From Phenylobacterium sp. (GTDB lineage Bacteria > Pseudomonadota > Alphaproteobacteria > Caulobacterales > Caulobacteraceae): 60,095 nucleotides of DNA. Position 1 is the stretch's first letter. Each line of letters opens with the position of its first letter. The notes beneath the pieces were generated by a model. That model worked only from the letters and a program-made list of their open reading frames with translations. It did not search any database and had not been told where the DNA came from. The DNA is taken from the NCBI RefSeq assembly GCF_013911965.1, contig NZ_JACESE010000021.1, forward strand, positions 1 to 60,095, written 5' to 3'. Made by a program: the position numbers and the translations under genes. Below, piece by piece: positions 1-60,095 of the stretch.

Positions 1-19
1 TCAGGTCGTAGCGCGCCAT
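1..19 (-). CDS. IS5-family transposase, 5' fragment cut by the window edge
   Basis: ATG at 19-17 on the minus strand followed by codons for A-R-Y-D-L, preceded by AAAGGAG at good spacing. The rest lies outside the window. The identical start occurs on the plus strand at 60076. Only the N-terminal motif supports the name. Confidence 0.5.
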
Positions 20-90
20 CTCAAGCTCCTTTCGGAAGCCTTGAATCAGCGTCGCCCTCAACCAGCAAGCTTTATGGGTTCAGAACCTAG
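1..90 (-). mobile_element. End of an IS5-like insertion sequence (left copy)
   Basis: These 90 bases are an exact reverse complement of 60005-60094 at the other end of the window. They hold the terminal region of an insertion sequence, a ribosome binding site (AAAGGAG on the minus strand) and the first codons of an outward-pointing transposase beginning MARYDL, a start typical of IS5-family transposases. The identity stops just after CTAG (87-90). CTAG also bounds the other copy, so it may be the target site. The family call rests on six residues, so it is tentative. Confidence 0.65.
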
Positions 91-111
91 ACCGGACCTG
101 ACCCGCGGAAA

Positions 112-146
112 GGCCGGAGGCGACGCCAGCGCCTCCGGCCCTTTTT
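112..146. terminator. Intrinsic terminator downstream of ackA
   Basis: An 11-bp perfect stem (112-122 with 130-140, GGCCGGAGGCG/CGCCTCCGGCC) and a 7-base loop. On the minus strand it lies 20 bases past the ackA stop and is followed by TTTCC. On the plus strand it is followed by CTTTTTCGTTT, so it should also stop transcription coming out of the IS end. Probably bidirectional. Confidence 0.7.
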
Positions 147-160
147 CGTTTGTGCGAGCG

Positions 161-1333
161 TCAGTCGAGCAGGCTCGCGGCCGCCCGGGCCAGGACGATC
201 TGTTCGTCCGTGGCGATCACCTCGGCCACGACCCCCGATCCCGGCCTGCTGACGACCCCCGCGCCGGCCGCATTGGCCGCCTCGTCGAGGTCGCAGCCCA
301 GCCAGGCGCAGCGGCGCAGCACCTCGGCGCGCACCGCCGGCGCGTTCTCGCCCACGCCCGCCGTGAAGACGATGCGGTCGACCCCGCCCAGATCGGCGGC
401 CAGGCGGCCGATCTCCTCGGCGACGCGATAGGCGAACAGGTCGAGCGCCTCCCGGGCCTCCGGCCGCTCGCTGTCCAGCAGGACCTGAACATCGCCGCTC
501 TCTCCCGACACGCCCAGCAGTCCGGAACGGCGGTAGAGCAGGTCCGTCAGATCGGCGGCGGAGAATCCCCTGGCTTCCATCAGGTAGAGGAGCACGCCCG
601 GATCCAGCGATCCCGAGCGGGTGCCCATGGGCGGACCGTCCAGGGCGGAGAAGCCCATGGTGGTGGCGCGGCTCTTCCCCTCCGACAGAGCGCAGAGCGA
701 GACCCCGCTGCCCAGATGGGCGACGATGACGCGCCCGCCCGCCGACGGGCCGTGGCGCTCACGCAGGGTTCCCGCGATGTAGTCGTAGGACAGGCCATGG
801 AAGCCGTAGGCCAGGACGCCCTCCTCCGTCAGTGCGCGCGGCAGGGCGTAGAGTCGCGCCAGCCTCGGCTGATCGGCGTGGAAGGCGGTGTCGAAGGCGC
901 CGACCTGGACGGCGTCCGGAAAGGCCGCGCGGGCGGCGGCCACCGCCTGCAGATTGAACGGCTGATGCAGCGGCGCCAGGGGACAGAGACTGCGGAGCTG
1001 TTCCAGGGCGGCGTCGTCCAGCCGCGCGGGCCCGCGGAACGCCAGGCCGCCATGCACGATACGGTGCCCCACGACGTCGGGCGCTTCGCCGGAGTCGGCG
1101 AACAGACGCAGCAGGCGCGTGAGGGCGGCCTCCACCGAACCATCTGCGGACGCCCAGGCCTCGTCGGCGAGGACCGCGCCGGACGCGTCGGTGATCCGCA
1201 GATGCGGCTGATGGGGCAGACGTGTGACGGCGCCGTTCAGCTGAAGGCGCGGCGTCCGCTCCGATCCGAGGGCGTAGACGCCGAATTTCAGGCTCGAGGA
1301 CCCGGCGTTGAGGACGAGAATCCGGCGGCTCAT
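161..1333 (-). CDS. ackA: Acetate kinase
   Basis: 390 residues, the usual length for acetate kinase (ATP + acetate <-> ADP + acetyl phosphate, cytoplasmic). Visible family motifs: N-terminal phosphate-1 loop LNAGSSSLK (residues 8-16), GHRIVHGG (89-96) with the substrate arginine, FDTAFH with the catalytic Asp near 148, YGFHG (177-181), HLGSG (206-210) and a C-terminal FTAGVGENAPAVR segment. The ATG overlaps the stop of the phosphotransacetylase-like gene by 4 bases (ATGA), so the two are translationally coupled and form an acetyl-phosphate node between acetate and acetyl-CoA. It is followed by a terminator hairpin. Confidence 0.95.
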   Translation of the reverse strand: MSRRILVLNAGSSSLKFGVYALGSERTPRLQLNGAVTRLPHQPHLRITDASGAVLADEAWASADGSVEAALTRLLRLFADSGEAPDVVGHRIVHGGLAFRGPARLDDAALEQLRSLCPLAPLHQPFNLQAVAAARAAFPDAVQVGAFDTAFHADQPRLARLYALPRALTEEGVLAYGFHGLSYDYIAGTLRERHGPSAGGRVIVAHLGSGVSLCALSEGKSRATTMGFSALDGPPMGTRSGSLDPGVLLYLMEARGFSAADLTDLLYRRSGLLGVSGESGDVQVLLDSERPEAREALDLFAYRVAEEIGRLAADLGGVDRIVFTAGVGENAPAVRAEVLRRCAWLGCDLDEAANAAGAGVVSRPGSGVVAEVIATDEQIVLARAAASLLD

Positions 1334-2328
1334 TTGGCCGGCTTCGAGCGTTCAGCCTGGGCCACCAGAAGGGCCACTGCGCAGGAGGCGAGCCGCGAGA
1401 GGACGCCGTCGGAGCGGCTGGTCAGCATGATCGGCACCTTCGCGCCCATGACGATGCCGGCCGACTGGGCGCGGGCCAGGTAGAAGAGCTGCTTGGCCAG
1501 CATGTTGCCGGACTCGATGTCGGGCACGATCAGGATGTCGGCGTCGCCGGCGACCTCGGAGACGATGTGCTTGGTCTGCGCCGCCTCCTTGGAAATGGCG
1601 TTGTCGAAGGCGAGCGGGCCGTCCAGCACGCCGCCGACGATCTGGCGCCGGTCAGCCATCTTGCACAGGGCCGCCGCATCGAGGGTTGCGGCCATCTTCG
1701 GGTTCACGGTTTCCACCGCGGCCAGGATGGCCACCTTCGGCCGATCGACCTTCATGGCGCGCGCGCAGTCGATGGCGTTCTGGACGATGTCGGCCTTGGT
1801 CGCGAGATCCGGGGCGATGTTGATCGCCGCGTCCGACACGAGCAGCGGCTTGGGATAGGTCGGCACGTCCAGGATGAAGACGTGGCTCATGCGCCGGTCG
1901 GTTCGCAGGCCGCAGGCCGCGCTGACGGCCGCCTCCAGCAACTCGTCGGTGTGGAGCGCGCCTTTCATGATGGCGGAAACCTGTCCGTCGCGCGCCAGTT
2001 CGCAGGCCCGCGCGGCGGCGGCGTGGCTGTGGGGCGCGTCGACGACCTCGAAGTCCGAGATGTCGAGGCCGGCCCCTTCGGCCGCTTTGCGGATCCGCGC
2101 CTGCGGCCCCACGAGGACCGGCACGATCAGGTGCGCCGCTGCGGCCTCCACCGCGCCGGAGAGGGACAGCTCGTCCACGGGATGAACGACGGCGGTGCGG
2201 ACGGGGTCCGGCTCGACGGCGAGGGCCAGCAGGCGCTCCAGCTGCGAGCCGGGCGCGGCGGTTTCGTGCGGTGGGGACGGCAAGTCGTCGGCCTCCTGGT
2301 CGGATGGTCGGGCGGCGGAGATTGTCAC
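1330..2328 (-). CDS. Phosphate acetyl/butyryltransferase family enzyme
   Basis: 332 residues of the Pta/Ptb fold, expected to exchange acetyl (or another acyl) between CoA and phosphate in the cytoplasm. It is Ptb-sized and lacks the extra N-terminal domains of long Pta proteins. Family features seen: VGP near residue 75, the KG-LHTDELL segment, and the C-terminal LTSRSDG loop. The start is GTG at 2328, chosen because no ATG fits the family start, with about 25 poorly conserved residues before the domain. Coupled to ackA by a 4-base overlap, so acetate <-> acetyl-CoA is the natural pathway. Whether acetyl or a longer acyl is preferred cannot be read from sequence. Confidence 0.88.
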   Translation of the reverse strand: MTISAARPSDQEADDLPSPPHETAAPGSQLERLLALAVEPDPVRTAVVHPVDELSLSGAVEAAAAHLIVPVLVGPQARIRKAAEGAGLDISDFEVVDAPHSHAAAARACELARDGQVSAIMKGALHTDELLEAAVSAACGLRTDRRMSHVFILDVPTYPKPLLVSDAAINIAPDLATKADIVQNAIDCARAMKVDRPKVAILAAVETVNPKMAATLDAAALCKMADRRQIVGGVLDGPLAFDNAISKEAAQTKHIVSEVAGDADILIVPDIESGNMLAKQLFYLARAQSAGIVMGAKVPIMLTSRSDGVLSRLASCAVALLVAQAERSKPAK

Positions 2329-2361
2329 GTCCGCAGGCGGCCGCCCACTCCGGTCCGCCCC

Positions 2362-2820
2362 TTAAGCCTTCTCCTCGCCCTCGCCATAACCGAGATCGTC
2401 CAGATCCTCGTCGCTGACCCGGCTGGACTCGTAGCGGGCGATGTCGGCGCGGTCGGTTCCCGGCGCCTGGTCCATGTCGCCGGCGTCGAGCAGGGAAACC
2501 TCGTCCTCGTCTTCCGCCACGGGCGCCCCGCGCTCTGCGGCCCGGACCGGCGGATCGTCGTCGCCGGTCACCGAGAAGCCGTCGAGTCCCTCGCGCTCGA
2601 GCGCGACGATCTCCTCGTCGTCGAGTTGCTCGGCGATCAGGCCGGCGTCGTCGTCGGCGTCCCCCTGGGCGGACGTCTCGTCCCGCACGTCGGGAATGTT
2701 CTCGAAGGTGCGCATCTCGGCCGGCGGCACGTCGTCGCCGGCGCCGATGACATTGTCCTCGTCCAGGGTCTCGGCCTGGTCCTGGGCTTCCACTTCGGTC
2801 TGTTCAGGGCGGATGGCCAT
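2362..2820 (-). CDS. Small acidic hypothetical protein
   Basis: 152 residues starting MAIRPEQTEV. The frame is open further upstream, but this ATG has a good ribosome binding site (GAGAGGAGAG) and the composition changes there. The protein is extremely rich in Asp and Glu, especially residues 50-110 and the C-terminal tail, with no signal peptide, membrane segment or recognisable domain; probably largely disordered. It lies 33 bases upstream of the phosphotransacetylase gene on the same strand and divergent from the beta-oxidation operon. I do not recognise the family. Confidence 0.65.
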   Translation of the reverse strand: MAIRPEQTEVEAQDQAETLDEDNVIGAGDDVPPAEMRTFENIPDVRDETSAQGDADDDAGLIAEQLDDEEIVALEREGLDGFSVTGDDDPPVRAAERGAPVAEDEDEVSLLDAGDMDQAPGTDRADIARYESSRVSDEDLDDLGYGEGEEKA

Positions 2821-3006
2821 CCGGGACTCTCCTCTCTCAATCTGTGCGAGAGGGAACACGCCCAAGGCCGCGCCGTTCGAGCTTGGCCGCAGATTTTCCG
2901 CCCTGATCTGTCTCAAGGCCAAGCTCACGTCGATCTGACCGGAATCTATGGACCCAAAGGCCTCTGAAGGCGTTGGGCGGAGGAAGCCGAACAAAAGAGG
3001 TGTTGC

Positions 3007-5259
3007 ATGGCCGGGTCATCCTTGCGCCGCGACTTTGTCACGCGGCCCATCTACCACATGGCCAAGGGCGTCCTGCCCGAGATGTCCGACACCGAGGCCG
3101 AGGCCATCGCCGCCGGCGACGTCTGGTGGGATGCGGCCCTGTTCACGGGCGATCCGGACTGGTCCCAGTTCCTGGACATCCCGCCGGCCAAGCTGACGCC
3201 CGAGGAGCGGGCCTTCATCGACGGGCCGGTCGAGCAGCTGTGCGCCATGCTCGACGACTGGAAGATCACCTGGGAAGAGCGCGACCTGCCGGCGGAGGCC
3301 TGGGACTTCATCAAGCGCGAGCGCTTCTTCGGGATGATCATCCCCAAGGAATTCGGCGGTTTGGGCTTCACCCCTTACGCACACTCCGAAGTGGTGCGGA
3401 AGATCTCCACCCGTTCCGTGACGGCCGCCGTCACGGTGATGGTGCCCAACTCCCTGGGCCCGGGCGAGCTTCTCCTGCAGTTCGGCACGGACGAGCAGAA
3501 GCAGCACTGGCTGCCGCGTCTCGCCGACGGACGCGAAATCCCCGCCTTCGGACTGACCAGTCCCGAGGCCGGCTCGGACGCCGCGGCCATGACCGACACC
3601 GGGGTCGTCTGCGAAGAGGAGCGCGACGGGCGGAAGGTGCTGGGCCTGCGGCTGAACTGGCACAAGCGCTACATCACCCTCGGCCCCATCTGCACCGTGC
3701 TCGGCCTGGCCGTGAAGGTGAAGGATCCCGAGGGTCTGCTCGGCGGAGGCGAGGACCTGGGCATCACCGTGGTGCTGGTTCCGACCGACACGAAGGGCGT
3801 GGAGATCGGCCGGCGGCACCTGCCCTCCATGCAGGCCTTCCAGAACGGGCCGAACTGGGGAAACGACGTCTTCGTGCCGCTGGACGCCATTCTCGGCGGG
3901 CGCGAGCAGATCGGCAAAGGCTGGATGATGCTGAACGCGGCGCTGGCCGCCGGCCGGGGCATCTCCCTCCCCTCGCTTTCGGCCGCCGGCGCGGCGATGG
4001 CGGCAAGGACGACCGGCGCCTATGCGCGGGTGCGCACCCAGTTCCGCATCCCGATCGGCGAGTTCGAAGGCGTCCAGGAGCGGCTCGCCCGCATCGCGGC
4101 CAACGCCTACCAGCTCGACGCCGCCCGCCGCTTCACCTGCGCCGGCCTCGCCCTCGGCCACCATCCGTCGGTCGTGTCCGCGATCATGAAGAACGGCGCC
4201 ACCGAACGCATGCGCATCGCCGCCAACGACGCCATGGACGTCCATGCGGGCAAGGCGGTGATCGACGGGCCGAAGAACTACATGGGCAACTTCTACCGCT
4301 CGGTGCCGGTCGGCATCACGGTGGAGGGCGCCAACATCCTGACCCGCAGCCTGATCGTCTTCGGCCAGGGCGCCATCCGCGCCCACCCCTTCATCCTGAA
4401 GGAGATGGAGGCCCTGGCGGACGAGGACACGAAGAGGGGCCTCGAAGCGTTCGACGTCGCCGTCTGGGCCCATGCGGGCCACATCCTGCGGACGGCGAAG
4501 AACGCCTTCGTCCGCTCCTGGAGCGACGGCATGCTGGGCCCGGCGCCGGAGACGGGCCCGACGCGGCGCTACTACCGCAAGCTCAGCCGGTATGCGGCCA
4601 GCTTCGCCCTGGCCTCCGACGCGGCCCTGTTGACCATCGGCGGCTCCCTGAAGCGCAGGGAGATGCTGTCGGCCCGCTTCGGCGACATCCTGTCCGAGCT
4701 CTACATGCTCTGCGCGGTGCTCAAGCGCTGGGAAGAGGACGGCCGCCAGGAAGCGGACCTGCCGCTGGTCGAATGGATCATGCAGGACGGCTTCCTGACC
4801 ATCGAGCGCAGGATGAAGGAGATCCTGGACAACTTCCCCAGCCGGCCCGTCGCCTGGCTGCTGCAGATCTTCGTCCTTCCCTTCGGGGTCGTACGGCGCG
4901 GTCCGAGCGACCGCGTCACCCGGCAGTGCGCGCGGCTCATCATGGAGCCCTCCGCCACCCGCGATCGCCTGACCGAGGACGTCTACATCGGCGGCGGGGA
5001 TGACGCGGTGGCCGAGCTCGAGCGGGCGCTGGAGCTCGTCGTGGAGACGCAGCCGATCCGCGATCGTCTCAAGAAGCTGCGGATCCGCGATCCGAAGGAC
5101 GCCTGGGATCAGGGCCTGATCAGCAAGGCCGATCACGAGCGCCTTCTGGAAGCGGACGCCGCCGTGGCCAAGGTGGTGGCCGTCGACGACTTCTCGCCTG
5201 AAGAACTCACCGGCCGCGCCATCCCCGCGGGACGCGCCCATGCCGAGGCCGCCGAATGA
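3007..5259 (+). CDS. fadE: FadE-type acyl-CoA dehydrogenase
   Basis: 750 residues, close to the long FadE class of acyl-CoA dehydrogenases with an extra C-terminal domain (DUF1974), and unlike the ~380-residue mitochondrial type. It should catalyse the first, FAD-dependent step of beta-oxidation. Visible: middle-domain segment FGLTSPEAGSDAA (near 180), FGMIIPKEFGG (near 110), and the acyl-binding/FAD domain through FGQGAIRAHPF (near 455). The ATG is preceded by AGAGG. It overlaps the thiolase start by 4 bases (ATGA), so it heads a four-gene beta-oxidation operon. A 186-base gap upstream separates it from the divergent acidic-protein gene and must hold both promoters. Confidence 0.92.
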   Translation: MAGSSLRRDFVTRPIYHMAKGVLPEMSDTEAEAIAAGDVWWDAALFTGDPDWSQFLDIPPAKLTPEERAFIDGPVEQLCAMLDDWKITWEERDLPAEAWDFIKRERFFGMIIPKEFGGLGFTPYAHSEVVRKISTRSVTAAVTVMVPNSLGPGELLLQFGTDEQKQHWLPRLADGREIPAFGLTSPEAGSDAAAMTDTGVVCEEERDGRKVLGLRLNWHKRYITLGPICTVLGLAVKVKDPEGLLGGGEDLGITVVLVPTDTKGVEIGRRHLPSMQAFQNGPNWGNDVFVPLDAILGGREQIGKGWMMLNAALAAGRGISLPSLSAAGAAMAARTTGAYARVRTQFRIPIGEFEGVQERLARIAANAYQLDAARRFTCAGLALGHHPSVVSAIMKNGATERMRIAANDAMDVHAGKAVIDGPKNYMGNFYRSVPVGITVEGANILTRSLIVFGQGAIRAHPFILKEMEALADEDTKRGLEAFDVAVWAHAGHILRTAKNAFVRSWSDGMLGPAPETGPTRRYYRKLSRYAASFALASDAALLTIGGSLKRREMLSARFGDILSELYMLCAVLKRWEEDGRQEADLPLVEWIMQDGFLTIERRMKEILDNFPSRPVAWLLQIFVLPFGVVRRGPSDRVTRQCARLIMEPSATRDRLTEDVYIGGGDDAVAELERALELVVETQPIRDRLKKLRIRDPKDAWDQGLISKADHERLLEADAAVAKVVAVDDFSPEELTGRAIPAGRAHAEAAE

Positions 5260-6539
5260 GCCGGCCGGTCTATATCGTCGACGGCGCCCGCACGCCCTTC
5301 ATCAAGGCGCGCGGCAAGCCCGGCCCCTTCACGCCTGTGGACCTGGCCGTGCAGTGCGGCCGCCCTCTCCTCCTGCGCCAGCCATTCGCGCCCGACGCCT
5401 TCGACCAGGTGATCCTGGGCTGCGTGAACGTGGTGGCCGACGAGATGAATCCGGCCCGCGTGGCGGCCCTGCGGCTCGGCATGGGCGAGGCCATGGTGGC
5501 CTTCACGGTGCAGATCAACTGCGGCTCGGGCATGCAGTCGATCGACACCGCCTTCCGCTACATCCAGGACGGCACGGCCGACCTGATCCTGGCCGGCGGG
5601 GCGGAATCGCTCAGCCACGCCCCGCTCGTCCTGCGTCAGAGCGCCACCGAATGGTTCGCCGAGCTGAACGGCGCGCGCAGCCCCATGGCGCGGGCCAAGG
5701 CGGCGCTGGGGTTCAGGGCGGAGTTCCTGTCGCCGGTCATCGGCCTGGAACGCGGGCTCACCGACCCCATCACCGACCTCAACATGGGCCAGACGGCCGA
5801 GGTGCTGGCCCAGGTCTTCGACATCTCGCGGCATGAGGCCGACGTCTACGCCTCCGAGAGCCAGCTGCGCACCGCCCGCGCCCAGCGCGAAGGATGGTTC
5901 GAGGGGGAGCTGGAGCCCGCCTTCGCGCCCGATGGCGAACTCTACGACAAGGACGATGGCGTCCGGCCGGATTCCAGCCCCGACAAGCTCGCCAAGCTGA
6001 AGCCGGCCTTCGAGCCGCCCTGGGGCAAGGTGACGGCCGGCAATTCGTCTCAGATCACCGACGGCGCGACCTGGGTGATCCTCGCCTCGGAGGAGGCGGT
6101 GAAGGAACACGGCCTGACGCCGCTGGCCGAGATCGTCGACAGCCGCTGGGCCGCCCTCGATCCGCGGGTCATGGGTCTGGGCCCCGTCATGTGCGCCACG
6201 CCGCTGCTGCGCGCCCACGACATGACCCTCTCCGACGTCCCGATCTGGGAGCTGAACGAGGCCTTCGCCGCCCAGGTGCTGGCCTGCCTGCGGGCCTGGG
6301 ACGATGACGAATTCCGCCGGGAGGTTCTGGGACTGGAGGGCGACTTCGGCCAGATCGACCGCGAGCGGCTGAACGTGGACGGCGGCGCCATCGGCCTTGG
6401 CCATCCGGTCGGCGCCAGCGGGGCGCGGATCGTCCTGCATCTGGTCAACGCCATGCGCCGGCTGTCGCAGCCGCGAGGCGTGGCCACCGAATGCATCGGC
6501 GGCGGCCAGGGCGGCGCCATGTTGATCCAGGCGGTCTGA
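5256..6539 (+). CDS. Acetyl-CoA acyltransferase (beta-oxidation thiolase)
   Basis: 427 residues of the thiolase family, cleaving 3-ketoacyl-CoA with CoA to acetyl-CoA and a shortened acyl-CoA. Catalytic signatures are intact: the nucleophile Cys in INCGSGMQSID (near residue 90), NEAFAAQ, GLGHPVGASGAR with the active-site His, and the second Cys in ECIGGGQGGAM near the C terminus. The length and its place between fadE and the multifunctional enzyme favour the degradative FadA/FadI role over a biosynthetic PhaA role. It overlaps fadE by 4 bases; the next gene starts 11 bases after its stop. Confidence 0.93.
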   Translation: MSRPVYIVDGARTPFIKARGKPGPFTPVDLAVQCGRPLLLRQPFAPDAFDQVILGCVNVVADEMNPARVAALRLGMGEAMVAFTVQINCGSGMQSIDTAFRYIQDGTADLILAGGAESLSHAPLVLRQSATEWFAELNGARSPMARAKAALGFRAEFLSPVIGLERGLTDPITDLNMGQTAEVLAQVFDISRHEADVYASESQLRTARAQREGWFEGELEPAFAPDGELYDKDDGVRPDSSPDKLAKLKPAFEPPWGKVTAGNSSQITDGATWVILASEEAVKEHGLTPLAEIVDSRWAALDPRVMGLGPVMCATPLLRAHDMTLSDVPIWELNEAFAAQVLACLRAWDDDEFRREVLGLEGDFGQIDRERLNVDGGAIGLGHPVGASGARIVLHLVNAMRRLSQPRGVATECIGGGQGGAMLIQAV

Positions 6540-6550
6540 GGGAGGAACCG

Positions 6551-8671
6551 ATGACAGGTATCGTCTGGAAGACGTTGAAATCGCGGCAGATGGAGCTCGG
6601 CCCCGACGACGGGCGCGCCGGCCGCTGGAGGAACTGGCGCCTGTCGCGCGACGCCGACGGGATCGGCTGGCTGATCGCCGACCAGCCAGAGGCGAGCGCC
6701 AACACCATCTCCGAAGAGGTGCTGGAGGAACTCGACCAGGTCCTCGCCGAGGTGGAGCAGGATCCGCCGCGCGCCCTGGTCATCCGCTCGGCCAAGGCGA
6801 GCGGATTCTTCGCCGGGGCCGACGTGAAGGCCTTCGTCGGCGCCCGCGATCCTGCGGAGATCGAACAGCGCATGGGCCGCGCCCATCAGGTGGTCGACCG
6901 TCTGGCGGCGCTGACCGCCCCCACCGTGGCGGTCATCCATGGCTACGCGCTGGGCGGCGGGCTGGAGATCGCCCTGGCCTGCGACCATCGGATCCTGGCG
7001 GGCGACGAAGCGCGGCTCGGCTTTCCGGAGGTGCAGCTCGGCCTGCACCCGGGGCTCGGCGGCACGGCCCGCCTGCTCGACCTCATCGACCCGCTCGAAG
7101 GCATGCAGATGATGCTGACGGGCAAGACCATGCGGCCGGGTCAGGCGAAGGCGCTGGGCTTGGTCGACGCCGTCACCGAGGAACGTCATGTGCGGACGGC
7201 GGTGAAGGCCGTCGCCGACGGGGAGCTGAAGCCGAAGGTCAAGCCGCTCAACCGCCTGCGCAGCCAGGTCACCGAGCGCCTTTTCAGCGCCGACCTGCCC
7301 CGCCGCGCCGTGGCCGACCGCATGCGCGGCCAGGCGGCCAGGCAGGCGCCGCCCGAGCACTATCCGGCGCCCGGCGCCCTGGTCGACCTTTGGGAACGTC
7401 ACGGCGACGATCCGAAGGCCATGCGCAAGGCCGAGGTCGCCTCCTTTGCGCGGCTGATGGCGACTGACACGGCGCAGAACCTGATCCGCGTCTTCTTCCT
7501 CCGTGAAAAGATGAAGAAGATCACCGAAGTCTCAGATTCCGTTGCGAAACCTCGACACCTGCACGTCATCGGCGCCGGCGCCATGGGCGGGGATATCGCC
7601 GCCTGGGCCGCCTGGCACGGCCTGCGCGTGACCCTGGCCGACCTGAAGCCGGAGATCATCGCCATGGCCGTCGGCCGGGCCGCCGAACTCTATCCCAAGC
7701 TCGGCCACGACAGCGCCAAGACCCGCGACGCCCTGGACCGCCTGATCCCGGACGTGAAGGGCGAAGGCGTGCGCCACGCCGACCTGATCATCGAGGCTGC
7801 GCCGGAAAAGCTTGATCTGAAGAAGAAAATCTATGCCGGCCTCGAACCGAAGATGAAGCCGGGCGCGGTGCTGGCCACCAACACCTCCTCCATCCGCCTC
7901 GAAGCCCTGGCCGAGGGGCTGCATAGGCCCGAGCGCCTGATCGGCGTCCACTTCTTCAATCCGGTCTCCCGGATGCAGCTCGTCGAGCTGGTCACCCACG
8001 AGGGCGTCAGCGACGAGACCCTCGACGTGGCCAAGGCCTTCCTGGGCCAGATCGACCGTCTGCCGGCGCCGGTGAAGAGCGCGCCCGGCTTCCTCGTGAA
8101 CCGTGCGCTGACGCCCTACATGCTCGAAGCCATGGTCATGATGCAGGAGGGCCATGCGCCCGAGACCATCGACGCGGCCGCCGAGGCCTTCGGCATGCCC
8201 ATGGGGCCGGCGACGCTGGCCGACCAGGTGGGCCTCGACATCGGCATCGCCGTCGCCGACAGCCTGAAGGCCAATCTCGATAAGCCCCTGCCCGTGCCCC
8301 CGGACACCCTGCGCGGCAGGGTCGACCGCGGCGAGCTCGGCCGCAAGACCGGCAAAGGGATTTACGAGTGGAAGGGCAATGAGCCGGTCAAGGCCAGGTC
8401 CTTCGCCAAGCCCACCCAGGAGATGACCGACCGCCTCATCCTGCCGATGATCGACGCCTGCCTCGAATGCCTGCGCAAGGGCGTCGTGGAGGACGAGGAC
8501 GTGGCGGACGGCGCCATGATCTTCGGCGCCGGCTTCGCCCCCTTCCGCGGCGGCCCGATCCACTACGCCCGCACGCACGATCCGGCGGCCCTGAAGGCGA
8601 GGATGGAGGCGCTGGCCCGCACCCAGGGCGAGCGTTTCGCGCCCGATCCGGGCTGGGACCGGCTGACGTGA
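6551..8671 (+). CDS. fadJ: Multifunctional enoyl-CoA hydratase / 3-hydroxyacyl-CoA dehydrogenase
   Basis: 706 residues from the ATG at 6551, which has GGAGGAACC directly upstream; a longer open frame to the left would start inside the thiolase gene. The N-terminal crotonase domain has the oxyanion-hole GFFAGADVKAF and two catalytic Glu segments (GYALGGGLEIALACD and FPEVQLGLHPGLGG). The NAD-binding domain starts near 337 with GAGAMGG, followed by NTSSI and HFFNPVSRMQLVEL with the catalytic His. It performs the second and third steps of beta-oxidation. Whether it equals FadB or FadJ cannot be settled from sequence alone. Its stop overlaps the GTG of the next gene by 4 bases. Confidence 0.93.
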   Translation: MTGIVWKTLKSRQMELGPDDGRAGRWRNWRLSRDADGIGWLIADQPEASANTISEEVLEELDQVLAEVEQDPPRALVIRSAKASGFFAGADVKAFVGARDPAEIEQRMGRAHQVVDRLAALTAPTVAVIHGYALGGGLEIALACDHRILAGDEARLGFPEVQLGLHPGLGGTARLLDLIDPLEGMQMMLTGKTMRPGQAKALGLVDAVTEERHVRTAVKAVADGELKPKVKPLNRLRSQVTERLFSADLPRRAVADRMRGQAARQAPPEHYPAPGALVDLWERHGDDPKAMRKAEVASFARLMATDTAQNLIRVFFLREKMKKITEVSDSVAKPRHLHVIGAGAMGGDIAAWAAWHGLRVTLADLKPEIIAMAVGRAAELYPKLGHDSAKTRDALDRLIPDVKGEGVRHADLIIEAAPEKLDLKKKIYAGLEPKMKPGAVLATNTSSIRLEALAEGLHRPERLIGVHFFNPVSRMQLVELVTHEGVSDETLDVAKAFLGQIDRLPAPVKSAPGFLVNRALTPYMLEAMVMMQEGHAPETIDAAAEAFGMPMGPATLADQVGLDIGIAVADSLKANLDKPLPVPPDTLRGRVDRGELGRKTGKGIYEWKGNEPVKARSFAKPTQEMTDRLILPMIDACLECLRKGVVEDEDVADGAMIFGAGFAPFRGGPIHYARTHDPAALKARMEALARTQGERFAPDPGWDRLT

Positions 8672-10527
8672 GCGAGGCGCCCCGCCGCCTGGCGGATCCC
8701 GACGCCGTCGCCCAGGCGATCGTCGAGCGGCTGGACGGCCACATCGTGCTGGGCCTGCCGCTCGGGCTGGGCAAGGCCAACCACATCGCCAACGCCCTCT
8801 ACGCTCGCGCGGCGACGGACCGCGGCGTGTCGCTGCGCATCTTCACGGCCCTGACGCTGACTCCGCCCAAGCCGTCGACCCTGCTGGAGAAGCGCTTCCT
8901 GGGCCCGATCCTGGAACGCACCCTGGGCGGATATCCGGAGCTGGCCTACGCCCAGGCGCTGAAGGCCGGGGGCCTGCCGCCAAACGTCGAGGTCGACGAG
9001 TTCTTCCTGCAGGCCGGCGTCTGGCTGAACGATGCGGAGGTGCAGCAGAGCTACATCTCGGCCAACTACACCCACGCCAGCCGCTATCTGATCGACCGAG
9101 GCTGCAACGTGGTGGCGCAGCTGGTCGCAATGGACGAGCGCCGGGGCGCCTACAGCCTCTCCTGCAACACCGACATCACCCTTGAGCTGCTGAAGGCCAA
9201 GGCGGAGGGGCGCAGCGCGGTTCTGCTGGCCGGCCAGGTGAATGCGGAGCTGCCCTATATGCCGGGGCCCGCCGAGCTTGCCCCCGAGGCCTTCGCCTGG
9301 ATGCTGGAAAGCCCGGAGGTGGAGTTCCCCCTGCCCGGGCCTCCCAAGCAGCCGGTCAGCCTCGTCCACTACGCCATGGGTTTCCACGTCGCGAGCCTGA
9401 TCCCGGACGGCGGCACGCTGGAGATCGGCATCGGCTCCATGGGCCATGCCGTCGCGCACGCCCTGATCATGCGCCACAGGCGGCCGGGGCGGTTCGCTGA
9501 GATCCTGGCGGCCCTGCTGCCGCCCGACGATCGGCTGGAACGGCACACGCAGCCGTTCGAAGAAGGCCTCTATGGCGCGACCGAGATGTTCGTTGACGCC
9601 TTTCTCGAGCTCTATCGCGCCGGAATCCTGAAGCGGGAGGTGGACGGGGCGGTGCTGCACGCCGCCTTTTTCCTGGCCCCGCGGGACTTCTACGCCGCCC
9701 TGCGCGACATGCCGATGGAGGAGCGGGCCAAATTCCAGATGCGCGAGGTGGGCTTCGTCAACGAGCTGTTCGGCCCCGACCATGAGCAGCGCGTGGCCGG
9801 CCGCAAGAAGGCGCGGTTCGTCAACAACGCCATGGTGGCCACCCTCATGGGCTCAGTGGCCTCGGACGGCCTGGAGGACGGCCGCGTGGTCAGCGGCGTC
9901 GGCGGCCAGTACAACTTCGTGGCCCAGGCCTTCGCCCTGCCCGAGGCCCGCTCGATCATGACCCTGCCGGCCAGCCGCACGGGACGGGAGGGGCCGGAGA
10001 GCAACATCCGCTGGTCCTATGGCCACACCACCATTCCACGGCACCTGCGCGACATCGTGGTGACGGAGTATGGCGTCGCCGATCTGCGCGGGGCGCGGGA
10101 CGAGACGGTGATCGCCGCCATGCTGAACGTCGCCGACGCCCGCTTCCATGACGAACTGGTCGGCCAGGCCAAGAGCGCCGGCAAGCTGCCGAACAGCCAC
10201 CGCCTGCCCTCCCACGCCGCCGACAACCGGCCCGAGGCCCTGGCGGCCCGCCTGAACGCCTTCCAGGCCGCGGGCGACCTGCCGGCCTTTCCATTCGGCG
10301 GCGAGATGACGCCGGTCGAGCAGGCGCTGGCGCCGGCCCTGCAGAAGATCAAGGCGGCGGCCGCCTCCAAAGCCGACCTGGCCGCCCTCGCCTGGAAGGG
10401 CGTGACGGCGGGCCGCACGGGCTCACTCACTCGTGAAGCCCTGGAGCGGTTGGGACTGTCGCGTCCGCGCGGCATTGAGGAACGGCTTTACGCTCGGCTG
10501 GTGCGCGGGGCCCTGGCGGGAGACTGA
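8668..10527 (+). CDS. Acetyl-CoA hydrolase/transferase family protein
   Basis: 619 residues from a GTG at 8668 that overlaps the fadJ stop as GTGA; the frame is open further upstream but inside fadJ. It belongs to the acetyl-CoA hydrolase / CoA-transferase superfamily: an N-terminal Rossmann-like part (HIVLGLPLGLGKAN) and a C-terminal part with VVTEYGVADLRG and RGARDETV, which is diagnostic. Members hydrolyse acetyl-CoA or move CoA between acetate, succinate or 4-hydroxybutyrate. As the last gene of a beta-oxidation operon it may recycle CoA or release acetate, which the nearby ackA-phosphotransacetylase pair could re-activate. It is longer than typical family members, so substrate is uncertain. 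Confidence 0.8.
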   Translation: MSEAPRRLADPDAVAQAIVERLDGHIVLGLPLGLGKANHIANALYARAATDRGVSLRIFTALTLTPPKPSTLLEKRFLGPILERTLGGYPELAYAQALKAGGLPPNVEVDEFFLQAGVWLNDAEVQQSYISANYTHASRYLIDRGCNVVAQLVAMDERRGAYSLSCNTDITLELLKAKAEGRSAVLLAGQVNAELPYMPGPAELAPEAFAWMLESPEVEFPLPGPPKQPVSLVHYAMGFHVASLIPDGGTLEIGIGSMGHAVAHALIMRHRRPGRFAEILAALLPPDDRLERHTQPFEEGLYGATEMFVDAFLELYRAGILKREVDGAVLHAAFFLAPRDFYAALRDMPMEERAKFQMREVGFVNELFGPDHEQRVAGRKKARFVNNAMVATLMGSVASDGLEDGRVVSGVGGQYNFVAQAFALPEARSIMTLPASRTGREGPESNIRWSYGHTTIPRHLRDIVVTEYGVADLRGARDETVIAAMLNVADARFHDELVGQAKSAGKLPNSHRLPSHAADNRPEALAARLNAFQAAGDLPAFPFGGEMTPVEQALAPALQKIKAAAASKADLAALAWKGVTAGRTGSLTREALERLGLSRPRGIEERLYARLVRGALAGD

Positions 10528-10583
10528 CCGGCGGCCCGGCGCTTGCAACCACTCGGGCGACCGTACCGAGGTGAGACGCCGCC

Positions 10584-11042
10584 ATGTTTGAGAAGACCCC
10601 CAAGCCGCCCGCCCGTCCCGTGACCCTGGACGAGCCGACTCCGGCCCGAACGGCGCCGACGCCGGCGCCGGCCGCCAAGCCGCGACCGGCGTCCCTGATC
10701 GCCGAAGGGATGTGCATTCAGGGCAATCTCGCCGGCGAAGCCGAGCTGCAGATCGACGGCCTGGTGCGCGGAGACATCCGCGTCGGCAAGCTCTGCCTGG
10801 GCCCCAAGGGCCGGATCGAGGGTTCTGTCGTCGCCGTGGTGGCCGAAATCCGCGGGCACGTGAAGGGTCCCCTCAAGGCGCGGCAGGTGCGTCTTTTCGG
10901 GACGGCGCACATCGAGGGCGACATCGCCCACGAGCAGCTCGCCATGGAGACCGGCGCGGTCTTCGAAGGCCGCAGCGTCCGTCTGGCTCAACCCGCTCAG
11001 GGCGACGCGCCCGCGGCCAAGCCGGTCTCCAGCGCCGCCTAG
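10584..11042 (+). CDS. Bactofilin (polymer-forming cytoskeletal protein)
   Basis: 152 residues. A Pro/Ala-rich tail (residues 1-45) precedes a bactofilin beta-helix with repeats such as GNLAGEAELQIDGLVRGDI, GRIEGSVVA and GTAHIEGDIA, then a disordered Ala/Pro C terminus. Bactofilins polymerise without nucleotide under the inner membrane; in Caulobacter BacA/BacB recruit a peptidoglycan synthase to the stalk. There is no membrane segment. Start ATG with GAGGTGAG upstream. Convergent with the patatin gene: the stop codons share bases (CTAG), leaving no room for a terminator. Confidence 0.88.
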   Translation: MFEKTPKPPARPVTLDEPTPARTAPTPAPAAKPRPASLIAEGMCIQGNLAGEAELQIDGLVRGDIRVGKLCLGPKGRIEGSVVAVVAEIRGHVKGPLKARQVRLFGTAHIEGDIAHEQLAMETGAVFEGRSVRLAQPAQGDAPAAKPVSSAA

Positions 11043-12238
11043 TCGACCGGCGGCGATCGCGCGGAGCGAGGCCCCCGCAGCTGCGCCACCGGCTCGAAGG
11101 CGCGGCCTTCGGCGCCGGCGGCGCGGCCGGCCTCCAGCAGCCGCTCCATCGACTCCCTGTCGAACGCCAGGCTGTCGGCGCCGAGCGCCGGCGGAATCGC
11201 CGCATAGCGCAGGCTCGCCCCGTTCCGCTGGGCGAAGGCCTGGCTGGCGGCGAGATGGGCCCGCAGGTCGGCCTTGGACATGGTGTCGAAGCTGCGCATC
11301 AGGATCGGCAGCGTCGCGCCCCGGGTGACGCCATAGCTCGGCTCCAGCTCGCCATTGACGATGACGAAGAGGTCCTCGGGCCGCATCACGCCGTCCGGCT
11401 CCCAGAAGGACATGGCCGCGGGCGCCAGGACGAAGGGCGTGGTCACGCCGCCGTCCACGTGCATCTCCATCCGTCCGCCCTCGGCGCCGTCGGCGTCGAC
11501 CATGACCGGCGGAAACACCCCGGGGATGCTGGCCGAGGCCACCAGCACGGTCTGAAAGAGCGTGACGGCGGTCTCCTCATAGCCTGGCGTCTGTCCGGCG
11601 AGGGCGATCGCGCCCATGTCCCAGACGATGGTCTCCTGGGCGTCCAGGTCGGTGGTCGCCACCAGCAGACGCCGGCCCGTCTGGTGCTCGCGGGCGATGG
11701 CCGCCAGCAGGCGAGCATCCACATACTTGCCGATCAGGTCGCGCAGCGACTGGCCGCCGAACAGGGCCGGCCGCACGAAGATGGCCCAGCGCCCGTCGGT
11801 GAGCCGCGCAGCGTCCTCATCGGTGTAGGCGGCGCGAAGCTCGTCGTCCCAGTCCGGGCCAAGGAAGGCGAACGGCGCGATCAGGGCGCCCGTGCTGACG
11901 CCCGTGACGACGTCGAACGCCGGACGGTCGCCCGCCTCCGTCCAGCCGATCAGCACCCCCGCCCCATAGGCGCCGTTGGCGCCGCCCGCGGAGATGGCCA
12001 GGCCGGTCACGCCCTCGCGCCCGTGCGCCAGCCGCTCGGCCCGCCAGCGCTCCAGGAAGGCCTCGCCCGCCGGCTCGTCGGTGGCCGAGAACCGGAAGAC
12101 GTCGAGCGGAGATTTCGGCCGCGTGTCCGCCGGCGGGGCGTCCAGCGGGACCCGCGAGATCGTCCCGCAGGCTGCGAGGCCGCCAAGCGCCAGGACGGCC
12201 GCCGAAAGCCGTGCGACGAAACGAAACCTGCCCATCAT
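11039..12238 (-). CDS. Patatin-like phospholipase, predicted lipoprotein
   Basis: 399 residues. It begins with a signal peptide ending in lipobox LAAC (Cys near residue 24), so it should be exported and lipid-anchored. The patatin domain follows: oxyanion loop SAGGANGAYGAG (near 84-95), nucleophile elbow GVSTG (near 113) and the catalytic Asp in VDGGV (near 265), an intact Ser-Asp dyad. It is expected to hydrolyse acyl esters of phospholipids. It lies 67 bases downstream of the LysR gene on the same strand, so co-transcription is possible, and overlaps the bactofilin stop. Confidence 0.85.
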   Translation of the reverse strand: MMGRFRFVARLSAAVLALGGLAACGTISRVPLDAPPADTRPKSPLDVFRFSATDEPAGEAFLERWRAERLAHGREGVTGLAISAGGANGAYGAGVLIGWTEAGDRPAFDVVTGVSTGALIAPFAFLGPDWDDELRAAYTDEDAARLTDGRWAIFVRPALFGGQSLRDLIGKYVDARLLAAIAREHQTGRRLLVATTDLDAQETIVWDMGAIALAGQTPGYEETAVTLFQTVLVASASIPGVFPPVMVDADGAEGGRMEMHVDGGVTTPFVLAPAAMSFWEPDGVMRPEDLFVIVNGELEPSYGVTRGATLPILMRSFDTMSKADLRAHLAASQAFAQRNGASLRYAAIPPALGADSLAFDRESMERLLEAGRAAGAEGRAFEPVAQLRGPRSARSPPVD

Positions 12239-12305
12239 CCCCTCTGAAGACCGGACCGGAACCGCGGCGGCAAGACCCCATCCAGGCCACGGAACAGACG
12301 GCGAC

Positions 12306-13214
12306 TCAACGGGCTTTGCCGCCTCCGAGCCTGCGCACCAGATAGTCCGCCAGGGCGGTGATGCGAACAGGCCGCGGTCCGCCCGGCGGCGACACCAGAT
12401 GAAGCGCGATGGGCGGGCTGCGCCATTCGGGAAGCACGGCCGTCAGCCGCCCCTTCGCCAGACAATCGCGAACGATGAAGTCCGGTTGCACGGCCAGGCC
12501 GAGCCCGGCCTCGAGGGCCGGCAGCAGGGCCTCGGCATTGTTGGCGCGCAAGGGCCCGGCGGGGCGGACGGCGACCTGCTCTCCCCCGGGACCGGAGAAC
12601 CGCCAGGTTTCCGGCGTGGGCAGATAGGCGTAGCCCAGGCAGGCGTGCTCGGCGAGGTGGCTGGGGTGGGTCGGCCGTCCATGCCGCTCCAGATAGGCTG
12701 GCGCGGCCACCACCATCCGCTCCACCGTCCGGATCCGCCGGGCCACCAGGGAGGAATCCGGCAGGTCGGCGATGCGCAGGGCGAGATCGAAGCCCATGCC
12801 CACCAGATCGACCTTGTCGTCGCTCATGTGGAGGTCGATCGAGACCTCCGGATACTGCGCCAGGAAGTCCGGCAGGATCGGCGCCAGCTCGATGAGACCG
12901 AAGGACATGGGCGCGGCCAGACGCACCAGGCCGCGCGGCTGAGCCGAGCGGGCCAGGATGTCGTCCTCCGCCGCCTCGGCGTCGGCGAGCAGCCGCCGCG
13001 CGCGTTCGGCGAGCTGGGCGCCCGTCTCGGTCAGGGCCAGACGGCGGGACGTGCGGTTGAACAGGCGGGCCCCGAGCCGCGTTTCCAACCGGCCGACGGC
13101 TTTGGAGACCGTGGCCTTGGAAAGCTTCAGGTCCTCGGCCGCCGCGGCGAAGGAGCGGAGTTCGACGACACGGGCGAAGACCCCCAGGGCCTCCATGTCG
13201 GGCAGGCGCGGCAT
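12306..13214 (-). CDS. LysR-family transcriptional regulator
   Basis: 302 residues. Winged helix-turn-helix at the N terminus (residues about 7-66: FARVVELRSFAAAAEDLKLS, then SKAVGRLETRLGARLFNR) and a LysR substrate domain with the usual LPDFLAQYPEV and GLGLAVQPDFIV segments. It is divergent from the pirin-wrbA pair with a 106-base gap, the classical arrangement for a LysR regulator controlling the neighbouring operon and itself. The ligand is unknown; a quinone or other redox-active compound is a reasonable guess from the targets. Confidence 0.9.
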   Translation of the reverse strand: MPRLPDMEALGVFARVVELRSFAAAAEDLKLSKATVSKAVGRLETRLGARLFNRTSRRLALTETGAQLAERARRLLADAEAAEDDILARSAQPRGLVRLAAPMSFGLIELAPILPDFLAQYPEVSIDLHMSDDKVDLVGMGFDLALRIADLPDSSLVARRIRTVERMVVAAPAYLERHGRPTHPSHLAEHACLGYAYLPTPETWRFSGPGGEQVAVRPAGPLRANNAEALLPALEAGLGLAVQPDFIVRDCLAKGRLTAVLPEWRSPPIALHLVSPPGGPRPVRITALADYLVRRLGGGKAR

Positions 13215-13218
13215 GTCA

Positions 13219-13249
13219 GTTTCCGAAACAATGAGTTTCCGATGTTTCC
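13219..13249. promoter_or_regulatory. Candidate LysR operator between regulator and pirin gene
   Basis: GTTTCCGAAAC at 13219-13229 is an imperfect palindrome (GTTTC/GAAAC arms), and GTTTCC recurs at 13235 and 13244. It lies directly upstream of the LysR start in the only gap between the divergent genes. Assigned by position and symmetry only. Confidence 0.4.
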
Positions 13250-13320
13250 ATTTATGCGCCGATCCTGTCGCCTATCTTCACCTCAAGCAAGCGCGCCGAG
13301 GGCGGCGCGGAGGTGGAAAG

Positions 13321-14019
13321 ATGATTGAACGCAGACAGTTCGACAGCCTGGGCGGCGCCGACCACGGCTGGCTCAAGGCCCGGCACCATTTCTCCTTCGC
13401 CGGCTATCACGACCCCAGCCGCATGAACTGGGGCGCCCTGAGGGTCTGGAACGATGACGAGATCGCGCCGAACTCCGGATTCCCGCCCCACCCGCACGCC
13501 GACATGGAGATCATCACCTATGTCCGCGACGGGGCGATCACCCACCAGGACAGCCTGGGCAACAAGGGCCGCACCGTCGCCGGCGACGTGCAGGTGATGA
13601 GCGCGGGCTCGGGCGTGCGCCACGCCGAGTACAACCTCGAGCCGGAAACCACCCGCATCTTCCAGATCTGGATCGAGCCCACCCGCTACGGCGGCGCGCC
13701 GTCCTGGGGGGCCAAGCCCTTCCCCAAGGGGGACCGTTCCGGACGTTTCGTCACCCTGGCCAGCGGCTATGAGGACGACGGCGAGGCCCTGCCGATCCGC
13801 ACCGACGCCCGCGTGCTGGGGGCCACGCTGAAGGCCGGCGAGACGACCGAATACGCGCTCGATCCCTCCCGCCACGCCTATCTCGTCCCGGCGGCCGGCC
13901 GGGTGGAGGTGAACGGCGTCTCGCTGGAGGCCCGCGACGGCGCGGCGATCACCGACGAGGGCGTCCTGCGGATCACCGCCCTGGAAGACTCCGAACTGGT
14001 TCTGGTGGACGCGGCCTGA
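13321..14019 (+). CDS. Pirin family protein
   Basis: 232 residues from the ATG at 13321, preceded by GGAGGTGGAAAG; the frame runs open upstream into the LysR gene but this start matches pirins ([19 protein letters not shown]). Bicupin fold: [13 protein letters not shown] carries the metal-binding His pair and Glu, and [10 protein letters not shown] carries the third His. Bacterial pirins include quercetin 2,3-dioxygenases and redox co-regulators. With wrbA 41 bases downstream and a divergent LysR gene it forms a likely quinone or electrophile stress unit. Confidence 0.9.
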
Positions 14020-14060
14020 GGCCGCGTCCCCTCCCCCTCTCACCGACAGGAGACAGCGAC

Positions 14061-14660
14061 ATGACGAAGGTTCTGGTCCTCTACTATTCGTCCTATGGCC
14101 ACATCGAAACCATGGCCAAGGCCGTCGCCGAGGGCGCGCGCGAAGCGGGCGTCCAGGTCGACCTCAAGCGCGTTCCCGAACTCGTGCCCGACGAGGTGGC
14201 CAAGGCGTCGCACTACAAGCTCGACCAGGAGGCCCCGATCGCCAAGATCGAGGAACTGGCCGACTATGACGCCATCATCATCGGCGTCGGCACGCGGTTC
14301 GGCCGCATGGCCTCGCAGATGGCCAACTTCCTCGACCAGGCGGGCGGGCTGTGGGCCAGGGGCGCGCTGAACGGCAAGGTCGGCGGCGCCTTCACCTCCA
14401 CGGCCACCCAGCACGGCGGTCAGGAGACGACGCTCTTCTCGATCATCGGCAACCTGCTCCACTTCGGCATGGTGGTCGTCGGTCTGGACTATGGCTTCCA
14501 GGGCCAGATGCGCCTGGACGAGGTGACCGGCGGCAGCCCCTACGGCGCCACCACCATCGCCGGCGGCGACGGGTCCCGCCAGCCCAGCGAGAACGAACTC
14601 GCCGGCGCACGCTATCAGGGCAAGAAGATCGCCGAGGCCGCCAAGAAGCTTCACGGTTGA
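14061..14660 (+). CDS. wrbA: NAD(P)H:quinone oxidoreductase, WrbA type
   Basis: 199 residues, the usual WrbA length. Flavodoxin-like fold: FMN phosphate loop [12 protein letters not shown] (near 8-19), the [17 protein letters not shown] segment and [13 protein letters not shown], which are WrbA signatures. It reduces quinones with two electrons using NAD(P)H and FMN, avoiding semiquinone radicals. AGGAGA precedes the ATG. Second gene of the pirin-wrbA pair. Confidence 0.94.
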
Positions 14661-14831
14661 GGTCTAGTTTCTGCGGGTCCGGTCCACGGGCCGGGCCCGC
14701 CCTCGCGCCCTGTCTATTCGACAAGTCGCGGCCGCTACACCGACACATCACTAAAACACCGAATGGATGACACCCCCCGAGCCTAATCGAGGCTCCCGTC
14801 CGCTGATCACAGCAACAAAGGGGGACGGACC

Positions 14832-17519
14832 ATGTCATCCAATCACCGCCGCGCGGGGGGCCGTTCCGCCGTCCGCAGTCGCCGCGCCATCCTGGCCCTT
14901 TCGGCCTCCCTGCCCATTCTCGCCGCCGCCGGCGGCCAGGCCGCCGCCCAGGACGCCACGGTTTCCGAGCTGGTCGTCACGGCCACCCCGATCCGTGACT
15001 CGATCGAGAAGTCGCTGGAAATCCAGCGCGCCTCCGACAACATCGTCAACGTCATCGCCTCCGACACCATCGGCCGCTTCCCCGACGCCACGGCCGCGGG
15101 CGCGCTGGCCCGCCTGCCCGGCGTCGGCGTCCAGCGCGACCAGGGCCAGGAGCGCTACATCCAGATCCGCGGCGCGCCGACCCGCTGGACCACGGTCGCC
15201 CTCGACGGCGTCAACGTGCTGGGCGCCGAAGACCGCATCTTCCGCTTCGACTCCGTCCCGGCCGTGCAGATCGACCAGGTCGAGCTGAACAAAACCCTGC
15301 TGCCCTCCATGCCGGCCGAGGCGCTGGCCGGCCGCGTCAACATCCTCACCTATTCGCCGCTGAGCGAGACGGGCCTGCACGGTTCGTTCGACGCTGGCGG
15401 GGGCTTCGTCGACAACGGCGACGGTCCGGTGAAGCAGTATTCAGGCCGGCTCGGCTGGTCGGATGGAACCTGGGGGCTGACCGTGGCCGGCTCGCACTAC
15501 GAGTTCGAGCAACACACGAACAACGCCGAGCCGCGCTTCGACAACATCGGCGTGACCCAGATGCGAATCGCCAAGTACATCATCACCCGGCAGACCGAAT
15601 CCTACTCCGGAAAGATCGAATACGCGCCGTCGGACGACCTGCGCCTGACGCTGAGCCACCTGAACACCGAGTTCAACGACTTCGAAGAGCGTAACCAGTA
15701 CACCTTCTACTACGCCAACGCCTTCTCGGGCACGCGCAACTTCGACACCGCCGAACTGGTCGGCGTGCCGGTGGTGGCCTCGTTCGAGGACGGCATCTAT
15801 TCCAACGGCGTGTCCTTCACCGACCTCAACGGCCAGCACCGCTTCGGCGGCTGGGACGTGGACTGGCACCTCGCCTACACCACCACCGAATTCAACACGA
15901 ACACGCCCACCACCGCCCAGCAGACCGCCACGGGCTCGGGCAAGCCGAACGCGACCACGGCGCTGCTGCTGCCCTCGATGACCCTGGACGTGAACGCCGA
16001 GCCGGGCGGCTATGTGCAGGCGACCCTGTTCGACACTGTCCTGAACGGCGGCGCCGTCACCCGCGGTCCGCAGCGCACCAACCTGAACCAGCTGTCGTTC
16101 ACCAACGAGTTCGCCAGCGAATTCAGCTCCATGATCGAGACCGAGGCCTACACGGCGAAGTTCGACGTGGCGCGCGACTGGACGAGCTTCGGCCTCGACT
16201 CCAAGTTCAGCGCCGGCTTCCAGTACGACGACCGCAGCCAGCACAGCGAGACGACGGCCCTGGTGCGTCCCGACGGGACGGTCGTGTCCAGCTCCGCCTT
16301 CAACATCCGTACGATCGCCCAGCAGCTCGGCCTGCCCTGGACGCCCTTCGCCTTCGTCACCGACAACGCCTGGCTCGACCCGTTCGACCTCGGCTTTACG
16401 GCGAACTACATCCACAACCCGGCCATGTCGGACCAGATGCTCGCCATCATGGACGCGGCGCGGGCGGCCAACGCCAACGGCGCCAACTACCCCGTCTACG
16501 CTAATGACCCGCGGGCCGGGAACACGGTCGATGAGAAGGTCCTGGCCGGCTATGCGCAGAACCGCTGGGCCTGGGACCGCCAGTCTCTGATCGCCGGCCT
16601 GCGCGTCGAGCGGACCGAGGTGGAGACCGACGGCGTGGCCGTGGTGGGCTCGAAACTGACCCCGATCTCCTTCTCGAGCGAGGAGACCTTCGTCTTCCCG
16701 AGCCTGCACTACAACTTCGACTATTCCGACGAACTGAAGCTCCGGGCCGCCTTCATCTCCGGCGCCGCGCGTCCGTCCCTGGCCGACATGCGCGCCTCGG
16801 TCTCGGTGAACGACACCAGCCAGACCGTGTCCGGCGGCAACCCGACCCTGAAGCCTGAAACCGCCTATGGCCTCGACCTGTCGGCGGAATGGTACTTCGC
16901 CCCCGCCGCCCTGCTGGCGGTCAACGCCTACCACCGCGAGGTCAAGGACGTCCTCTTCGACGCCAGCCAGGTCATCACCGACGACAGCTATGACTTCGAT
17001 GGCGCTGATCGCACCGGCTACGTGCTCGACTCCACGCAGAACGGCGGCGACGGCCACCTGTCGGGCGTCGAGTTGGTCTACTACCACCCCTGGGAGTTCC
17101 TGCCCGGCGCCTTCTCGGGCCTCGGCTTCCAGGGCAGCATCTCCTTCACCAAGGGCGAGTTCGAGACGCCGGACGGTTCGACCGTCGAGTTCCCGGGCAC
17201 GTCCGACCGGATCGTCGGCGCCACCCTCTTCTACGAGAAGTACGGTCTCTCGAGCCGCCTGACCTACCAGTACCGCACCGACTGGCTGGACGAGGTGTTC
17301 CCCTCGGGCTCGGCGGCCAATTCGAACCTCTACTGGGACGAGACCACGCGCCTGGACTTCTCGGCGCGCTATCAGGTCAACGACTTCGTCTCGATCTTCA
17401 TGGACGCCAACAACCTCACCGACGAGAAGGGCATCCGCTACCAGGGCTCCGAGGATCGGCCGTACGAGGTCGAGAGCTTCGGCCGGAAATTCCTCTTCGG
17501 CGTCCGCGCCAACTTCTGA
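14832..17519 (+). CDS. TonB-dependent outer-membrane receptor
   Basis: 895 residues: a basic N terminus and signal peptide (cut near AAAQDA, residues 37-42), a plug domain (residues about 50-160, with ASDTIGRFPDATAAGALARL and RYIQIRG, typical of the Xanthomonas/Caulobacter receptor family) and a beta-barrel ending in the terminal Phe motif FGVRANF. It imports a ligand across the outer membrane using TonB energy. No sugar, iron or vitamin genes adjoin it; the phosphonate island starts just beyond the terminator but on the opposite strand, so the substrate is unknown. The 171-base region upstream shows no clear operator. Confidence 0.92.
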   Translation: MSSNHRRAGGRSAVRSRRAILALSASLPILAAAGGQAAAQDATVSELVVTATPIRDSIEKSLEIQRASDNIVNVIASDTIGRFPDATAAGALARLPGVGVQRDQGQERYIQIRGAPTRWTTVALDGVNVLGAEDRIFRFDSVPAVQIDQVELNKTLLPSMPAEALAGRVNILTYSPLSETGLHGSFDAGGGFVDNGDGPVKQYSGRLGWSDGTWGLTVAGSHYEFEQHTNNAEPRFDNIGVTQMRIAKYIITRQTESYSGKIEYAPSDDLRLTLSHLNTEFNDFEERNQYTFYYANAFSGTRNFDTAELVGVPVVASFEDGIYSNGVSFTDLNGQHRFGGWDVDWHLAYTTTEFNTNTPTTAQQTATGSGKPNATTALLLPSMTLDVNAEPGGYVQATLFDTVLNGGAVTRGPQRTNLNQLSFTNEFASEFSSMIETEAYTAKFDVARDWTSFGLDSKFSAGFQYDDRSQHSETTALVRPDGTVVSSSAFNIRTIAQQLGLPWTPFAFVTDNAWLDPFDLGFTANYIHNPAMSDQMLAIMDAARAANANGANYPVYANDPRAGNTVDEKVLAGYAQNRWAWDRQSLIAGLRVERTEVETDGVAVVGSKLTPISFSSEETFVFPSLHYNFDYSDELKLRAAFISGAARPSLADMRASVSVNDTSQTVSGGNPTLKPETAYGLDLSAEWYFAPAALLAVNAYHREVKDVLFDASQVITDDSYDFDGADRTGYVLDSTQNGGDGHLSGVELVYYHPWEFLPGAFSGLGFQGSISFTKGEFETPDGSTVEFPGTSDRIVGATLFYEKYGLSSRLTYQYRTDWLDEVFPSGSAANSNLYWDETTRLDFSARYQVNDFVSIFMDANNLTDEKGIRYQGSEDRPYEVESFGRKFLFGVRANF

Positions 17520-17535
17520 TCATCCCCTCACCTGC

Positions 17536-17597
17536 GGGCGGTCCGGCGACGGACCGCCCCTTGGGCGCCCCTGCATCGCACGGGGCGCTTTTCTTTT
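17536..17597 (+). terminator. Tandem hairpins, intrinsic terminator of the TonB receptor gene
   Basis: First a 10-bp stem (17536-17545 with 17550-17559, loop GCGA), then a second stem GCGCCCC/GGGGCGC (17565-17571 with 17582-17588) followed directly by TTTTCTTTT. The second hairpin is a standard Rho-independent terminator. It separates the receptor from the leftward phosphonate genes. Confidence 0.85.
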
Positions 17598-17616
17598 CCG
17601 GCGGAGCGGGAGGCGT

Positions 17617-18360
17617 CTAAAGCTCGGCCAGGTCCAGCATGACGCCAGCGTGGTCGCTGGCGCGCCAGCCTTCGGAGTCCACGCCGTCCAGCACGCGGGC
17701 GCGGCCGGTCACGCGCCAGCCCACAGGCCGCGCCAGCACGGCGTGGTCGATGGCGGGGCGGCCATCTGCGTCGGCGCCCTCACGCGGGCCCAGCAGGGTC
17801 GGCGGCATGTCGTGGTCGAGGGCCGGCCCCAGCGCCTGTAGAGCCGGCTCACGGGAACCGGCGTTCAGGTCGCCCGTCACGACAAGGCTCCCGCCATGCC
17901 CCTCGCCGGCCCAGGCGAGCGCATCCTCCAGCTGGCGCCGACGCAGCCGGTCGCCTTCCGGGCCGCGCAGGTGCGTCAGGTGCAGGTTGAGCAGGCGCAG
18001 GTCTCCGGCCGGCGTGACGAGGTCCAGCCGCTGGGCGATCCGCTCGCCGTCGCGCGGGTCCGAGGCCAGCGCCAGCCGCTCCTCGCCCGCCGCCGCCCAG
18101 CGGCTGAGGATGGCGAGACCCGAGGTGCTCAGGGTCGGGCGGCCGGCGTGAGGTCGGATCTTCGATCGCGCGGGCTGAGCGGCCACAAACAGGCCCAGCG
18201 CCTTGCCCAGCGCACAGGCGGTGTCGAACCCTTGCGCGGCGAAGCACTCCTGCAGACAGACGACGTCAGGCCCCAGCGCCTGGAGCCCGCGCGCCATCAG
18301 CCCCAGGCGCCGCGCATAGTCGCCCTCGTTCTTCCACGTGTTGAGGGTGACGATGCGCAT
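17617..18360 (-). CDS. Endonuclease/exonuclease/phosphatase (EEP) family hydrolase
   Basis: 247 residues with the EEP fold: LNTWKN (Asn near 7), CLQECF (metal-binding Glu near 38), LNLHLTHLRG, VTGDLNAG (catalytic Asp and Asn near 165) and the C-terminal SDHAGV His. Family members cut phosphodiester or phosphomonoester bonds in nucleic acids, lipids or sugar phosphates. It starts 4 bases after the phnM stop, as third gene of a phnF-phnM-EEP operon. No recognisable PhnP lies in the island, so a role in opening the ribose cyclic phosphate intermediate is possible but is inference only. Confidence 0.82.
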   Translation of the reverse strand: MRIVTLNTWKNEGDYARRLGLMARGLQALGPDVVCLQECFAAQGFDTACALGKALGLFVAAQPARSKIRPHAGRPTLSTSGLAILSRWAAAGEERLALASDPRDGERIAQRLDLVTPAGDLRLLNLHLTHLRGPEGDRLRRRQLEDALAWAGEGHGGSLVVTGDLNAGSREPALQALGPALDHDMPPTLLGPREGADADGRPAIDHAVLARPVGWRVTGRARVLDGVDSEGWRASDHAGVMLDLAEL

Positions 18361-18364
18361 GGCC

Positions 18365-19498
18365 TCAGGCCGCCCGGCGGCCCTCGGTCCACACGCCCCG
18401 GACCAGAGGCAGGCCCCCGGCCACCTTCACGCGCAGCAGGTCCGCCCGCAGTCCGGGCGCGATGACGCCGCGGTCGTCGAGCCGCGCCGCCTCGGCCGGC
18501 GCAGAGGTCACCAGGGCTGCGGCCCTCGGCAGGCTCCAGCCGAAGCGCTCGTCGGTGAGGGCGAAGGCGCATTCGATGAGGCTGCGCGGCACGTAGTCGG
18601 AGGCGAAGGCGTCCAGCAGCTCGGCCTCGGCCAGTTCGGCGGCGGGGACGTTGCCGGAATAGGAGCCGCCGCGGATCAGGTTGGGTCCGCCCATCACGAT
18701 GACCATGCCGTGCTCACGCGAGCGGCGCGCCGCCTCGGCGGTCACGGGGAACTCGGCGATCGTCGCCCCCAGTTCGGCCGCCTCGTCCACATGGGCGACA
18801 TCCTCGTCGTCGTGGCTCGCCAGGGGGGCGCCGCGGGCCCGCGCCACCTCGGCGACGAAGCGGCGATTTTGGACCGCATTGCGCGCCTGGCGCTCGCGGG
18901 CCCAGGCCAGGCGCTCCTGAGCGGCCTCCGCGCTCATCCCGTTCGCCTGCCAGTTGGCCAAGTGCTTCTCGAGATTCCGGTACTGCCGCTGTCCGGGCGT
19001 GTGGTCCATCAGCGAGAACAGCGCGGCCATGGGATGGTCGGCCAGGCCGTCCAGACGCTCGCGCAGATCATCGGCCGTCGTCTCGCAGCGCCAGTGCAGC
19101 CTGTGATCGCCCTTCAGCATGCCCTCGCGGCGGGCCAGATCGAGGCCGTCGACCAGCTTGCGGAGATTGTCGTCACCCCGGGCCGCCGAGGCGTTGAATG
19201 ATCCCAGCGACATGGAGTCGTAGATGGTCGTCACCCCGACCGAGAGGCAGCAGCCGTCGTGCGTGACGGCGGCCGAGACGGGGTTCCAGTCGATGTTCGG
19301 CCGCGGGAAGTAGTGCTTCTCCAGGCTGTCGGTGTGCAGGTCGATGACGCCCGGCATCAGGACGTCGCCTTCCAGGTCCTCGCCGACGCCGCCGCGCCCG
19401 CGGTCCACCGCCGCGATCGTCCCGTCCCGCACCAGCAGGCTGCCGGTGAACTCCTCGTCGCCCGCCACGATGCGGGCGTTTCGAAACGCCAGTTCCAC
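18365..19498 (-). CDS. phnM: PhnM, ribose 1-methylphosphonate 5-triphosphate diphosphatase (copy 1)
   Basis: 377 residues of the PhnM branch of the amidohydrolase superfamily, which removes diphosphate from the PhnGHIL product to give 5-phosphoribosyl 1-phosphonate before C-P cleavage. Metal and substrate motifs are complete: IDLHTDSLEKHYFPRP (near 53-68), SLMDHTPGQRQ, LASHDDED and ASDYVPRS. It follows phnF by 18 bases and precedes the EEP gene by 4. A second, intact but clearly different PhnM is encoded at 25037-26179. Two copies within one island are unusual; they may differ in substrate range or expression. Confidence 0.93.
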   Translation of the reverse strand: MELAFRNARIVAGDEEFTGSLLVRDGTIAAVDRGRGGVGEDLEGDVLMPGVIDLHTDSLEKHYFPRPNIDWNPVSAAVTHDGCCLSVGVTTIYDSMSLGSFNASAARGDDNLRKLVDGLDLARREGMLKGDHRLHWRCETTADDLRERLDGLADHPMAALFSLMDHTPGQRQYRNLEKHLANWQANGMSAEAAQERLAWARERQARNAVQNRRFVAEVARARGAPLASHDDEDVAHVDEAAELGATIAEFPVTAEAARRSREHGMVIVMGGPNLIRGGSYSGNVPAAELAEAELLDAFASDYVPRSLIECAFALTDERFGWSLPRAAALVTSAPAEAARLDDRGVIAPGLRADLLRVKVAGGLPLVRGVWTEGRRAA

Positions 19499-19516
19499 GC
19501 TCTTCTCCGATCCGAA

Positions 19517-20248
19517 CTAGAAGCCGCCGCCGTCGCGCCCCGGCTCTGGGAAGACGATCTCGACCTCGTTGGTCGAGCGGGACTCGCCGAACTCCAGCGG
19601 ACGGCCGAGACCGTCGACGTTGAGATAGCGGTGAACCATCAGGGGCACGTGACGCGGGATGCGCAGCAGCTCCGACTCCTGAGGCGTCGGCAGCCGCGCC
19701 GAGATGGCCGTGCGGCGGCGCGTGTAGTCGGGCACGCCGCTGTCGCGCAGGGTCTGGGTGATGGTGCCGCGCACCTTGTACATCTCGATGAAGGTGGGGA
19801 ACCGCTCGAAGCTGAAGTGGTGGATCCCGAGGGCCGTCGGCTCGCCGTCCACGAACCGGTGGCGCTCCATGAAGATGATCGGCGCGCCGATCTTCAGCTC
19901 CAGGGCGGCGGCGACGCGGGTGTCGGCCGGCCGAACCTCAAGCTTGATGATCTTGGTCGCCGGCTCGCGGCCGCCGTTTCGCACGCCTTCGGTGAAGCGC
20001 GGCCGCCGCTTCAGCTGGGCCGGGCGCGTGGGCCGGCGCACGAAGCTCCCCCGCCCCTGGGTCGACTCCACGATCCCCTTCTCCTGCAGGTCCGACAGGG
20101 CGCGGCGAACCGTATGGCGGTTGACCATGAACTGCCGCGAGAGCTCGTACTCCGTCGGCAGCTTGTCTCCGGGAACCAGTTCGCGCGACCGGATGCGCTG
20201 TTCCAGCGACTGCGCGATCTCGCGCCAAAGCGGCATTCCACCTGGCAT
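19517..20248 (-). CDS. phnF: PhnF, GntR/HutC-family regulator of phosphonate genes
   Basis: 243 residues: an N-terminal GntR winged helix (residues about 6-75, with LPTEYELSRQFMVNRHTVRRAL and QGRGSFV) and a C-terminal UTRA ligand-binding domain ending VNSHEVEIVF-like (STNEVEIVF). PhnF proteins usually repress phn genes and are released by a small ligand. It is divergent from phnG with a 154-base gap containing a HutC-type palindrome. ATG at 20248 with GAGGTG upstream. First gene of the leftward phnF-phnM-EEP operon. Confidence 0.92.
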   Translation of the reverse strand: MPGGMPLWREIAQSLEQRIRSRELVPGDKLPTEYELSRQFMVNRHTVRRALSDLQEKGIVESTQGRGSFVRRPTRPAQLKRRPRFTEGVRNGGREPATKIIKLEVRPADTRVAAALELKIGAPIIFMERHRFVDGEPTALGIHHFSFERFPTFIEMYKVRGTITQTLRDSGVPDYTRRRTAISARLPTPQESELLRIPRHVPLMVHRYLNVDGLGRPLEFGESRSTNEVEIVFPEPGRDGGGF

Positions 20249-20276
20249 TTCAGCACCTCGACATCAGTGTTAGCGG

Positions 20277-20291
20277 GCTGTCCTAGACAAG
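20277..20291. promoter_or_regulatory. Candidate PhnF operator
   Basis: TGTCCTAGACA (20279-20289) is a palindrome with TGTC/GACA arms, extended with one mismatch to CTGTC/GACAAG. It resembles the GTCTAGAC core of GntR/HutC operators and sits in the phnF-phnG gap 29 bases upstream of the phnF start. Confidence 0.5.
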
Positions 20292-20317
20292 TTTTACTGC
20301 TGTAAAATAAGTTTCAT
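20292..20317. promoter_or_regulatory. Palindrome overlapping a weak Pho-box-like sequence upstream of phnG
   Basis: TTTTAC-TGCT-GTAAAA (20292-20307) is a perfect 6-bp inverted repeat directly beside the candidate PhnF site. Overlapping it, CTGTAAAATAAGTTTCAT (20300-20317) resembles two 11-base-spaced half-sites of a PhoB box with two mismatches each. It lies in an unusually AT-rich patch about 90 bases before phnG. Either reading is tentative. Confidence 0.3.
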
Positions 20318-20402
20318 ACTTGCCGTGTTGTCGCGAATTCGCTCTTCGAATACCCAATACATAAGACGAATACAACATTTTGCTTGGTTGTCGAGGTGAG
20401 AT

Positions 20403-20876
20403 ATGCCGGTTGAACCGGTCGAGCTTGCGGTGAACGAAGACCGCCGCCACTGGTTGTCCGTCCTGGCCAAGGCGCGCCCCGACGAGGTGGCCGCCGCCTG
20501 GGACGCCCTGCCCCAGCGTCCGGCCTATTCGGCCCTTCGCGCGCCCGAGACGGGGCTCGTCCTCGTCCGTGGCCGCATGGGCGGCGCCGGCGACGCTTTC
20601 AACGTGGGCGAGATGACGGTGACCCGGGCCGCGGTCCGCCTGGAGAGCGGCGAGACCGGAGTCGGCTACGTCGCCGGCCGCGATCGCCGGCACGCCGAAC
20701 TGGCGGCCTGTCTCGACGCCATGATGCAGGCCCCCGCCCTGCGCGGCGCGGTGGAAGGCGCAGTGATCGACAAGCTCGCCCAGGCCCAGACGGAGCGGCG
20801 CGAGACCGCCGCCCGCAAGGCAGCTGCCACCAAGGTCGACTTCTTCACCATGGTCCGCACGCGAGGCCCGCAATGA
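20403..20876 (+). CDS. phnG: PhnG, C-P lyase complex subunit
   Basis: 157 residues, the PhnG length and pattern (RHWLSVLAKARPDEV near the N terminus; ETGLVLVRGRMGGAGDAFNVGEMTVTRAAVRL in the core, here split into its parts by position 45-80; GVGYVAGRDRRHAELAA). PhnG is part of the PhnGHIJ core that attaches the phosphonate to ribose triphosphate with PhnI. ATG is preceded by GAGGTGAG. Its stop overlaps phnH by 4 bases. Confidence 0.93.
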   Translation: MPVEPVELAVNEDRRHWLSVLAKARPDEVAAAWDALPQRPAYSALRAPETGLVLVRGRMGGAGDAFNVGEMTVTRAAVRLESGETGVGYVAGRDRRHAELAACLDAMMQAPALRGAVEGAVIDKLAQAQTERRETAARKAAATKVDFFTMVRTRGPQ

Positions 20877-21490
20877 CCGCCGCCGCCCTCGACCTCAGCC
20901 GCATCGCGCCGGGCTTCGCCGACCCGGTCCGCGACAGCCAGGCCGTCTTCCGGGAAGTGATGGAGTCCGTCGCCCGGCCCGGCCGCGTGGCCCAGCTCGG
21001 CTTCGCCGCCGCCGCGCCGCACGGCCTCTCCCGCGCGGCCGGCGCGGTCGCCCTCACGCTCTTCGATTTCGAGACGCCGGTCTGGCTCGATCCGGCCCTG
21101 CGCGAGACCGAGGCGGAGTCCTGGCTGCGCTTCCACTGCGGCTGTCCGCTGACCGGCGAGGCCGGCCAGGCGGACTTCGCCATCGTGACCGACATGGCCG
21201 CCGCGCCGGCCCTCTCGGCCTTCAATCAGGGCGACGCCAAGTATCCGGACCGTTCGACCACGGTGATCCTGCAGGTCCAGGCCCTGGAGGGCGGTCCGAC
21301 GGTGACGCTGAGCGGCCCGGGCATCCGCACCACCACAGACATCGCGCCCGCAGGCCTGCCGGCCGACTTCTGGGCGCAGCTCGAGACCAACCAGGCGCAG
21401 TTCCAGTTCGGCGTCGACGTGATGCTGGTCGCCGGCGACCGGCTGATCGCGCTGCCGCGCACCACCTCCGCCCAGACCAAGGGAGACTGA
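20873..21490 (+). CDS. phnH: PhnH, C-P lyase complex subunit
   Basis: 205 residues, matching PhnH. Near the N terminus PGFADPVRDSQAVFREVMES and RPGR are typical; the C-terminal half carries GPGI and LPADFW before VDVMLVAGDRLIALPRTT. PhnH belongs to the PhnGHIJ core and has a PLP-transferase-like fold without the cofactor. It overlaps phnG by 4 bases and is followed after 2 bases by phnI. Confidence 0.94.
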   Translation: MTAAALDLSRIAPGFADPVRDSQAVFREVMESVARPGRVAQLGFAAAAPHGLSRAAGAVALTLFDFETPVWLDPALRETEAESWLRFHCGCPLTGEAGQADFAIVTDMAAAPALSAFNQGDAKYPDRSTTVILQVQALEGGPTVTLSGPGIRTTTDIAPAGLPADFWAQLETNQAQFQFGVDVMLVAGDRLIALPRTTSAQTKGD

Positions 21491-21492
21491 TC

Positions 21493-22602
21493 ATGGCCTA
21501 TGTGTCCGTCAAAGGCGGCGAGAAGGCGATCACCCACGCCCACCAGTGGCTCGCCGAGGATCGCCGGGGCGATACGAGCGTGCCCGAGCTGACCGTCGCC
21601 CAGATCCGCGAGCAGATGTCGCTGGCCGTCGACCGGGTGATGAGCGAGGGCTCCTGCTACGACCGCGACCTCGCCGCCCTGGCCATCAAGCAGGCCCGCG
21701 GCGACCTGCCGGAAGCCATCTTCCTGCTGCGCGCCTACCGCACCACCCTGCCCCGCTTCGGCGCCACCCTGCCGGTGGAGACCGAGCAGATGGCCGTGCG
21801 CCGGCGGGTCTCGGCCGCCTTCAAGGACATTCCGGGCGGCCAGGTGCTGGGCCCGACCTTCGACTACACCCACCGCCTGCTGGACTTTCAGCTCGCCGCC
21901 GACGGCGTCGCCCCGCCGGCGCCCGCGCCGCAGGCCGAGGAGCCCCAGACCTATCCGATGCCGAACATCGCCTCGGTGTTCCGGCACGAGGACCTGCTGG
22001 AGCATGACGAGCGGACAGCCGAGGACCAGGAGCCCTACGACCTGACCCGCCAGCCGATGAAGTTCCCGGCCGACCGCGACCAGCGCCTGCAGGCGCTCGC
22101 CCGCGGCGACGAGGGCTTCCTGCTCAGCCTCGCCTATTCCTCCCAGCGCGGCTGGGGCTCCACCCATCCGCTCTGCGGCGAGATCCGCATGGGCGAAGTG
22201 GCCGTGGAGTTCGTGCCCGACGAGCTGGGCTTCCCCATCGAGATCGGCGAGATGACGGTCACCGAGTGCACCATGCTGTCGGGCTTCGCCGGCTCGGCGG
22301 AGCGCCCGCCGCAGTACACCCGCGGCTATGGCCTGACCTTCGGCCACTGCGAGCGCAAGGCGATGAGCATGGCCATCGTCGACCGGGCGCTGCGCCACCG
22401 CGAGGTGGGCGAACAGGCCGATGCGCCGGTGCAGGACGAGGAATTCGTCCTCTACCACTCCGACAATGTGGAGGCCTCGGGCTTCGTGCAGCACCTGAAG
22501 CTGCCGCACTACGTGGACTTCCAGGCCGACCTGCAGCTGATCCGCCGGCTCCGCAAGGAGCACTTCGAGCGCCGCGCCGCCCTGAAGGAAGCCGCCGAAT
22601 GA
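21493..22602 (+). CDS. phnI: PhnI, nucleosidase subunit of the C-P lyase complex
   Basis: 369 residues (E. coli about 354). It starts MAYVSVKGGEKAITHAH, the hallmark PhnI N terminus, and contains FDYTHRLLDFQL, LLEHDE and GYGLTFGHCERKAMSMAIVD. PhnI displaces adenine from ATP so that the phosphonate ends on ribose C1, working with PhnG, H and L. Its stop overlaps the phnJ start by 4 bases. Confidence 0.95.
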   Translation: MAYVSVKGGEKAITHAHQWLAEDRRGDTSVPELTVAQIREQMSLAVDRVMSEGSCYDRDLAALAIKQARGDLPEAIFLLRAYRTTLPRFGATLPVETEQMAVRRRVSAAFKDIPGGQVLGPTFDYTHRLLDFQLAADGVAPPAPAPQAEEPQTYPMPNIASVFRHEDLLEHDERTAEDQEPYDLTRQPMKFPADRDQRLQALARGDEGFLLSLAYSSQRGWGSTHPLCGEIRMGEVAVEFVPDELGFPIEIGEMTVTECTMLSGFAGSAERPPQYTRGYGLTFGHCERKAMSMAIVDRALRHREVGEQADAPVQDEEFVLYHSDNVEASGFVQHLKLPHYVDFQADLQLIRRLRKEHFERRAALKEAAE

Positions 22603-23528
22603 CGACCGCCCCCGAGGCTCGCGGCAACGCCCCCGAGCGCTACTACAACTATGCCTATCTGGACGAACAGACGAAGCGGATGATCCGCCGCTCGATCCTG
22701 AAGGCCCTGGCCATCCCCGGCTATCAGGTGCCCTTCGGTTCGCGCGAGATGCCGGTGCCCTACGGCTGGGGCACGGGCGGCATCCAGCTGACGGCGGCGA
22801 TCATCGGCCCGGACGACGTCTACAAGTGCATCGACCAGGGCGCCGACGACACCACCAACGCCGTCTCCATCCGTCACTTCTTCGCCAAGGTGGCCGACGT
22901 GGCCACCACGGAGGACACGGGCGAGGCCACCATCATCCAGACGCGGCACCGCATCCCGGAGAAGCCGCTGAAGGAAGGCCAGGTGCTGGTCTACCAGGTG
23001 CCGCAGCCGGAACCCCTGCGGGGCCTGGAGCCGCGGGAGACCGAGACGCGGGCCATGCACGCCTACGAGGAGTATGGCCTGCAGTACGTTTCGCTCTACG
23101 AGAACGTCTCCGCCTACGGACGGATCGCCGCCACGGCCGGCTATCCGGTGATGGTCGAGGAGCGCTACCTGATGTCGCCCTCGCCCATCCCGAAGTTCGA
23201 CAATCCGAAGATGGCGCAGAACGAAGCCATCATGCTGTTCGGCGCCGGACGCGAGAAGCGCATCTATGCGGTGCCGCCCTTCACCCGGGTCCGCAGCCTG
23301 GATTTCGAGGACTATCCCTTCGAGACCCAGACCTGGGAGGAGACCTGCGCCCTCTGCGGCGCCGAGGACTCCTACCTGGACGAGGTCATCCTCGACGACG
23401 CCGGGGCCAAGATGTTCGTCTGCTCCGACAGCCACTACTGCGCCGAACGCCGCGAAGCCGGCCACGCCGGTCCCATGGCCGGCCATGCGCTGGACCAGGA
23501 CGCCGCGACCAAGGAACCTGCCCAATGA
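22599..23528 (+). CDS. phnJ: PhnJ, radical-SAM C-P lyase
   Basis: 309 residues from the ATG overlapping the phnI stop; the frame is open upstream inside phnI. The C-terminal cysteine motif is intact: Cys250 and Cys253 (CALC), Cys275 and Cys281, spaced CX2CX21CX5C, equivalent to the E. coli iron-sulfur ligands and catalytic Cys272. PhnJ uses a 4Fe-4S cluster and SAM radical chemistry to break the C-P bond, giving an alkane (methane from methylphosphonate) and ribose 1,2-cyclic phosphate 5-phosphate. Core N-terminal motif: NYAYLDEQTKRMIRR. Overlaps phnK by 4 bases. Confidence 0.97.
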   Translation: MTTAPEARGNAPERYYNYAYLDEQTKRMIRRSILKALAIPGYQVPFGSREMPVPYGWGTGGIQLTAAIIGPDDVYKCIDQGADDTTNAVSIRHFFAKVADVATTEDTGEATIIQTRHRIPEKPLKEGQVLVYQVPQPEPLRGLEPRETETRAMHAYEEYGLQYVSLYENVSAYGRIAATAGYPVMVEERYLMSPSPIPKFDNPKMAQNEAIMLFGAGREKRIYAVPPFTRVRSLDFEDYPFETQTWEETCALCGAEDSYLDEVILDDAGAKMFVCSDSHYCAERREAGHAGPMAGHALDQDAATKEPAQ

Positions 23529-24322
23529 ACGCCATTCCCGGACGCATCCAGCCCGCGCCGCTGCTGAGCGTCGAGGGCCTGACCAAGTGGTACGGCCATG
23601 TGCTGGGCTGCCGCGACGTCTCCTTCGAGCTGCGGCCCGGCGAAGTGCTGGGCGTGGTCGGCGAGAGCGGTTCAGGCAAGACCACCCTGCTCAACTGCAT
23701 GTCGGGCAAGCTGACGCCGACCTCGGGCCAGGTGCGCTTCGACACCCGGCGCTTCGGCCTGACCGACATCTATGGCCTGTCCGAGCCGGACCGTCGGCGG
23801 ATGCAGCGCGAGGAATGGGGCTTCGTGCACCAGAACCCGCGCGACGGCCTGCGCATGCGCGTCTCCGGCGGCGCCAATGTCGCCGAGCCGCTGATGAATC
23901 TCGGCCAGCGCCACTACGGCAAAATGCGCCAGGCGACCATCGACTGGCTGGATCGCGTCGAGCTGGACACCCGCCGCATCGACGACAAGCCGCGCAACTT
24001 CTCCGGCGGCATGCAGCAGCGCATCCAGGTGGCCCGCAACCTGATCCACGGCCCCCGCCTGGTGTTCATGGACGAGCCCACCGGCGGCCTGGACGTCTCG
24101 GTTCAGGCCCGCCTGCTCGACCTGCTGCGCGAACTGGTCCGAGACCTCGGCCTGGCCGTCATCATCGTCACCCATGACATGGCCGTCGCCCGCCTGATGG
24201 CCGACCGGCTGATGGTGATGAAGAGCGGCCTCGTGGTCGAAACCGGCCTGACCGACCAGGTGCTGGACGATCCCCAGCATCCCTACACCCAGCTCCTCGT
24301 CTCCTCCGTCCTGCAGATCTAG
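23525..24322 (+). CDS. phnK: PhnK, ABC-type ATPase of the C-P lyase complex
   Basis: 265 residues from the ATG overlapping the phnJ stop. Walker A GESGSGKTT (near 45), Q-loop VHQNPRDGLRM, signature FSGGMQQRIQVARN and Walker B LVFMDEPTGGLD. The domain layout resembles oligopeptide-transporter ATPases, but PhnK docks on the PhnGHIJ core and is not a transporter; it is required for activity in vivo. phnL starts 4 bases after the stop. Confidence 0.94.
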   Translation: MNAIPGRIQPAPLLSVEGLTKWYGHVLGCRDVSFELRPGEVLGVVGESGSGKTTLLNCMSGKLTPTSGQVRFDTRRFGLTDIYGLSEPDRRRMQREEWGFVHQNPRDGLRMRVSGGANVAEPLMNLGQRHYGKMRQATIDWLDRVELDTRRIDDKPRNFSGGMQQRIQVARNLIHGPRLVFMDEPTGGLDVSVQARLLDLLRELVRDLGLAVIIVTHDMAVARLMADRLMVMKSGLVVETGLTDQVLDDPQHPYTQLLVSSVLQI

Positions 24323-24326
24323 AGCC

Positions 24327-25031
24327 ATGACCGACCAGCCGCTGATCATCGTCGAGGACCTGGCCAAGACCTTCGTCCTCCACAACGCCGAGTCCGCCGT
24401 CATCCCGGTCTTCCAGGACCTGAAGCTGGAGGTGGCCGGCGGCGAATGCGTCGTGCTCGCCGGGGAGTCGGGCGTGGGCAAGTCCACCCTGATGCGCTCC
24501 ATCTTCGGCAACTACCTGCCCACCCAGGGCGCGGTGCGCGTGCTGCACGACGGACAGTATGTGGACATCACCCGGGCCAGCCCGCACGAGGTGCTGGACG
24601 TGCGCCGGCGCACCCTGGGCTATGTGAGCCAGTTCCTGCGGGTCATCCCGCGCATCCCCACCCTGCAGCTCGTCATGGAGCCTCTGCTGGAGAACGGCGT
24701 GGCCGAGGCGCAGGCCCGCGAGCGCGCCTGCGCCCTGCTCTCGGCGCTGCGCCTGCCCGAGGCCCACTGGGACCTGCCGCCGGCCACCTTCTCCGGCGGC
24801 GAGCAGCAGCGGGTGAACATCGCCCGCAGCTTCATCCGCAAGTATCCGGTGATGCTGCTGGACGAGCCGACGGCCTCGCTGGACGCGGAGAACCGCGCGA
24901 TCGTGGTCCGCCTGATCCAGGAGGCGCTCTCCGAAGGCGCGGCCATGATCGGCATCTTCCATGACCACGACGTCCGCGACGCGGTCGCCACGCGACTGTT
25001 CGAAGTCTCCCAATTCAAGGCGGCGGCCTGA
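24327..25031 (+). CDS. phnL: PhnL, ABC-type ATPase of the C-P lyase complex
   Basis: 234 residues. Walker A GESGVGKST, signature FSGGEQQRVNIARS, Walker B MLLDEPTASLD and the PhnL-type C terminus MIGIFHDHDVRDAVATR. PhnL supports the PhnGHI nucleosidase step and associates with PhnK on the core complex. phnM copy 2 begins 5 bases downstream. Confidence 0.94.
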   Translation: MTDQPLIIVEDLAKTFVLHNAESAVIPVFQDLKLEVAGGECVVLAGESGVGKSTLMRSIFGNYLPTQGAVRVLHDGQYVDITRASPHEVLDVRRRTLGYVSQFLRVIPRIPTLQLVMEPLLENGVAEAQARERACALLSALRLPEAHWDLPPATFSGGEQQRVNIARSFIRKYPVMLLDEPTASLDAENRAIVVRLIQEALSEGAAMIGIFHDHDVRDAVATRLFEVSQFKAAA

Positions 25032-25036
25032 GGACC

Positions 25037-26179
25037 ATGACCGAGACCCGCATCTTCTCCGATCAGGTGGTGACGCCGGAGGGCCAGATCGCCGCCGAAG
25101 TGATCGTCCGGGGCGAAACCATCGCCGCCGTGGAGCCCAAGAGCGCGCCGTCCGCCGCGGCCCTGGACTGGCGCGGCGACGTGCTGATCCCGGGGCTGGT
25201 GGATATCCACACCGACAATCTGGAAAAGCACTATCAGCCGAGGCCCGGCGCCCTTTGGGACGCCTATGGCGCGGCGCTGGCCCACGACGGCCAGTGCGTG
25301 ACGGCGGGGATCACCACGGTCTTCGACTCGCTCAGCCTGCACGGCCGCAAGGACGGACTGGACCGGAAGGACGCGCTCGGGCCCATGATCGCCGGCGTGG
25401 ACCAGGCGCAGAAGGACGGCGCCCTGCGCGCCGATCACCTGCTGCACCTGCGCTGCGAGGTGACCAATCCGGAGCTGCTCAACCTCCTGGAGCCGCACGC
25501 CGACAATCCGCGGCTCAAGCTGCTGTCGATCATGGACCACACGCCGGGCCAGCGTCAGACGGCGAACGTCGAACGGATGCACGAGCGCCTGGTCGCCGCC
25601 GGCCGTTCGGCCGAGGAGATCGAGGAGATCATGGCCCGCCGTCACGCCGGCCGCGATCCCGGCGTCGCCTATGACAACCGCCGCAAGGTGGTGGCCTTCG
25701 CCCGCGAGTACGGCCTGCCGCTGGCCGCCCACGACGACGAGACGCTGGAACATGTCGACGAGGCGCAGGACGACGGCTGCGTCATCGCCGAGTTTCCGGT
25801 GACGTTGCCCGCCGCCCGCAAGGCGCGCGAATACGGCATGTTCGTCGCCATGGGCGCGCCGAACTTCGTGCGCGGCGGCTCGCATTCGGGCAATCTGTCG
25901 GCGCGCGAGGCCGCCCAGGCCGACGCGCTCGACATCCTCGCCTCCGACTATGTGCCGCTCTCCATGATCCGCTCCGCCTTCATGCTGATCGACGACCTGG
26001 GCTGGACGCCGCAGCGGGCGATCGCCACCGTCGCCTCCGGCCCCGCGCGCAGCGTCGGCCTGACCGACCGCGGCGAGCTCGCGGCGGGGCAGCGCGCCGA
26101 TCTCGTCCGCGTGTCGCGACGCAGCGGCGGCTGGCCGGCGCCGGTCGAGGTCTGGCGTCAGGGCGCGCGGGTGGCATGA
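25037..26179 (+). CDS. phnM: PhnM, ribose 1-methylphosphonate 5-triphosphate diphosphatase (copy 2)
   Basis: 380 residues. Amidohydrolase metal sites are complete: VDIHTDNLEKHYQPRPGALW (near 54-73), SIMDHTPGQRQ, LAAHDDETLEHVDEA and ASDYVPLSMI. It lies in the canonical position after phnL, so it is probably the main PhnM of the pathway. It differs from copy 1 at 18365-19498 over most of its length apart from the active-site motifs, which suggests an old duplication or separate origin, not a recent copy. Overlaps the next gene by 4 bases. Confidence 0.95.
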   Translation: MTETRIFSDQVVTPEGQIAAEVIVRGETIAAVEPKSAPSAAALDWRGDVLIPGLVDIHTDNLEKHYQPRPGALWDAYGAALAHDGQCVTAGITTVFDSLSLHGRKDGLDRKDALGPMIAGVDQAQKDGALRADHLLHLRCEVTNPELLNLLEPHADNPRLKLLSIMDHTPGQRQTANVERMHERLVAAGRSAEEIEEIMARRHAGRDPGVAYDNRRKVVAFAREYGLPLAAHDDETLEHVDEAQDDGCVIAEFPVTLPAARKAREYGMFVAMGAPNFVRGGSHSGNLSAREAAQADALDILASDYVPLSMIRSAFMLIDDLGWTPQRAIATVASGPARSVGLTDRGELAAGQRADLVRVSRRSGGWPAPVEVWRQGARVA

Positions 26180-26886
26180 GCGCCCGCTACGCCGTCTACT
26201 ACGCGCCCGATCCGCAGGGGCAGCTCTGGAACCTGGCCTGCGCCTGGCTCGGCCGCGACCCGCATCGCAAGACCAGTTGCGCACGCCCGGACATGCCCGG
26301 CCTGGCCGATGTCGATCTCGACGCCCTCACCGCCAGCCCGCGCGGCTACGGCTTCCACGCGACTCTGAAGGCGCCGTTCGAACTGGCCGAGGGGCGGCGC
26401 GAGGTCGAGTTGCTGGACTTCGCCGAGGGTTTTGCGAAGGGCCGCTCGCCCTTCACGGCCGCGATCTCGCCGCAGGCGCTGGGGCGCTTCCTGGCTTTCC
26501 GGCTGGACGCGCCCTGTCCCGAGATGAGCGCCTTCGCCGCGGCCTGCGTGAAGGAATTCGACCCCTTCCGGGCCCCGCTCTCCGAGTTCGACATCGCCCG
26601 GCGGCGCAAGGCGGACCTGACGCCCGCCCAGGACGCGCGCATGCTGCAGTGGGGCTATCCCTACATCTTCGAAGACTTCCGCTTCCACATGACGCTGACC
26701 AACAGGATCGACGACGATTCCCTGCGTGAGCGCGTGCTGGACGCTCTGCGCCAGCTCTTCGCCTATGTCAGCGGACCGCATCGCTTCGACGGCGTCGCCA
26801 TCTACCGCCAAGCCGATCGTGACGCCCCCTTCGAGGTGATGCAGCGTTTCGGCTTCTCGGCTCAGGCGGCGGCGAGCCCGGCCTAG
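26176..26886 (+). CDS. DUF1045 protein, 2H-phosphoesterase fold, phosphonate metabolism
   Basis: 236 residues of the DUF1045 family found in phn clusters. Two HxT motifs mark the 2H phosphoesterase fold: FHATLK (near 55-60) and FHMTLT (near 173-178). Such enzymes open cyclic phosphodiesters. As last gene of the phnGHIJKLM operon, with no metallo-beta-lactamase PhnP visible in the island, it is the best candidate for hydrolysing 5-phosphoribosyl 1,2-cyclic phosphate. That role is inference from fold and context. Convergent with the DUF1203 gene, with a 4-base overlap. Confidence 0.88.
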   Translation: MSARYAVYYAPDPQGQLWNLACAWLGRDPHRKTSCARPDMPGLADVDLDALTASPRGYGFHATLKAPFELAEGRREVELLDFAEGFAKGRSPFTAAISPQALGRFLAFRLDAPCPEMSAFAAACVKEFDPFRAPLSEFDIARRRKADLTPAQDARMLQWGYPYIFEDFRFHMTLTNRIDDDSLRERVLDALRQLFAYVSGPHRFDGVAIYRQADRDAPFEVMQRFGFSAQAAASPA

Positions 26887-27353
26887 GCGCGTTCTATGCG
26901 CGCGGCATAGCAGCCGCGTGCGGCGAAGTGCGCCTGCAGATAGGCGACGCCAGGCAGGCCGAGCAGGCGCCGGACCGGCGCATCCAGATCAGCGCCTGGA
27001 CAGAGGTCCGCATCGACCATCATCCCCTGCGCATCGAAGGCGCGCAGGGAGATGAACGGCCGGCGGGAAAGAACGGGCGGGATCTCGTCCCTCACCTCCG
27101 CCGTCTCGATCACCCCCTCCTCCACGAAGATGGCGTGGCTGGCGCGATAGGGCGTGTCCGCCGGCTGGTGGACATGGTTCAGCAGCAGGACCGTGGCCCC
27201 CGCAGGCGCGTCCGCGAGGCTGATCCGGCAGGGATAGCCGACAGGCGCGTCCACCTCCTGGCGGACGACGCCTCGGGCGGTGAGCTCGGCGTCGCTGAGC
27301 CCGAAGAGGGGCTGGAACAGTCGGCTGTCCAGGCCGCGAACGAGATAGGCCAT
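26883..27353 (-). CDS. DUF1203 family protein
   Basis: 156 residues. The pattern matches DUF1203: YPCRISLADAPAGATVLLLNH near the middle, YRASHAIFVEEG, and the terminal HFAARGCYAARIERA. Function is unknown; no signal peptide or membrane segment. GGAGA sits 7 bases before the ATG. It is the last gene on the leftward strand before the convergent phn operon and lies 81 bases downstream of the SbtB-like gene. Its presence in a phosphonate island may be incidental. Confidence 0.82.
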   Translation of the reverse strand: MAYLVRGLDSRLFQPLFGLSDAELTARGVVRQEVDAPVGYPCRISLADAPAGATVLLLNHVHQPADTPYRASHAIFVEEGVIETAEVRDEIPPVLSRRPFISLRAFDAQGMMVDADLCPGADLDAPVRRLLGLPGVAYLQAHFAARGCYAARIERA

Positions 27354-27434
27354 AGCAGGTCTCCGTTTTTTCGAAGACTGCCGCGCCTGGAGCCGCCCGC
27401 CGATGTGGCCAGACGATTACAGCGCCGATTGTCG

Positions 27435-27743
27435 CTAGAACTTCTCGCCGCGCAGCACTTCCACATCAGACACCGCGACCACCCCGGGATAGTCGGCGAA
27501 GAAGTCGGCCAGGCGCGCCAGCACCTTTTCGGCCGCCTCGCTGGAGACGAGCGCCAGGATCAGGCGCTTTTCCTGGCCCGGCGTGAAGTCGCCGCTGCGC
27601 CATTCCCCGCTGTCGCCCGCGCCGGCCAGGCTCGGCAGGACGGTCCAGCCACGCACGCCGGCCTCGCTCAGGAAGGCCTCCACCCGCCTCAGCACCGGCG
27701 CTTCAATCACGATCTCCAGCTTCTTGCGTCGCGTCAGTTGCAT
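27435..27743 (-). CDS. SbtB-like PII signalling protein
   Basis: 102 residues with the ferredoxin-like PII fold. It aligns over its whole length with cyanobacterial SbtB: KLEIVIEAPVLRRVEAFL, GVRGWTVLP, a T-loop region with GDSGEWRSG, and ADYPGVVAVSDVEVLRGEKF at the end. The C-terminal CGPEGC redox loop of cyanobacterial SbtB is absent. SbtB proteins bind adenyl nucleotides and gate the SbtA permease; the gene starts 4 bases after the stop of the SbtA-like gene, so the pair is co-transcribed. Confidence 0.78.
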   Translation of the reverse strand: MQLTRRKKLEIVIEAPVLRRVEAFLSEAGVRGWTVLPSLAGAGDSGEWRSGDFTPGQEKRLILALVSSEAAEKVLARLADFFADYPGVVAVSDVEVLRGEKF

Positions 27744-27747
27744 GGGC

Positions 27748-28722
27748 TCACCCGATGAAGGCCTGCGCCGCGGCGGCGTAGAGCGGAACGCCGAAGACGA
27801 GGTTGAAGGGGAAGGTCACGGCCAGGGAGAGCGTCAGATAGACCCCGGGATCGGCGTCCGGAAGCGCGATGCGCATGGCCGCAGGCACGGCGATATAGGA
27901 GGCGCTGGCGGCCAGGATCGCCAGCACGGCCGCATTGCCGGGGGCCAGTCCGAGGATCAGCGCCAGAGTCAGGGCCAGGGCCGAAGACACGAGCGGCATG
28001 ACCAGGGCGAAGCCCACCAGCGGCAAGGTCAGCGACCGGGCGGCGCTGAGCCGTCGCGCGGCGACGAGGCCCATGTCGAGCAGGAAGAGCACCAGCACGC
28101 CCTGGAAGACCGGTCCGACGAAGACCTCCATCTTGGCCATGCCGGCGTCGCCGGTCAGCAGGCCGACGAGGAAGGCGCCGATCAGGAGCACCACCGAGCC
28201 GTTGAGCGCGACCTCGCGAAACAGCTCGCTCCGCAGCCCCTGGCGGCCGGGCGCCCCGCCGCCGGCCAGGATCAGGGCCGACAGGATGGCCGGCGTCTCC
28301 ATCAAGGCCACGACCGCGACCATGTAGCCGCCGAAGGGCACGCCGCTGACCCTGAGGAACTCCGTCCCGGCCACGAAGGTGACGATGGAGACCGATCCGT
28401 AGTGGGCCGCCGTGGCGGCCGCCGTCGTCCGATCGAGGCGGCTGATGAGCCGCAGCACGCCGAAGGCGATGACGGGGATGCCGAAGCTCAGCGCAAGGCC
28501 AAGGCCCGCGGCCCTCATGAAGTCGGCGCTGAGGCCCGCCCGCGCGGCCTCGACCCCGCCCTTGAAGCCGATGGAGAGCATCAGGACCAGCGCCAGCGTC
28601 TTGGCCGCGCCTTCGGGCACGGCGAGATCCGACTTGAACCAGCCCGCGCCGAAACCGAGCAGGAAGAAGAGGATGGCCGGCGTGAGCAGGTTCGTCAGGG
28701 CGGGCTGGAGCGAGTCGACCAC
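27748..28722 (-). CDS. SbtA-like sodium-dependent bicarbonate transport family permease
   Basis: 324 residues, almost entirely hydrophobic, with about ten membrane segments in two inverted halves. Family segments: LTPAILFFLLGFGAGWFKSDL at the start (residues 8 on), AAHYGSVSIVTFVAG in the first half and LAASASYIAVPAAMRIALPDA in the second, at the places where SbtA binds bicarbonate and sodium. Known members import HCO3- in cyanobacteria; in heterotrophs the substrate is less certain. It lies 71 bases downstream of phnN on the same strand and directly upstream of its SbtB-like partner. Confidence 0.82.
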   Translation of the reverse strand: MVDSLQPALTNLLTPAILFFLLGFGAGWFKSDLAVPEGAAKTLALVLMLSIGFKGGVEAARAGLSADFMRAAGLGLALSFGIPVIAFGVLRLISRLDRTTAAATAAHYGSVSIVTFVAGTEFLRVSGVPFGGYMVAVVALMETPAILSALILAGGGAPGRQGLRSELFREVALNGSVVLLIGAFLVGLLTGDAGMAKMEVFVGPVFQGVLVLFLLDMGLVAARRLSAARSLTLPLVGFALVMPLVSSALALTLALILGLAPGNAAVLAILAASASYIAVPAAMRIALPDADPGVYLTLSLAVTFPFNLVFGVPLYAAAAQAFIG

Positions 28723-28793
28723 GGGCGAGTATCCGAAAGCGGCGGGAGGCGCGCCCTGCTATCAGAGCCGCGCCTCAGGATCAGCCCAAAGGA

Positions 28794-29408
28794 TCAGGTC
28801 GTGATGGCCCTTATCATAGCCATTACGCCGGCTTCTCGTGACCCGCCGTTGGATAACTCCACGACATCGTCCCCCACCACGCTGTAGGCGCTCGCCCGGG
28901 CGATGCGGTCGGCGATCTCGGCTGCGGTCTCCCGGCCGCGCGACTGCAGGCGCCGCCGCAGATCCTCCGGCGGCGCGGTGACCGAGATCACCCGCATCGC
29001 GCCGAATCTGCGGCGAGCCTCGTCCAAGACGCCGCGGGAGACGTTGGCCACCACCCGTCGGCCGGCCGCCAGTTGGGGGAGGATGTCGGCGGGGACTCCG
29101 TAGCAGAGACCATGGGCGCGCCATGAGAGGGCGTAGTCCCCGGCCGCCTCCCGCCGACCGAACTCCGTCTCGTCGACCTCGAGATGATCCTCGCCGCCGG
29201 CCTCGGCCGGACGGGTGATCTCACGGCGGACGAAAACAACCCTGGGATCGTCGGCCAGGGCTGCGCGGGCGCCGTCCATCAGGGTGTCCTTGCCGACGCC
29301 GGACGGGCCGACGACCAGCACAAGGAGCCCCGCCTCAGACGTACTTCTCGACGAAGGCGTCGGCGTCGAGGGCGCGGAAGTCTGCAAGGGCGTCGGCGAG
29401 CCGTTCAT
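28794..29408 (-). CDS. phnN: PhnN, ribose 1,5-bisphosphate phosphokinase
   Basis: 204 residues from the ATG at 29408. Guanylate-kinase-like P-loop GPSGVGKDT (near 34-42), REITRPA, the lid-region RR.QSRGRET and a central [15 protein letters not shown] typical of PhnN. It phosphorylates ribose 1,5-bisphosphate to PRPP, the last step of the C-P lyase route. The start is uncertain: the ATG lies inside the upstream gene and gives a 30-residue Ser/Pro/Thr-rich extension, while a GTG at 29321 with GAGG upstream would start only four residues before the P-loop. Overlaps the hexapeptide transferase gene. Confidence 0.88.
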
Positions 29409-30027
29409 GTTCCCAGTCCCACCAGGCGATGGCGAGGATGCCGTCCTGCACCGCCTTGGGGAAGCGCTCTCGGATCGGCTTGGACGGCACGCCGCCCACA
29501 ATGGTGAAGGGCGCCACGTCCTTCGAGACGACGGCGCCGGCGCCGACGACCGAGCCCGTGCCGACGGTCACGCCCGGCAGGATGGTGACCCCGTGGCCCA
29601 GCCAGACGTCGTGGCCGAGGGTCACCCGATGAGAGCGGCGCCACTCGAAGAAGTCCTCGTCGTCGCTCTCGCCCATCTCGTAGGACACGGCGCGGTAGCT
29701 GAAGTGATGCTGCGCCGCCTTCCAGGTGGGATGGTTGCCCGGATTGATCCGCACGTCGCGGGCGATCGAGCAGAACTTGCCGATCTCCGCATAGGCGGCG
29801 CTGGAATCGTTGACGATGTAGCTGTAGGCGCCCATCGCCGTCTCGGACAGGCTGGTGCGCGCGCCGACCCGGCACCAGGGGCCGAGGATGCTGTCGTGGA
29901 CCTGCGCCTCGGCGCTGATGTGCGGCTCGGGCCCCTTGGGCCGGCCCGCGGGCTCGGCCGGGGGAACGAAACGCTCGAAGTACCGGTAGCCCGGCTCCAG
30001 CGGCCGGGTGGAAAGCTTCAGACTCAT
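29335..30027 (-). CDS. Phosphonate-cluster hexapeptide acetyltransferase
   Basis: 230 residues with left-handed beta-helix repeats typical of chloramphenicol/serine acetyltransferase relatives: [24 protein letters not shown] split over residues 35-58, [20 protein letters not shown] and [19 protein letters not shown] distinct branch of this family is found in phn clusters. The acceptor is unknown; acetylation of an aminoalkylphosphonate, as for PhnO, is one idea. Start overlaps the phnC stop by one base (TGATG) and its end overlaps phnN. Confidence 0.87.
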
Positions 30028-30803
30028 CAGGCGGCGGCCACCACCGGGGTCGCAAAGCCCTGCCGGCCGTTCCGCGAGCCGTAGATCCGGTCCACCACCT
30101 CGGGCGTCAGGCCCGAGGGCGCGCCGTCATAGACCACCTTGCCCTTGGACATGCCGATGACCCGCGTGCAGTAGCGGCGGGCGATATCCAGACTGTGAAG
30201 ATTGACGATCACGGGAATGCCTCGCTGGCGGCAGACGTCCTGGAGGGCGTCCATCACCACCTCGGCGTTGATCGGATCGAGGGAGGCGACGGGCTCGTCG
30301 GCCAGCAGGATGTCGGGCTCCTGCAGCATGGCCCGGGCGATCGCGACCCGCTGCTGCTGGCCCCCGGACAGGGTGGCGGCGCGTTGCAGCGCAGCCTGCG
30401 CCATGTCGAGGCGGTCGAGCTCGAGAATGGCGCGGGCGCGATCCTCGGCCGGGAAGATCTTCAGGAGCGAGGTGGAAAGCGGACGCTCAGCTAGCACGCC
30501 GACCAGGACGTTCGTCACGACGTCCAGCCGCGGACACAGGTTGAACTGCTGGAAGATCATGGCGCAGCGGCGGCGCCACTGGCGCAGGGGACGGCCCTTC
30601 AGGGCGCCGACATCCTGTCCGTCCCAGAGCAGCTGACCGGAGCTGGGCTCGGCGAGACGATTGATAAGGCGCAGCAGGGTGGACTTGCCGGCCCCGGAGC
30701 GGCCGATGATTCCGATGAATTCCCCGCGGTCGCAGCGCAGGGAGACGCCGTCGACGGCGCTGACCTCCCCAAACCGCTTGGTCACGTCGCGCAGCTCCAG
30801 CAT
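30027..30803 (-). CDS. phnC: PhnC, phosphonate ABC transporter ATPase
   Basis: 258 residues from ATG 30803 with GGAGG upstream; the frame is open a further 47 codons but those lack family resemblance. Walker [11 protein letters not shown]-loop [18 protein letters not shown], signature [14 protein letters not shown], Walker [14 protein letters not shown], then [16 protein letters not shown], all PhnC-like. It should power import through PhnD and PhnE, which are encoded 1.9 kb away beyond the PfkB gene on the same strand. Heads the phnC-acetyltransferase-phnN group. Confidence 0.93.
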
Positions 30804-30853
30804 CCTGCCTCCAGGTCCCGCTTGGCTCGATCCTGGAAGCCTAGGGGCAAGCG

Positions 30854-30869
30854 GTGACCCGGACGTGAC
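30854..30869 (-). promoter_or_regulatory. Possible Pho box upstream of phnC
   Basis: On the plus strand GTGAC occurs at 30854 and 30865, exactly 11 bases apart (GTGACCCGGACGTGAC); read on the minus strand this is GTCAC-N6-GTCAC about 50 bases before phnC. PhoB boxes are TGTCA-like half-sites with 11-base spacing. Each half differs by one base, so this is a weak call. Confidence 0.35.
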
Positions 30870-30978
30870 GCAAATTCCGGCAAGGTCCTGAACCAACAAG
30901 GGATTTGTCGCAGAGGCGCACCCGCGCTGTCTCGCCGCCGTCACGGCGGTCGCCTAGCTAGCTGCGCGGAGGTGACCC

Positions 30979-31860
30979 GTGGCGGAATTCCTGGTGATCG
31001 GCGCCCTGGCCCTGGACCGGCCGGTCTGGCTCTCGGCGCCGATTCAGCGCGGCGGCCGCGTGATCGGCCGCACCCTGGGCGGACGGCTTGAGCCAAGGCT
31101 CGGCGGCGGCGCGGCCAATGCCGGGGTGGCGTTGCGCAAGGCCGGACATCGGGTGGCCGTGGCCAGCGCGGTCGCGGCGGACGCCGGCGGCGACGACGTC
31201 CTCGCCCGCGCCCGGGAGGCTGGCCTGGACGTCGACCTGGTGGTCCGCCGGGCCGGCGAGAGCCGCATGACGCTCCTCCTGATCGATCCTGACGGCGAGC
31301 GGGTGGTCATGGGCCTGGATGCGGCGAGCCCCCTGCCCGCGCCGCCGCCTCTCCCTACTCCGGACCAGCGGTCCGACCTGACGCCGGAGGGCGTCTATGT
31401 GCGCACGCCCTATCCGGGCGCCGCGGCCTGGGCGGCGCGCTCCGCCGGCCCCGTGGTGCTGCACTGGCCGGCGCCCGGCTATGACGGCCCAGCCGATGTC
31501 GTCGTCTGTTCGGCCGACGATCTTCCGCGGGGCATTCTCGCCGCACCCTTCGAGGCCGCGCGGGCGGCCCTCGGCCCGCGCCTCACCTGGGTCGTGGTCA
31601 CCTATGGGGCGGACGGCGCACGCGCCCATGACGGACGCAACGAGCTGTTCGCCGCGCCGCCGCCTGCGCGGGCCCTGGATTCCACCGGAGCCGGCGATGT
31701 CTTCGCCGCCGGCCTTCTGGACGCGCTGCGCGCCGGCGCGGCGATGGAGGCGGCTCTGGCGCACGCCAGCGCCTGGGGCGCGGCGACGGTGGAGCTGGCC
31801 AGTTCCGCCCCGGTCGACGCGCCGGCCGGACTCTATCGGCCCTACCCGACCGGCGACTAG
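30979..31860 (+). CDS. PfkB-family carbohydrate kinase
   Basis: 293 residues from a GTG with GGAGGTGA upstream. N-terminal GGGAANAGVALRKAG (near 42-56) and the C-terminal catalytic signature ALDSTGAGDVFAAGLLDALR (near 232) with the base Asp define a PfkB/ribokinase-type sugar or nucleoside kinase. It sits between phnC, from which it is divergent, and the convergent phnE gene (4-base overlap), inside the phosphonate island. A ribose or ribose-phosphate substrate would fit the pathway, but nothing in the sequence proves it. Confidence 0.85.
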   Translation: MAEFLVIGALALDRPVWLSAPIQRGGRVIGRTLGGRLEPRLGGGAANAGVALRKAGHRVAVASAVAADAGGDDVLARAREAGLDVDLVVRRAGESRMTLLLIDPDGERVVMGLDAASPLPAPPPLPTPDQRSDLTPEGVYVRTPYPGAAAWAARSAGPVVLHWPAPGYDGPADVVVCSADDLPRGILAAPFEAARAALGPRLTWVVVTYGADGARAHDGRNELFAAPPPARALDSTGAGDVFAAGLLDALRAGAAMEAALAHASAWGAATVELASSAPVDAPAGLYRPYPTGD

Positions 31861-32678
31861 GCCAGGCGGTTGCGCAGCCAGCGCGAGAGGCTGTCCAGGG
31901 CGGCGACCGCGACCATGTAGAGCAGGATGATGAAGGCGGCCTGGTCGAAGGCGAAGATGCGGATCCGCTCCTCCAGCTCGAAGCCCACCCCGCCCGCGCC
32001 GACGATGCCGAGCACGCCGGCATTGCGGAAGTTGCCCTCCAGAAAGAACAGGGTCTGGCTGGTGGCCACGGGCGCGAACTGCGGCGCCAGACCGTAGCGC
32101 ATGACGTTCAGCGGCGAGGCGCCGGCCGAGCGGACGCCTTCCAGCGGCCTGCCGTCGGTGTTTTCCAGGGCTTCCGAGAACAGCTTGGCGAGGTTCGGGA
32201 TGTCGGCCAGCGCCAGGGCCACCACGCCGGCGAAGGGGCCGAGCCCGAAGGCGGAGACCAGGATCAGCGCCCAGACGAGCGCAGGCACCCCGCGGAACAC
32301 ATCCAGGAAGCGCCGGAAAAGGAAGTGGAGCACGCCGTGGGAGACGACCGTCTTGGCCCCAAGCACGCCCAGCGGCAGGGCGACCAGGGCCGCGATCGCC
32401 GTCCCGGCGAAGGCCATGGCGAAGGTCTCGGCCAGAGCCTTCAGTATCCGGACGAACTGCCCGCCCGAGCTGGGCGGGACCATCTCGCCGAGGAACCGGC
32501 CGAGCTTGCCGAAGCCCGACATGAAGGCCCCGGGCGCGAGCTGCAGATCGATCGCCATGGCCAGGAAGGCGGCCAGGGCCGCGACCGTGAAGACCAGCCC
32601 CCTCGCGCGGCGCCGCCAGGCGGGGCGCAGCACTTCCGGCGCGATCGCCCGGGCCTGTTCGACGGTCGCGCCGGCCAT
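31857..32678 (-). CDS. phnE: PhnE, phosphonate ABC transporter permease (second subunit)
   Basis: 273 residues from the ATG that overlaps the first phnE stop by one base (TGATG); the frame is open far upstream through the neighbour. About six membrane helices and the ATPase-contact motif RSAGASPLNVMRYGLAPQ (near 188-205), followed by GVLGIVGAGGVGFEL, which is typical of PhnE. Forms a heterodimeric inner-membrane channel with the preceding permease. Confidence 0.9.
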   Translation of the reverse strand: MAGATVEQARAIAPEVLRPAWRRRARGLVFTVAALAAFLAMAIDLQLAPGAFMSGFGKLGRFLGEMVPPSSGGQFVRILKALAETFAMAFAGTAIAALVALPLGVLGAKTVVSHGVLHFLFRRFLDVFRGVPALVWALILVSAFGLGPFAGVVALALADIPNLAKLFSEALENTDGRPLEGVRSAGASPLNVMRYGLAPQFAPVATSQTLFFLEGNFRNAGVLGIVGAGGVGFELEERIRIFAFDQAAFIILLYMVAVAALDSLSRWLRNRLA

Positions 32679-33559
32679 CACGCCTTCTCCAGCCCGATCA
32701 GCCGATGCCGCACGGCCTCGGAGACCAGGTCGATGACGAAGATCATGCCGATGATGATCATCAGGATGGCCAGGTAGGTGTCGAACTCGGTGTAGGTGAT
32801 CGCCCGCTGCAGCTCGAGCCCGATGCCCCCTGCCCCGACGATGCCGAGCGCCGCCGCGCCGGCCAGATTCCCTTCCAGCCGGATCAGCGCATAGGAGGCG
32901 TAGTTGGGCAGCACCTGGGGCAGGACGCCGTAGCGGATCTTCTTCACCGGGCCTGCGCCGCTGGCGGTGAGGGCCTCGAGCTGGCGCGGATCGATCTCCT
33001 CGTTGATCTCGGCGAAAAGCTTTCCGAGGCCTCCGAGCGTGGAGATGGCCAGGGTCAGCACGCCAGCCAGCGGCCCGACGCCGAAGGCCGCCACCAGGAT
33101 CAGGGCCATGATCAGGTCGGGCAGGGTCCGGATCGCCTCCAGGGCCCGCCGCACGATGAAGCGGACCGGGGCGAAGGGCATGAGGTTCTGCGCGGCCAGG
33201 AACGAGGCGAAGAGCGCCAGCACGGCCCCGAAGCCGGTCGCCAGGATCGCCATCTCCACCGTCTGCCACGCGGCCCGCAGCCAGAGCGGCAGGGCGTAGA
33301 ACCAGGAGGCCAGCGACCCCTGCGTGCGCCGTCCCTCGAACAGAGCCTCGGCGCGCAGGTCGGGGATCATCCGGTCGAGGAAGTCGCCGATGCGGCCCAG
33401 CGGGTCGCCGCCCAGGTCGGAGCCGAAGAACTGACTGCGCTGGAACGACACCGCCAGCAGGATCGAGAATATGGCCAGGCCGATGGCCGCCTCGGCGCGC
33501 TGCCGCATCAGCAGGCGGCGGCGGTCGCGCTCGAACGCCTCGACCACGCCGACGGTCAT
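32678..33559 (-). CDS. phnE: PhnE, phosphonate ABC transporter permease (first subunit)
   Basis: 293 residues from the ATG overlapping the upstream binding-protein stop by 4 bases. Membrane helices begin after a basic N terminus (about residue 25); the coupling motif TASGAGPVKKIRYGVLPQVL and the GIVGAGGIGLELQ segment mark a PhnE permease. The middle periplasmic stretch (residues 45-85) is longer than in the partner subunit. Confidence 0.91.
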   Translation of the reverse strand: MTVGVVEAFERDRRRLLMRQRAEAAIGLAIFSILLAVSFQRSQFFGSDLGGDPLGRIGDFLDRMIPDLRAEALFEGRRTQGSLASWFYALPLWLRAAWQTVEMAILATGFGAVLALFASFLAAQNLMPFAPVRFIVRRALEAIRTLPDLIMALILVAAFGVGPLAGVLTLAISTLGGLGKLFAEINEEIDPRQLEALTASGAGPVKKIRYGVLPQVLPNYASYALIRLEGNLAGAAALGIVGAGGIGLELQRAITYTEFDTYLAILMIIIGMIFVIDLVSEAVRHRLIGLEKA

Positions 33560-34413
33560 TCGACGCCTGCGCCCTGACGGACCAGGGCCTCGGCCTCTGT
33601 CGGCTCGAACTCCTCGGCCTCGGGCACGAAGGCCGCAGCCCAGGCGAAGGCCTCGGGCGCCTCCAGGTGCATGGCCACATGGACGCCGATCAGGCGGAAG
33701 CGCCGCTCGTCGGGCATGTCCCTGCGGACGGCCAGGGCGAGGTCCGCGAGCGGACGAGCGCGCCACACGACCCGAAGGTCGTCGCACAGGTCCTCTCCGG
33801 GCGCGTTGCCGCGGCAGAGACGCTGCCAGGCGCCGGCGTGCAGGGCCATGGCCGCAGCCTCGCCCGAGCGCAGGCGCGCCGCGGCCTCCTCGTAGTCGGC
33901 GGCCACCAGGGCCTCCCCGAAGAAGCTCTCCGGCGCGCCGTAGTCGGCCAGGGCCCGCCGCGGCGCATCCAGATGCGCCTTCATCCGGCCGCCAAAGACC
34001 AGATCCGCCCCGCGAAGATCGGCGAGGGTCCGGGCCGGCGAATCCTTCGCCACCGAAAGCACGATCGGCAGGCGCGTCAGCTGGCCGCGCGGGCGAACCG
34101 TCATGACGGCGCGGACCTCTCCGGCCACCGGCCGATAGGCCTCGCCATCCAGCACGGCGATGTCCACCTGCCCCCGGGCCAGGGCCTGGGCGGCGGCGGC
34201 GCGGTCGGCGAAGGCGCAGGTCTGAGTCGTGACGCCCAGCCGCTCGCCCAGCAGGCGATGATAGGCGCGCTGGCCTGGCGGGTCGCCGGCGGCGAGCGGC
34301 CGGCAGGGCGCGGTCGTCTCCGACAGCTGGGCGATGCGCAGCGGCGCGCCCGGCGTCTGGGCCTGAGCGGCGCTGGCCAGCAGCGCGGCGATTGCGAGCA
34401 GCAGACGCTTCAC
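33556..34413 (-). CDS. PhnD-like periplasmic binding protein (second copy)
   Basis: 285 residues: signal peptide cut near AQAQT (residues 15-20), then a phosphate/phosphite/phosphonate-type binding fold, with QALARGQVDIAVLDGEAYRP, LPIVLSVAKDSPARTLADLRG and FGEALVAADYEEAAARLRSG. It is divergent from the PhnD encoded just upstream and is not a lipoprotein. Two binding proteins in front of one permease pair suggest different ligands or a processing role. Start overlaps the upstream phnD stop by 4 bases. Confidence 0.82.
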   Translation of the reverse strand: MKRLLLAIAALLASAAQAQTPGAPLRIAQLSETTAPCRPLAAGDPPGQRAYHRLLGERLGVTTQTCAFADRAAAAQALARGQVDIAVLDGEAYRPVAGEVRAVMTVRPRGQLTRLPIVLSVAKDSPARTLADLRGADLVFGGRMKAHLDAPRRALADYGAPESFFGEALVAADYEEAAARLRSGEAAAMALHAGAWQRLCRGNAPGEDLCDDLRVVWRARPLADLALAVRRDMPDERRFRLIGVHVAMHLEAPEAFAWAAAFVPEAEEFEPTEAEALVRQGAGVE

Positions 34414-35354
34414 GGGCGGGCCCCATTGCGGCGCGCGGCGATGTCTTCCGCCCGCAACTGGATGATCTTGGCGTAGTGGTCCCGCGTCACGGCCGTGAAG
34501 GTGGCGCCGTCCGGCTGGCCGATGTCGCGCCAGGTGTCGGGATCGTCGTACGGCAGGGCCGCCATCGCGCCCCGCACCGCGTCGATGAAGGGCTGCGGCC
34601 GATCGGTGCGAAGCACCACCGAGGTGTTGGGGATGGGCCCGGCGGTCCAGATGATGCGGAAGTCTTCCAGGTCGACCAGGCCGCGCCGGGCCATGGTGTA
34701 ATGCGCGCCGGTCGTGAAACCGTGCTCCGGATCGCCGCCGCCCGCCTGGATGATGGTGGCGTCGAACTGGCCGTTCTCCAGGGCCATGACCGCCTGGGTG
34801 TGGCCGCCGGCGAAGCTCGACTTGCCGAAGAAGGCGTCCGGATCGATGCCCTGATCGCGCATCACCGAGCGGGGGAAGAGGTAGCCCGATGTCGAGTTGA
34901 AATCGACATAGCCGAGGGTGCGGCCCTTCAGGTCCTGGATGGACCGGTAGGGGCTGTCGGCCTTCACCAGCAGGGCGGAATAGTAGCCGGTCTCCCCCTC
35001 GGCCTGGCGGACGGTGAGGATCGGCGCGGCGAGTTCGCCGATCTGGGCGTCCACATTGGCGTAGCTGCCGCCCGCCATGGTGGCGATGTCGACCTGCCCG
35101 CTGGAGAGCGCCTGGATCGTGCCGTTGTAGTCGGAGCTCTCGAACAGCTTCACCGGCAGGCCGGTCGCCCGTCCGATATAGGTTTTGTAGCCGTTGAGGC
35201 GCCGGGTGATCATCGGGTCGTCCTCCGACCCGCGCACCGCCATGCGCACTTCCTTCATCTGACCGCGCCAGTCGCCGTCGGCGACCTTCGCCTCGCCCCC
35301 GCAGCCGGCGAGCGCCACGCCCGCCATCGCCAGGATCGCGCCGGTGAGCCGCAT
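34410..35354 (-). CDS. phnD: PhnD, phosphonate-binding lipoprotein
   Basis: 314 residues with lipobox LAGC (Cys near 18), so lipid-anchored in the periplasm. PhnD features: IQALSSGQVDIATMAGGSYA, SIQDLKGRTLGYVDFNSTSGY (near 145-165) with the ligand-binding Ser/Thr cluster, and GPIPNTSVVLR. It delivers phosphonates to PhnE. It is the first gene of the leftward phnD-phnD2-phnE-phnE operon; the upstream region holds repeated GTGTCGCA. Confidence 0.92.
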   Translation of the reverse strand: MRLTGAILAMAGVALAGCGGEAKVADGDWRGQMKEVRMAVRGSEDDPMITRRLNGYKTYIGRATGLPVKLFESSDYNGTIQALSSGQVDIATMAGGSYANVDAQIGELAAPILTVRQAEGETGYYSALLVKADSPYRSIQDLKGRTLGYVDFNSTSGYLFPRSVMRDQGIDPDAFFGKSSFAGGHTQAVMALENGQFDATIIQAGGGDPEHGFTTGAHYTMARRGLVDLEDFRIIWTAGPIPNTSVVLRTDRPQPFIDAVRGAMAALPYDDPDTWRDIGQPDGATFTAVTRDHYAKIIQLRAEDIAARRNGARP

Positions 35355-35407
35355 GTCTCGCCCCTACGCCTGGAACCTCGCCGGCTGTCTCTGCCCGGCG
35401 TGTGGCG

Positions 35408-35440
35408 GTGTCGCACCCCGACGTGTCGCAGGCGTGACAC
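35408..35440. promoter_or_regulatory. Direct repeats upstream of phnD
   Basis: GTGTCGCA occurs at 35408-35415 and 35423-35430, a 15-base period, followed by GTGACAC at 35434-35440. They lie 54-86 bases before the phnD start in an otherwise empty 169-base gap. The role is unknown; the spacing does not match the 11 bases of a Pho box. Confidence 0.35.
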
Positions 35441-35523
35441 GGCGCGGCGGCCAGCCTCCATCGCCAGGCCGGTTGTCGAGCCCGGCGGAAGGGCGCTCAA
35501 GCCCTTGATCCGTCGTCTGACGT

Positions 35524-36495
35524 TCAGCCGCAGGGAAAGCTCAGCCGCACCACGCCGCCCTCGCCCCTGGGGAATTCCAGGCGGCCGCCGAGCTGGGCGG
35601 CCAGGCTGCGCATGATGCCGAAGCCGAGGCTCCTGGCCCCCGGCGAGGCGGGTTCGCCCGGAAAGCCCGGCCCGTCGTCGCGCACCTCGAGAACGGCGTC
35701 GGCTTCGCCCGCAGCCTGTTCGAGGGTGACGACGATCCTGCCGCCGTCGCGCCCCTTGAACGCGTGCTTGAGGGCGTTGGTGACCACCTCCGCGACCAGC
35801 AGCGACAGGGTGACCAGACGCGTGGTGTCGATCTGCACGTCCTGCGCCCGAACCTCCCAGACCACGTCCTTCGCGCCGACGGCGTGCACCAGGTCCTCGC
35901 AGAGGGCGGAGAGGCAGTCCCCCAGGCTCATCTCCATGGCCTGCGGATCGTAGAGGCGCCGGTGGACCTGGGACATGGTGATCAGCCGGTCATGCGCCTC
36001 GTCCAGCGCCTGGACCGCTTCGGGCGTCGCGCCATGGCGCTTCAGCTGCAGGAGCGAGGCGACGAAGGTCATGTTGTTGGCGACGCGGTGCTGCAGTTCC
36101 TGGAACATCACGCGCTGCTGGTCATAGAGCCGGGCGGTCAGCTCCTGTTCGGCCTGCAGCTTGGCCATCGCCCGCCGCATCACCTCGATCAGGGCGATGT
36201 CGACGCCGACCACGAAGGCGTAAAAGATCAAGGTCACGGCGCCGGCGCCGGTGATCGCGAACCCGGCCGGCGGAATGAAGAACCACCACGCCGCCAGGCC
36301 GGACAGGACGGCGCAGACGATGCCTGGCCACAGTCCGGCGACGAATGCGGTGACGATCACCGCCGGAAAAAAGGTCAGGTAGGGAAAGCCCGGCGGCAGC
36401 AGGTCGTCCGTCGCGAAGCGCACATAGAGCGCCACCGTTGCGGTCACGATCGCCAGGCCGTAGCCCAGGAGCAGGTTCCGCTCGAATAGACGCAT
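35524..36495 (-). CDS. Membrane sensor histidine kinase, HWE/HisKA_2 type
   Basis: 323 residues. Four membrane helices (residues 7-105) of the DUF4118/KdpD-like kind with almost no periplasmic loops, then the phosphorylation segment FQELQHRVANNM (His near 136) of the HisKA_2/HWE class and an ATPase domain with EVVTNALKHAF, VRDDGPGF and GFGIMRSL. Such kinases in alphaproteobacteria often feed response regulators, including the PhyR general stress branch. No response-regulator gene adjoins it, so it is an orphan kinase; the signal is unknown. Confidence 0.88.
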   Translation of the reverse strand: MRLFERNLLLGYGLAIVTATVALYVRFATDDLLPPGFPYLTFFPAVIVTAFVAGLWPGIVCAVLSGLAAWWFFIPPAGFAITGAGAVTLIFYAFVVGVDIALIEVMRRAMAKLQAEQELTARLYDQQRVMFQELQHRVANNMTFVASLLQLKRHGATPEAVQALDEAHDRLITMSQVHRRLYDPQAMEMSLGDCLSALCEDLVHAVGAKDVVWEVRAQDVQIDTTRLVTLSLLVAEVVTNALKHAFKGRDGGRIVVTLEQAAGEADAVLEVRDDGPGFPGEPASPGARSLGFGIMRSLAAQLGGRLEFPRGEGGVVRLSFPCG

Positions 36496-36689
36496 TCACC
36501 CGCCCCGCTCGCCGAACGATCGTCCCCGGCGTCGATCTACCTAGTTCTGTCCCAGGTGTTCGTCTATCCGCCTCCCGACAAAGCCCGAACAGTTCCTGCC
36601 GTTTTCTTGAACCGCCGCCTCGCCGCAGGCGTGATGATCGCGCGAGCACCCGGGCGGCGCCTCAGGCGACCTGGCCGCCACTGCGGAGC
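36496..36689. other. Non-coding stretch upstream of the sensor kinase
   Basis: No supported gene. It must hold the minus-strand promoter of the sensor kinase. A 21-codon plus-strand frame from ATG at 36635 was examined and has no ribosome binding site or coding character. Confidence 0.6.
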
Positions 36690-36695
36690 ATCGCG

Positions 36696-36711
36696 TTAAG
36701 GGACGCTTAAC
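36696..36711 (+). promoter_or_regulatory. Perfect CtrA-binding box
   Basis: TTAAGGGACGCTTAAC is an exact match to the alphaproteobacterial CtrA consensus TTAA-N7-TTAAC. In CtrA-activated promoters the downstream half overlaps the -35 element. Transcription to the right would begin about 30-35 bases later, leading straight into the small-RNA candidate; no protein gene follows on the plus strand before the terminator. Confidence 0.75.
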
Positions 36712-36737
36712 CATAACCGCCGACCCTCATCACGTCT

Positions 36738-36799
36738 TCCTTGAAGACACCCCACCATCACCGACCTTCTCAAGCCCGGCTTCGGCCGGGCTCTTTTTT
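36738..36799 (+). ncRNA. Candidate CtrA-controlled small RNA
   Basis: About 60 bases between the CtrA box and a strong intrinsic terminator, with no open frame. It contains an imperfect stem (TTGAAG with CTTCTCAA) closing a C-rich loop, CACCCCACCATCACC, and ends in the AGCCCGGC-TTCG-GCCGGGCT hairpin plus T6. C-rich unpaired loops in alphaproteobacterial sRNAs pair with G-rich ribosome binding sites. The architecture recalls the CtrA-activated RNA CcnA of Caulobacter, but I cannot establish homology. The 5' end is a guess from promoter spacing. Confidence 0.45.
36773..36799 (+). terminator. Strong intrinsic terminator with no annotated gene upstream
   Basis: Perfect 8-bp stem AGCCCGGC/GCCGGGCT (36773-36780 with 36785-36792), stable TTCG tetraloop, then CTTTTTT. 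It is oriented for plus-strand transcription, although the only upstream protein gene is on the minus strand. It therefore ends the small-RNA candidate. Confidence 0.88.
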
Positions 36800-36889
36800 C
36801 GCCCCCGGCGCCGGGGGCTGTGGAAAGCCGGGAACGGAGGGTTGCGTTGGGGGCGAGGCCAGCGTATACGCGCCGCCCTACGGTGCTGA

Positions 36890-36965
36890 TCCCCGATAGC
36901 TCAGTTGGTAGAGCAGTCGGCTGTTAACCGACTTGTCGCAGGTTCGAGTCCTGCTCGGGGAGCCA
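36890..36965 (+). tRNA. tRNA-Asn(GTT)
   Basis: 76 bases including an encoded CCA. Acceptor stem TCCCCGA/TCGGGGA, discriminator G, D-arm AGCTCAGTTGGTAGAGC, anticodon stem GTCGG/CCGAC with loop CTGTTAA (anticodon GTT) and T-arm GCAGGTTCGAGTCCTGC. All four stems pair. No integrase or duplicated 3' end lies downstream. Confidence 0.97.
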
Positions 36966-37146
36966 CCGCACCAAGGACCTTCGGGGCCTCCGTCCCACAA
37001 GCAAGCCGCCCTCCCCACGCCGGATCGTCACGGATCGGCGCAACCGCATGCGTCAGGACACGCTCGCGGCGCGGCCGAGTCGGGACCGGGGCGAATCGCC
37101 CGCCTCCAGTGTCCGAATCGCCGCCGCGCCGCCGCCAGGGCGACGA

Positions 37147-37971
37147 TCAGCCGAACTCCGCCGGATCGGGGCCGATGCGGCCGTCCTCGACGTCGAGGCT
37201 GGCGACGGCGGCCATCTCCGCCTCGTCCAGTTCGAAGTCGAAGACATCCAGATTCTGGGCGATGCGCTGCGGGTTCACCGATTTCGGGATGACGAGCAGG
37301 CCGAGCTGAACGTGCCAGCGCAGGATGATCTGCGCGGGTGTCTTGCCGTGCCTTTCGGCCAGCCGCGTCAGGACCGGCTCGTCCAGCAGTTGGCCCTGGC
37401 CGAGCGGGCTCCAGGACTCGGTCAGGACGCCGAGCCGCGCGTGGGCCTCGCGCAGTCCGGCCTGCGAAAACCGCGGATGCAGCTCGATCTGGTTGACCGC
37501 GGGCGTCACGCCGGTTTCGCCGATGATCCGCTCCAGATCCCCGACCCGAAAGTTGGAGACCCCGATCGAGCCGGCGCGTCCCTCCTCCCGCAGGCGGACG
37601 AGCGCCTTCCATGATTCGACGAAGATATCCTGCTGCGGGCAGGGCCAATGGATCAGGTAGAGATCGACATGGTCGAGCCCGAGCCGCTCGAGGCTCTTGT
37701 CGAAGGCCCGCAGGGCGCGGTCGTAGCCCTGGCTCTCGTTCCACAGCTTGGTGGTGACGAAGACCTCCCCGCGCGGCAGGCCGGAGGCGCGAATCCCCTC
37801 GCCCACGCCGGCCTCGTTGCCATAGACGGCCGCCGTGTCGACGGCGCGGTAGCCCGCAGAGAGCGCCGTCGCCACGACCCTGGCGGTCTCGTCTGCGGGG
37901 GTCCGCCAGACCCCGAGGCCGAGTTGCGGCATTCTACGGCCGTCGTTGAGGGTCAGTTCCGGGCTCCTCAT
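37147..37971 (-). CDS. Aldo/keto reductase (2,5-diketogluconate reductase type)
   Basis: 274 residues from the ATG overlapping the gloA stop by one base; an upstream ATG at 38004 would lie inside gloA. TIM-barrel NADPH-dependent reductase: GLGVWRTP, catalytic Asp/Tyr in YRAVDTAAVYGNE (near 41-52), Lys in VTTKLW, His in LYLIHWP, and the cofactor motif IPKSVNPQRIAQN. Coupled to glyoxalase I, it probably shares in removing methylglyoxal or other reactive carbonyls. Confidence 0.9.
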   Translation of the reverse strand: MRSPELTLNDGRRMPQLGLGVWRTPADETARVVATALSAGYRAVDTAAVYGNEAGVGEGIRASGLPRGEVFVTTKLWNESQGYDRALRAFDKSLERLGLDHVDLYLIHWPCPQQDIFVESWKALVRLREEGRAGSIGVSNFRVGDLERIIGETGVTPAVNQIELHPRFSQAGLREAHARLGVLTESWSPLGQGQLLDEPVLTRLAERHGKTPAQIILRWHVQLGLLVIPKSVNPQRIAQNLDVFDFELDEAEMAAVASLDVEDGRIGPDPAEFG

Positions 37972-38411
37972 CACCAGGTGCCCGTATTGGCCATGGAGGC
38001 CCACGGCTCGGCCGGCGCGAGCGCCGGACCGGCCTGCAGCAGCTCCACGGAGATGCCGTCGGGCGAGCGGACGAAGGCCATGCGGCCGTCGCGCGGGGGC
38101 CGGTTGATGGTCACCCCGCCGTCCATCAGGCGCTGGCAGGCGGCGTAGATGTCGTCCACGGCATAGGCCAGGTGGCCGAAGTTGCGGCCGCCCTGATAGT
38201 CCTCAGGGTCCCAGTTGTAGGTCAGCTCGACGGTCGGCGCGCGCTTCTCCTTCGCCGCGGCCTCGTCGCCCGGAGCGCAGAGAAAGACGAGGGTGAAGCG
38301 GCCGGCCTCGTTCTCCATCCGCGACACTTCCTTCAGGCCGAGCTTGTCGCAGTAGAAGGCGAGCGACTCGTCCAGATCGCGAACGCGGACCATGGTGTGG
38401 AGGTATCTCAC
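37971..38411 (-). CDS. gloA: Lactoylglutathione lyase (glyoxalase I)
   Basis: 146 residues. It begins MRYLHTMVRVRDLDESLAFY with the first metal-binding His, then LVFLCAPGD, VELTYNW with metal-binding Glu, GHLAYAVDDIY with the second His and SPDGISVELLQ with the last Glu, completing the Ni/Zn site. It converts the methylglyoxal-glutathione hemithioacetal to lactoylglutathione. First of a two-gene operon with the aldo/keto reductase. The 233-base gap upstream shows no clear motif. Confidence 0.94.
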   Translation of the reverse strand: MRYLHTMVRVRDLDESLAFYCDKLGLKEVSRMENEAGRFTLVFLCAPGDEAAAKEKRAPTVELTYNWDPEDYQGGRNFGHLAYAVDDIYAACQRLMDGGVTINRPPRDGRMAFVRSPDGISVELLQAGPALAPAEPWASMANTGTW

Positions 38412-38644
38412 GGGCAGTCTCCTGAGGATCTCGTGGGGCGGCGGCCGCTGCGGCCGGCTCGGTCGCCTGCAAATCTATGCCGGAAGCTGAGGATCGCCAG
38501 GCACAGTCCCCAACCTTCGGGCATCCTTTCCGCGATTTCATTTGCGAAGGAACCCTCGCCGCAGCACAACCGCCGGTGTCCAGCGAACACTGGGATGTGA
38601 CCGTACCGCGCTTTCCAGCCGCGGATGGGGCCGGGGAAACGCAC

Positions 38645-39709
38645 ATGCGACTGAAGTCGTCTCATATCTTCATTATCGTGGTCGTCGGGCTGCTCGTCGC
38701 CTACTTCGCCATCCGGTCGATCTTCGGCGGCGAGGCCGAGCCGGCGCAGGCCGCGGCTTCGAAGACGACGAACGTGCCGACCGTCCAGGTGAAGCTCGTG
38801 CCCGAGGCGGTCCGCCCCTACGCCGTGGTGCTTCGCGGCCGCACCGAAGCGGCCCGCGCCGTGGTCGTCCGCTCGGAGACCGCCGGCGTCGTGGAACAGA
38901 CCCCCGCGCGGGAAGGCGCCGTGGTGCAGAAGGGCGCCGTCCTCTGCCGCCTGTCGGTCGACGCGCGCCAGGCCACCCTGGACCAGGCGCGGGCCGCCAT
39001 GCGCTCGCGCGAGCTGCAGCGCAAGGCCTCCGCGGCGCTGGCCGAGAAGGGCTACCGCTCCGAGACGCAGGTCCTTCAGGACCAGGCCAACCTCGACGCC
39101 GCCGCCGCGGCCGTGCGCCAGGCCGAGATCGCCCTGGAACAGGTCAACATCCGGGCCCCCTTCACCGGCGTCTTCGACCGGCGGGAGGCCGAGATCGGGA
39201 CCTACCTGTCCCCGGGCCAGGCCTGCGGCACGATGATCGAACTCGACCCGCTGCTGATCGTCGGCGACGTGCCCGAGACCCAGGCCGGGCGGATCCGGAT
39301 CGGCGAGCCCGCGGTGGCCACCCTGGTCTCCGGCGAGAGCCTGCAAGGCCAGGTCCGATACGTGGCGCGCGACGCCGATCCGCAGACGCGCACCTACCGG
39401 CTGGAAGTCACGGCGCGCAATCCGAACTACGCCGTGCGTTCGGGTCTCTCGGCCGATGTGCGGGTGACCACGGCGTCGGGTCCCGCCCACCTCATTCCCC
39501 CCTCCGCCCTGGTGCTCGACGCCGAGGGGCGGCAGGGCGTCCGTCACGTGACGCAGGGCGACGTCGTTCGCTTTGCGCCGGTCCAGGTGATGGAGGAGAC
39601 GGCCGAAGGCGCCTGGGTGCGCGGGCTGACGGGCGACATCCGCCTGATCACCGCCGGCCAGGCCTATGTCGACCAGGGGCAGACCGTCCGCGTCGCCCAG
39701 GCCCGCTAG
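38645..39709 (+). CDS. RND efflux periplasmic adaptor (membrane fusion protein)
   Basis: 354 residues from ATG 38645; the frame is open upstream without RBS support. One N-terminal membrane anchor (residues 7-24), then a split lipoyl domain (RTEAARAVVVRSETAGVV and IRAPFTGVFDRREAEIGTYL in two halves), a short alpha-hairpin (residues about 110-165) and beta-barrel. It links the inner-membrane RND pump to an outer-membrane channel, which is not encoded here. The pump gene starts 27 bases downstream. Confidence 0.9.
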   Translation: MRLKSSHIFIIVVVGLLVAYFAIRSIFGGEAEPAQAAASKTTNVPTVQVKLVPEAVRPYAVVLRGRTEAARAVVVRSETAGVVEQTPAREGAVVQKGAVLCRLSVDARQATLDQARAAMRSRELQRKASAALAEKGYRSETQVLQDQANLDAAAAAVRQAEIALEQVNIRAPFTGVFDRREAEIGTYLSPGQACGTMIELDPLLIVGDVPETQAGRIRIGEPAVATLVSGESLQGQVRYVARDADPQTRTYRLEVTARNPNYAVRSGLSADVRVTTASGPAHLIPPSALVLDAEGRQGVRHVTQGDVVRFAPVQVMEETAEGAWVRGLTGDIRLITAGQAYVDQGQTVRVAQAR

Positions 39710-39736
39710 GGACTGGGATCAGGAGAGCATGAGACA

Positions 39737-42700
39737 ATGATCGGTCCGCTCATCGACGGCGCCATCAAGCGAAGAAAGGTCGTGCTGGGGGTCGCCCTCA
39801 TCGCCTCCATCTTCGGCTTTTTCGCCTATCTCGCCATGCCTCGGGAGGCCAATCCGGACATCGACTTCCCCTTCGTGGCGGTCATCGTCCCCTACCCCGG
39901 CGTGAGCCCCGAGGATTCCGAACGGCTGCTGGTCAAGCCGCTGGAGGTGGAGCTGCAGGCCATCGAGGGCCTGAAGGAGATGAACTCGGCGGCCCGCCAG
40001 GGCATGGCCATCGTCAATCTCGAGTTCGACGCCGACTTCGACAAGGACAAGGCGCTGGCCGAGGTTCGCGCCAAGGTCGACCTGGCGCGCGGACGGTTCC
40101 CGCCCGACGCCGAGGAGCCGATCATCGAGGAGGCCAATTTCAGCGGCGAGCCGATCATCGGCATCGTGCTGTCGGGCGCCGCGCCCGAGCGCGAACTCTA
40201 TGGGATCGCCCGCACGCTTCAGGAGCGGCTGGAAGGCACGGCCGGCGTCCTGGAGGTCGAATTGACCGGCGGCCGCGAGGAGCTGCTCGAGGTCACCATC
40301 GATCCCCTGCGGATGGAGGCCTACAACGTCACCACCGGCGAGCTGGCCCAGGTGATCGGACGCAACAACCAGCTGGTCCCGGCTGGCAACCTGCGCTCCG
40401 GGGCCGGCCAGTTCGCCGTCAAGGTTCCCGGCGTGGTCGAGGAGCCGTCGGACATCCTGGAGCTGCCGATCAAGAAGAACGGCGACCGGGTGATCACGGT
40501 CGGCGACATCGGCGACGTGCGGCGGACGTTCAAGGAAGCGAACTACATCACCCGCTTCAACGGCGAGCCGGCCTTCTCGCTGGAGGTCGCCAAACGCAGC
40601 GGCGCCAACATCCTCAACACGGTCGAGGCGGTCCGGGAGGTGGTGGCCGAAGAGCAGGAGCGCTGGCCCGAGACGGTCAAGGTCTCCTACACCTTCGACC
40701 AGAGCGATTTCATCCACCGCACCCTGGTGGTTCTGGAATCCGGCCTGCTGATCGCCACCGTCCTGGTGATGATGATCATCGTCTACAGCCTGGGCATCCG
40801 GCAGGGGCTGATGGTGGGCGCAGCCATCCCCGCCTGCTTCATGATCGCCTTCCTGATGCTCAACGCCTCGGGCGTGACCCTCAACCAGATGGTGATGTTC
40901 GGCCTTGTCCTGGCCGTGGGCATCCTCGTGGACGGCGGCATCGTGGTGGTGGAGTACGCCGACCGGAAGATGGCCGAGGGCCTGCCCAAGGAAGAGGCCT
41001 TCGCCGCGGCGGGCAAGCGGATGTTCTTCCCCGTGCTGAACGGCACGCTGACGACGCTCTGCGCCTTCCTGCCGTTCATGTTCTGGAACTCCATTCCCGG
41101 GAAGTTCATGAGCTTCCTGCCCTTGACGCTGATGTACGTCCTGGGCGCGTCCATCTTCGTGGCCCTGATCTTCACGCCGGCGCTCGGCTCCATCTTCGGC
41201 CGCGAGGCCGGCGTCGACGAGCATCATCTGGCCGAGATCGAAAAGTCCGAGCGCGGCGATCCGCGCGACATGTCGGGCTTCATGGGCTGGTACGCCCGCT
41301 CCCTCTGGGCGCTCAGCCACGCGCCGACACGCACCTTCGCCGCCTCCCTGCTGGTGGTGGTGGCCATCGTCGCCTGGTTCGCCATGAGTCCGCACCGCAC
41401 CGAGTTCTTCCTCGAGGAGGATCCGGAGTGGGCGCAGGTCTATGTGAAGGCCCGCGGCAACCTCTCGCCCGAGGCCCACGACGTCCTGGTCCGGCAGGTG
41501 GAGAACCGCCTGATGGACGTGAAGGGGATCAACTCCATCTACACCCGCTCCGGCGCCACCAGCCCCGGCGGCGGCGGCGGCGGGCCGCCCAACGACACGG
41601 TCGGGCGGCTGCAGATCGACTTCGTCGATTTCGAGGAGCGCAAGGAACTCGGCCTGCGCGGCGCCGACATCGTGGGCGAGATCCGGCGCCGGCTGGTGGA
41701 CGTGCCCGGCGTCCTGATCGAGGTGCGCGAACCCCAGGGCGGCCCGCCGGTGGGCAAGGACGTGCAGGTGGAGCTGCGCAGTCACGATCCGGCCGCCCTC
41801 AACGCGGCCGCCGAACTGGTCAAGACGAAGCTCGCCTCCGATCCGCAGCTCTTCGAACTGGAGGACAACCGCACCTCGCCCGGCATCGAGCTGAACCTGG
41901 CCGTGGATCGCGAGGCCGCCGGCCGCTACGGCGTCGACGTGCTGTCTGTCGGACAGGCCATCCAGTTCGTCACCAACGGGGTCCTGGTGGGCCGCTTCCG
42001 CCCCGACGACGCCGAGGACGAACTCGACATCCGCGTGCGCTTCCCGCCGGAGGCGCGGAACATGGCCGCCTTCGACAACCTCAAGATCTCCACGGCGCTC
42101 GGCCCGGTGCCGGCGAGCTACTTCATCAAGCAGGTGCCGGCTCAGCAGGTGACCACCATCCAGCGCCGCGACGGCCAACGGCTTGTGGTGGTGCAGGCCA
42201 ACGCGGTCGAGGGCGTGGCCGCCAACCAGAAGATCGCCGAGCTTCGGCCCTGGCTGGAGGAAGCGCCGATCGATCCCGACGTCCGCTGGAAGTTCAGCGG
42301 CGCCGACGAGGAAGGCCAGGAGGCGGCTCAGTTCTTCATCGTCGCCATGGCGGTCTCGCTCTTCCTGATGGGCGTCATCCTCCTCTGGCAGTTCAACAGC
42401 TTCTACGGCGTGCTGGTCACCCTGTCGGCCGTGGCGCTGTCGACGGTCGGCGTGCTGCTGGGCGTGCAGGTGAATTTCCTGGGCACCTTCGACTATGTGT
42501 CGGTGATCATGCTCGGGACCGGCATCGTGGCGCTGGCGGGCGTGGTCGTGGGCCACAACATCGTGCTGGTCGACACCTTCTACCAGCTCCGCCGCTCGGG
42601 CTACGCCGCCGACGACGCGGCGATCCGCGCGGCCGCCCAGCGCTTCCGCCCGGTCATCCTGACGACGGTGGTGACCGTGGTCGGCCTGCTGCCTCTGATG

Positions 42701-42970
42701 TTCCAGCTGCACCCGAACTTCCGCAGCGGCCATGTGGAATATCGCGCGCCGGGTTCGGAATGGTGGGTCCAGCTGTCGGCCGCCGTCGTCTGGGGGCTCT
42801 CCTTCGCCACGCTCCTGACGCTCGTGCTGACGCCGGTCATGCTGGCCGCGCCGAAGGTCTATGGCGCCCGGATGCGGCGCGGCTTCGGCCATCTGCGTCA
42901 CCGCTTCGGACGGGGCGGCGGCGGTGGGGCGGCCAATGACGAACCGCACCTGCCCCGGGCGGCGGAATAG
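39737..42970 (+). CDS. RND-family efflux pump, inner-membrane subunit
   Basis: 1077 residues, the AcrB/MexF size, with twelve predicted membrane helices and two large periplasmic loops (about 35-335 and 565-860). In helix 4 the usual VDDAIVVVE proton-relay motif reads VDGGIVVVEY, so the second of the two Asp residues is Gly. A Gly-rich insert (SPGGGGGGPPNDT) lies in the second periplasmic domain. It probably exports drugs, lipophiles or metals with the adaptor upstream. No local regulator or TolC-like gene is seen, so the substrate cannot be named. Confidence 0.9.
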   Translation: MIGPLIDGAIKRRKVVLGVALIASIFGFFAYLAMPREANPDIDFPFVAVIVPYPGVSPEDSERLLVKPLEVELQAIEGLKEMNSAARQGMAIVNLEFDADFDKDKALAEVRAKVDLARGRFPPDAEEPIIEEANFSGEPIIGIVLSGAAPERELYGIARTLQERLEGTAGVLEVELTGGREELLEVTIDPLRMEAYNVTTGELAQVIGRNNQLVPAGNLRSGAGQFAVKVPGVVEEPSDILELPIKKNGDRVITVGDIGDVRRTFKEANYITRFNGEPAFSLEVAKRSGANILNTVEAVREVVAEEQERWPETVKVSYTFDQSDFIHRTLVVLESGLLIATVLVMMIIVYSLGIRQGLMVGAAIPACFMIAFLMLNASGVTLNQMVMFGLVLAVGILVDGGIVVVEYADRKMAEGLPKEEAFAAAGKRMFFPVLNGTLTTLCAFLPFMFWNSIPGKFMSFLPLTLMYVLGASIFVALIFTPALGSIFGREAGVDEHHLAEIEKSERGDPRDMSGFMGWYARSLWALSHAPTRTFAASLLVVVAIVAWFAMSPHRTEFFLEEDPEWAQVYVKARGNLSPEAHDVLVRQVENRLMDVKGINSIYTRSGATSPGGGGGGPPNDTVGRLQIDFVDFEERKELGLRGADIVGEIRRRLVDVPGVLIEVREPQGGPPVGKDVQVELRSHDPAALNAAAELVKTKLASDPQLFELEDNRTSPGIELNLAVDREAAGRYGVDVLSVGQAIQFVTNGVLVGRFRPDDAEDELDIRVRFPPEARNMAAFDNLKISTALGPVPASYFIKQVPAQQVTTIQRRDGQRLVVVQANAVEGVAANQKIAELRPWLEEAPIDPDVRWKFSGADEEGQEAAQFFIVAMAVSLFLMGVILLWQFNSFYGVLVTLSAVALSTVGVLLGVQVNFLGTFDYVSVIMLGTGIVALAGVVVGHNIVLVDTFYQLRRSGYAADDAAIRAAAQRFRPVILTTVVTVVGLLPLMFQLHPNFRSGHVEYRAPGSEWWVQLSAAVVWGLSFATLLTLVLTPVMLAAPKVYGARMRRGFGHLRHRFGRGGGGGAANDEPHLPRAAE

Positions 42971-42973
42971 GCG

Positions 42974-44815
42974 CTAGCGGGCTCGCGTCTGCCGCCGCCA
43001 GAGCGCCGCGTACTCGCCGCCCGCGGCCAGCAGTTCGGCGTGAGGCCCGCGCTCGACGATGCGGCCGCGACGCAGGACGAGGATCAGGTCGGCGTCGACG
43101 ATGGTCGAAAGGCGGTGGGCGATGACCATCGTCGTACGGCCGGCCCGCACCTTGCGCAGCGTGGCCTGGATCGCCTCCTCGGTCGGACCGTCGAGCGCGC
43201 TGGTCGCCTCGTCCAGGATCAGCAGCCGCGGGTCGGCGAGCAGGGCCCGGGCGATGCCCACCCGCTGGCGCTCACCGCCGGAGAGCTTCAGGCCCCGCTC
43301 GCCCACCAGGGTGTCGAGCCCCTCCGGCAGACTGTCGATAAAGGGGCCGAGCTCGGCCATCTCCGCGGCGGCGCGCACCGCCGCCTCGTCCGCATCGGGC
43401 CGAGCGAAGCCGATATTGGCCCGGAGCGTGTCGTTGAACAGCGCCACGTCCTGAGGCACCAGCGCGACCGCGCGCCTCAGGCTGGCCTGCCGGACCTTCC
43501 GCAGATCGACCCCGTCCAGCCGCACGCAGCCCTGCTGCGGATCGATGAGGCGAAGCGCCAGGCGAACGGCGGTGGTCTTCCCCGCGCCGGAGGGGCCGAC
43601 CAGGGCCACCGTCGTCCCCGGCTCGGCCGTGAAGCTGACCTGCGACAGGCCGTGGCTGCGGGCGTCGTGGCGGAAGGAGACATCCTCGAACGCCAGTCGC
43701 GCCCCAGCGCCCGAGGCCGGCGGCAGGTCCTGGGCGTCCGCCGCGTCCACGATGTCGGGGGTCCGGCTGGTCAGGGCGACCAACTGCTCCATGTCGATGA
43801 AGGCCTGCCGGATCTCCCGATAGTTGAAGCCCAGCATGTTCAGCGGCGCATAGATGCCGGTGAGCAGCAGAATGGCCATGGTGACGTCGCCGATCTGCAT
43901 CCGCCCGGCCGCCACCTCCAGCCCCGCCAGCACCGTCATGACGGCCAGGCCGAGGTTGAGGATCACCGCCTGGGCCGCGTTGAGCAGGTTGAGCGAATGG
44001 TTCGCCTTCACGGCCGCGCCGACATAGTCGCCCAACGCCGAGCGGTACACCCCGACCGTCCGCCCCTCGGCCCCGAAGGTCTTCACCGTCTCGAAGTTCA
44101 GCAGGGCGTCGACGGACACGCCGGCGGCGCGGGAATCGGCTTCGTTCAGCGCCCGCCGATGGGCCAGACGCCAGTCCGTGATCCTGAAGGTGACCACGGC
44201 ATAGATCACCACCGTGGCCAGCGCCGTGGCGGCGAAACGCCAGTCCAGGCGCAAGAACATCACGGTGGCGGCGAGCGCCAGCTCCACCGCGGTCGGGCCG
44301 AGATTGAAGACCACGCTGCGGATCAGGAAGTCGGTGGATCGGGCGCCACGCTCGATCAGTCTGGCCAGGGCGCCGGTCTGCTTGCTCTGGTGAAAGTCCA
44401 GCGACAGTCCGACGGCGTGGCCGAAGCCCTCCACCGCCGCGGTCGCCATGGTCGCCTGCGAGACGGCGGTGAACACGGCGTCCCGGGCGTAGGGCGCGCA
44501 GGCGGCGAGCAGGCGAAGGCCGGCGAAGCCGATCGCCAGGCCGAGAAAGCCGGCCCCGACGGCGGCGGCGGCGGCGGCGGCCGCCAGACGGTTGATGGCC
44601 TCCCCCAGCGCGACCGGGGCGAGGACGGCCGCCACCTTTCCCGCCAGCACCAGCAGAACGGCCAGGGTGATCCGCAGGCGAAGCTGCGGCGCGCCGGAAC
44701 GTCCGACCAGCCGGCCGAGGTCGGCCATGGCCCGCCAGAAGCGGAAGCCCTCCCCCGGCCCATCCTTTGCGCCAGCCGGCTGCGTGCGGCCCCGCGCCAA
44801 GCCGTGCGGCGTCAC
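42974..44815 (-). CDS. Atm1-type ABC exporter (permease-ATPase)
   Basis: 613 residues: an N-terminal six-helix exporter domain (residues about 45-330) containing the Atm1/HMT1-type segment FHQSKQTGALARLIERG, and a C-terminal ATPase with Walker A GPSGAGKTT, signature LSGGERQRVGIARA, Walker B LLILDEATSALD and IAHRLSTI. Homologues export glutathione-linked sulfur or heavy-metal conjugates from the cytoplasm. An alanine run (residues about 78-86) is coded by a GCC repeat. The gene starts 4 bases after a lipoprotein gene. Confidence 0.88.
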   Translation of the reverse strand: MTPHGLARGRTQPAGAKDGPGEGFRFWRAMADLGRLVGRSGAPQLRLRITLAVLLVLAGKVAAVLAPVALGEAINRLAAAAAAAAVGAGFLGLAIGFAGLRLLAACAPYARDAVFTAVSQATMATAAVEGFGHAVGLSLDFHQSKQTGALARLIERGARSTDFLIRSVVFNLGPTAVELALAATVMFLRLDWRFAATALATVVIYAVVTFRITDWRLAHRRALNEADSRAAGVSVDALLNFETVKTFGAEGRTVGVYRSALGDYVGAAVKANHSLNLLNAAQAVILNLGLAVMTVLAGLEVAAGRMQIGDVTMAILLLTGIYAPLNMLGFNYREIRQAFIDMEQLVALTSRTPDIVDAADAQDLPPASGAGARLAFEDVSFRHDARSHGLSQVSFTAEPGTTVALVGPSGAGKTTAVRLALRLIDPQQGCVRLDGVDLRKVRQASLRRAVALVPQDVALFNDTLRANIGFARPDADEAAVRAAAEMAELGPFIDSLPEGLDTLVGERGLKLSGGERQRVGIARALLADPRLLILDEATSALDGPTEEAIQATLRKVRAGRTTMVIAHRLSTIVDADLILVLRRGRIVERGPHAELLAAGGEYAALWRRQTRAR

Positions 44816-44819
44816 GATC

Positions 44820-45602
44820 TCAATCCAGCAGAAGGGTCGACTGCAGGCCGCCGCCGGGGGTCAGCCAGTCGATCCTCTGTCCATAGGCGGTGGTCACCGT
44901 CCGGAAGGCGCCGCTCTGCGGATCCTCGCCGGGCGTGACCTGGACGCGGGCCTCGGCTTCGAACCCGTCGCCCTGGACGGCGATCCGATGCTCGCCCGCC
45001 GAAACCGGCGCGCCGAAGGGAAGGCTGAACCGCCCATCCTCGCCGACCCGGCCGTTGGTCGCGGCCGGCCGGCCGTCGATCTGCGCCGCCAGGCTGGCGC
45101 CGGCCGGAGCGACTCCGGAGACCACCGCCCCGCCCTCTGCGTCATAGTCGAAGGCGAGAATCTTCGGGCCCTCGCCGCTCGGGGCGTGAACCACGGCGCC
45201 GGCGCCGGCGCGCAGCAGCACCAGGCGAGGCTCCGGCAGGATGAGAAGGTAACCCTGCGCCTGCACCAGACGCTCCTCGAGCATCATGGAAAGGCCGTAG
45301 ATGCGGGGCGCGTCGGCGGCCGGAAGGTCGATCACGAAAACGCCTTCGCCGTTGGCGTCGGCGAAGCGGGCCTCGCCCTCCGGAGAGGCCAGCCGCACGC
45401 GGGCGCCCGGCGCCGCCCGGCCCACCAGGCGCAGTCCGGCCGGCGTCGCCGTGAGCGAGACGGCCCGAGGCGCTTCGACATAGCCTGTTCGGCCGGCGGT
45501 CTCCCGACCGGCCGCCGGCTCCTGAGGCGCCGGATCGCTGCAGGCCGCAAGCGCGGCGAGGCCCAGGGCGGCGGCGAGGTGCGTCGGGTTGAATCGTGTC
45601 AC
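44820..45602 (-). CDS. Hypothetical lipoprotein with two beta-sandwich-like repeats
   Basis: 260 residues. Signal peptide with lipobox LAAC (Cys near 21). Two similar segments follow, PAGLRLVGRAAPGARVRLAS (near 55) and GGAVVSGVAPAGASLAAQID (near 158), each leading into an F-V/F-S strand and ending in a G-rich turn, as in Ig-like or carboxypeptidase-regulatory-like domains. I do not recognise a named family. It is co-transcribed with the Atm1-like exporter (4-base gap) and divergent from the LOG gene, so a periplasmic helper role is possible. Confidence 0.72.
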   Translation of the reverse strand: MTRFNPTHLAAALGLAALAACSDPAPQEPAAGRETAGRTGYVEAPRAVSLTATPAGLRLVGRAAPGARVRLASPEGEARFADANGEGVFVIDLPAADAPRIYGLSMMLEERLVQAQGYLLILPEPRLVLLRAGAGAVVHAPSGEGPKILAFDYDAEGGAVVSGVAPAGASLAAQIDGRPAATNGRVGEDGRFSLPFGAPVSAGEHRIAVQGDGFEAEARVQVTPGEDPQSGAFRTVTTAYGQRIDWLTPGGGLQSTLLLD

Positions 45603-45674
45603 GTCAGGTCCTAGCTAGACAGATTCCGCGCGACGCACGCGCGATTCCGTCCTTCGTCCGGAGATAGTCCACAC

Positions 45675-46283
45675 ATGGGCGCCTCGCCCGATCGCATCGA
45701 GTCCGTCTGCGTCTTCTGCGGCTCATCCGACGCCGCCGATCCGCGGTTCCTGTCCGACGCCGGGGCGTTCGGCCGCACCCTGGCCCGCGCCGGGCTGCGT
45801 CTCGTCTATGGCGGCGGCGGCGTGGGACTGATGGGCGCCTGCGCCCGGGCCGCCCACGAGGCCGGCGGCGACGTGCTGGGCGTCATCCCCCAATTCCTCA
45901 CCGGCCGCGAACGCGCCCTGGACGTGGTCAAGACCATCGTCGTCCGCTCCATGCACGAGCGGAAGCAGATCATGTTCGAGAGGTCGGACGCCTTCGTGGT
46001 CCTGCCCGGCGGCATCGGCACCCTGGAGGAGGTGATCGAGCTCCTCTCCTGGCGCCGGCTCGAACTGCACCGCAAGCCGGTGGTCTTCTACAGCCCCGAC
46101 GGCTTCTGGAATCCGCTGTTCGAGCTGCTGGCGCATACGGTCGCCGCACGCCTGACGCCGGAGGACTTCCTGACGAGCTACGCCGTCGCGGAGACCGTGG
46201 AAGACATCCTGCCGACCATTCAGCAACGCCTGGCCCACGGCGACGATGACGAGGCTCCCCGAGCCGCCAGCCGCGTGACCTGA
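45675..46283 (+). CDS. LOG family protein (nucleoside 5'-monophosphate phosphoribohydrolase)
   Basis: 202 residues of the TIGR00730/LOG Rossmann family. SVCVFCGSSDA at the start, VYGGGGVGLMGACARAA, the SMHERKQIMFERSDAFVVLP segment and the diagnostic PGGIGTLEEVIELLSWRRLE, holding the catalytic Arg and Glu. Members cleave the ribose phosphate from cytokinin riboside monophosphates or AMP-like nucleotides. ATG at 45675. It ends in a long shared hairpin before convergent dksA. Confidence 0.9.
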   Translation: MGASPDRIESVCVFCGSSDAADPRFLSDAGAFGRTLARAGLRLVYGGGGVGLMGACARAAHEAGGDVLGVIPQFLTGRERALDVVKTIVVRSMHERKQIMFERSDAFVVLPGGIGTLEEVIELLSWRRLELHRKPVVFYSPDGFWNPLFELLAHTVAARLTPEDFLTSYAVAETVEDILPTIQQRLAHGDDDEAPRAASRVT

Positions 46284-46292
46284 GCCCGGAAA

Positions 46293-46331
46293 CGCCACGG
46301 GCGGGTCCGGCATCCCGGCCCGCCCGTGGCG
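46293..46331. terminator. Bidirectional hairpin between LOG gene and dksA
   Basis: Perfect 13-bp stem (46293-46305 with 46319-46331, CGCCACGGGCGGG/CCCGCCCGTGGCG) with a CCGG mini-stem in the loop. It ends 10 bases before the dksA stop and serves both convergent genes. On the minus strand it is followed by TTTCC; no T tract on the plus strand. Confidence 0.7.
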
Positions 46332-46341
46332 AAGTCTCGCT

Positions 46342-46767
46342 CTATTCGTCCCGATGGACCCGCTCGCGGCGCTCGTGCCGCTCCTGCGCCTCCAGGCTCA
46401 GGGTGGCGATGGGCCGCGCTTCGAGCCGCGCCAGGCCGATCGGCTCCCCGGTCTCTTCGCAGTAGCCGTAGCTCCCGTCTTCGATCCGGCGGAGCGCTTC
46501 GTCGATCTTGGAGATCAGCTTGCGCTGCCGGTCGCGAGTGCGAAGTTCCAGAGCCCGATCAGTGGCCGACCAGGCGCGATCGACATCGTCTGGCAGGTTC
46601 TCAGTCTCGTTCTGGAGATGGGAGAGAGTCTCGCGGGATTCCCGCAAAATCTCTTCCTTCCATGTCAACAGCTTTTGCCGGAAGTACTCGAGCTGGCGCT
46701 CGTTCATGAATTCTTCGTCTTCAGACGGACGATAAGAATCCTGTTTAGCCAAGACTGCGGCTGTCAT
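46342..46767 (-). CDS. dksA: DksA-family RNA polymerase-binding regulator
   Basis: 141 residues. The coiled-coil tip keeps the DxxDRA motif (PDDVDRA, near 59-65), needed in E. coli DksA to act in the polymerase secondary channel with ppGpp. The globular domain has only one of four zinc cysteines: Cys103 stays while the others are Thr106, Ser124 and Ala127 (YGYCEETGEPIG, then SLEA). This zinc-free form is usual in alphaproteobacteria. The next gene upstream is fliX on the same strand, 73 bases away. Confidence 0.92.
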   Translation of the reverse strand: MTAAVLAKQDSYRPSEDEEFMNERQLEYFRQKLLTWKEEILRESRETLSHLQNETENLPDDVDRAWSATDRALELRTRDRQRKLISKIDEALRRIEDGSYGYCEETGEPIGLARLEARPIATLSLEAQERHERRERVHRDE

Positions 46768-46840
46768 TCTCGTTACCTCACGCCCCTGGACTAGTTCCCG
46801 GAACTTGGGAGGCGGCTGTATAGCAGAACCGCCGGATCAT

Positions 46841-47299
46841 TCAACGCGACTCACCAACCTGCGGTCGCGAAGCCTCGCGCGCCATCTCCAGCTTGGCGAG
46901 TTCGACGGCGGCGCGGGTTTCGATTTCGTCCAAAACGCCCTCCAGTCGCGCATCGTCGGTCTGTTGCCGCTCCTCCCGGATCGCCCGGCTCAGGCGCTCC
47001 ATCTGCACGAGGGAGAGGTCGCCACCAAGAAGCGCGGCCTTCACTTCATCGAGAACATCGAGAAGACGTCCGGCGCGGCTCACCGCCCGCCGACGGCGTT
47101 CGAGAGGTCCGCCGGTCTCCTGCAAGGCCAGCAGCGCGCCCAGGCCGGCGACCCCGGCCACCCCCGTCGCCTGCCCGGCGGAGGCGGCGGGCGAGGCTGC
47201 GCCGGCGCCCGGAAGGCGGAAGCCCTCCCCGCCGCTCGCCCCCTTGGCCCGGCCTGCGCCGGATGCGGCGCCCGGGCCGCCAGCACCACTGATCTTCAT
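46841..47299 (-). CDS. fliX: Flagellar assembly regulator FliX
   Basis: 152 residues from ATG 47299 (MKISGAGG), the FliX start; an upstream in-frame ATG adds a stretch without similarity. A Gly/Ala-rich N-terminal part (residues 1-60) is followed by a conserved helical half, RRRRAVSRAGRLLDVLDEVK, LERLSRAIRE-like (QMERLSRAIREERQQT) and DEIETRAAVELAKLEMA. In Caulobacter, FliX checks basal-body assembly and controls the sigma54 activator FlbD. Divergent from flgI, as in Caulobacter, across a 212-base region with a CtrA box. Confidence 0.9.
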   Translation of the reverse strand: MKISGAGGPGAASGAGRAKGASGGEGFRLPGAGAASPAASAGQATGVAGVAGLGALLALQETGGPLERRRRAVSRAGRLLDVLDEVKAALLGGDLSLVQMERLSRAIREERQQTDDARLEGVLDEIETRAAVELAKLEMAREASRPQVGESR

Positions 47300-47350
47300 G
47301 CGCCCCACATCACTCGAAGGAACCTTGGCCGGCACTCTCCGTCGCCCCGC

Positions 47351-47365
47351 TTAGGGTATGGTTAA
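47351..47365. promoter_or_regulatory. CtrA-binding box in the fliX-flgI divergent promoter
   Basis: TTAGGGTATGGTTAA fits TTAA-N7-TTAA with a single mismatch (TTAG). It lies 52 bases upstream of fliX and in the place expected from the Caulobacter class II fliX promoter. Confidence 0.7.
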
Positions 47366-47455
47366 TGCCGGGCAAAATCTGCACAGGGTCGCTTCCCGCA
47401 GACCCCGCCGCGGCCTCTTTCGCTGATTCATTTGCAGTTTTCGCGACGCCGCGCG

Positions 47456-47473
47456 CTGGCACGACCATCGCAT
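47456..47473 (+). promoter_or_regulatory. Candidate sigma54 promoter of flgI
   Basis: TGGCACGACCATCGCA (47457-47472) has the invariant GG-N10-GC spacing of -24/-12 promoters, with one departure (TCGC for TTGC). It is 40 bases before the flgI ATG, so transcription would start near 47483. Late flagellar genes in Caulobacter use sigma54 and FlbD. Confidence 0.6.
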
Positions 47474-47511
47474 AGGGCTCAGCGAGTTCTCACGCCGTCC
47501 GCAGGTCGCCC

Positions 47512-48618
47512 ATGCTTCGCCCCGTCCGACTGTTCAGCGCCGTCCTGGTCGCCGCCAGCCTCTTCGCCGGCCCGACCCTGGCGGCTTCGCGCATCAAGGA
47601 CATCGTCGAGTTCGAAGGCGTCCGCGAGAACATGCTGGTCGGCTACGGCATCGTGGTCGGCCTGAACGGCACCGGCGACTCCCTGCGTAACGCGCCCTTC
47701 ACCCGCCAGAGCCTGGAAGCCATGCTCGAGCGCCTGGGGGTCAACACCCGCGACGCCAACCTGAACACCAAGAACGTGGCGGCCGTCATGGTCACCGCCC
47801 GCCTGCCCGCCTTCGCCGCGGCCGGCTCGCCCATCGACGCCACCGTCTCGGCCATGGGCGACGCCAAGAGCCTGCAGGGCGGCACCCTGCTGGTCACGCC
47901 TCTGCTGGGCGCCGACGGCGAGGCCTATGCGGTGGCGCAGGGCACGGTGCAGACCGGCTCGGTCTCGGCCTCTGGCGCTTCCGGCTCCTCGATCTCGAAG
48001 GGCGTGCCGACCGCCGGCCGGATCGCCGGCGGCGCCCTGGTGGAGCGGGAGCTGGGCTTCCAGCTCGCCTCGATGGGCCAGATGCGCATGACCCTGCGCA
48101 ATCCCGACTTCACCACCGCGCGCCGCATCGCCGAGGCGGTCAATCGCGCCTATCCCGGCACGGCTTACGCCCAGAACCCCACCGTCGTCGCCGTCCGGCC
48201 GCCCGCCGGCCAGGACATGACGAGCTTCATGGCCCAGGTCGAGAATCTGTCGGTCAATCCCGACGCCCCGGCCAAGGTGGTGATCGACGAGGTTTCGGGC
48301 GTCATCGTGATGGGCGAGAATGTTCGCATCTCAACCGTCGCCATCGCCCAGGGCAACCTGACCATCAAGGTCCAGGAGAGCCCCGCCGTCAGCCAGCCGG
48401 CGCCCTTCAGCCGCGGCGAGACCGCCGTGGTGCCGCAGAGCGAGGTGAGCGTCGAGGAAGAGAAGGGCAAGCAGTTCCTCACCGTCCAGAGCGGCGCCTC
48501 GCTGTCCAATCTGGTCTCCGGGCTGAACGCCCTCGGCGTCACGCCGCGCGACATGATCTCCATCCTGCAGACCATCAAGGCCGCCGGCGCCCTGCAGGCC
48601 GACATCGAGGTGATGTGA
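47512..48618 (+). CDS. flgI: Flagellar P-ring protein FlgI
   Basis: 368 residues, standard FlgI length. Signal peptide (cut near TLAAS, residues 21-25), then [21 protein letters not shown] and [10 protein letters not shown], the FlgI hallmark, with [15 protein letters not shown] and the C-terminal [20 protein letters not shown]. It forms the periplasmic P ring around the flagellar rod. First gene of flgI-cheL-flbY, with a putative sigma54 promoter. Stop overlaps the cheL ATG by one base (TGATG). Confidence 0.97.
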
Positions 48619-48935
48619 TGAGCGCCCTCTCCGCCCTCGCCGCCCCCATTACGGCCGCGCCGGCCGCCGGCACGACGGCCGCCGACCTCGCCAAGCGCGG
48701 CCAGATCGAGAAGACGGCCCAGGAGTTCGAAGCCTCCTTTCTCAGCATCATGATGCAGCAGATGTTCACCGCCACAGACACCTCCGCCCCCTTCGGCGGC
48801 GGCCAGGGCGAAGCCATGTTCCGGTCGTTCCTGACCGAGGCCTTCGCCAGGGAGACGACGAAGTCCGGGGGCGTCGGGATCGCCGATACGGTGGCGCGTG
48901 AAATGCTGAAGCTGCAGGGCCTGGAACAGGAGTAA
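48618..48935 (+). CDS. cheL: Rod-binding / CheL protein (FlgJ N-terminal-like)
   Basis: 105 residues from ATG 48618; a GTG one codon earlier is also possible. It contains the Rod-binding domain seen in the N-terminal half of Flg[35 protein letters not shown] and VAREMLKL near the C terminus. It lacks the muramidase half of FlgJ, as usual in alphaproteobacteria. In Caulobacter the same position is called cheL. It helps rod assembly in the periplasm. Confidence 0.88.
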
Positions 48936-48940
48936 CCGTC

Positions 48941-49384
48941 ATGGCGATCGCCGCCTCCGACGCGCAGGACCGCGTCGAACAACTGATCATCCTCACCGGG
49001 CGCCTGACCGAGCTGGTCGCCCGCAGCGCCCAGAGCTTCGAGGAAGGCCGTCCCCAGGACGCCGCCGCCGACCTGGAGGAGACGACGCGCCTGGCCAATG
49101 TCTATCGGCACGAATCCGCCCGCGTGCGGGCCGATCCAGGCCTGGTTGCGGCCGCCTCGCTTGCTCAGCGGACACGCCTGGTCCGGGCGACCGAGGCCTT
49201 CGACGCGGTGCTCGCACGCCAGGGGCGCGCGATCGAGGCGGCCAAGACGATCACAGAGGGCCTGGTGAAGGCCATCGCCGACGAAGTCGCCAGCCAGCGC
49301 GGCCAGAGCGTCGGCTATGGTCCCCAGTCCGCCCAGACGGCGAACCGCGCGGCCAGCGCGATCACGCTGAACCAGCGCGCCTGA
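48941..49384 (+). CDS. flbY: FlbY-like flagellar protein
   Basis: 147 residues, mostly alpha-helical, with no signal peptide: DRVEQLIILTGRLTELVARS at the N terminus, then DLEETTRLANVYRHESARVRA, AEFDAVL-like (ATEAFDAVLARQGRAIEAAKT) and a disordered C-terminal QTANRAASAITLNQRA. The helical layout resembles FlgN-type flagellar chaperones. Named from its place after cheL, which matches flgI-cheL-flbY in Caulobacter. Five bases separate it from cheL. Confidence 0.78.
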   Translation: MAIAASDAQDRVEQLIILTGRLTELVARSAQSFEEGRPQDAAADLEETTRLANVYRHESARVRADPGLVAAASLAQRTRLVRATEAFDAVLARQGRAIEAAKTITEGLVKAIADEVASQRGQSVGYGPQSAQTANRAASAITLNQRA

Positions 49385-49458
49385 GCATCCAAACACTTGT
49401 TTAAGCGCGCGCCTCGGGCATAAGCTTCGGCCGTCGCCGGGCCGTTCCGGCGATCTGC

Positions 49459-49606
49459 GTTCTCAGGGCGGGGTGAAACTCCCCACCGGCGGTAATGCCC
49501 GGCTTCCGCCGGGACGAGCCCGCGGGCGCCTGGGGCCTTGCGGCTCCAGGGACGAGCAGACCCGGTGCGATCCCGGGGCCGACGGTCATAGTCCGGTTAT
49601 GAGAAC
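49459..49606 (+). promoter_or_regulatory. FMN riboswitch (RFN element)
   Basis: All conserved RFN blocks are present: P1 arm GTTCTCA (49459), GGGCGGGGTGAAACTCCCCACCGGCGGTAA split over 49466-49495, GAGCCCGCGGGCGCCT (about 49516), GACGAGCAGACCCGGTG (about 49551), GGGGCCGACGGTCATAGTCCGG and the closing TGAGAAC (49600). It binds FMN and represses the downstream gene. The 86 bases up to the ATG form small hairpins (GCGGA/TCCGC and GGTTT/AAACC) without a T tract, which favours translational control. A TCGCCGG hairpin sits just upstream (49434-49453). Confidence 0.96.
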
Positions 49607-49692
49607 CGCTGGCGCACGGGCGGAGTCTGAGTCCGCGTGAGCGCTGGCGATCCCCTGAGTCGTGGTTTTCGAAACCCGCCCAGGGAAAGACC

Positions 49693-50184
49693 ATGACCCA
49701 AGCCGCCTACGAACTGCCCACCGCCAACGGCGCCTACCGCGCCGCCCGCATCGCCTTCGTCCAGTCGCTCTGGCATCGCGAGATCGTCGACGAAGCCCAT
49801 GCCGGCTTTCTCGACGCCATGGCGCAGAAGGGCTTCGCCGCCCATCAGATCGACCGTTTCGAGGTGCCCGGCGCCTTCGAGATTCCGCTGCACGCCCAGA
49901 GCCTCGCCCGCACCGGACGCTACGCCGCCGTCGTGGCGGCCGGCTTCGTGGTCGACGGCGGCGTCTATCGCCACGACTTCGTCGCCGAGACGGTGATCGC
50001 CGCCCTCATGCAGGTGCAGCTGGCCACCGAGACGCCGATCTTCTCCGTCGTCCTCACGCCCCACCACTTCCATGAGCACGCGGTCCACCAGGACTTTTTC
50101 CACAGCCACTTCCGGGTGAAGGGCGCAGAGGCCGCCGAGGCCTGCGTGCTGACGCTCGAGAACCTCGCCCGGCTGGCGGCGTGA
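49693..50184 (+). CDS. ribH: 6,7-dimethyl-8-ribityllumazine synthase, type II
   Basis: 163 residues. Joins the ribityl-aminouracil with dihydroxybutanone phosphate in riboflavin synthesis. FVQSLWHREIVDEAHAGF at the N terminus, EVPGAFEIPLHAQSLARTG, DGGVYRHDFVAETVI with the catalytic His, and VVLTPHHFHEH. The longer sequence and YRHDFV block match RibH2 of alphaproteobacteria such as Brucella, where this isoform too is under an FMN riboswitch. No other rib gene is nearby, so a separate main ribH probably exists elsewhere. Confidence 0.95.
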   Translation: MTQAAYELPTANGAYRAARIAFVQSLWHREIVDEAHAGFLDAMAQKGFAAHQIDRFEVPGAFEIPLHAQSLARTGRYAAVVAAGFVVDGGVYRHDFVAETVIAALMQVQLATETPIFSVVLTPHHFHEHAVHQDFFHSHFRVKGAEAAEACVLTLENLARLAA

Positions 50185-50193
50185 GGGCAGGCG

Positions 50194-50613
50194 ATGCAGA
50201 CCGATATCGCCCCGCCCGACGGATTCGTCCCGCATGACCGGAGGAGCCCGCTCACCGAGCCCTGGGAGCCGATCTTCGTCCGCCGCACGGAGGAGGCCGT
50301 CATCCTGGGCCTGCAGGCGCGGCCCGCCCACGCCAACGGCCGCGGCTTCGTCCACGGGGGACTGCTGATGGCGCTCGCCGACAACGCCATGGGCCTGACC
50401 TGCGCCCACGGGGTCGGCGGCGATCGCTCACTGGTGACGGTGAACCTCAGCCTTGATTTCCTGGCCTCGGCCCAGATCGGCCAGTGGCTGGCCTTCGAGA
50501 CCACCTTCGTGAAGCCCGGCTCCACCCTCTGCTTCGCCCAGGCCTTCGTCACCGCCGACGGCCACCCGTGCGCCCGGGCCAACGGGGTGTTTCGCGTCGT
50601 CAGCCGGGGCTAG
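50194..50613 (+). CDS. PaaI-family hotdog thioesterase
   Basis: 139 residues with a hotdog fold: HANGRGFVHGGLLMALADNAMG (split around residue 50-70) carries the HGG and catalytic Asp/Asn region, then LVTVNLSLDFLASAQIGQWL. It should hydrolyse acyl- or aryl-CoA thioesters. It starts 9 bases after ribH and probably shares its riboswitch-controlled transcript; no functional link to flavin synthesis is evident. Stop overlaps the convergent ABC-F stop (CTAG). Confidence 0.86.
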   Translation: MQTDIAPPDGFVPHDRRSPLTEPWEPIFVRRTEEAVILGLQARPAHANGRGFVHGGLLMALADNAMGLTCAHGVGGDRSLVTVNLSLDFLASAQIGQWLAFETTFVKPGSTLCFAQAFVTADGHPCARANGVFRVVSRG

Positions 50614-52193
50614 AGGGCGATCTCCCGCTCGACGCCTACGCCCGCCAGGAAATCGCGGTCGTGGCTGACGATCAGCAGGGCGCCGTCATAGCCGCGCAGC
50701 GCCGCCTCGACCGCGGCGAGCGAGTCGAGGTCGAGGTGGTTGCTGGGCTCGTCGAGAATGAGCAGTTGCGGCGGTTCCCCGCCCGTCAGCACGCAGGCCA
50801 GAGCCGCACGCAGCCGCTCGCCCCCGCTCAAGGTCTCCACCGTCCGTTCGGCGGCTGTGTTGCGGAACAGGAAGCGCGCCAGCGCCGCCTGGGCCGCATT
50901 GCGGTCGGCCTCAGGGTTGAGCCGCCGGAAGGCCTGCAGCAGGGTCTCCTCCGGCTTCAGGATCGACGTCCGCTGATCGAACACCGCTGTCGGCACGTGC
51001 AGGCGCGCCTCTCCGGCCTCTGGGGCCTGCGCCCCGACGATCACGCGCAGAAGGGTGGACTTGCCCGCCCCGTTCGGTCCGGTCAGGGCGATCCGCTCCG
51101 GTCCGTCGATCCGGAAATCGAGCTTGTCGAACAGGCGACGCCCGTCCGGCAGATCGATTCTCAGGCCCTCGACCGACAGCACCTTCCGGCCGGGCGGCAG
51201 GCCCGCGCTGGGCAGGTCGAAGGTCAGGGCGCGCACCCGCTCCACACGGGCCTGGGCTTCGGCGCGGTCGGTCTCGGCCTCGGCCTGCCGCCGCTCGGCC
51301 AGGCGGTTCAGCCGGGCGCCGGTGTTCTCCGCCCGCTCGGCCATGGCGCCCAGCAGGATCTTGGGCTCCGAGCGCCTGGCGGCGAACTTCCGGCCCGCCG
51401 AATCCCGCCGCGCCTGCCGTTCGCGGGCCGACTGGCTGTCGCGGGCCGTGCGGGCCAGCGCCTTCTCGGCGTCCTCAAGCGCGTGCTCGGCGGCGGCGGT
51501 CTCCTGCGCCCGCCGCTCGGCATAGAGGTCGTAGCCGCCGCCGTAGATGCGCGCGCCGAGGCTGGAGAGTTCGACGATGCGGTCCACGCGGCGCAGCAGG
51601 TTGCGGTCGTGGCTGACCACGAGGGCGCCGCCGCGCCAGTTCGCCAGCACCTGGGCCACGCCCTCGCGGGCGGCGGCGTCCAGATTGTTGGTCGGCTCGT
51701 CGAGAATCAGGAGGTCCGGCTCCTGGACGAGCAGGCCGGCCAGAGCCGCCCGGGTCGCCTCGCCGCCGCTGAGCGTGCAGGCCGGCCGCGACGGATCGAG
51801 GCCCGCCAGCCCCACCCGGGCGAGGGCCGCCTCCAGCGCCGCGGGCAAGTCCCAGTCGGCCTCCACGAAATCGGCCTCATCGCCATGGCCCGCCTCGATC
51901 CGGGCGAGCCGATCCAGCGCCGGGGCGAGCCCCATCAGGTCCGCCGCAGAGGCGCCGGCCGGCGGCTCGACCACCTGGCGCAGCACGCCCATGCGGCCTG
52001 CCACGGTGACCGTTCCTGCGGCCGGCGCCTGCTCGCCGAGGATGGTGCGGATGAGGGTCGACTTGCCCACGCCGTTGCGGCCCACGAGGCCGGTTCGTTC
52101 GTCGGCGAGGCTCAGGGTCAGGTTGTCGAAGAGCGGCCGGCCGTCAGGCGTGCGGCAGGAAAGACCGTCCAGGGTGACGAAGGGGGCGGACAT
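50610..52193 (-). CDS. ABC-F family ATPase
   Basis: 527 residues with two ABC domains and no membrane segment. Domain 1: Walker A GRNGVGKST (near 38), signature LSGGEATRAALAGLL, Walker B LLILDEPTNNLD. A charged linker (residues about 235-320) rich in Ala, Arg and Glu. Domain 2: GPNGAGKST (near 365), LSGGERLRAALACVL, LLILDEPSNHLD. ABC-F proteins act on the ribosome; some release antibiotics, others tune translation. Which group this is cannot be told by eye. The ATG at 52193 has no ribosome binding site of its own and lies inside a 36-codon upstream frame (see the leader entry). Confidence 0.87.
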   Translation of the reverse strand: MSAPFVTLDGLSCRTPDGRPLFDNLTLSLADERTGLVGRNGVGKSTLIRTILGEQAPAAGTVTVAGRMGVLRQVVEPPAGASAADLMGLAPALDRLARIEAGHGDEADFVEADWDLPAALEAALARVGLAGLDPSRPACTLSGGEATRAALAGLLVQEPDLLILDEPTNNLDAAAREGVAQVLANWRGGALVVSHDRNLLRRVDRIVELSSLGARIYGGGYDLYAERRAQETAAAEHALEDAEKALARTARDSQSARERQARRDSAGRKFAARRSEPKILLGAMAERAENTGARLNRLAERRQAEAETDRAEAQARVERVRALTFDLPSAGLPPGRKVLSVEGLRIDLPDGRRLFDKLDFRIDGPERIALTGPNGAGKSTLLRVIVGAQAPEAGEARLHVPTAVFDQRTSILKPEETLLQAFRRLNPEADRNAAQAALARFLFRNTAAERTVETLSGGERLRAALACVLTGGEPPQLLILDEPSNHLDLDSLAAVEAALRGYDGALLIVSHDRDFLAGVGVEREIAL

Positions 52194-52254
52194 GCGAGGA
52201 GGCCATGGCGACGTGGGCGTTCGGGGCGGTGCGGGCGTCCGTCGCGATGCGCAT
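52144..52254 (-). CDS. Possible 36-residue leader peptide overlapping the ABC-F start
   Basis: ATG at 52254 preceded by AGGAG at an ideal distance (52267-52263) opens a 36-codon frame beginning MRIATDARTA. It runs past the ABC-F ATG in another frame and stops 49 bases inside that gene. CTCCT just before the ABC-F ATG (52201-52197, minus strand) can pair with the leader AGGAG, giving a switch-like hairpin. Leader peptides commonly control antibiotic-resistance ABC-F genes. No conservation data support it. Confidence 0.4.
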   Translation of the reverse strand: MRIATDARTAPNAHVAMASSHVRPLRHPGRSFLPHA

Positions 52255-52401
52255 GATCGTGGCTCCTGTCTTCGTGTGACCCTTATCTAGGCGGGCGGCC
52301 CGCGGGAGGCAAATCATCGCTCCGAACGCCGGCGCGGTCGTTGCGCTCGCGCTGCGGCTGGCCCTAACCTGAGCTCTCATTCCTTCCTTGGGGCGCTTTC
52401 C

Positions 52402-53616
52402 GTGAAGATCCATTCCCTCCTGCTGGCGGGGCTTCTGGCCACCGCCGCCACCGCCGCCTTGGCCCAGACGCCGGCCGCCGACCCGAAGGCGATGCACGAA
52501 AAGGCTGTGGTGCTCGACACCCATTTCGACACCCCGGCCAACTTCGCCCTGCCCGGCTGGAGCATCATGGACCGGCACGAGCACGAGGCCGACGGCACCC
52601 AGGTCGACTATCCGCGCATGGTCGAGGGCGGCGTCGACGGCGGCGTCTTCGTGGTGTTCACCCCCCAGCGCGCCCGGGGTCCGGAGGCCGATGTCGCCGC
52701 CCGCGACCACGCCCTGGTCCGCCTGACCGAAATCCACGAGATGGTGGCGCGCGAGCACGAGCACTTCGCCCTTGTGACCACCCCGCAGGAGGCCGCCGCG
52801 GCCAATGCGGCCGGCAAGAAGTTCGTCTTCATCAGCATGGAGAACGGCGCGCCCGTCGCCGGCGACCTGACCCTGATGGACGCCTTCTATAAGCTCGGCG
52901 TCCGCATGATGGGGCCCGTCCACTTCGCCAACAACGACCTGGCCGATTCCGCCACCGATCCGAAGGGGCCGGAGTTCAACGGCCTGAGCGCCAAGGGCAA
53001 GCAATTCGTCGCCCGGGCCAACGCGCTCGGCGTCCTGCTGGACGCCAGCCACGCCTCCGACGCCGTGCTCGACCAGATGCTGGACCTGTCCACGGCGCCG
53101 ATCATCCTGTCGCACTCCGGGGTGAAGGCGGTCTACGACCATCCGCGGAACATCCCCGACGACCTGCTGCGCAAACTGGCGGCCAAGGGCGGCGTCATCC
53201 AGATCAACGCCTTTTCCGGCTACATGACCGACCAGCCGGACATCCCGGAACGCCGCGCGGCCCTCGCGGCCCTGTCGCAGAAGTACGCCGGCCAGCCGCA
53301 GACCCAGGCGGTGCGCGAAGCCTACATGGCCGAACGGCGGGCCATCGACGCCAGATACCCCGTGCCGCGCGCCGATCTCGACGACCTCATGCAGCACATC
53401 CTGCACGCGGTGGAGGTCGCCGGCATCGACCATGTCGGTCTCTCCGGCGACTTCGACGGCGGCGGCGGCATCGCCGGCCTGGACGACGTGACCGACTACC
53501 CCGCCCTGACCGCGCGGCTGGTCGCGGCCGGCTTCACCCAGGAGGACCTGAACAAGTTCTGGGGCGGCAACGCCCTGCGCGTGTTCGGCGAGGCCCAGGC
53601 GAAGTCGACGCGCTGA
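52402..53616 (+). CDS. Membrane dipeptidase, peptidase family M19
   Basis: 404 residues from a GTG start. Signal peptide (cut near ALAQT, residues 19-23), so periplasmic. Renal-dipeptidase motifs: LDTHFD (His-x-Asp, near 38), ISMENG with the bridging Glu, LSHSG and a C-terminal VGLSGDFDGGGG. It hydrolyses dipeptides with two zinc ions. Divergent from the ABC-F gene; the 208-base gap between them carries the ABC-F leader region. Confidence 0.92.
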   Translation: MKIHSLLLAGLLATAATAALAQTPAADPKAMHEKAVVLDTHFDTPANFALPGWSIMDRHEHEADGTQVDYPRMVEGGVDGGVFVVFTPQRARGPEADVAARDHALVRLTEIHEMVAREHEHFALVTTPQEAAAANAAGKKFVFISMENGAPVAGDLTLMDAFYKLGVRMMGPVHFANNDLADSATDPKGPEFNGLSAKGKQFVARANALGVLLDASHASDAVLDQMLDLSTAPIILSHSGVKAVYDHPRNIPDDLLRKLAAKGGVIQINAFSGYMTDQPDIPERRAALAALSQKYAGQPQTQAVREAYMAERRAIDARYPVPRADLDDLMQHILHAVEVAGIDHVGLSGDFDGGGGIAGLDDVTDYPALTARLVAAGFTQEDLNKFWGGNALRVFGEAQAKSTR

Positions 53617-53628
53617 CGCCGCGGCTTT

Positions 53629-53643
53629 GTTCCCCTCTTGTTC
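53629..53643. promoter_or_regulatory. LexA (SOS) box of uvrA
   Basis: GTTCCCCTCTTGTTC is an exact GTTC-N7-GTTC, the alphaproteobacterial LexA site. It lies 83 bases upstream of the uvrA ATG, close to a possible promoter (TTCTTG ... TTATCT). Confidence 0.8.
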
Positions 53644-53725
53644 TTGTGTTATCTGTGAGTCCGCGCACTAAATAAGGATCGAGCGGAGGGGGAACCCGCC
53701 CCCTCCCCAGGACTTCCAGGACAAC

Positions 53726-56617
<2,892 letters not shown>

Positions 56618-56618
56618 C

Positions 56619-56845
56619 ATGGCCAGGGGCGTCGTCGATTCACCGATGACGCCCGCGCAGTCCGCCCTCTTGGGGGAGCTCTGCCTCGTCCTGCGCGACG
56701 ATCCGCGGATGGGCTCGGTCTGGCTGACCGGCAGCCTCGCCGCCGGGCGCGACGCCTTGCGGCGGCCCGCGGCGCGACCTGGCCGAGCGCGTGGGAGGAC
56801 ACGGTCCGCGACAGCCTCGCCCGCCGCTTGCCCGAGCTCGGCTGA
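56619..56845 (+). pseudogene. Remnant of a nucleotidyltransferase gene
   Basis: The frame from ATG 56619 reads as the start of a nucleotidyltransferase (MTPAQSALLGELCLVL ... VWLTGSLAAGR, the WLxGSLxxG phosphate loop) but breaks before the GDxxSDxD metal site. A different frame then gives a plausible C terminus, WEDTVRDSLARRLPELG, ending at TGA 56843-56845. About 75 codons remain of a family usually over 200 long, so there is an internal deletion with frameshift. This fills most of the 304-base gap between uvrA and the GST gene. Confidence 0.5.
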
Positions 56846-56921
56846 CGTTAGGTCAGGGTTTCCGCGACAGCCTGTTCGAAATAGCCTCGGCTCCATTCGT
56901 TTATGCGATTTGGAGTCCGAG

Positions 56922-57533
56922 ATGATCCTTTACGGCGCGCCCATGCCGGCGCCGAACCCCCGCCGCGTGCGCATCTTTCTCGCCGAGAAGGGTATCGACC
57001 TGCCTGAGACGCCGGTCGACATGATGAAGCGGGAGCACAAGTCGCCCGACTATCGGGCGAAGAATTCACTGGGCCAGATCCCCACCCTGGAGCTCGACTG
57101 CGGCGCCACCATTTCGGAGACCGTGGCCATCTGCCGTTATTTCGAGGAGACGCAGCCCGAGCCGCCGCTGTTCGGCAAGACGGCGCTCGAAAAGGCCCAC
57201 GTCGACATGTGGATCCGGCGGATCGAGTTCGTGCTGATGTCGCCGGTGGGGAACTACTGGCGCCACGCCCATCCGTACACGGCCAAACTGCTGACCCAGT
57301 ACAAGGACTTCGGCGAGTCCAATCGCGAGGCCTACGCCAACGCCCAGAAATGGCTCGACCGGGAGCTCGCCTGCCGCGACTTCATCGCCGGCCACGACTA
57401 CACCATGGCCGACATCTGCGCCCTCTCGACCGTGGACTTCGCCACCTGGATCGGGCTGGAGCTGGATCCGAACCACGCCAACCTCGCCGCCTGGCGCGAG
57501 CGCGTCAGCGCCCGCCCGAGCGCGGCGGCCTAG
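56922..57533 (+). CDS. Glutathione S-transferase family protein
   Basis: 203 residues from ATG 56922 (MILYGAPMPAPNPRRVRIFL); the frame is open upstream through the decayed gene but similarity begins here. Thioredoxin-like N-terminal domain with NSLGQIPTLELDCGATISETVAI (near 48-70), which holds the glutathione-binding cis-Pro and Glu-Ser, and an all-helical C-terminal domain with AGHDYTMADICALSTVDFA, the GST N-capping box. Conjugates or reduces electrophiles with glutathione. Convergent with the membrane-protein gene, with 1 base between stops. Confidence 0.88.
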   Translation: MILYGAPMPAPNPRRVRIFLAEKGIDLPETPVDMMKREHKSPDYRAKNSLGQIPTLELDCGATISETVAICRYFEETQPEPPLFGKTALEKAHVDMWIRRIEFVLMSPVGNYWRHAHPYTAKLLTQYKDFGESNREAYANAQKWLDRELACRDFIAGHDYTMADICALSTVDFATWIGLELDPNHANLAAWRERVSARPSAAA

Positions 57534-57534
57534 C

Positions 57535-58461
57535 CTAGATGCCCGCGCCGCCTTCGTAGGGCGGTGCGGGCTCCGGGGTCCGGAAGGCGCGGTAGGCCAC
57601 CACCTGCGGCGAGAGGATGACCGGATAGTAGATGGCGTTCAGCACGGCGGTGACCACCAGATAGATGAAGGTCTCGACGGTGACATAGGCGCTGATCGAG
57701 CTGAAGTCCGGCTGGAAGACCGCGCCGACCCCCTCCAGTCCCCGGCCCATGGTCACGGAGATGATGCCCAGGACGGCGGCGAAGATCACCGTGGTCAGGA
57801 GGGTCACCACCGCGATGGTGAGCCCGGCCAGGACGTAGGCGCCCAATAGCCGCCAGAAATGACCGCGCGTGAGACTCCAGGAGCCGAACACGACCAGTCG
57901 CCGCTCCTGGAAGGTCAGGACCGGCGCCAGGGAGAGGCGCACCAGGGCGTAGATGATAAGGCCGCCGCAGAACAGCAGGGTGGCCCAGGCCGCCGGCGCC
58001 TGGGCGTCGGGCGCGACGGCGGCGACCACGCCCGCAATGACCCCGGCCAGGAGGATCAGACCGACCAGTCCGATGACGGCCAGGACGTAGTAGATCAGCG
58101 TCAGAAGGACGAGACGGATCTCGTCGGCGCCGAAGCGGAGGTGGCCGAAGCCGCCCTCCTGCGGACGCAGCTGCAGTCGGTAGACCGCCGCGGCGATGGC
58201 CGACATGGTCGCCAGGCCGAGCGGCGCCAGGATCATGTAGGCCGGAGCCATCTCCCGGAGCAGCGCCGTCATCTCGCCCGGCGCAGCCTCAGGCTGCTCG
58301 GCCAGCTGCGTCATGGCGTCGCCGCCAAAGGCGATCAGCACGACGGCGCCGATGGAAGAAACGACGAAATGGAAAATGCTCCAGGCCAGGACCACACGGG
58401 GATTCTCCCGCGTCAGCCTGAAGCCTTCGAAGGCGGCGTCGCCCGACGAAAAGGTGGTCAT
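57535..58461 (-). CDS. Hypothetical multi-pass membrane protein
   Basis: 308 residues from ATG 58461, which has GGGAGC upstream; the frame extends a further 51 codons without hydrophobic character. About six membrane helices after a short N-terminal cytoplasmic part (FSSGDAAFEGFRLTRENPRVVL), and a central amphipathic segment LSLAPVLTFQERRLVVFGSWSLTRG. The layout resembles the DUF-type membrane domains near glycerophosphodiester phosphodiesterases, but no catalytic domain is present. Function unknown. Divergent from trmFO with 136 bases between. Confidence 0.75.
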   Translation of the reverse strand: MTTFSSGDAAFEGFRLTRENPRVVLAWSIFHFVVSSIGAVVLIAFGGDAMTQLAEQPEAAPGEMTALLREMAPAYMILAPLGLATMSAIAAAVYRLQLRPQEGGFGHLRFGADEIRLVLLTLIYYVLAVIGLVGLILLAGVIAGVVAAVAPDAQAPAAWATLLFCGGLIIYALVRLSLAPVLTFQERRLVVFGSWSLTRGHFWRLLGAYVLAGLTIAVVTLLTTVIFAAVLGIISVTMGRGLEGVGAVFQPDFSSISAYVTVETFIYLVVTAVLNAIYYPVILSPQVVAYRAFRTPEPAPPYEGGAGI

Positions 58462-58597
58462 GTCAGCTCCCAGCGCGCAACGGCAGGCCATACAACGCCT
58501 GGAGCCGCCGCGCGTCCCATGGGAAACTAGGCGCCCGCATAGCTGCGCCGCAAGGCCCGGCTCGCGAAGTTGACCGATCGTTGCTAATGGGACGCGC

Positions 58598-60001
58598 ATG
58601 AGCACGAAACCCATTCATGTGGTCGGCGGCGGCCTGGCCGGTTCGGAGGCCGCCTGGCAGATCGCCCAGGCCGGCGTCCCGGTGATCCTGCACGAGATGC
58701 GCCCGGTCCGCGGCACCGACGCCCACCAGACAGACAAGCTGGCCGAACTGGTCTGCTCCAACTCCTTCCGCGCCGACGACTGGGCCGGCAATGCGGTGGG
58801 CCTGCTGCACGCCGAGATGCGGCGGCTGGATTCGATCATCATGGCCTCGGGCGATGCGCACCAGGTGCCCGCCGGGGGCGCCCTGGCGGTGGACCGCGAA
58901 GGCTTCTCCGACGCCGTGACGGCCAGGCTTCTGGCCCATCCGAACGTGACGGTCGAGCGCGGCGAGATCGCCGGCCTGCCGCCCGAGGACTGGGACAGCG
59001 TCATCGTCTCCACCGGCCCCCTCACCTCGCCGGCCCTGTCGCAGGCGATCCTCGACCTGACGGGCGAAGGGCAGCTCTCCTTCTTCGACGCCATCGCGCC
59101 GATCGTCCATCTGGACTCGGTGAACATGGACGTGGCCTGGCGCCAGTCGCGCTACGACAAGCCGGGCCCCGGCGGCGACGCAGCCGCCTACATCAACTGC
59201 CCGATGGACAAGGACCAGTACGAGGCCTTCATCGACGCCCTGCTGGCCGGGCCCAAGTCCGAATTCAAGGACTGGGAGCACGTCCCCTATTTCGACGGCT
59301 GCCTGCCGATCGAGGTGATGGCCGAACGCGGTCGCGAGACTCTGCGCCACGGGCCCATGAAGCCGGTCGGCCTGACCAACGCCCACCGGCCCGACGACAA
59401 GCCCTACGCCGTCGTTCAGCTGCGCCAGGACAATGCGCTCGGCACGCTGTGGAACATGGTGGGCTTCCAGACCAAGCTGAAACACGGCGCCCAGACCGAG
59501 ATCTTCCGGATGATCCCCGGACTGGAAAAGGCGGTCTTCGCCCGCCTCGGCGGTCTGCACCGCAACACCTTCATCAACTCGCCGCGCCTGCTCGACCGCT
59601 CTCTGCGGCTGAAGGCGGCCCCACGCCTGCGCTTCGCCGGCCAGGTGACCGGTGTCGAGGGCTATGTGGAGAGCGCGGCGGTGGGACTTCTCGCGGGCCG
59701 TTTCGCCGCCGCCGAACGGCTTGGCCGTCCGCTGGAAGCGCCGCCGGAGACCACGGCGCTGGGCGCTCTCATCAACCACATCACCGGCGGCCATCTCGAC
59801 GCGGGCGCCGGCTCCTTCCAGCCCATGAACATCAATTACGGCCTCTTCCCGCCCCTGGAAGCGCCCAAGCGCGATGGCGAGGGCCGCCGGCTGGGGGCCA
59901 AGGAGCGGGGGCGCAACAAGAAGCGCCTGATGGGCGAACGCGCCCTGGCCGACCTCGAAGCCTGGACATCCGGCGCCGGCGAGACTCTCGCCGCCGAATA
60001 G
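58598..60001 (+). CDS. trmFO: Folate-dependent tRNA (uracil-54-C5) methyltransferase TrmFO
   Basis: 467 residues. FAD-binding [14 protein letters not shown] at the N terminus (residues 8-21), [23 protein letters not shown] with a catalytic Cys near 53, [14 protein letters not shown] with the second Cys and GLLAGRFAA, all TrmFO signatures. It makes ribothymidine at tRNA position 54 using methylene-tetrahydrofolate. The stop lies 3 bases before the CTAG that borders the insertion sequence, so the IS landed right behind the gene without harming it. Confidence 0.96.
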
Positions 60002-60004
60002 GGC

Positions 60005-60095
60005 CTAGGTTCTGAACCCATAAAGCTTGCTGGTTGAGGGCGACGCTGATTCAAGGCTTCCGAAAGGAGCTTGAGATGGCGCGCTACGACCTGAG
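60005..60095 (+). mobile_element. End of an IS5-like insertion sequence (right copy)
   Basis: Inverted copy of window positions 1-90 (60005-60094). It begins CTAGGTTCTGAACCC, contains AAAGGAG and continues into the transposase start at 60076. It directly follows trmFO. The two copies point outward from the window. Confidence 0.65.
60076..60095 (+). CDS. IS5-family transposase, 5' fragment cut by the window edge
   Basis: ATG at 60076 then codons for A-R-Y-D-L, with AAAGGAG upstream. Same start as the minus-strand fragment at 1-19. The remainder lies beyond the window. Confidence 0.5.

Follow-up and report, generated by a model that had tools for sequence, protein, structure and literature searches.

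The window, by which is meant the whole stretch of 60,095 bases that was analysed, carries on its plus strand, between a histidine-kinase-like gene (35524-36495, minus strand) and a tRNA-Asn gene (gtt; 36890-36965, plus strand), a CtrA box, a weak -10-like element and the sequence of a predicted short RNA ending in an intrinsic terminator, to which the tRNA-Asn gene is the conserved 3' neighbour. On the right side lie an aldo/keto-reductase-like and a lactoylglutathione-lyase-like gene, both on the minus strand; these, like the kinase-like gene to the left of the box, fall below their NCBIfam cutoffs and are named here by resemblance. Elsewhere in the window (49455-49610) there is an FMN riboswitch (RF00050, 78.2 bits against a cutoff of 66.2).

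The CtrA box and the putative promoter

In the Alphaproteobacteria the cell cycle is under the master control of CtrA, and a gene for this regulator is present in the same genome (L341:1063-1758; NF045991, 412.5 bits against a cutoff of 350). The perfect TTAA-N7-TTAAC site described in the initial annotation is indeed found, as the full site TTAAGGGACGCTTAAC at 36696-36711 on the plus strand, i.e. at -38 to -23 relative to the inferred transcript start, and it is the sole TTAA-N7-TTAA of the window, where 0.01 would be expected and where one of 100 shuffles contained the motif. Over the whole genome the longer form TTAA-N7-TTAACC gives five matches, corresponding to four sites because two of the matches are a single palindrome read on both strands. 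A box that overlaps the -35 region is in an activating position for CtrA. Further downstream, the weak -10-like element GACCCT (36722-36727, plus strand) may, to judge by its spacing, serve as the -10 element proper; its A and its last T are conserved, in 0.89 and 0.73 respectively of 110 distinct loci among the matches listed. CtrA has been followed by ChIP-seq in a stalked budding bacterium, which we take to be Hyphomonas neptunium. The motif obtained there is TTAA-N7-TTAAC (PMC7200025).

The predicted RNA

Behind the promoter, an sRNA of about 66 nt, for which we infer both ends, would run from 36734 to 36799 on the plus strand. It comprises, as folded, a 5' hairpin GTCTTC-CTT-GAAGAC of 6 bp with a 3-base loop (36734-36748), an unpaired C-rich core ACCCCACCATCACC (36749-36762), which in alignments is the most conserved stretch of the RNA and which may act as a pairing stretch, and an intrinsic terminator (36773-36799), the stem of which (36773-36792) has eight pairs, seven of them G-C, closing a TTCG loop and followed by CTTTTTT. 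Such a build, with a C-rich stretch left exposed between a hairpin and a terminator, is usual for trans-acting sRNAs. The segment 36735-36800 folds at -20.1 kcal/mol (z = -3.94). The very strong same-strand terminator that had been claimed to follow the box is thus present, and in a scan of 14 kb it was the strongest of four found, a number showing no excess over the 4.7 expected. The stem that had been thought to close a C-rich loop is a different matter, since the CCCC lies instead in the unpaired linker 3' of the 6-bp hairpin; many relatives have CCC rather than CCCC in this core. The absence of any open frame between box and terminator, also claimed, holds in the sense that no conserved start codon was seen in the alignments of relatives, but a mechanical reading does give one TTG-start ORF of 52 aa (36741-36899), which passes straight through the terminator into the tRNA.

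Family membership

The RNA is a new member of a known family, CC0196. The Rfam model RF01519 ('Caulobacter sRNA CC0196') matches 36738-36795 with 37.5 bits, above its gathering cutoff of 35, and since this cutoff is passed the earlier suggestion that the RNA might be of a new kind has to be given up. All 58 model positions are matched, with a score that lies near the cutoff, the best copies reaching 95 bits. In the window's genome there is one match at E 0.001 and a second, weaker one if E up to 0.01 is allowed. Models of our own (R1, built from 49 sequences, and R2, covering the first 42 nt) score the window copy at 77.8 and 49.9 bits, the relatives used for training having included the window copy itself. 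The 5' hairpin is absent from the RF01519 model but present in the window copy. Rfam matches below cutoff, among them SorX, mmgR and miRNAs, were left aside.

Among 299 genomes of the window's family, RF01519 matched 217 at E ≤ 0.01, a count that mixes in weak matches and in which several genomes have two or three, and 122 above its cutoff. A tRNA-Asn gene adjoins the RNA in 29 of the 30 best-scoring relatives fetched with this model, the same place as that of the window copy.

CC0196 is said to originate in Landt et al. 2008, the abstract of which reportedly states that one cell-cycle sRNA appears to be controlled by CtrA; this may or may not be CC0196. With the proviso that the 2008 paper may link one sRNA to CtrA, a literature search found no paper coupling a CtrA box to the CC0196 RNA across the order and beyond, nor any on the function of the CC0196 / CCNA_R0004 RNA. 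What is added here is the constancy of the box, both in its 7-base spacing and in its distance from the hairpin, a range extending beyond the order, and a few compensatory changes in the hairpin.

Conservation of the box and the RNA

In the first 31 loci compared, window copy included, the box, the hairpin, the CCACCATCAC core and the terminator stand out as fixed islands. A search pattern consisting of one half-box, the start of the hairpin and the core matched at least 118 loci, among them loci from named Caulobacter, Phenylobacterium, Brevundimonas, Hyphomonas and Henriciella; four (L064, L089, L100 and L106) were judged by inspection to be chance matches. With these removed, 98 of 114 pattern loci among the matches listed are followed on the same strand, at no more than 1.5 kb, by a tRNA-Asn gene, which in 93 cases lies within 200 bases, while of the other 16 some are cut by a contig end and two (L032 and L125) have tRNA-Asn on the opposite strand. 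In L002-L008, L010-L013, L015, L024 and L025 two tandem tRNA-Asn genes follow the sRNA, where the window has one.

The other half of the box was not part of the pattern, and among the matches listed TTHR occurs at a gap of 7 in 108 of 110 distinct loci, against at most 9 of 110 at any other gap from 0 to 25. More telling are loci retrieved with models that ask for no box at all, namely 30 near ones found by RF01519 and 33 distant ones by R1 (leaving out L177, a chance match, L185, placed at a wrong offset, and L195, which was unanchored). A pair of half-sites drawn from TTAA, TTTA and TTAG at spacing 7 is present in 28/30 and 33/33 of these respectively, i.e. in 61 of the 63 together, as compared with at most 11/30 and 5/33 for any other spacing between 2 and 13; the strict TTAA-N7-TTAA is found in 18/30 and 22/33. 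Several of the close relatives that score highest with RF01519 have TTAG as their first half-site. The position is equally constant, the box ending 23-26 bases 5' of the hairpin in 60 of the 61 box-bearing loci. These 63 loci are not independent draws, because the sequences are related and because R1 was trained partly on box-bearing loci, but nothing in the case for linking box and RNA weighs more, in our view, than this spacing in loci fetched without reference to a box. The layout originally read as that of an RNA under CtrA control therefore stands as far as the arrangement goes, in that a free-standing, terminator-ended RNA does lie behind a CtrA box and the unit is conserved in relatives; binding of CtrA there is a prediction.

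Structural counts were made on 134 distinct RNAs, all chosen to have a T run (outside them fell L068, cut by a contig end, L076 and L111, with no reachable T run of 4, and also L173 and L195). At least five of the six hairpin pairs can form in 131 of the 134, and a terminator-like stem, for which the T run had been preselected, is present in every one, with 60 different 5' arms. The start of the 5' arm of the hairpin varies little, having been part of the search pattern, and most of the changes seen are one-sided (A-U to G-U). Two-sided changes do occur in diverged copies, as ATCTTC/GAAGAT (L373, L380), GTCTC/GAGAC (L357) and GTCTCC/GGGGAC (L359). RNAalifold, applied to alignment A1, also reports pairs with both sides changed, in an alignment where the 5' arm is partly misaligned, and a parsing of stems found one in 187 of 188 cases, which is no independent test since the best stem was picked within a limited space. 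The covariation that had been suggested as a check is thus real but modest, the two-sided changes being few and seen in diverged copies and the RNAalifold 5' arm being partly misaligned.

Proposed function and alternatives

The reading that we consider probable is that the locus is an sRNA gene of the CC0196 family, activated by CtrA, whose C-rich stretch pairs with G-rich translation starts of mRNAs. Phosphorylated CtrA would bind the full box over the -35 region and activate transcription from about 36734; transcription would end at about 36799, ahead of tRNA-Asn, giving an RNA of about 66 nt with a hairpin at each end and the C-rich stretch exposed, and this stretch would pair in trans with G-rich translation-start regions, so that the pairing would carry CtrA's timing to translation. 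With box, spacing and core fixed while the surroundings change, the RNA would be among the more stable outputs of CtrA.

Targets were sought in 40 genomes of the window's family as perfect matches to the 11-base complement GTGATGGTGGG, a search in which the sRNA gene usually accounts for one match in each genome. Among 100 listed other sites and the frames neighbouring them, no conserved start-site target, meaning one in which at least three loci share a start, was seen in the first 25 clusters. The largest cluster (nine loci, reading GGVMVG, presumably TsaD-like) was rejected, its site being within the coding sequence and some 200 bases or more downstream of the probable starts; a cluster of two loci (L241, L249) has possible starts at the site. 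The predicted pairing with the leader of ctrA, a duplex of -19.1 kcal/mol, is no better than that with mononucleotide shuffles of the leader, which gave a mean of -20.5 (sd 3.2) and of which 64% of 500 were as good.

The lack of a conserved mRNA target in this 11-mer search, together with a core that is nearly invariant across families, would also suit a sponge or a protein-binding RNA, in which the C-rich stretch would engage not mRNAs but a second sRNA or an RNA-binding protein. C. crescentus is known to have one sponge sRNA in CrfA (PMC12559287). No partner was identified for the present RNA, and we regard this explanation as improbable on balance.

Further evidence comes from C. crescentus, where the ortholog, i.e. 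CC0196 itself, is probably CCNA_R0004: it shares its strand with its neighbours CCNA_00197 and CCNA_00196 (PMC6237742, Table 1), which agrees both with the designation CC0196 and with L004, where the neighbours are likewise on the same strand. The window RNA is a small and concrete candidate for cell-cycle control at the level of RNA, and a model organism has its probable ortholog. For CCNA_R0004 a TSS has been mapped at 210,993, and Table 1 of PMC5988900 labels it 'Cell cycle regulated'; it is listed as having its own promoter ('own promoter: yes'; PMC6237742, Table 1). Few TSS reads were recorded for it through the cycle (5.5, 3.9, 8.0, 4.8, 12.8, 2.2, 3.7 and 4.2; PMC5988900), no phase is given, and the CtrA sites counted are 0 full and 1 half (PMC5988900, Tables 1 and 3); the annotated length is 133 nt, the RNA rises 3.7-fold after mitomycin C (PMC6237742, Table 1), and it is absent from the 18 Hfq-bound sRNAs of PMC11005374, Table 1. 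Taken together, these points weaken the simple picture of a CtrA-timed 66-nt RNA in C. crescentus.

The rise after mitomycin C speaks for another reading, in which CtrA represses the RNA, which would then be made when CtrA is absent or under stress, and the position of the box does not by itself fix the sign of the effect. Against this, C. crescentus genes with full boxes are described as having expression that mirrored CtrA (PMC4287350). Repression appears unlikely, to about the same degree as binding to an sRNA or protein partner.

It could further be supposed that box and RNA are the promoter and attenuated leader of the tRNA-Asn gene, with CtrA timing the supply of the tRNA and the terminator setting the read-through. 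Such an arrangement would account for the co-directional tRNA-Asn gene that follows in most of the loci looked at, and for an annotated C. crescentus RNA that, at 133 nt, exceeds the terminator-ended one. However, box and core are kept where tRNA-Asn is some 0.55-0.7 kb away (L182, L183) or 1.2 kb away (four loci), where it is on the other strand (L032, L125), and where, on long contigs, it was not found within 1.5 kb (e.g. L035, L060, L102 and L119); nor would a leader need a near-invariant C-rich core. This explanation is rather less probable than the two preceding ones. Finally, that a stray box should merely happen to lie beside a terminator, as a terminator scan without excess in the region might allow, is barely credible when 0.01 such boxes are expected per window and when it is contradicted by the spacing kept in 61 of the 63 loci fetched by models without a box.

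Comparison with known systems

Like the window RNA, CcnA (CCNA_R0094) of C. crescentus is an intergenic RNA behind CtrA boxes, and a kinship between the two had been raised. This receives no support, CcnA starting at 182 in the origin as against 210,993 for CCNA_R0004 (PMC5988900, Table 1; PMC4287350), a comparison of position and not of sequence. The CcnA transcript arises inside the origin and measures 182 nt (PMC4287350), whereas the predicted window RNA is of 66 nt and precedes tRNA-Asn. The CCCC of CcnA, said to pair with GGGG in the leaders of ctrA and gcrA (PMC8959179; PMC5988900, Table 3), is placed in a loop in PMC8959179, while the C-rich stretch of the window RNA is a linker.

In build there is a parallel with the alpha-R8 sRNAs (SisA-D; MmgR, RF00519), which likewise have a weak 5' hairpin, an unpaired pyrimidine-rich stretch and a terminator (PMC12559287). 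Membership of that family was rejected, as its core UUUCCUCCCU is absent from the window RNA and RF00519 gives 18.1 bits against a cutoff of 41; sisA, moreover, adjoins an FGase gene (PMC12559287), whereas the window RNA adjoins tRNA-Asn.

Taxonomic range

Within the order, R1 matched 180 of 249 genomes, the matches falling in families f1-f4 with none in f5, and tRNA-Asn was in the fetched stretch for all 20 of the matches taken from f3 and f4. Across the class it matched 18 of 289 genomes, 14 of them outside the order; one of these (L177, f17, G640) is a chance match, and the other 13 span six families (f8, f9, f95, f120, f127 and f141). All 13 have tRNA-Asn downstream and nine have a tRNA-Cys gene upstream in the same direction; L185 (= L225) is a real copy outside the order. 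With R2, 19 genomes out of 385 from the class gave a match, in a sample that overlaps widely with the former one; 17 were kept (three from within the order, 14 from the six families just named) and two, L223 at 31.6 bits and L224 at 24 bits, were judged to be chance. Over 249 genomes of the phylum there were, besides four of the order, nine matches at E ≤ 0.01, scoring at most 23.3 bits, and no tRNA was found in the locus of the six of these that were inspected. Rfam at its own cutoffs, applied to 16 distant loci (12 of them outside the order), returned tRNAs and one TPP riboswitch but no sRNA, so that the Rfam family in its curated form is drawn too narrowly.

Absence of a match need not mean absence of the RNA. 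In 14 of 19 genomes of the order that R1 did not match, a diverged copy, with box, hairpin and C-rich core, lies upstream of tRNA-Asn; three from the window's family (G111, G122 and G139) have no copy within 1.4 kb upstream of tRNA-Asn, and for G310 and G318 no tRNA-Asn was fetched. The same upstream look recovered the known positive G020. In a control of 24 class genomes, most from families without the RNA, tRNA-Asn was found in 20, with neither box plus core nor CCCACCAT upstream in any of them; the place upstream of tRNA-Asn is there empty rather than merely missed by the model.

As judged from these sequences, then, the arrangement of box and RNA ahead of tRNA-Asn is shared by other families of the order and by six that lie beyond it. 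We lean, by a small degree, towards regarding it as an ancient CtrA-driven sRNA that predates the Caulobacterales, often flanked by tRNA-Cys and tRNA-Asn. It would then be a conserved branch of the CtrA cell-cycle system that acts post-transcriptionally, recorded hitherto only as one uncharacterised sRNA of Caulobacter.

Some observations on individual copies may be added. In those from f5 (L355, L358, L362, L364 and L375) the core is followed by a conserved stretch CACGA-AGTGAGTA and then by a stem without a long T run, and the 3' end of the RNA may be made differently there. Three MAG contigs labelled Bordetella, Acidobacteria and Opitutaceae (L070, L084 and L111, respectively) carry a box and sRNA of Caulobacterales type and are probably misbinned. 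In IMG/VR, two of the 11 contigs that contain a 16-base piece of the RNA (L347 and L349) have box, RNA and tRNA-Asn, and represent either host sequence flanking a prophage or host DNA taken for viral.
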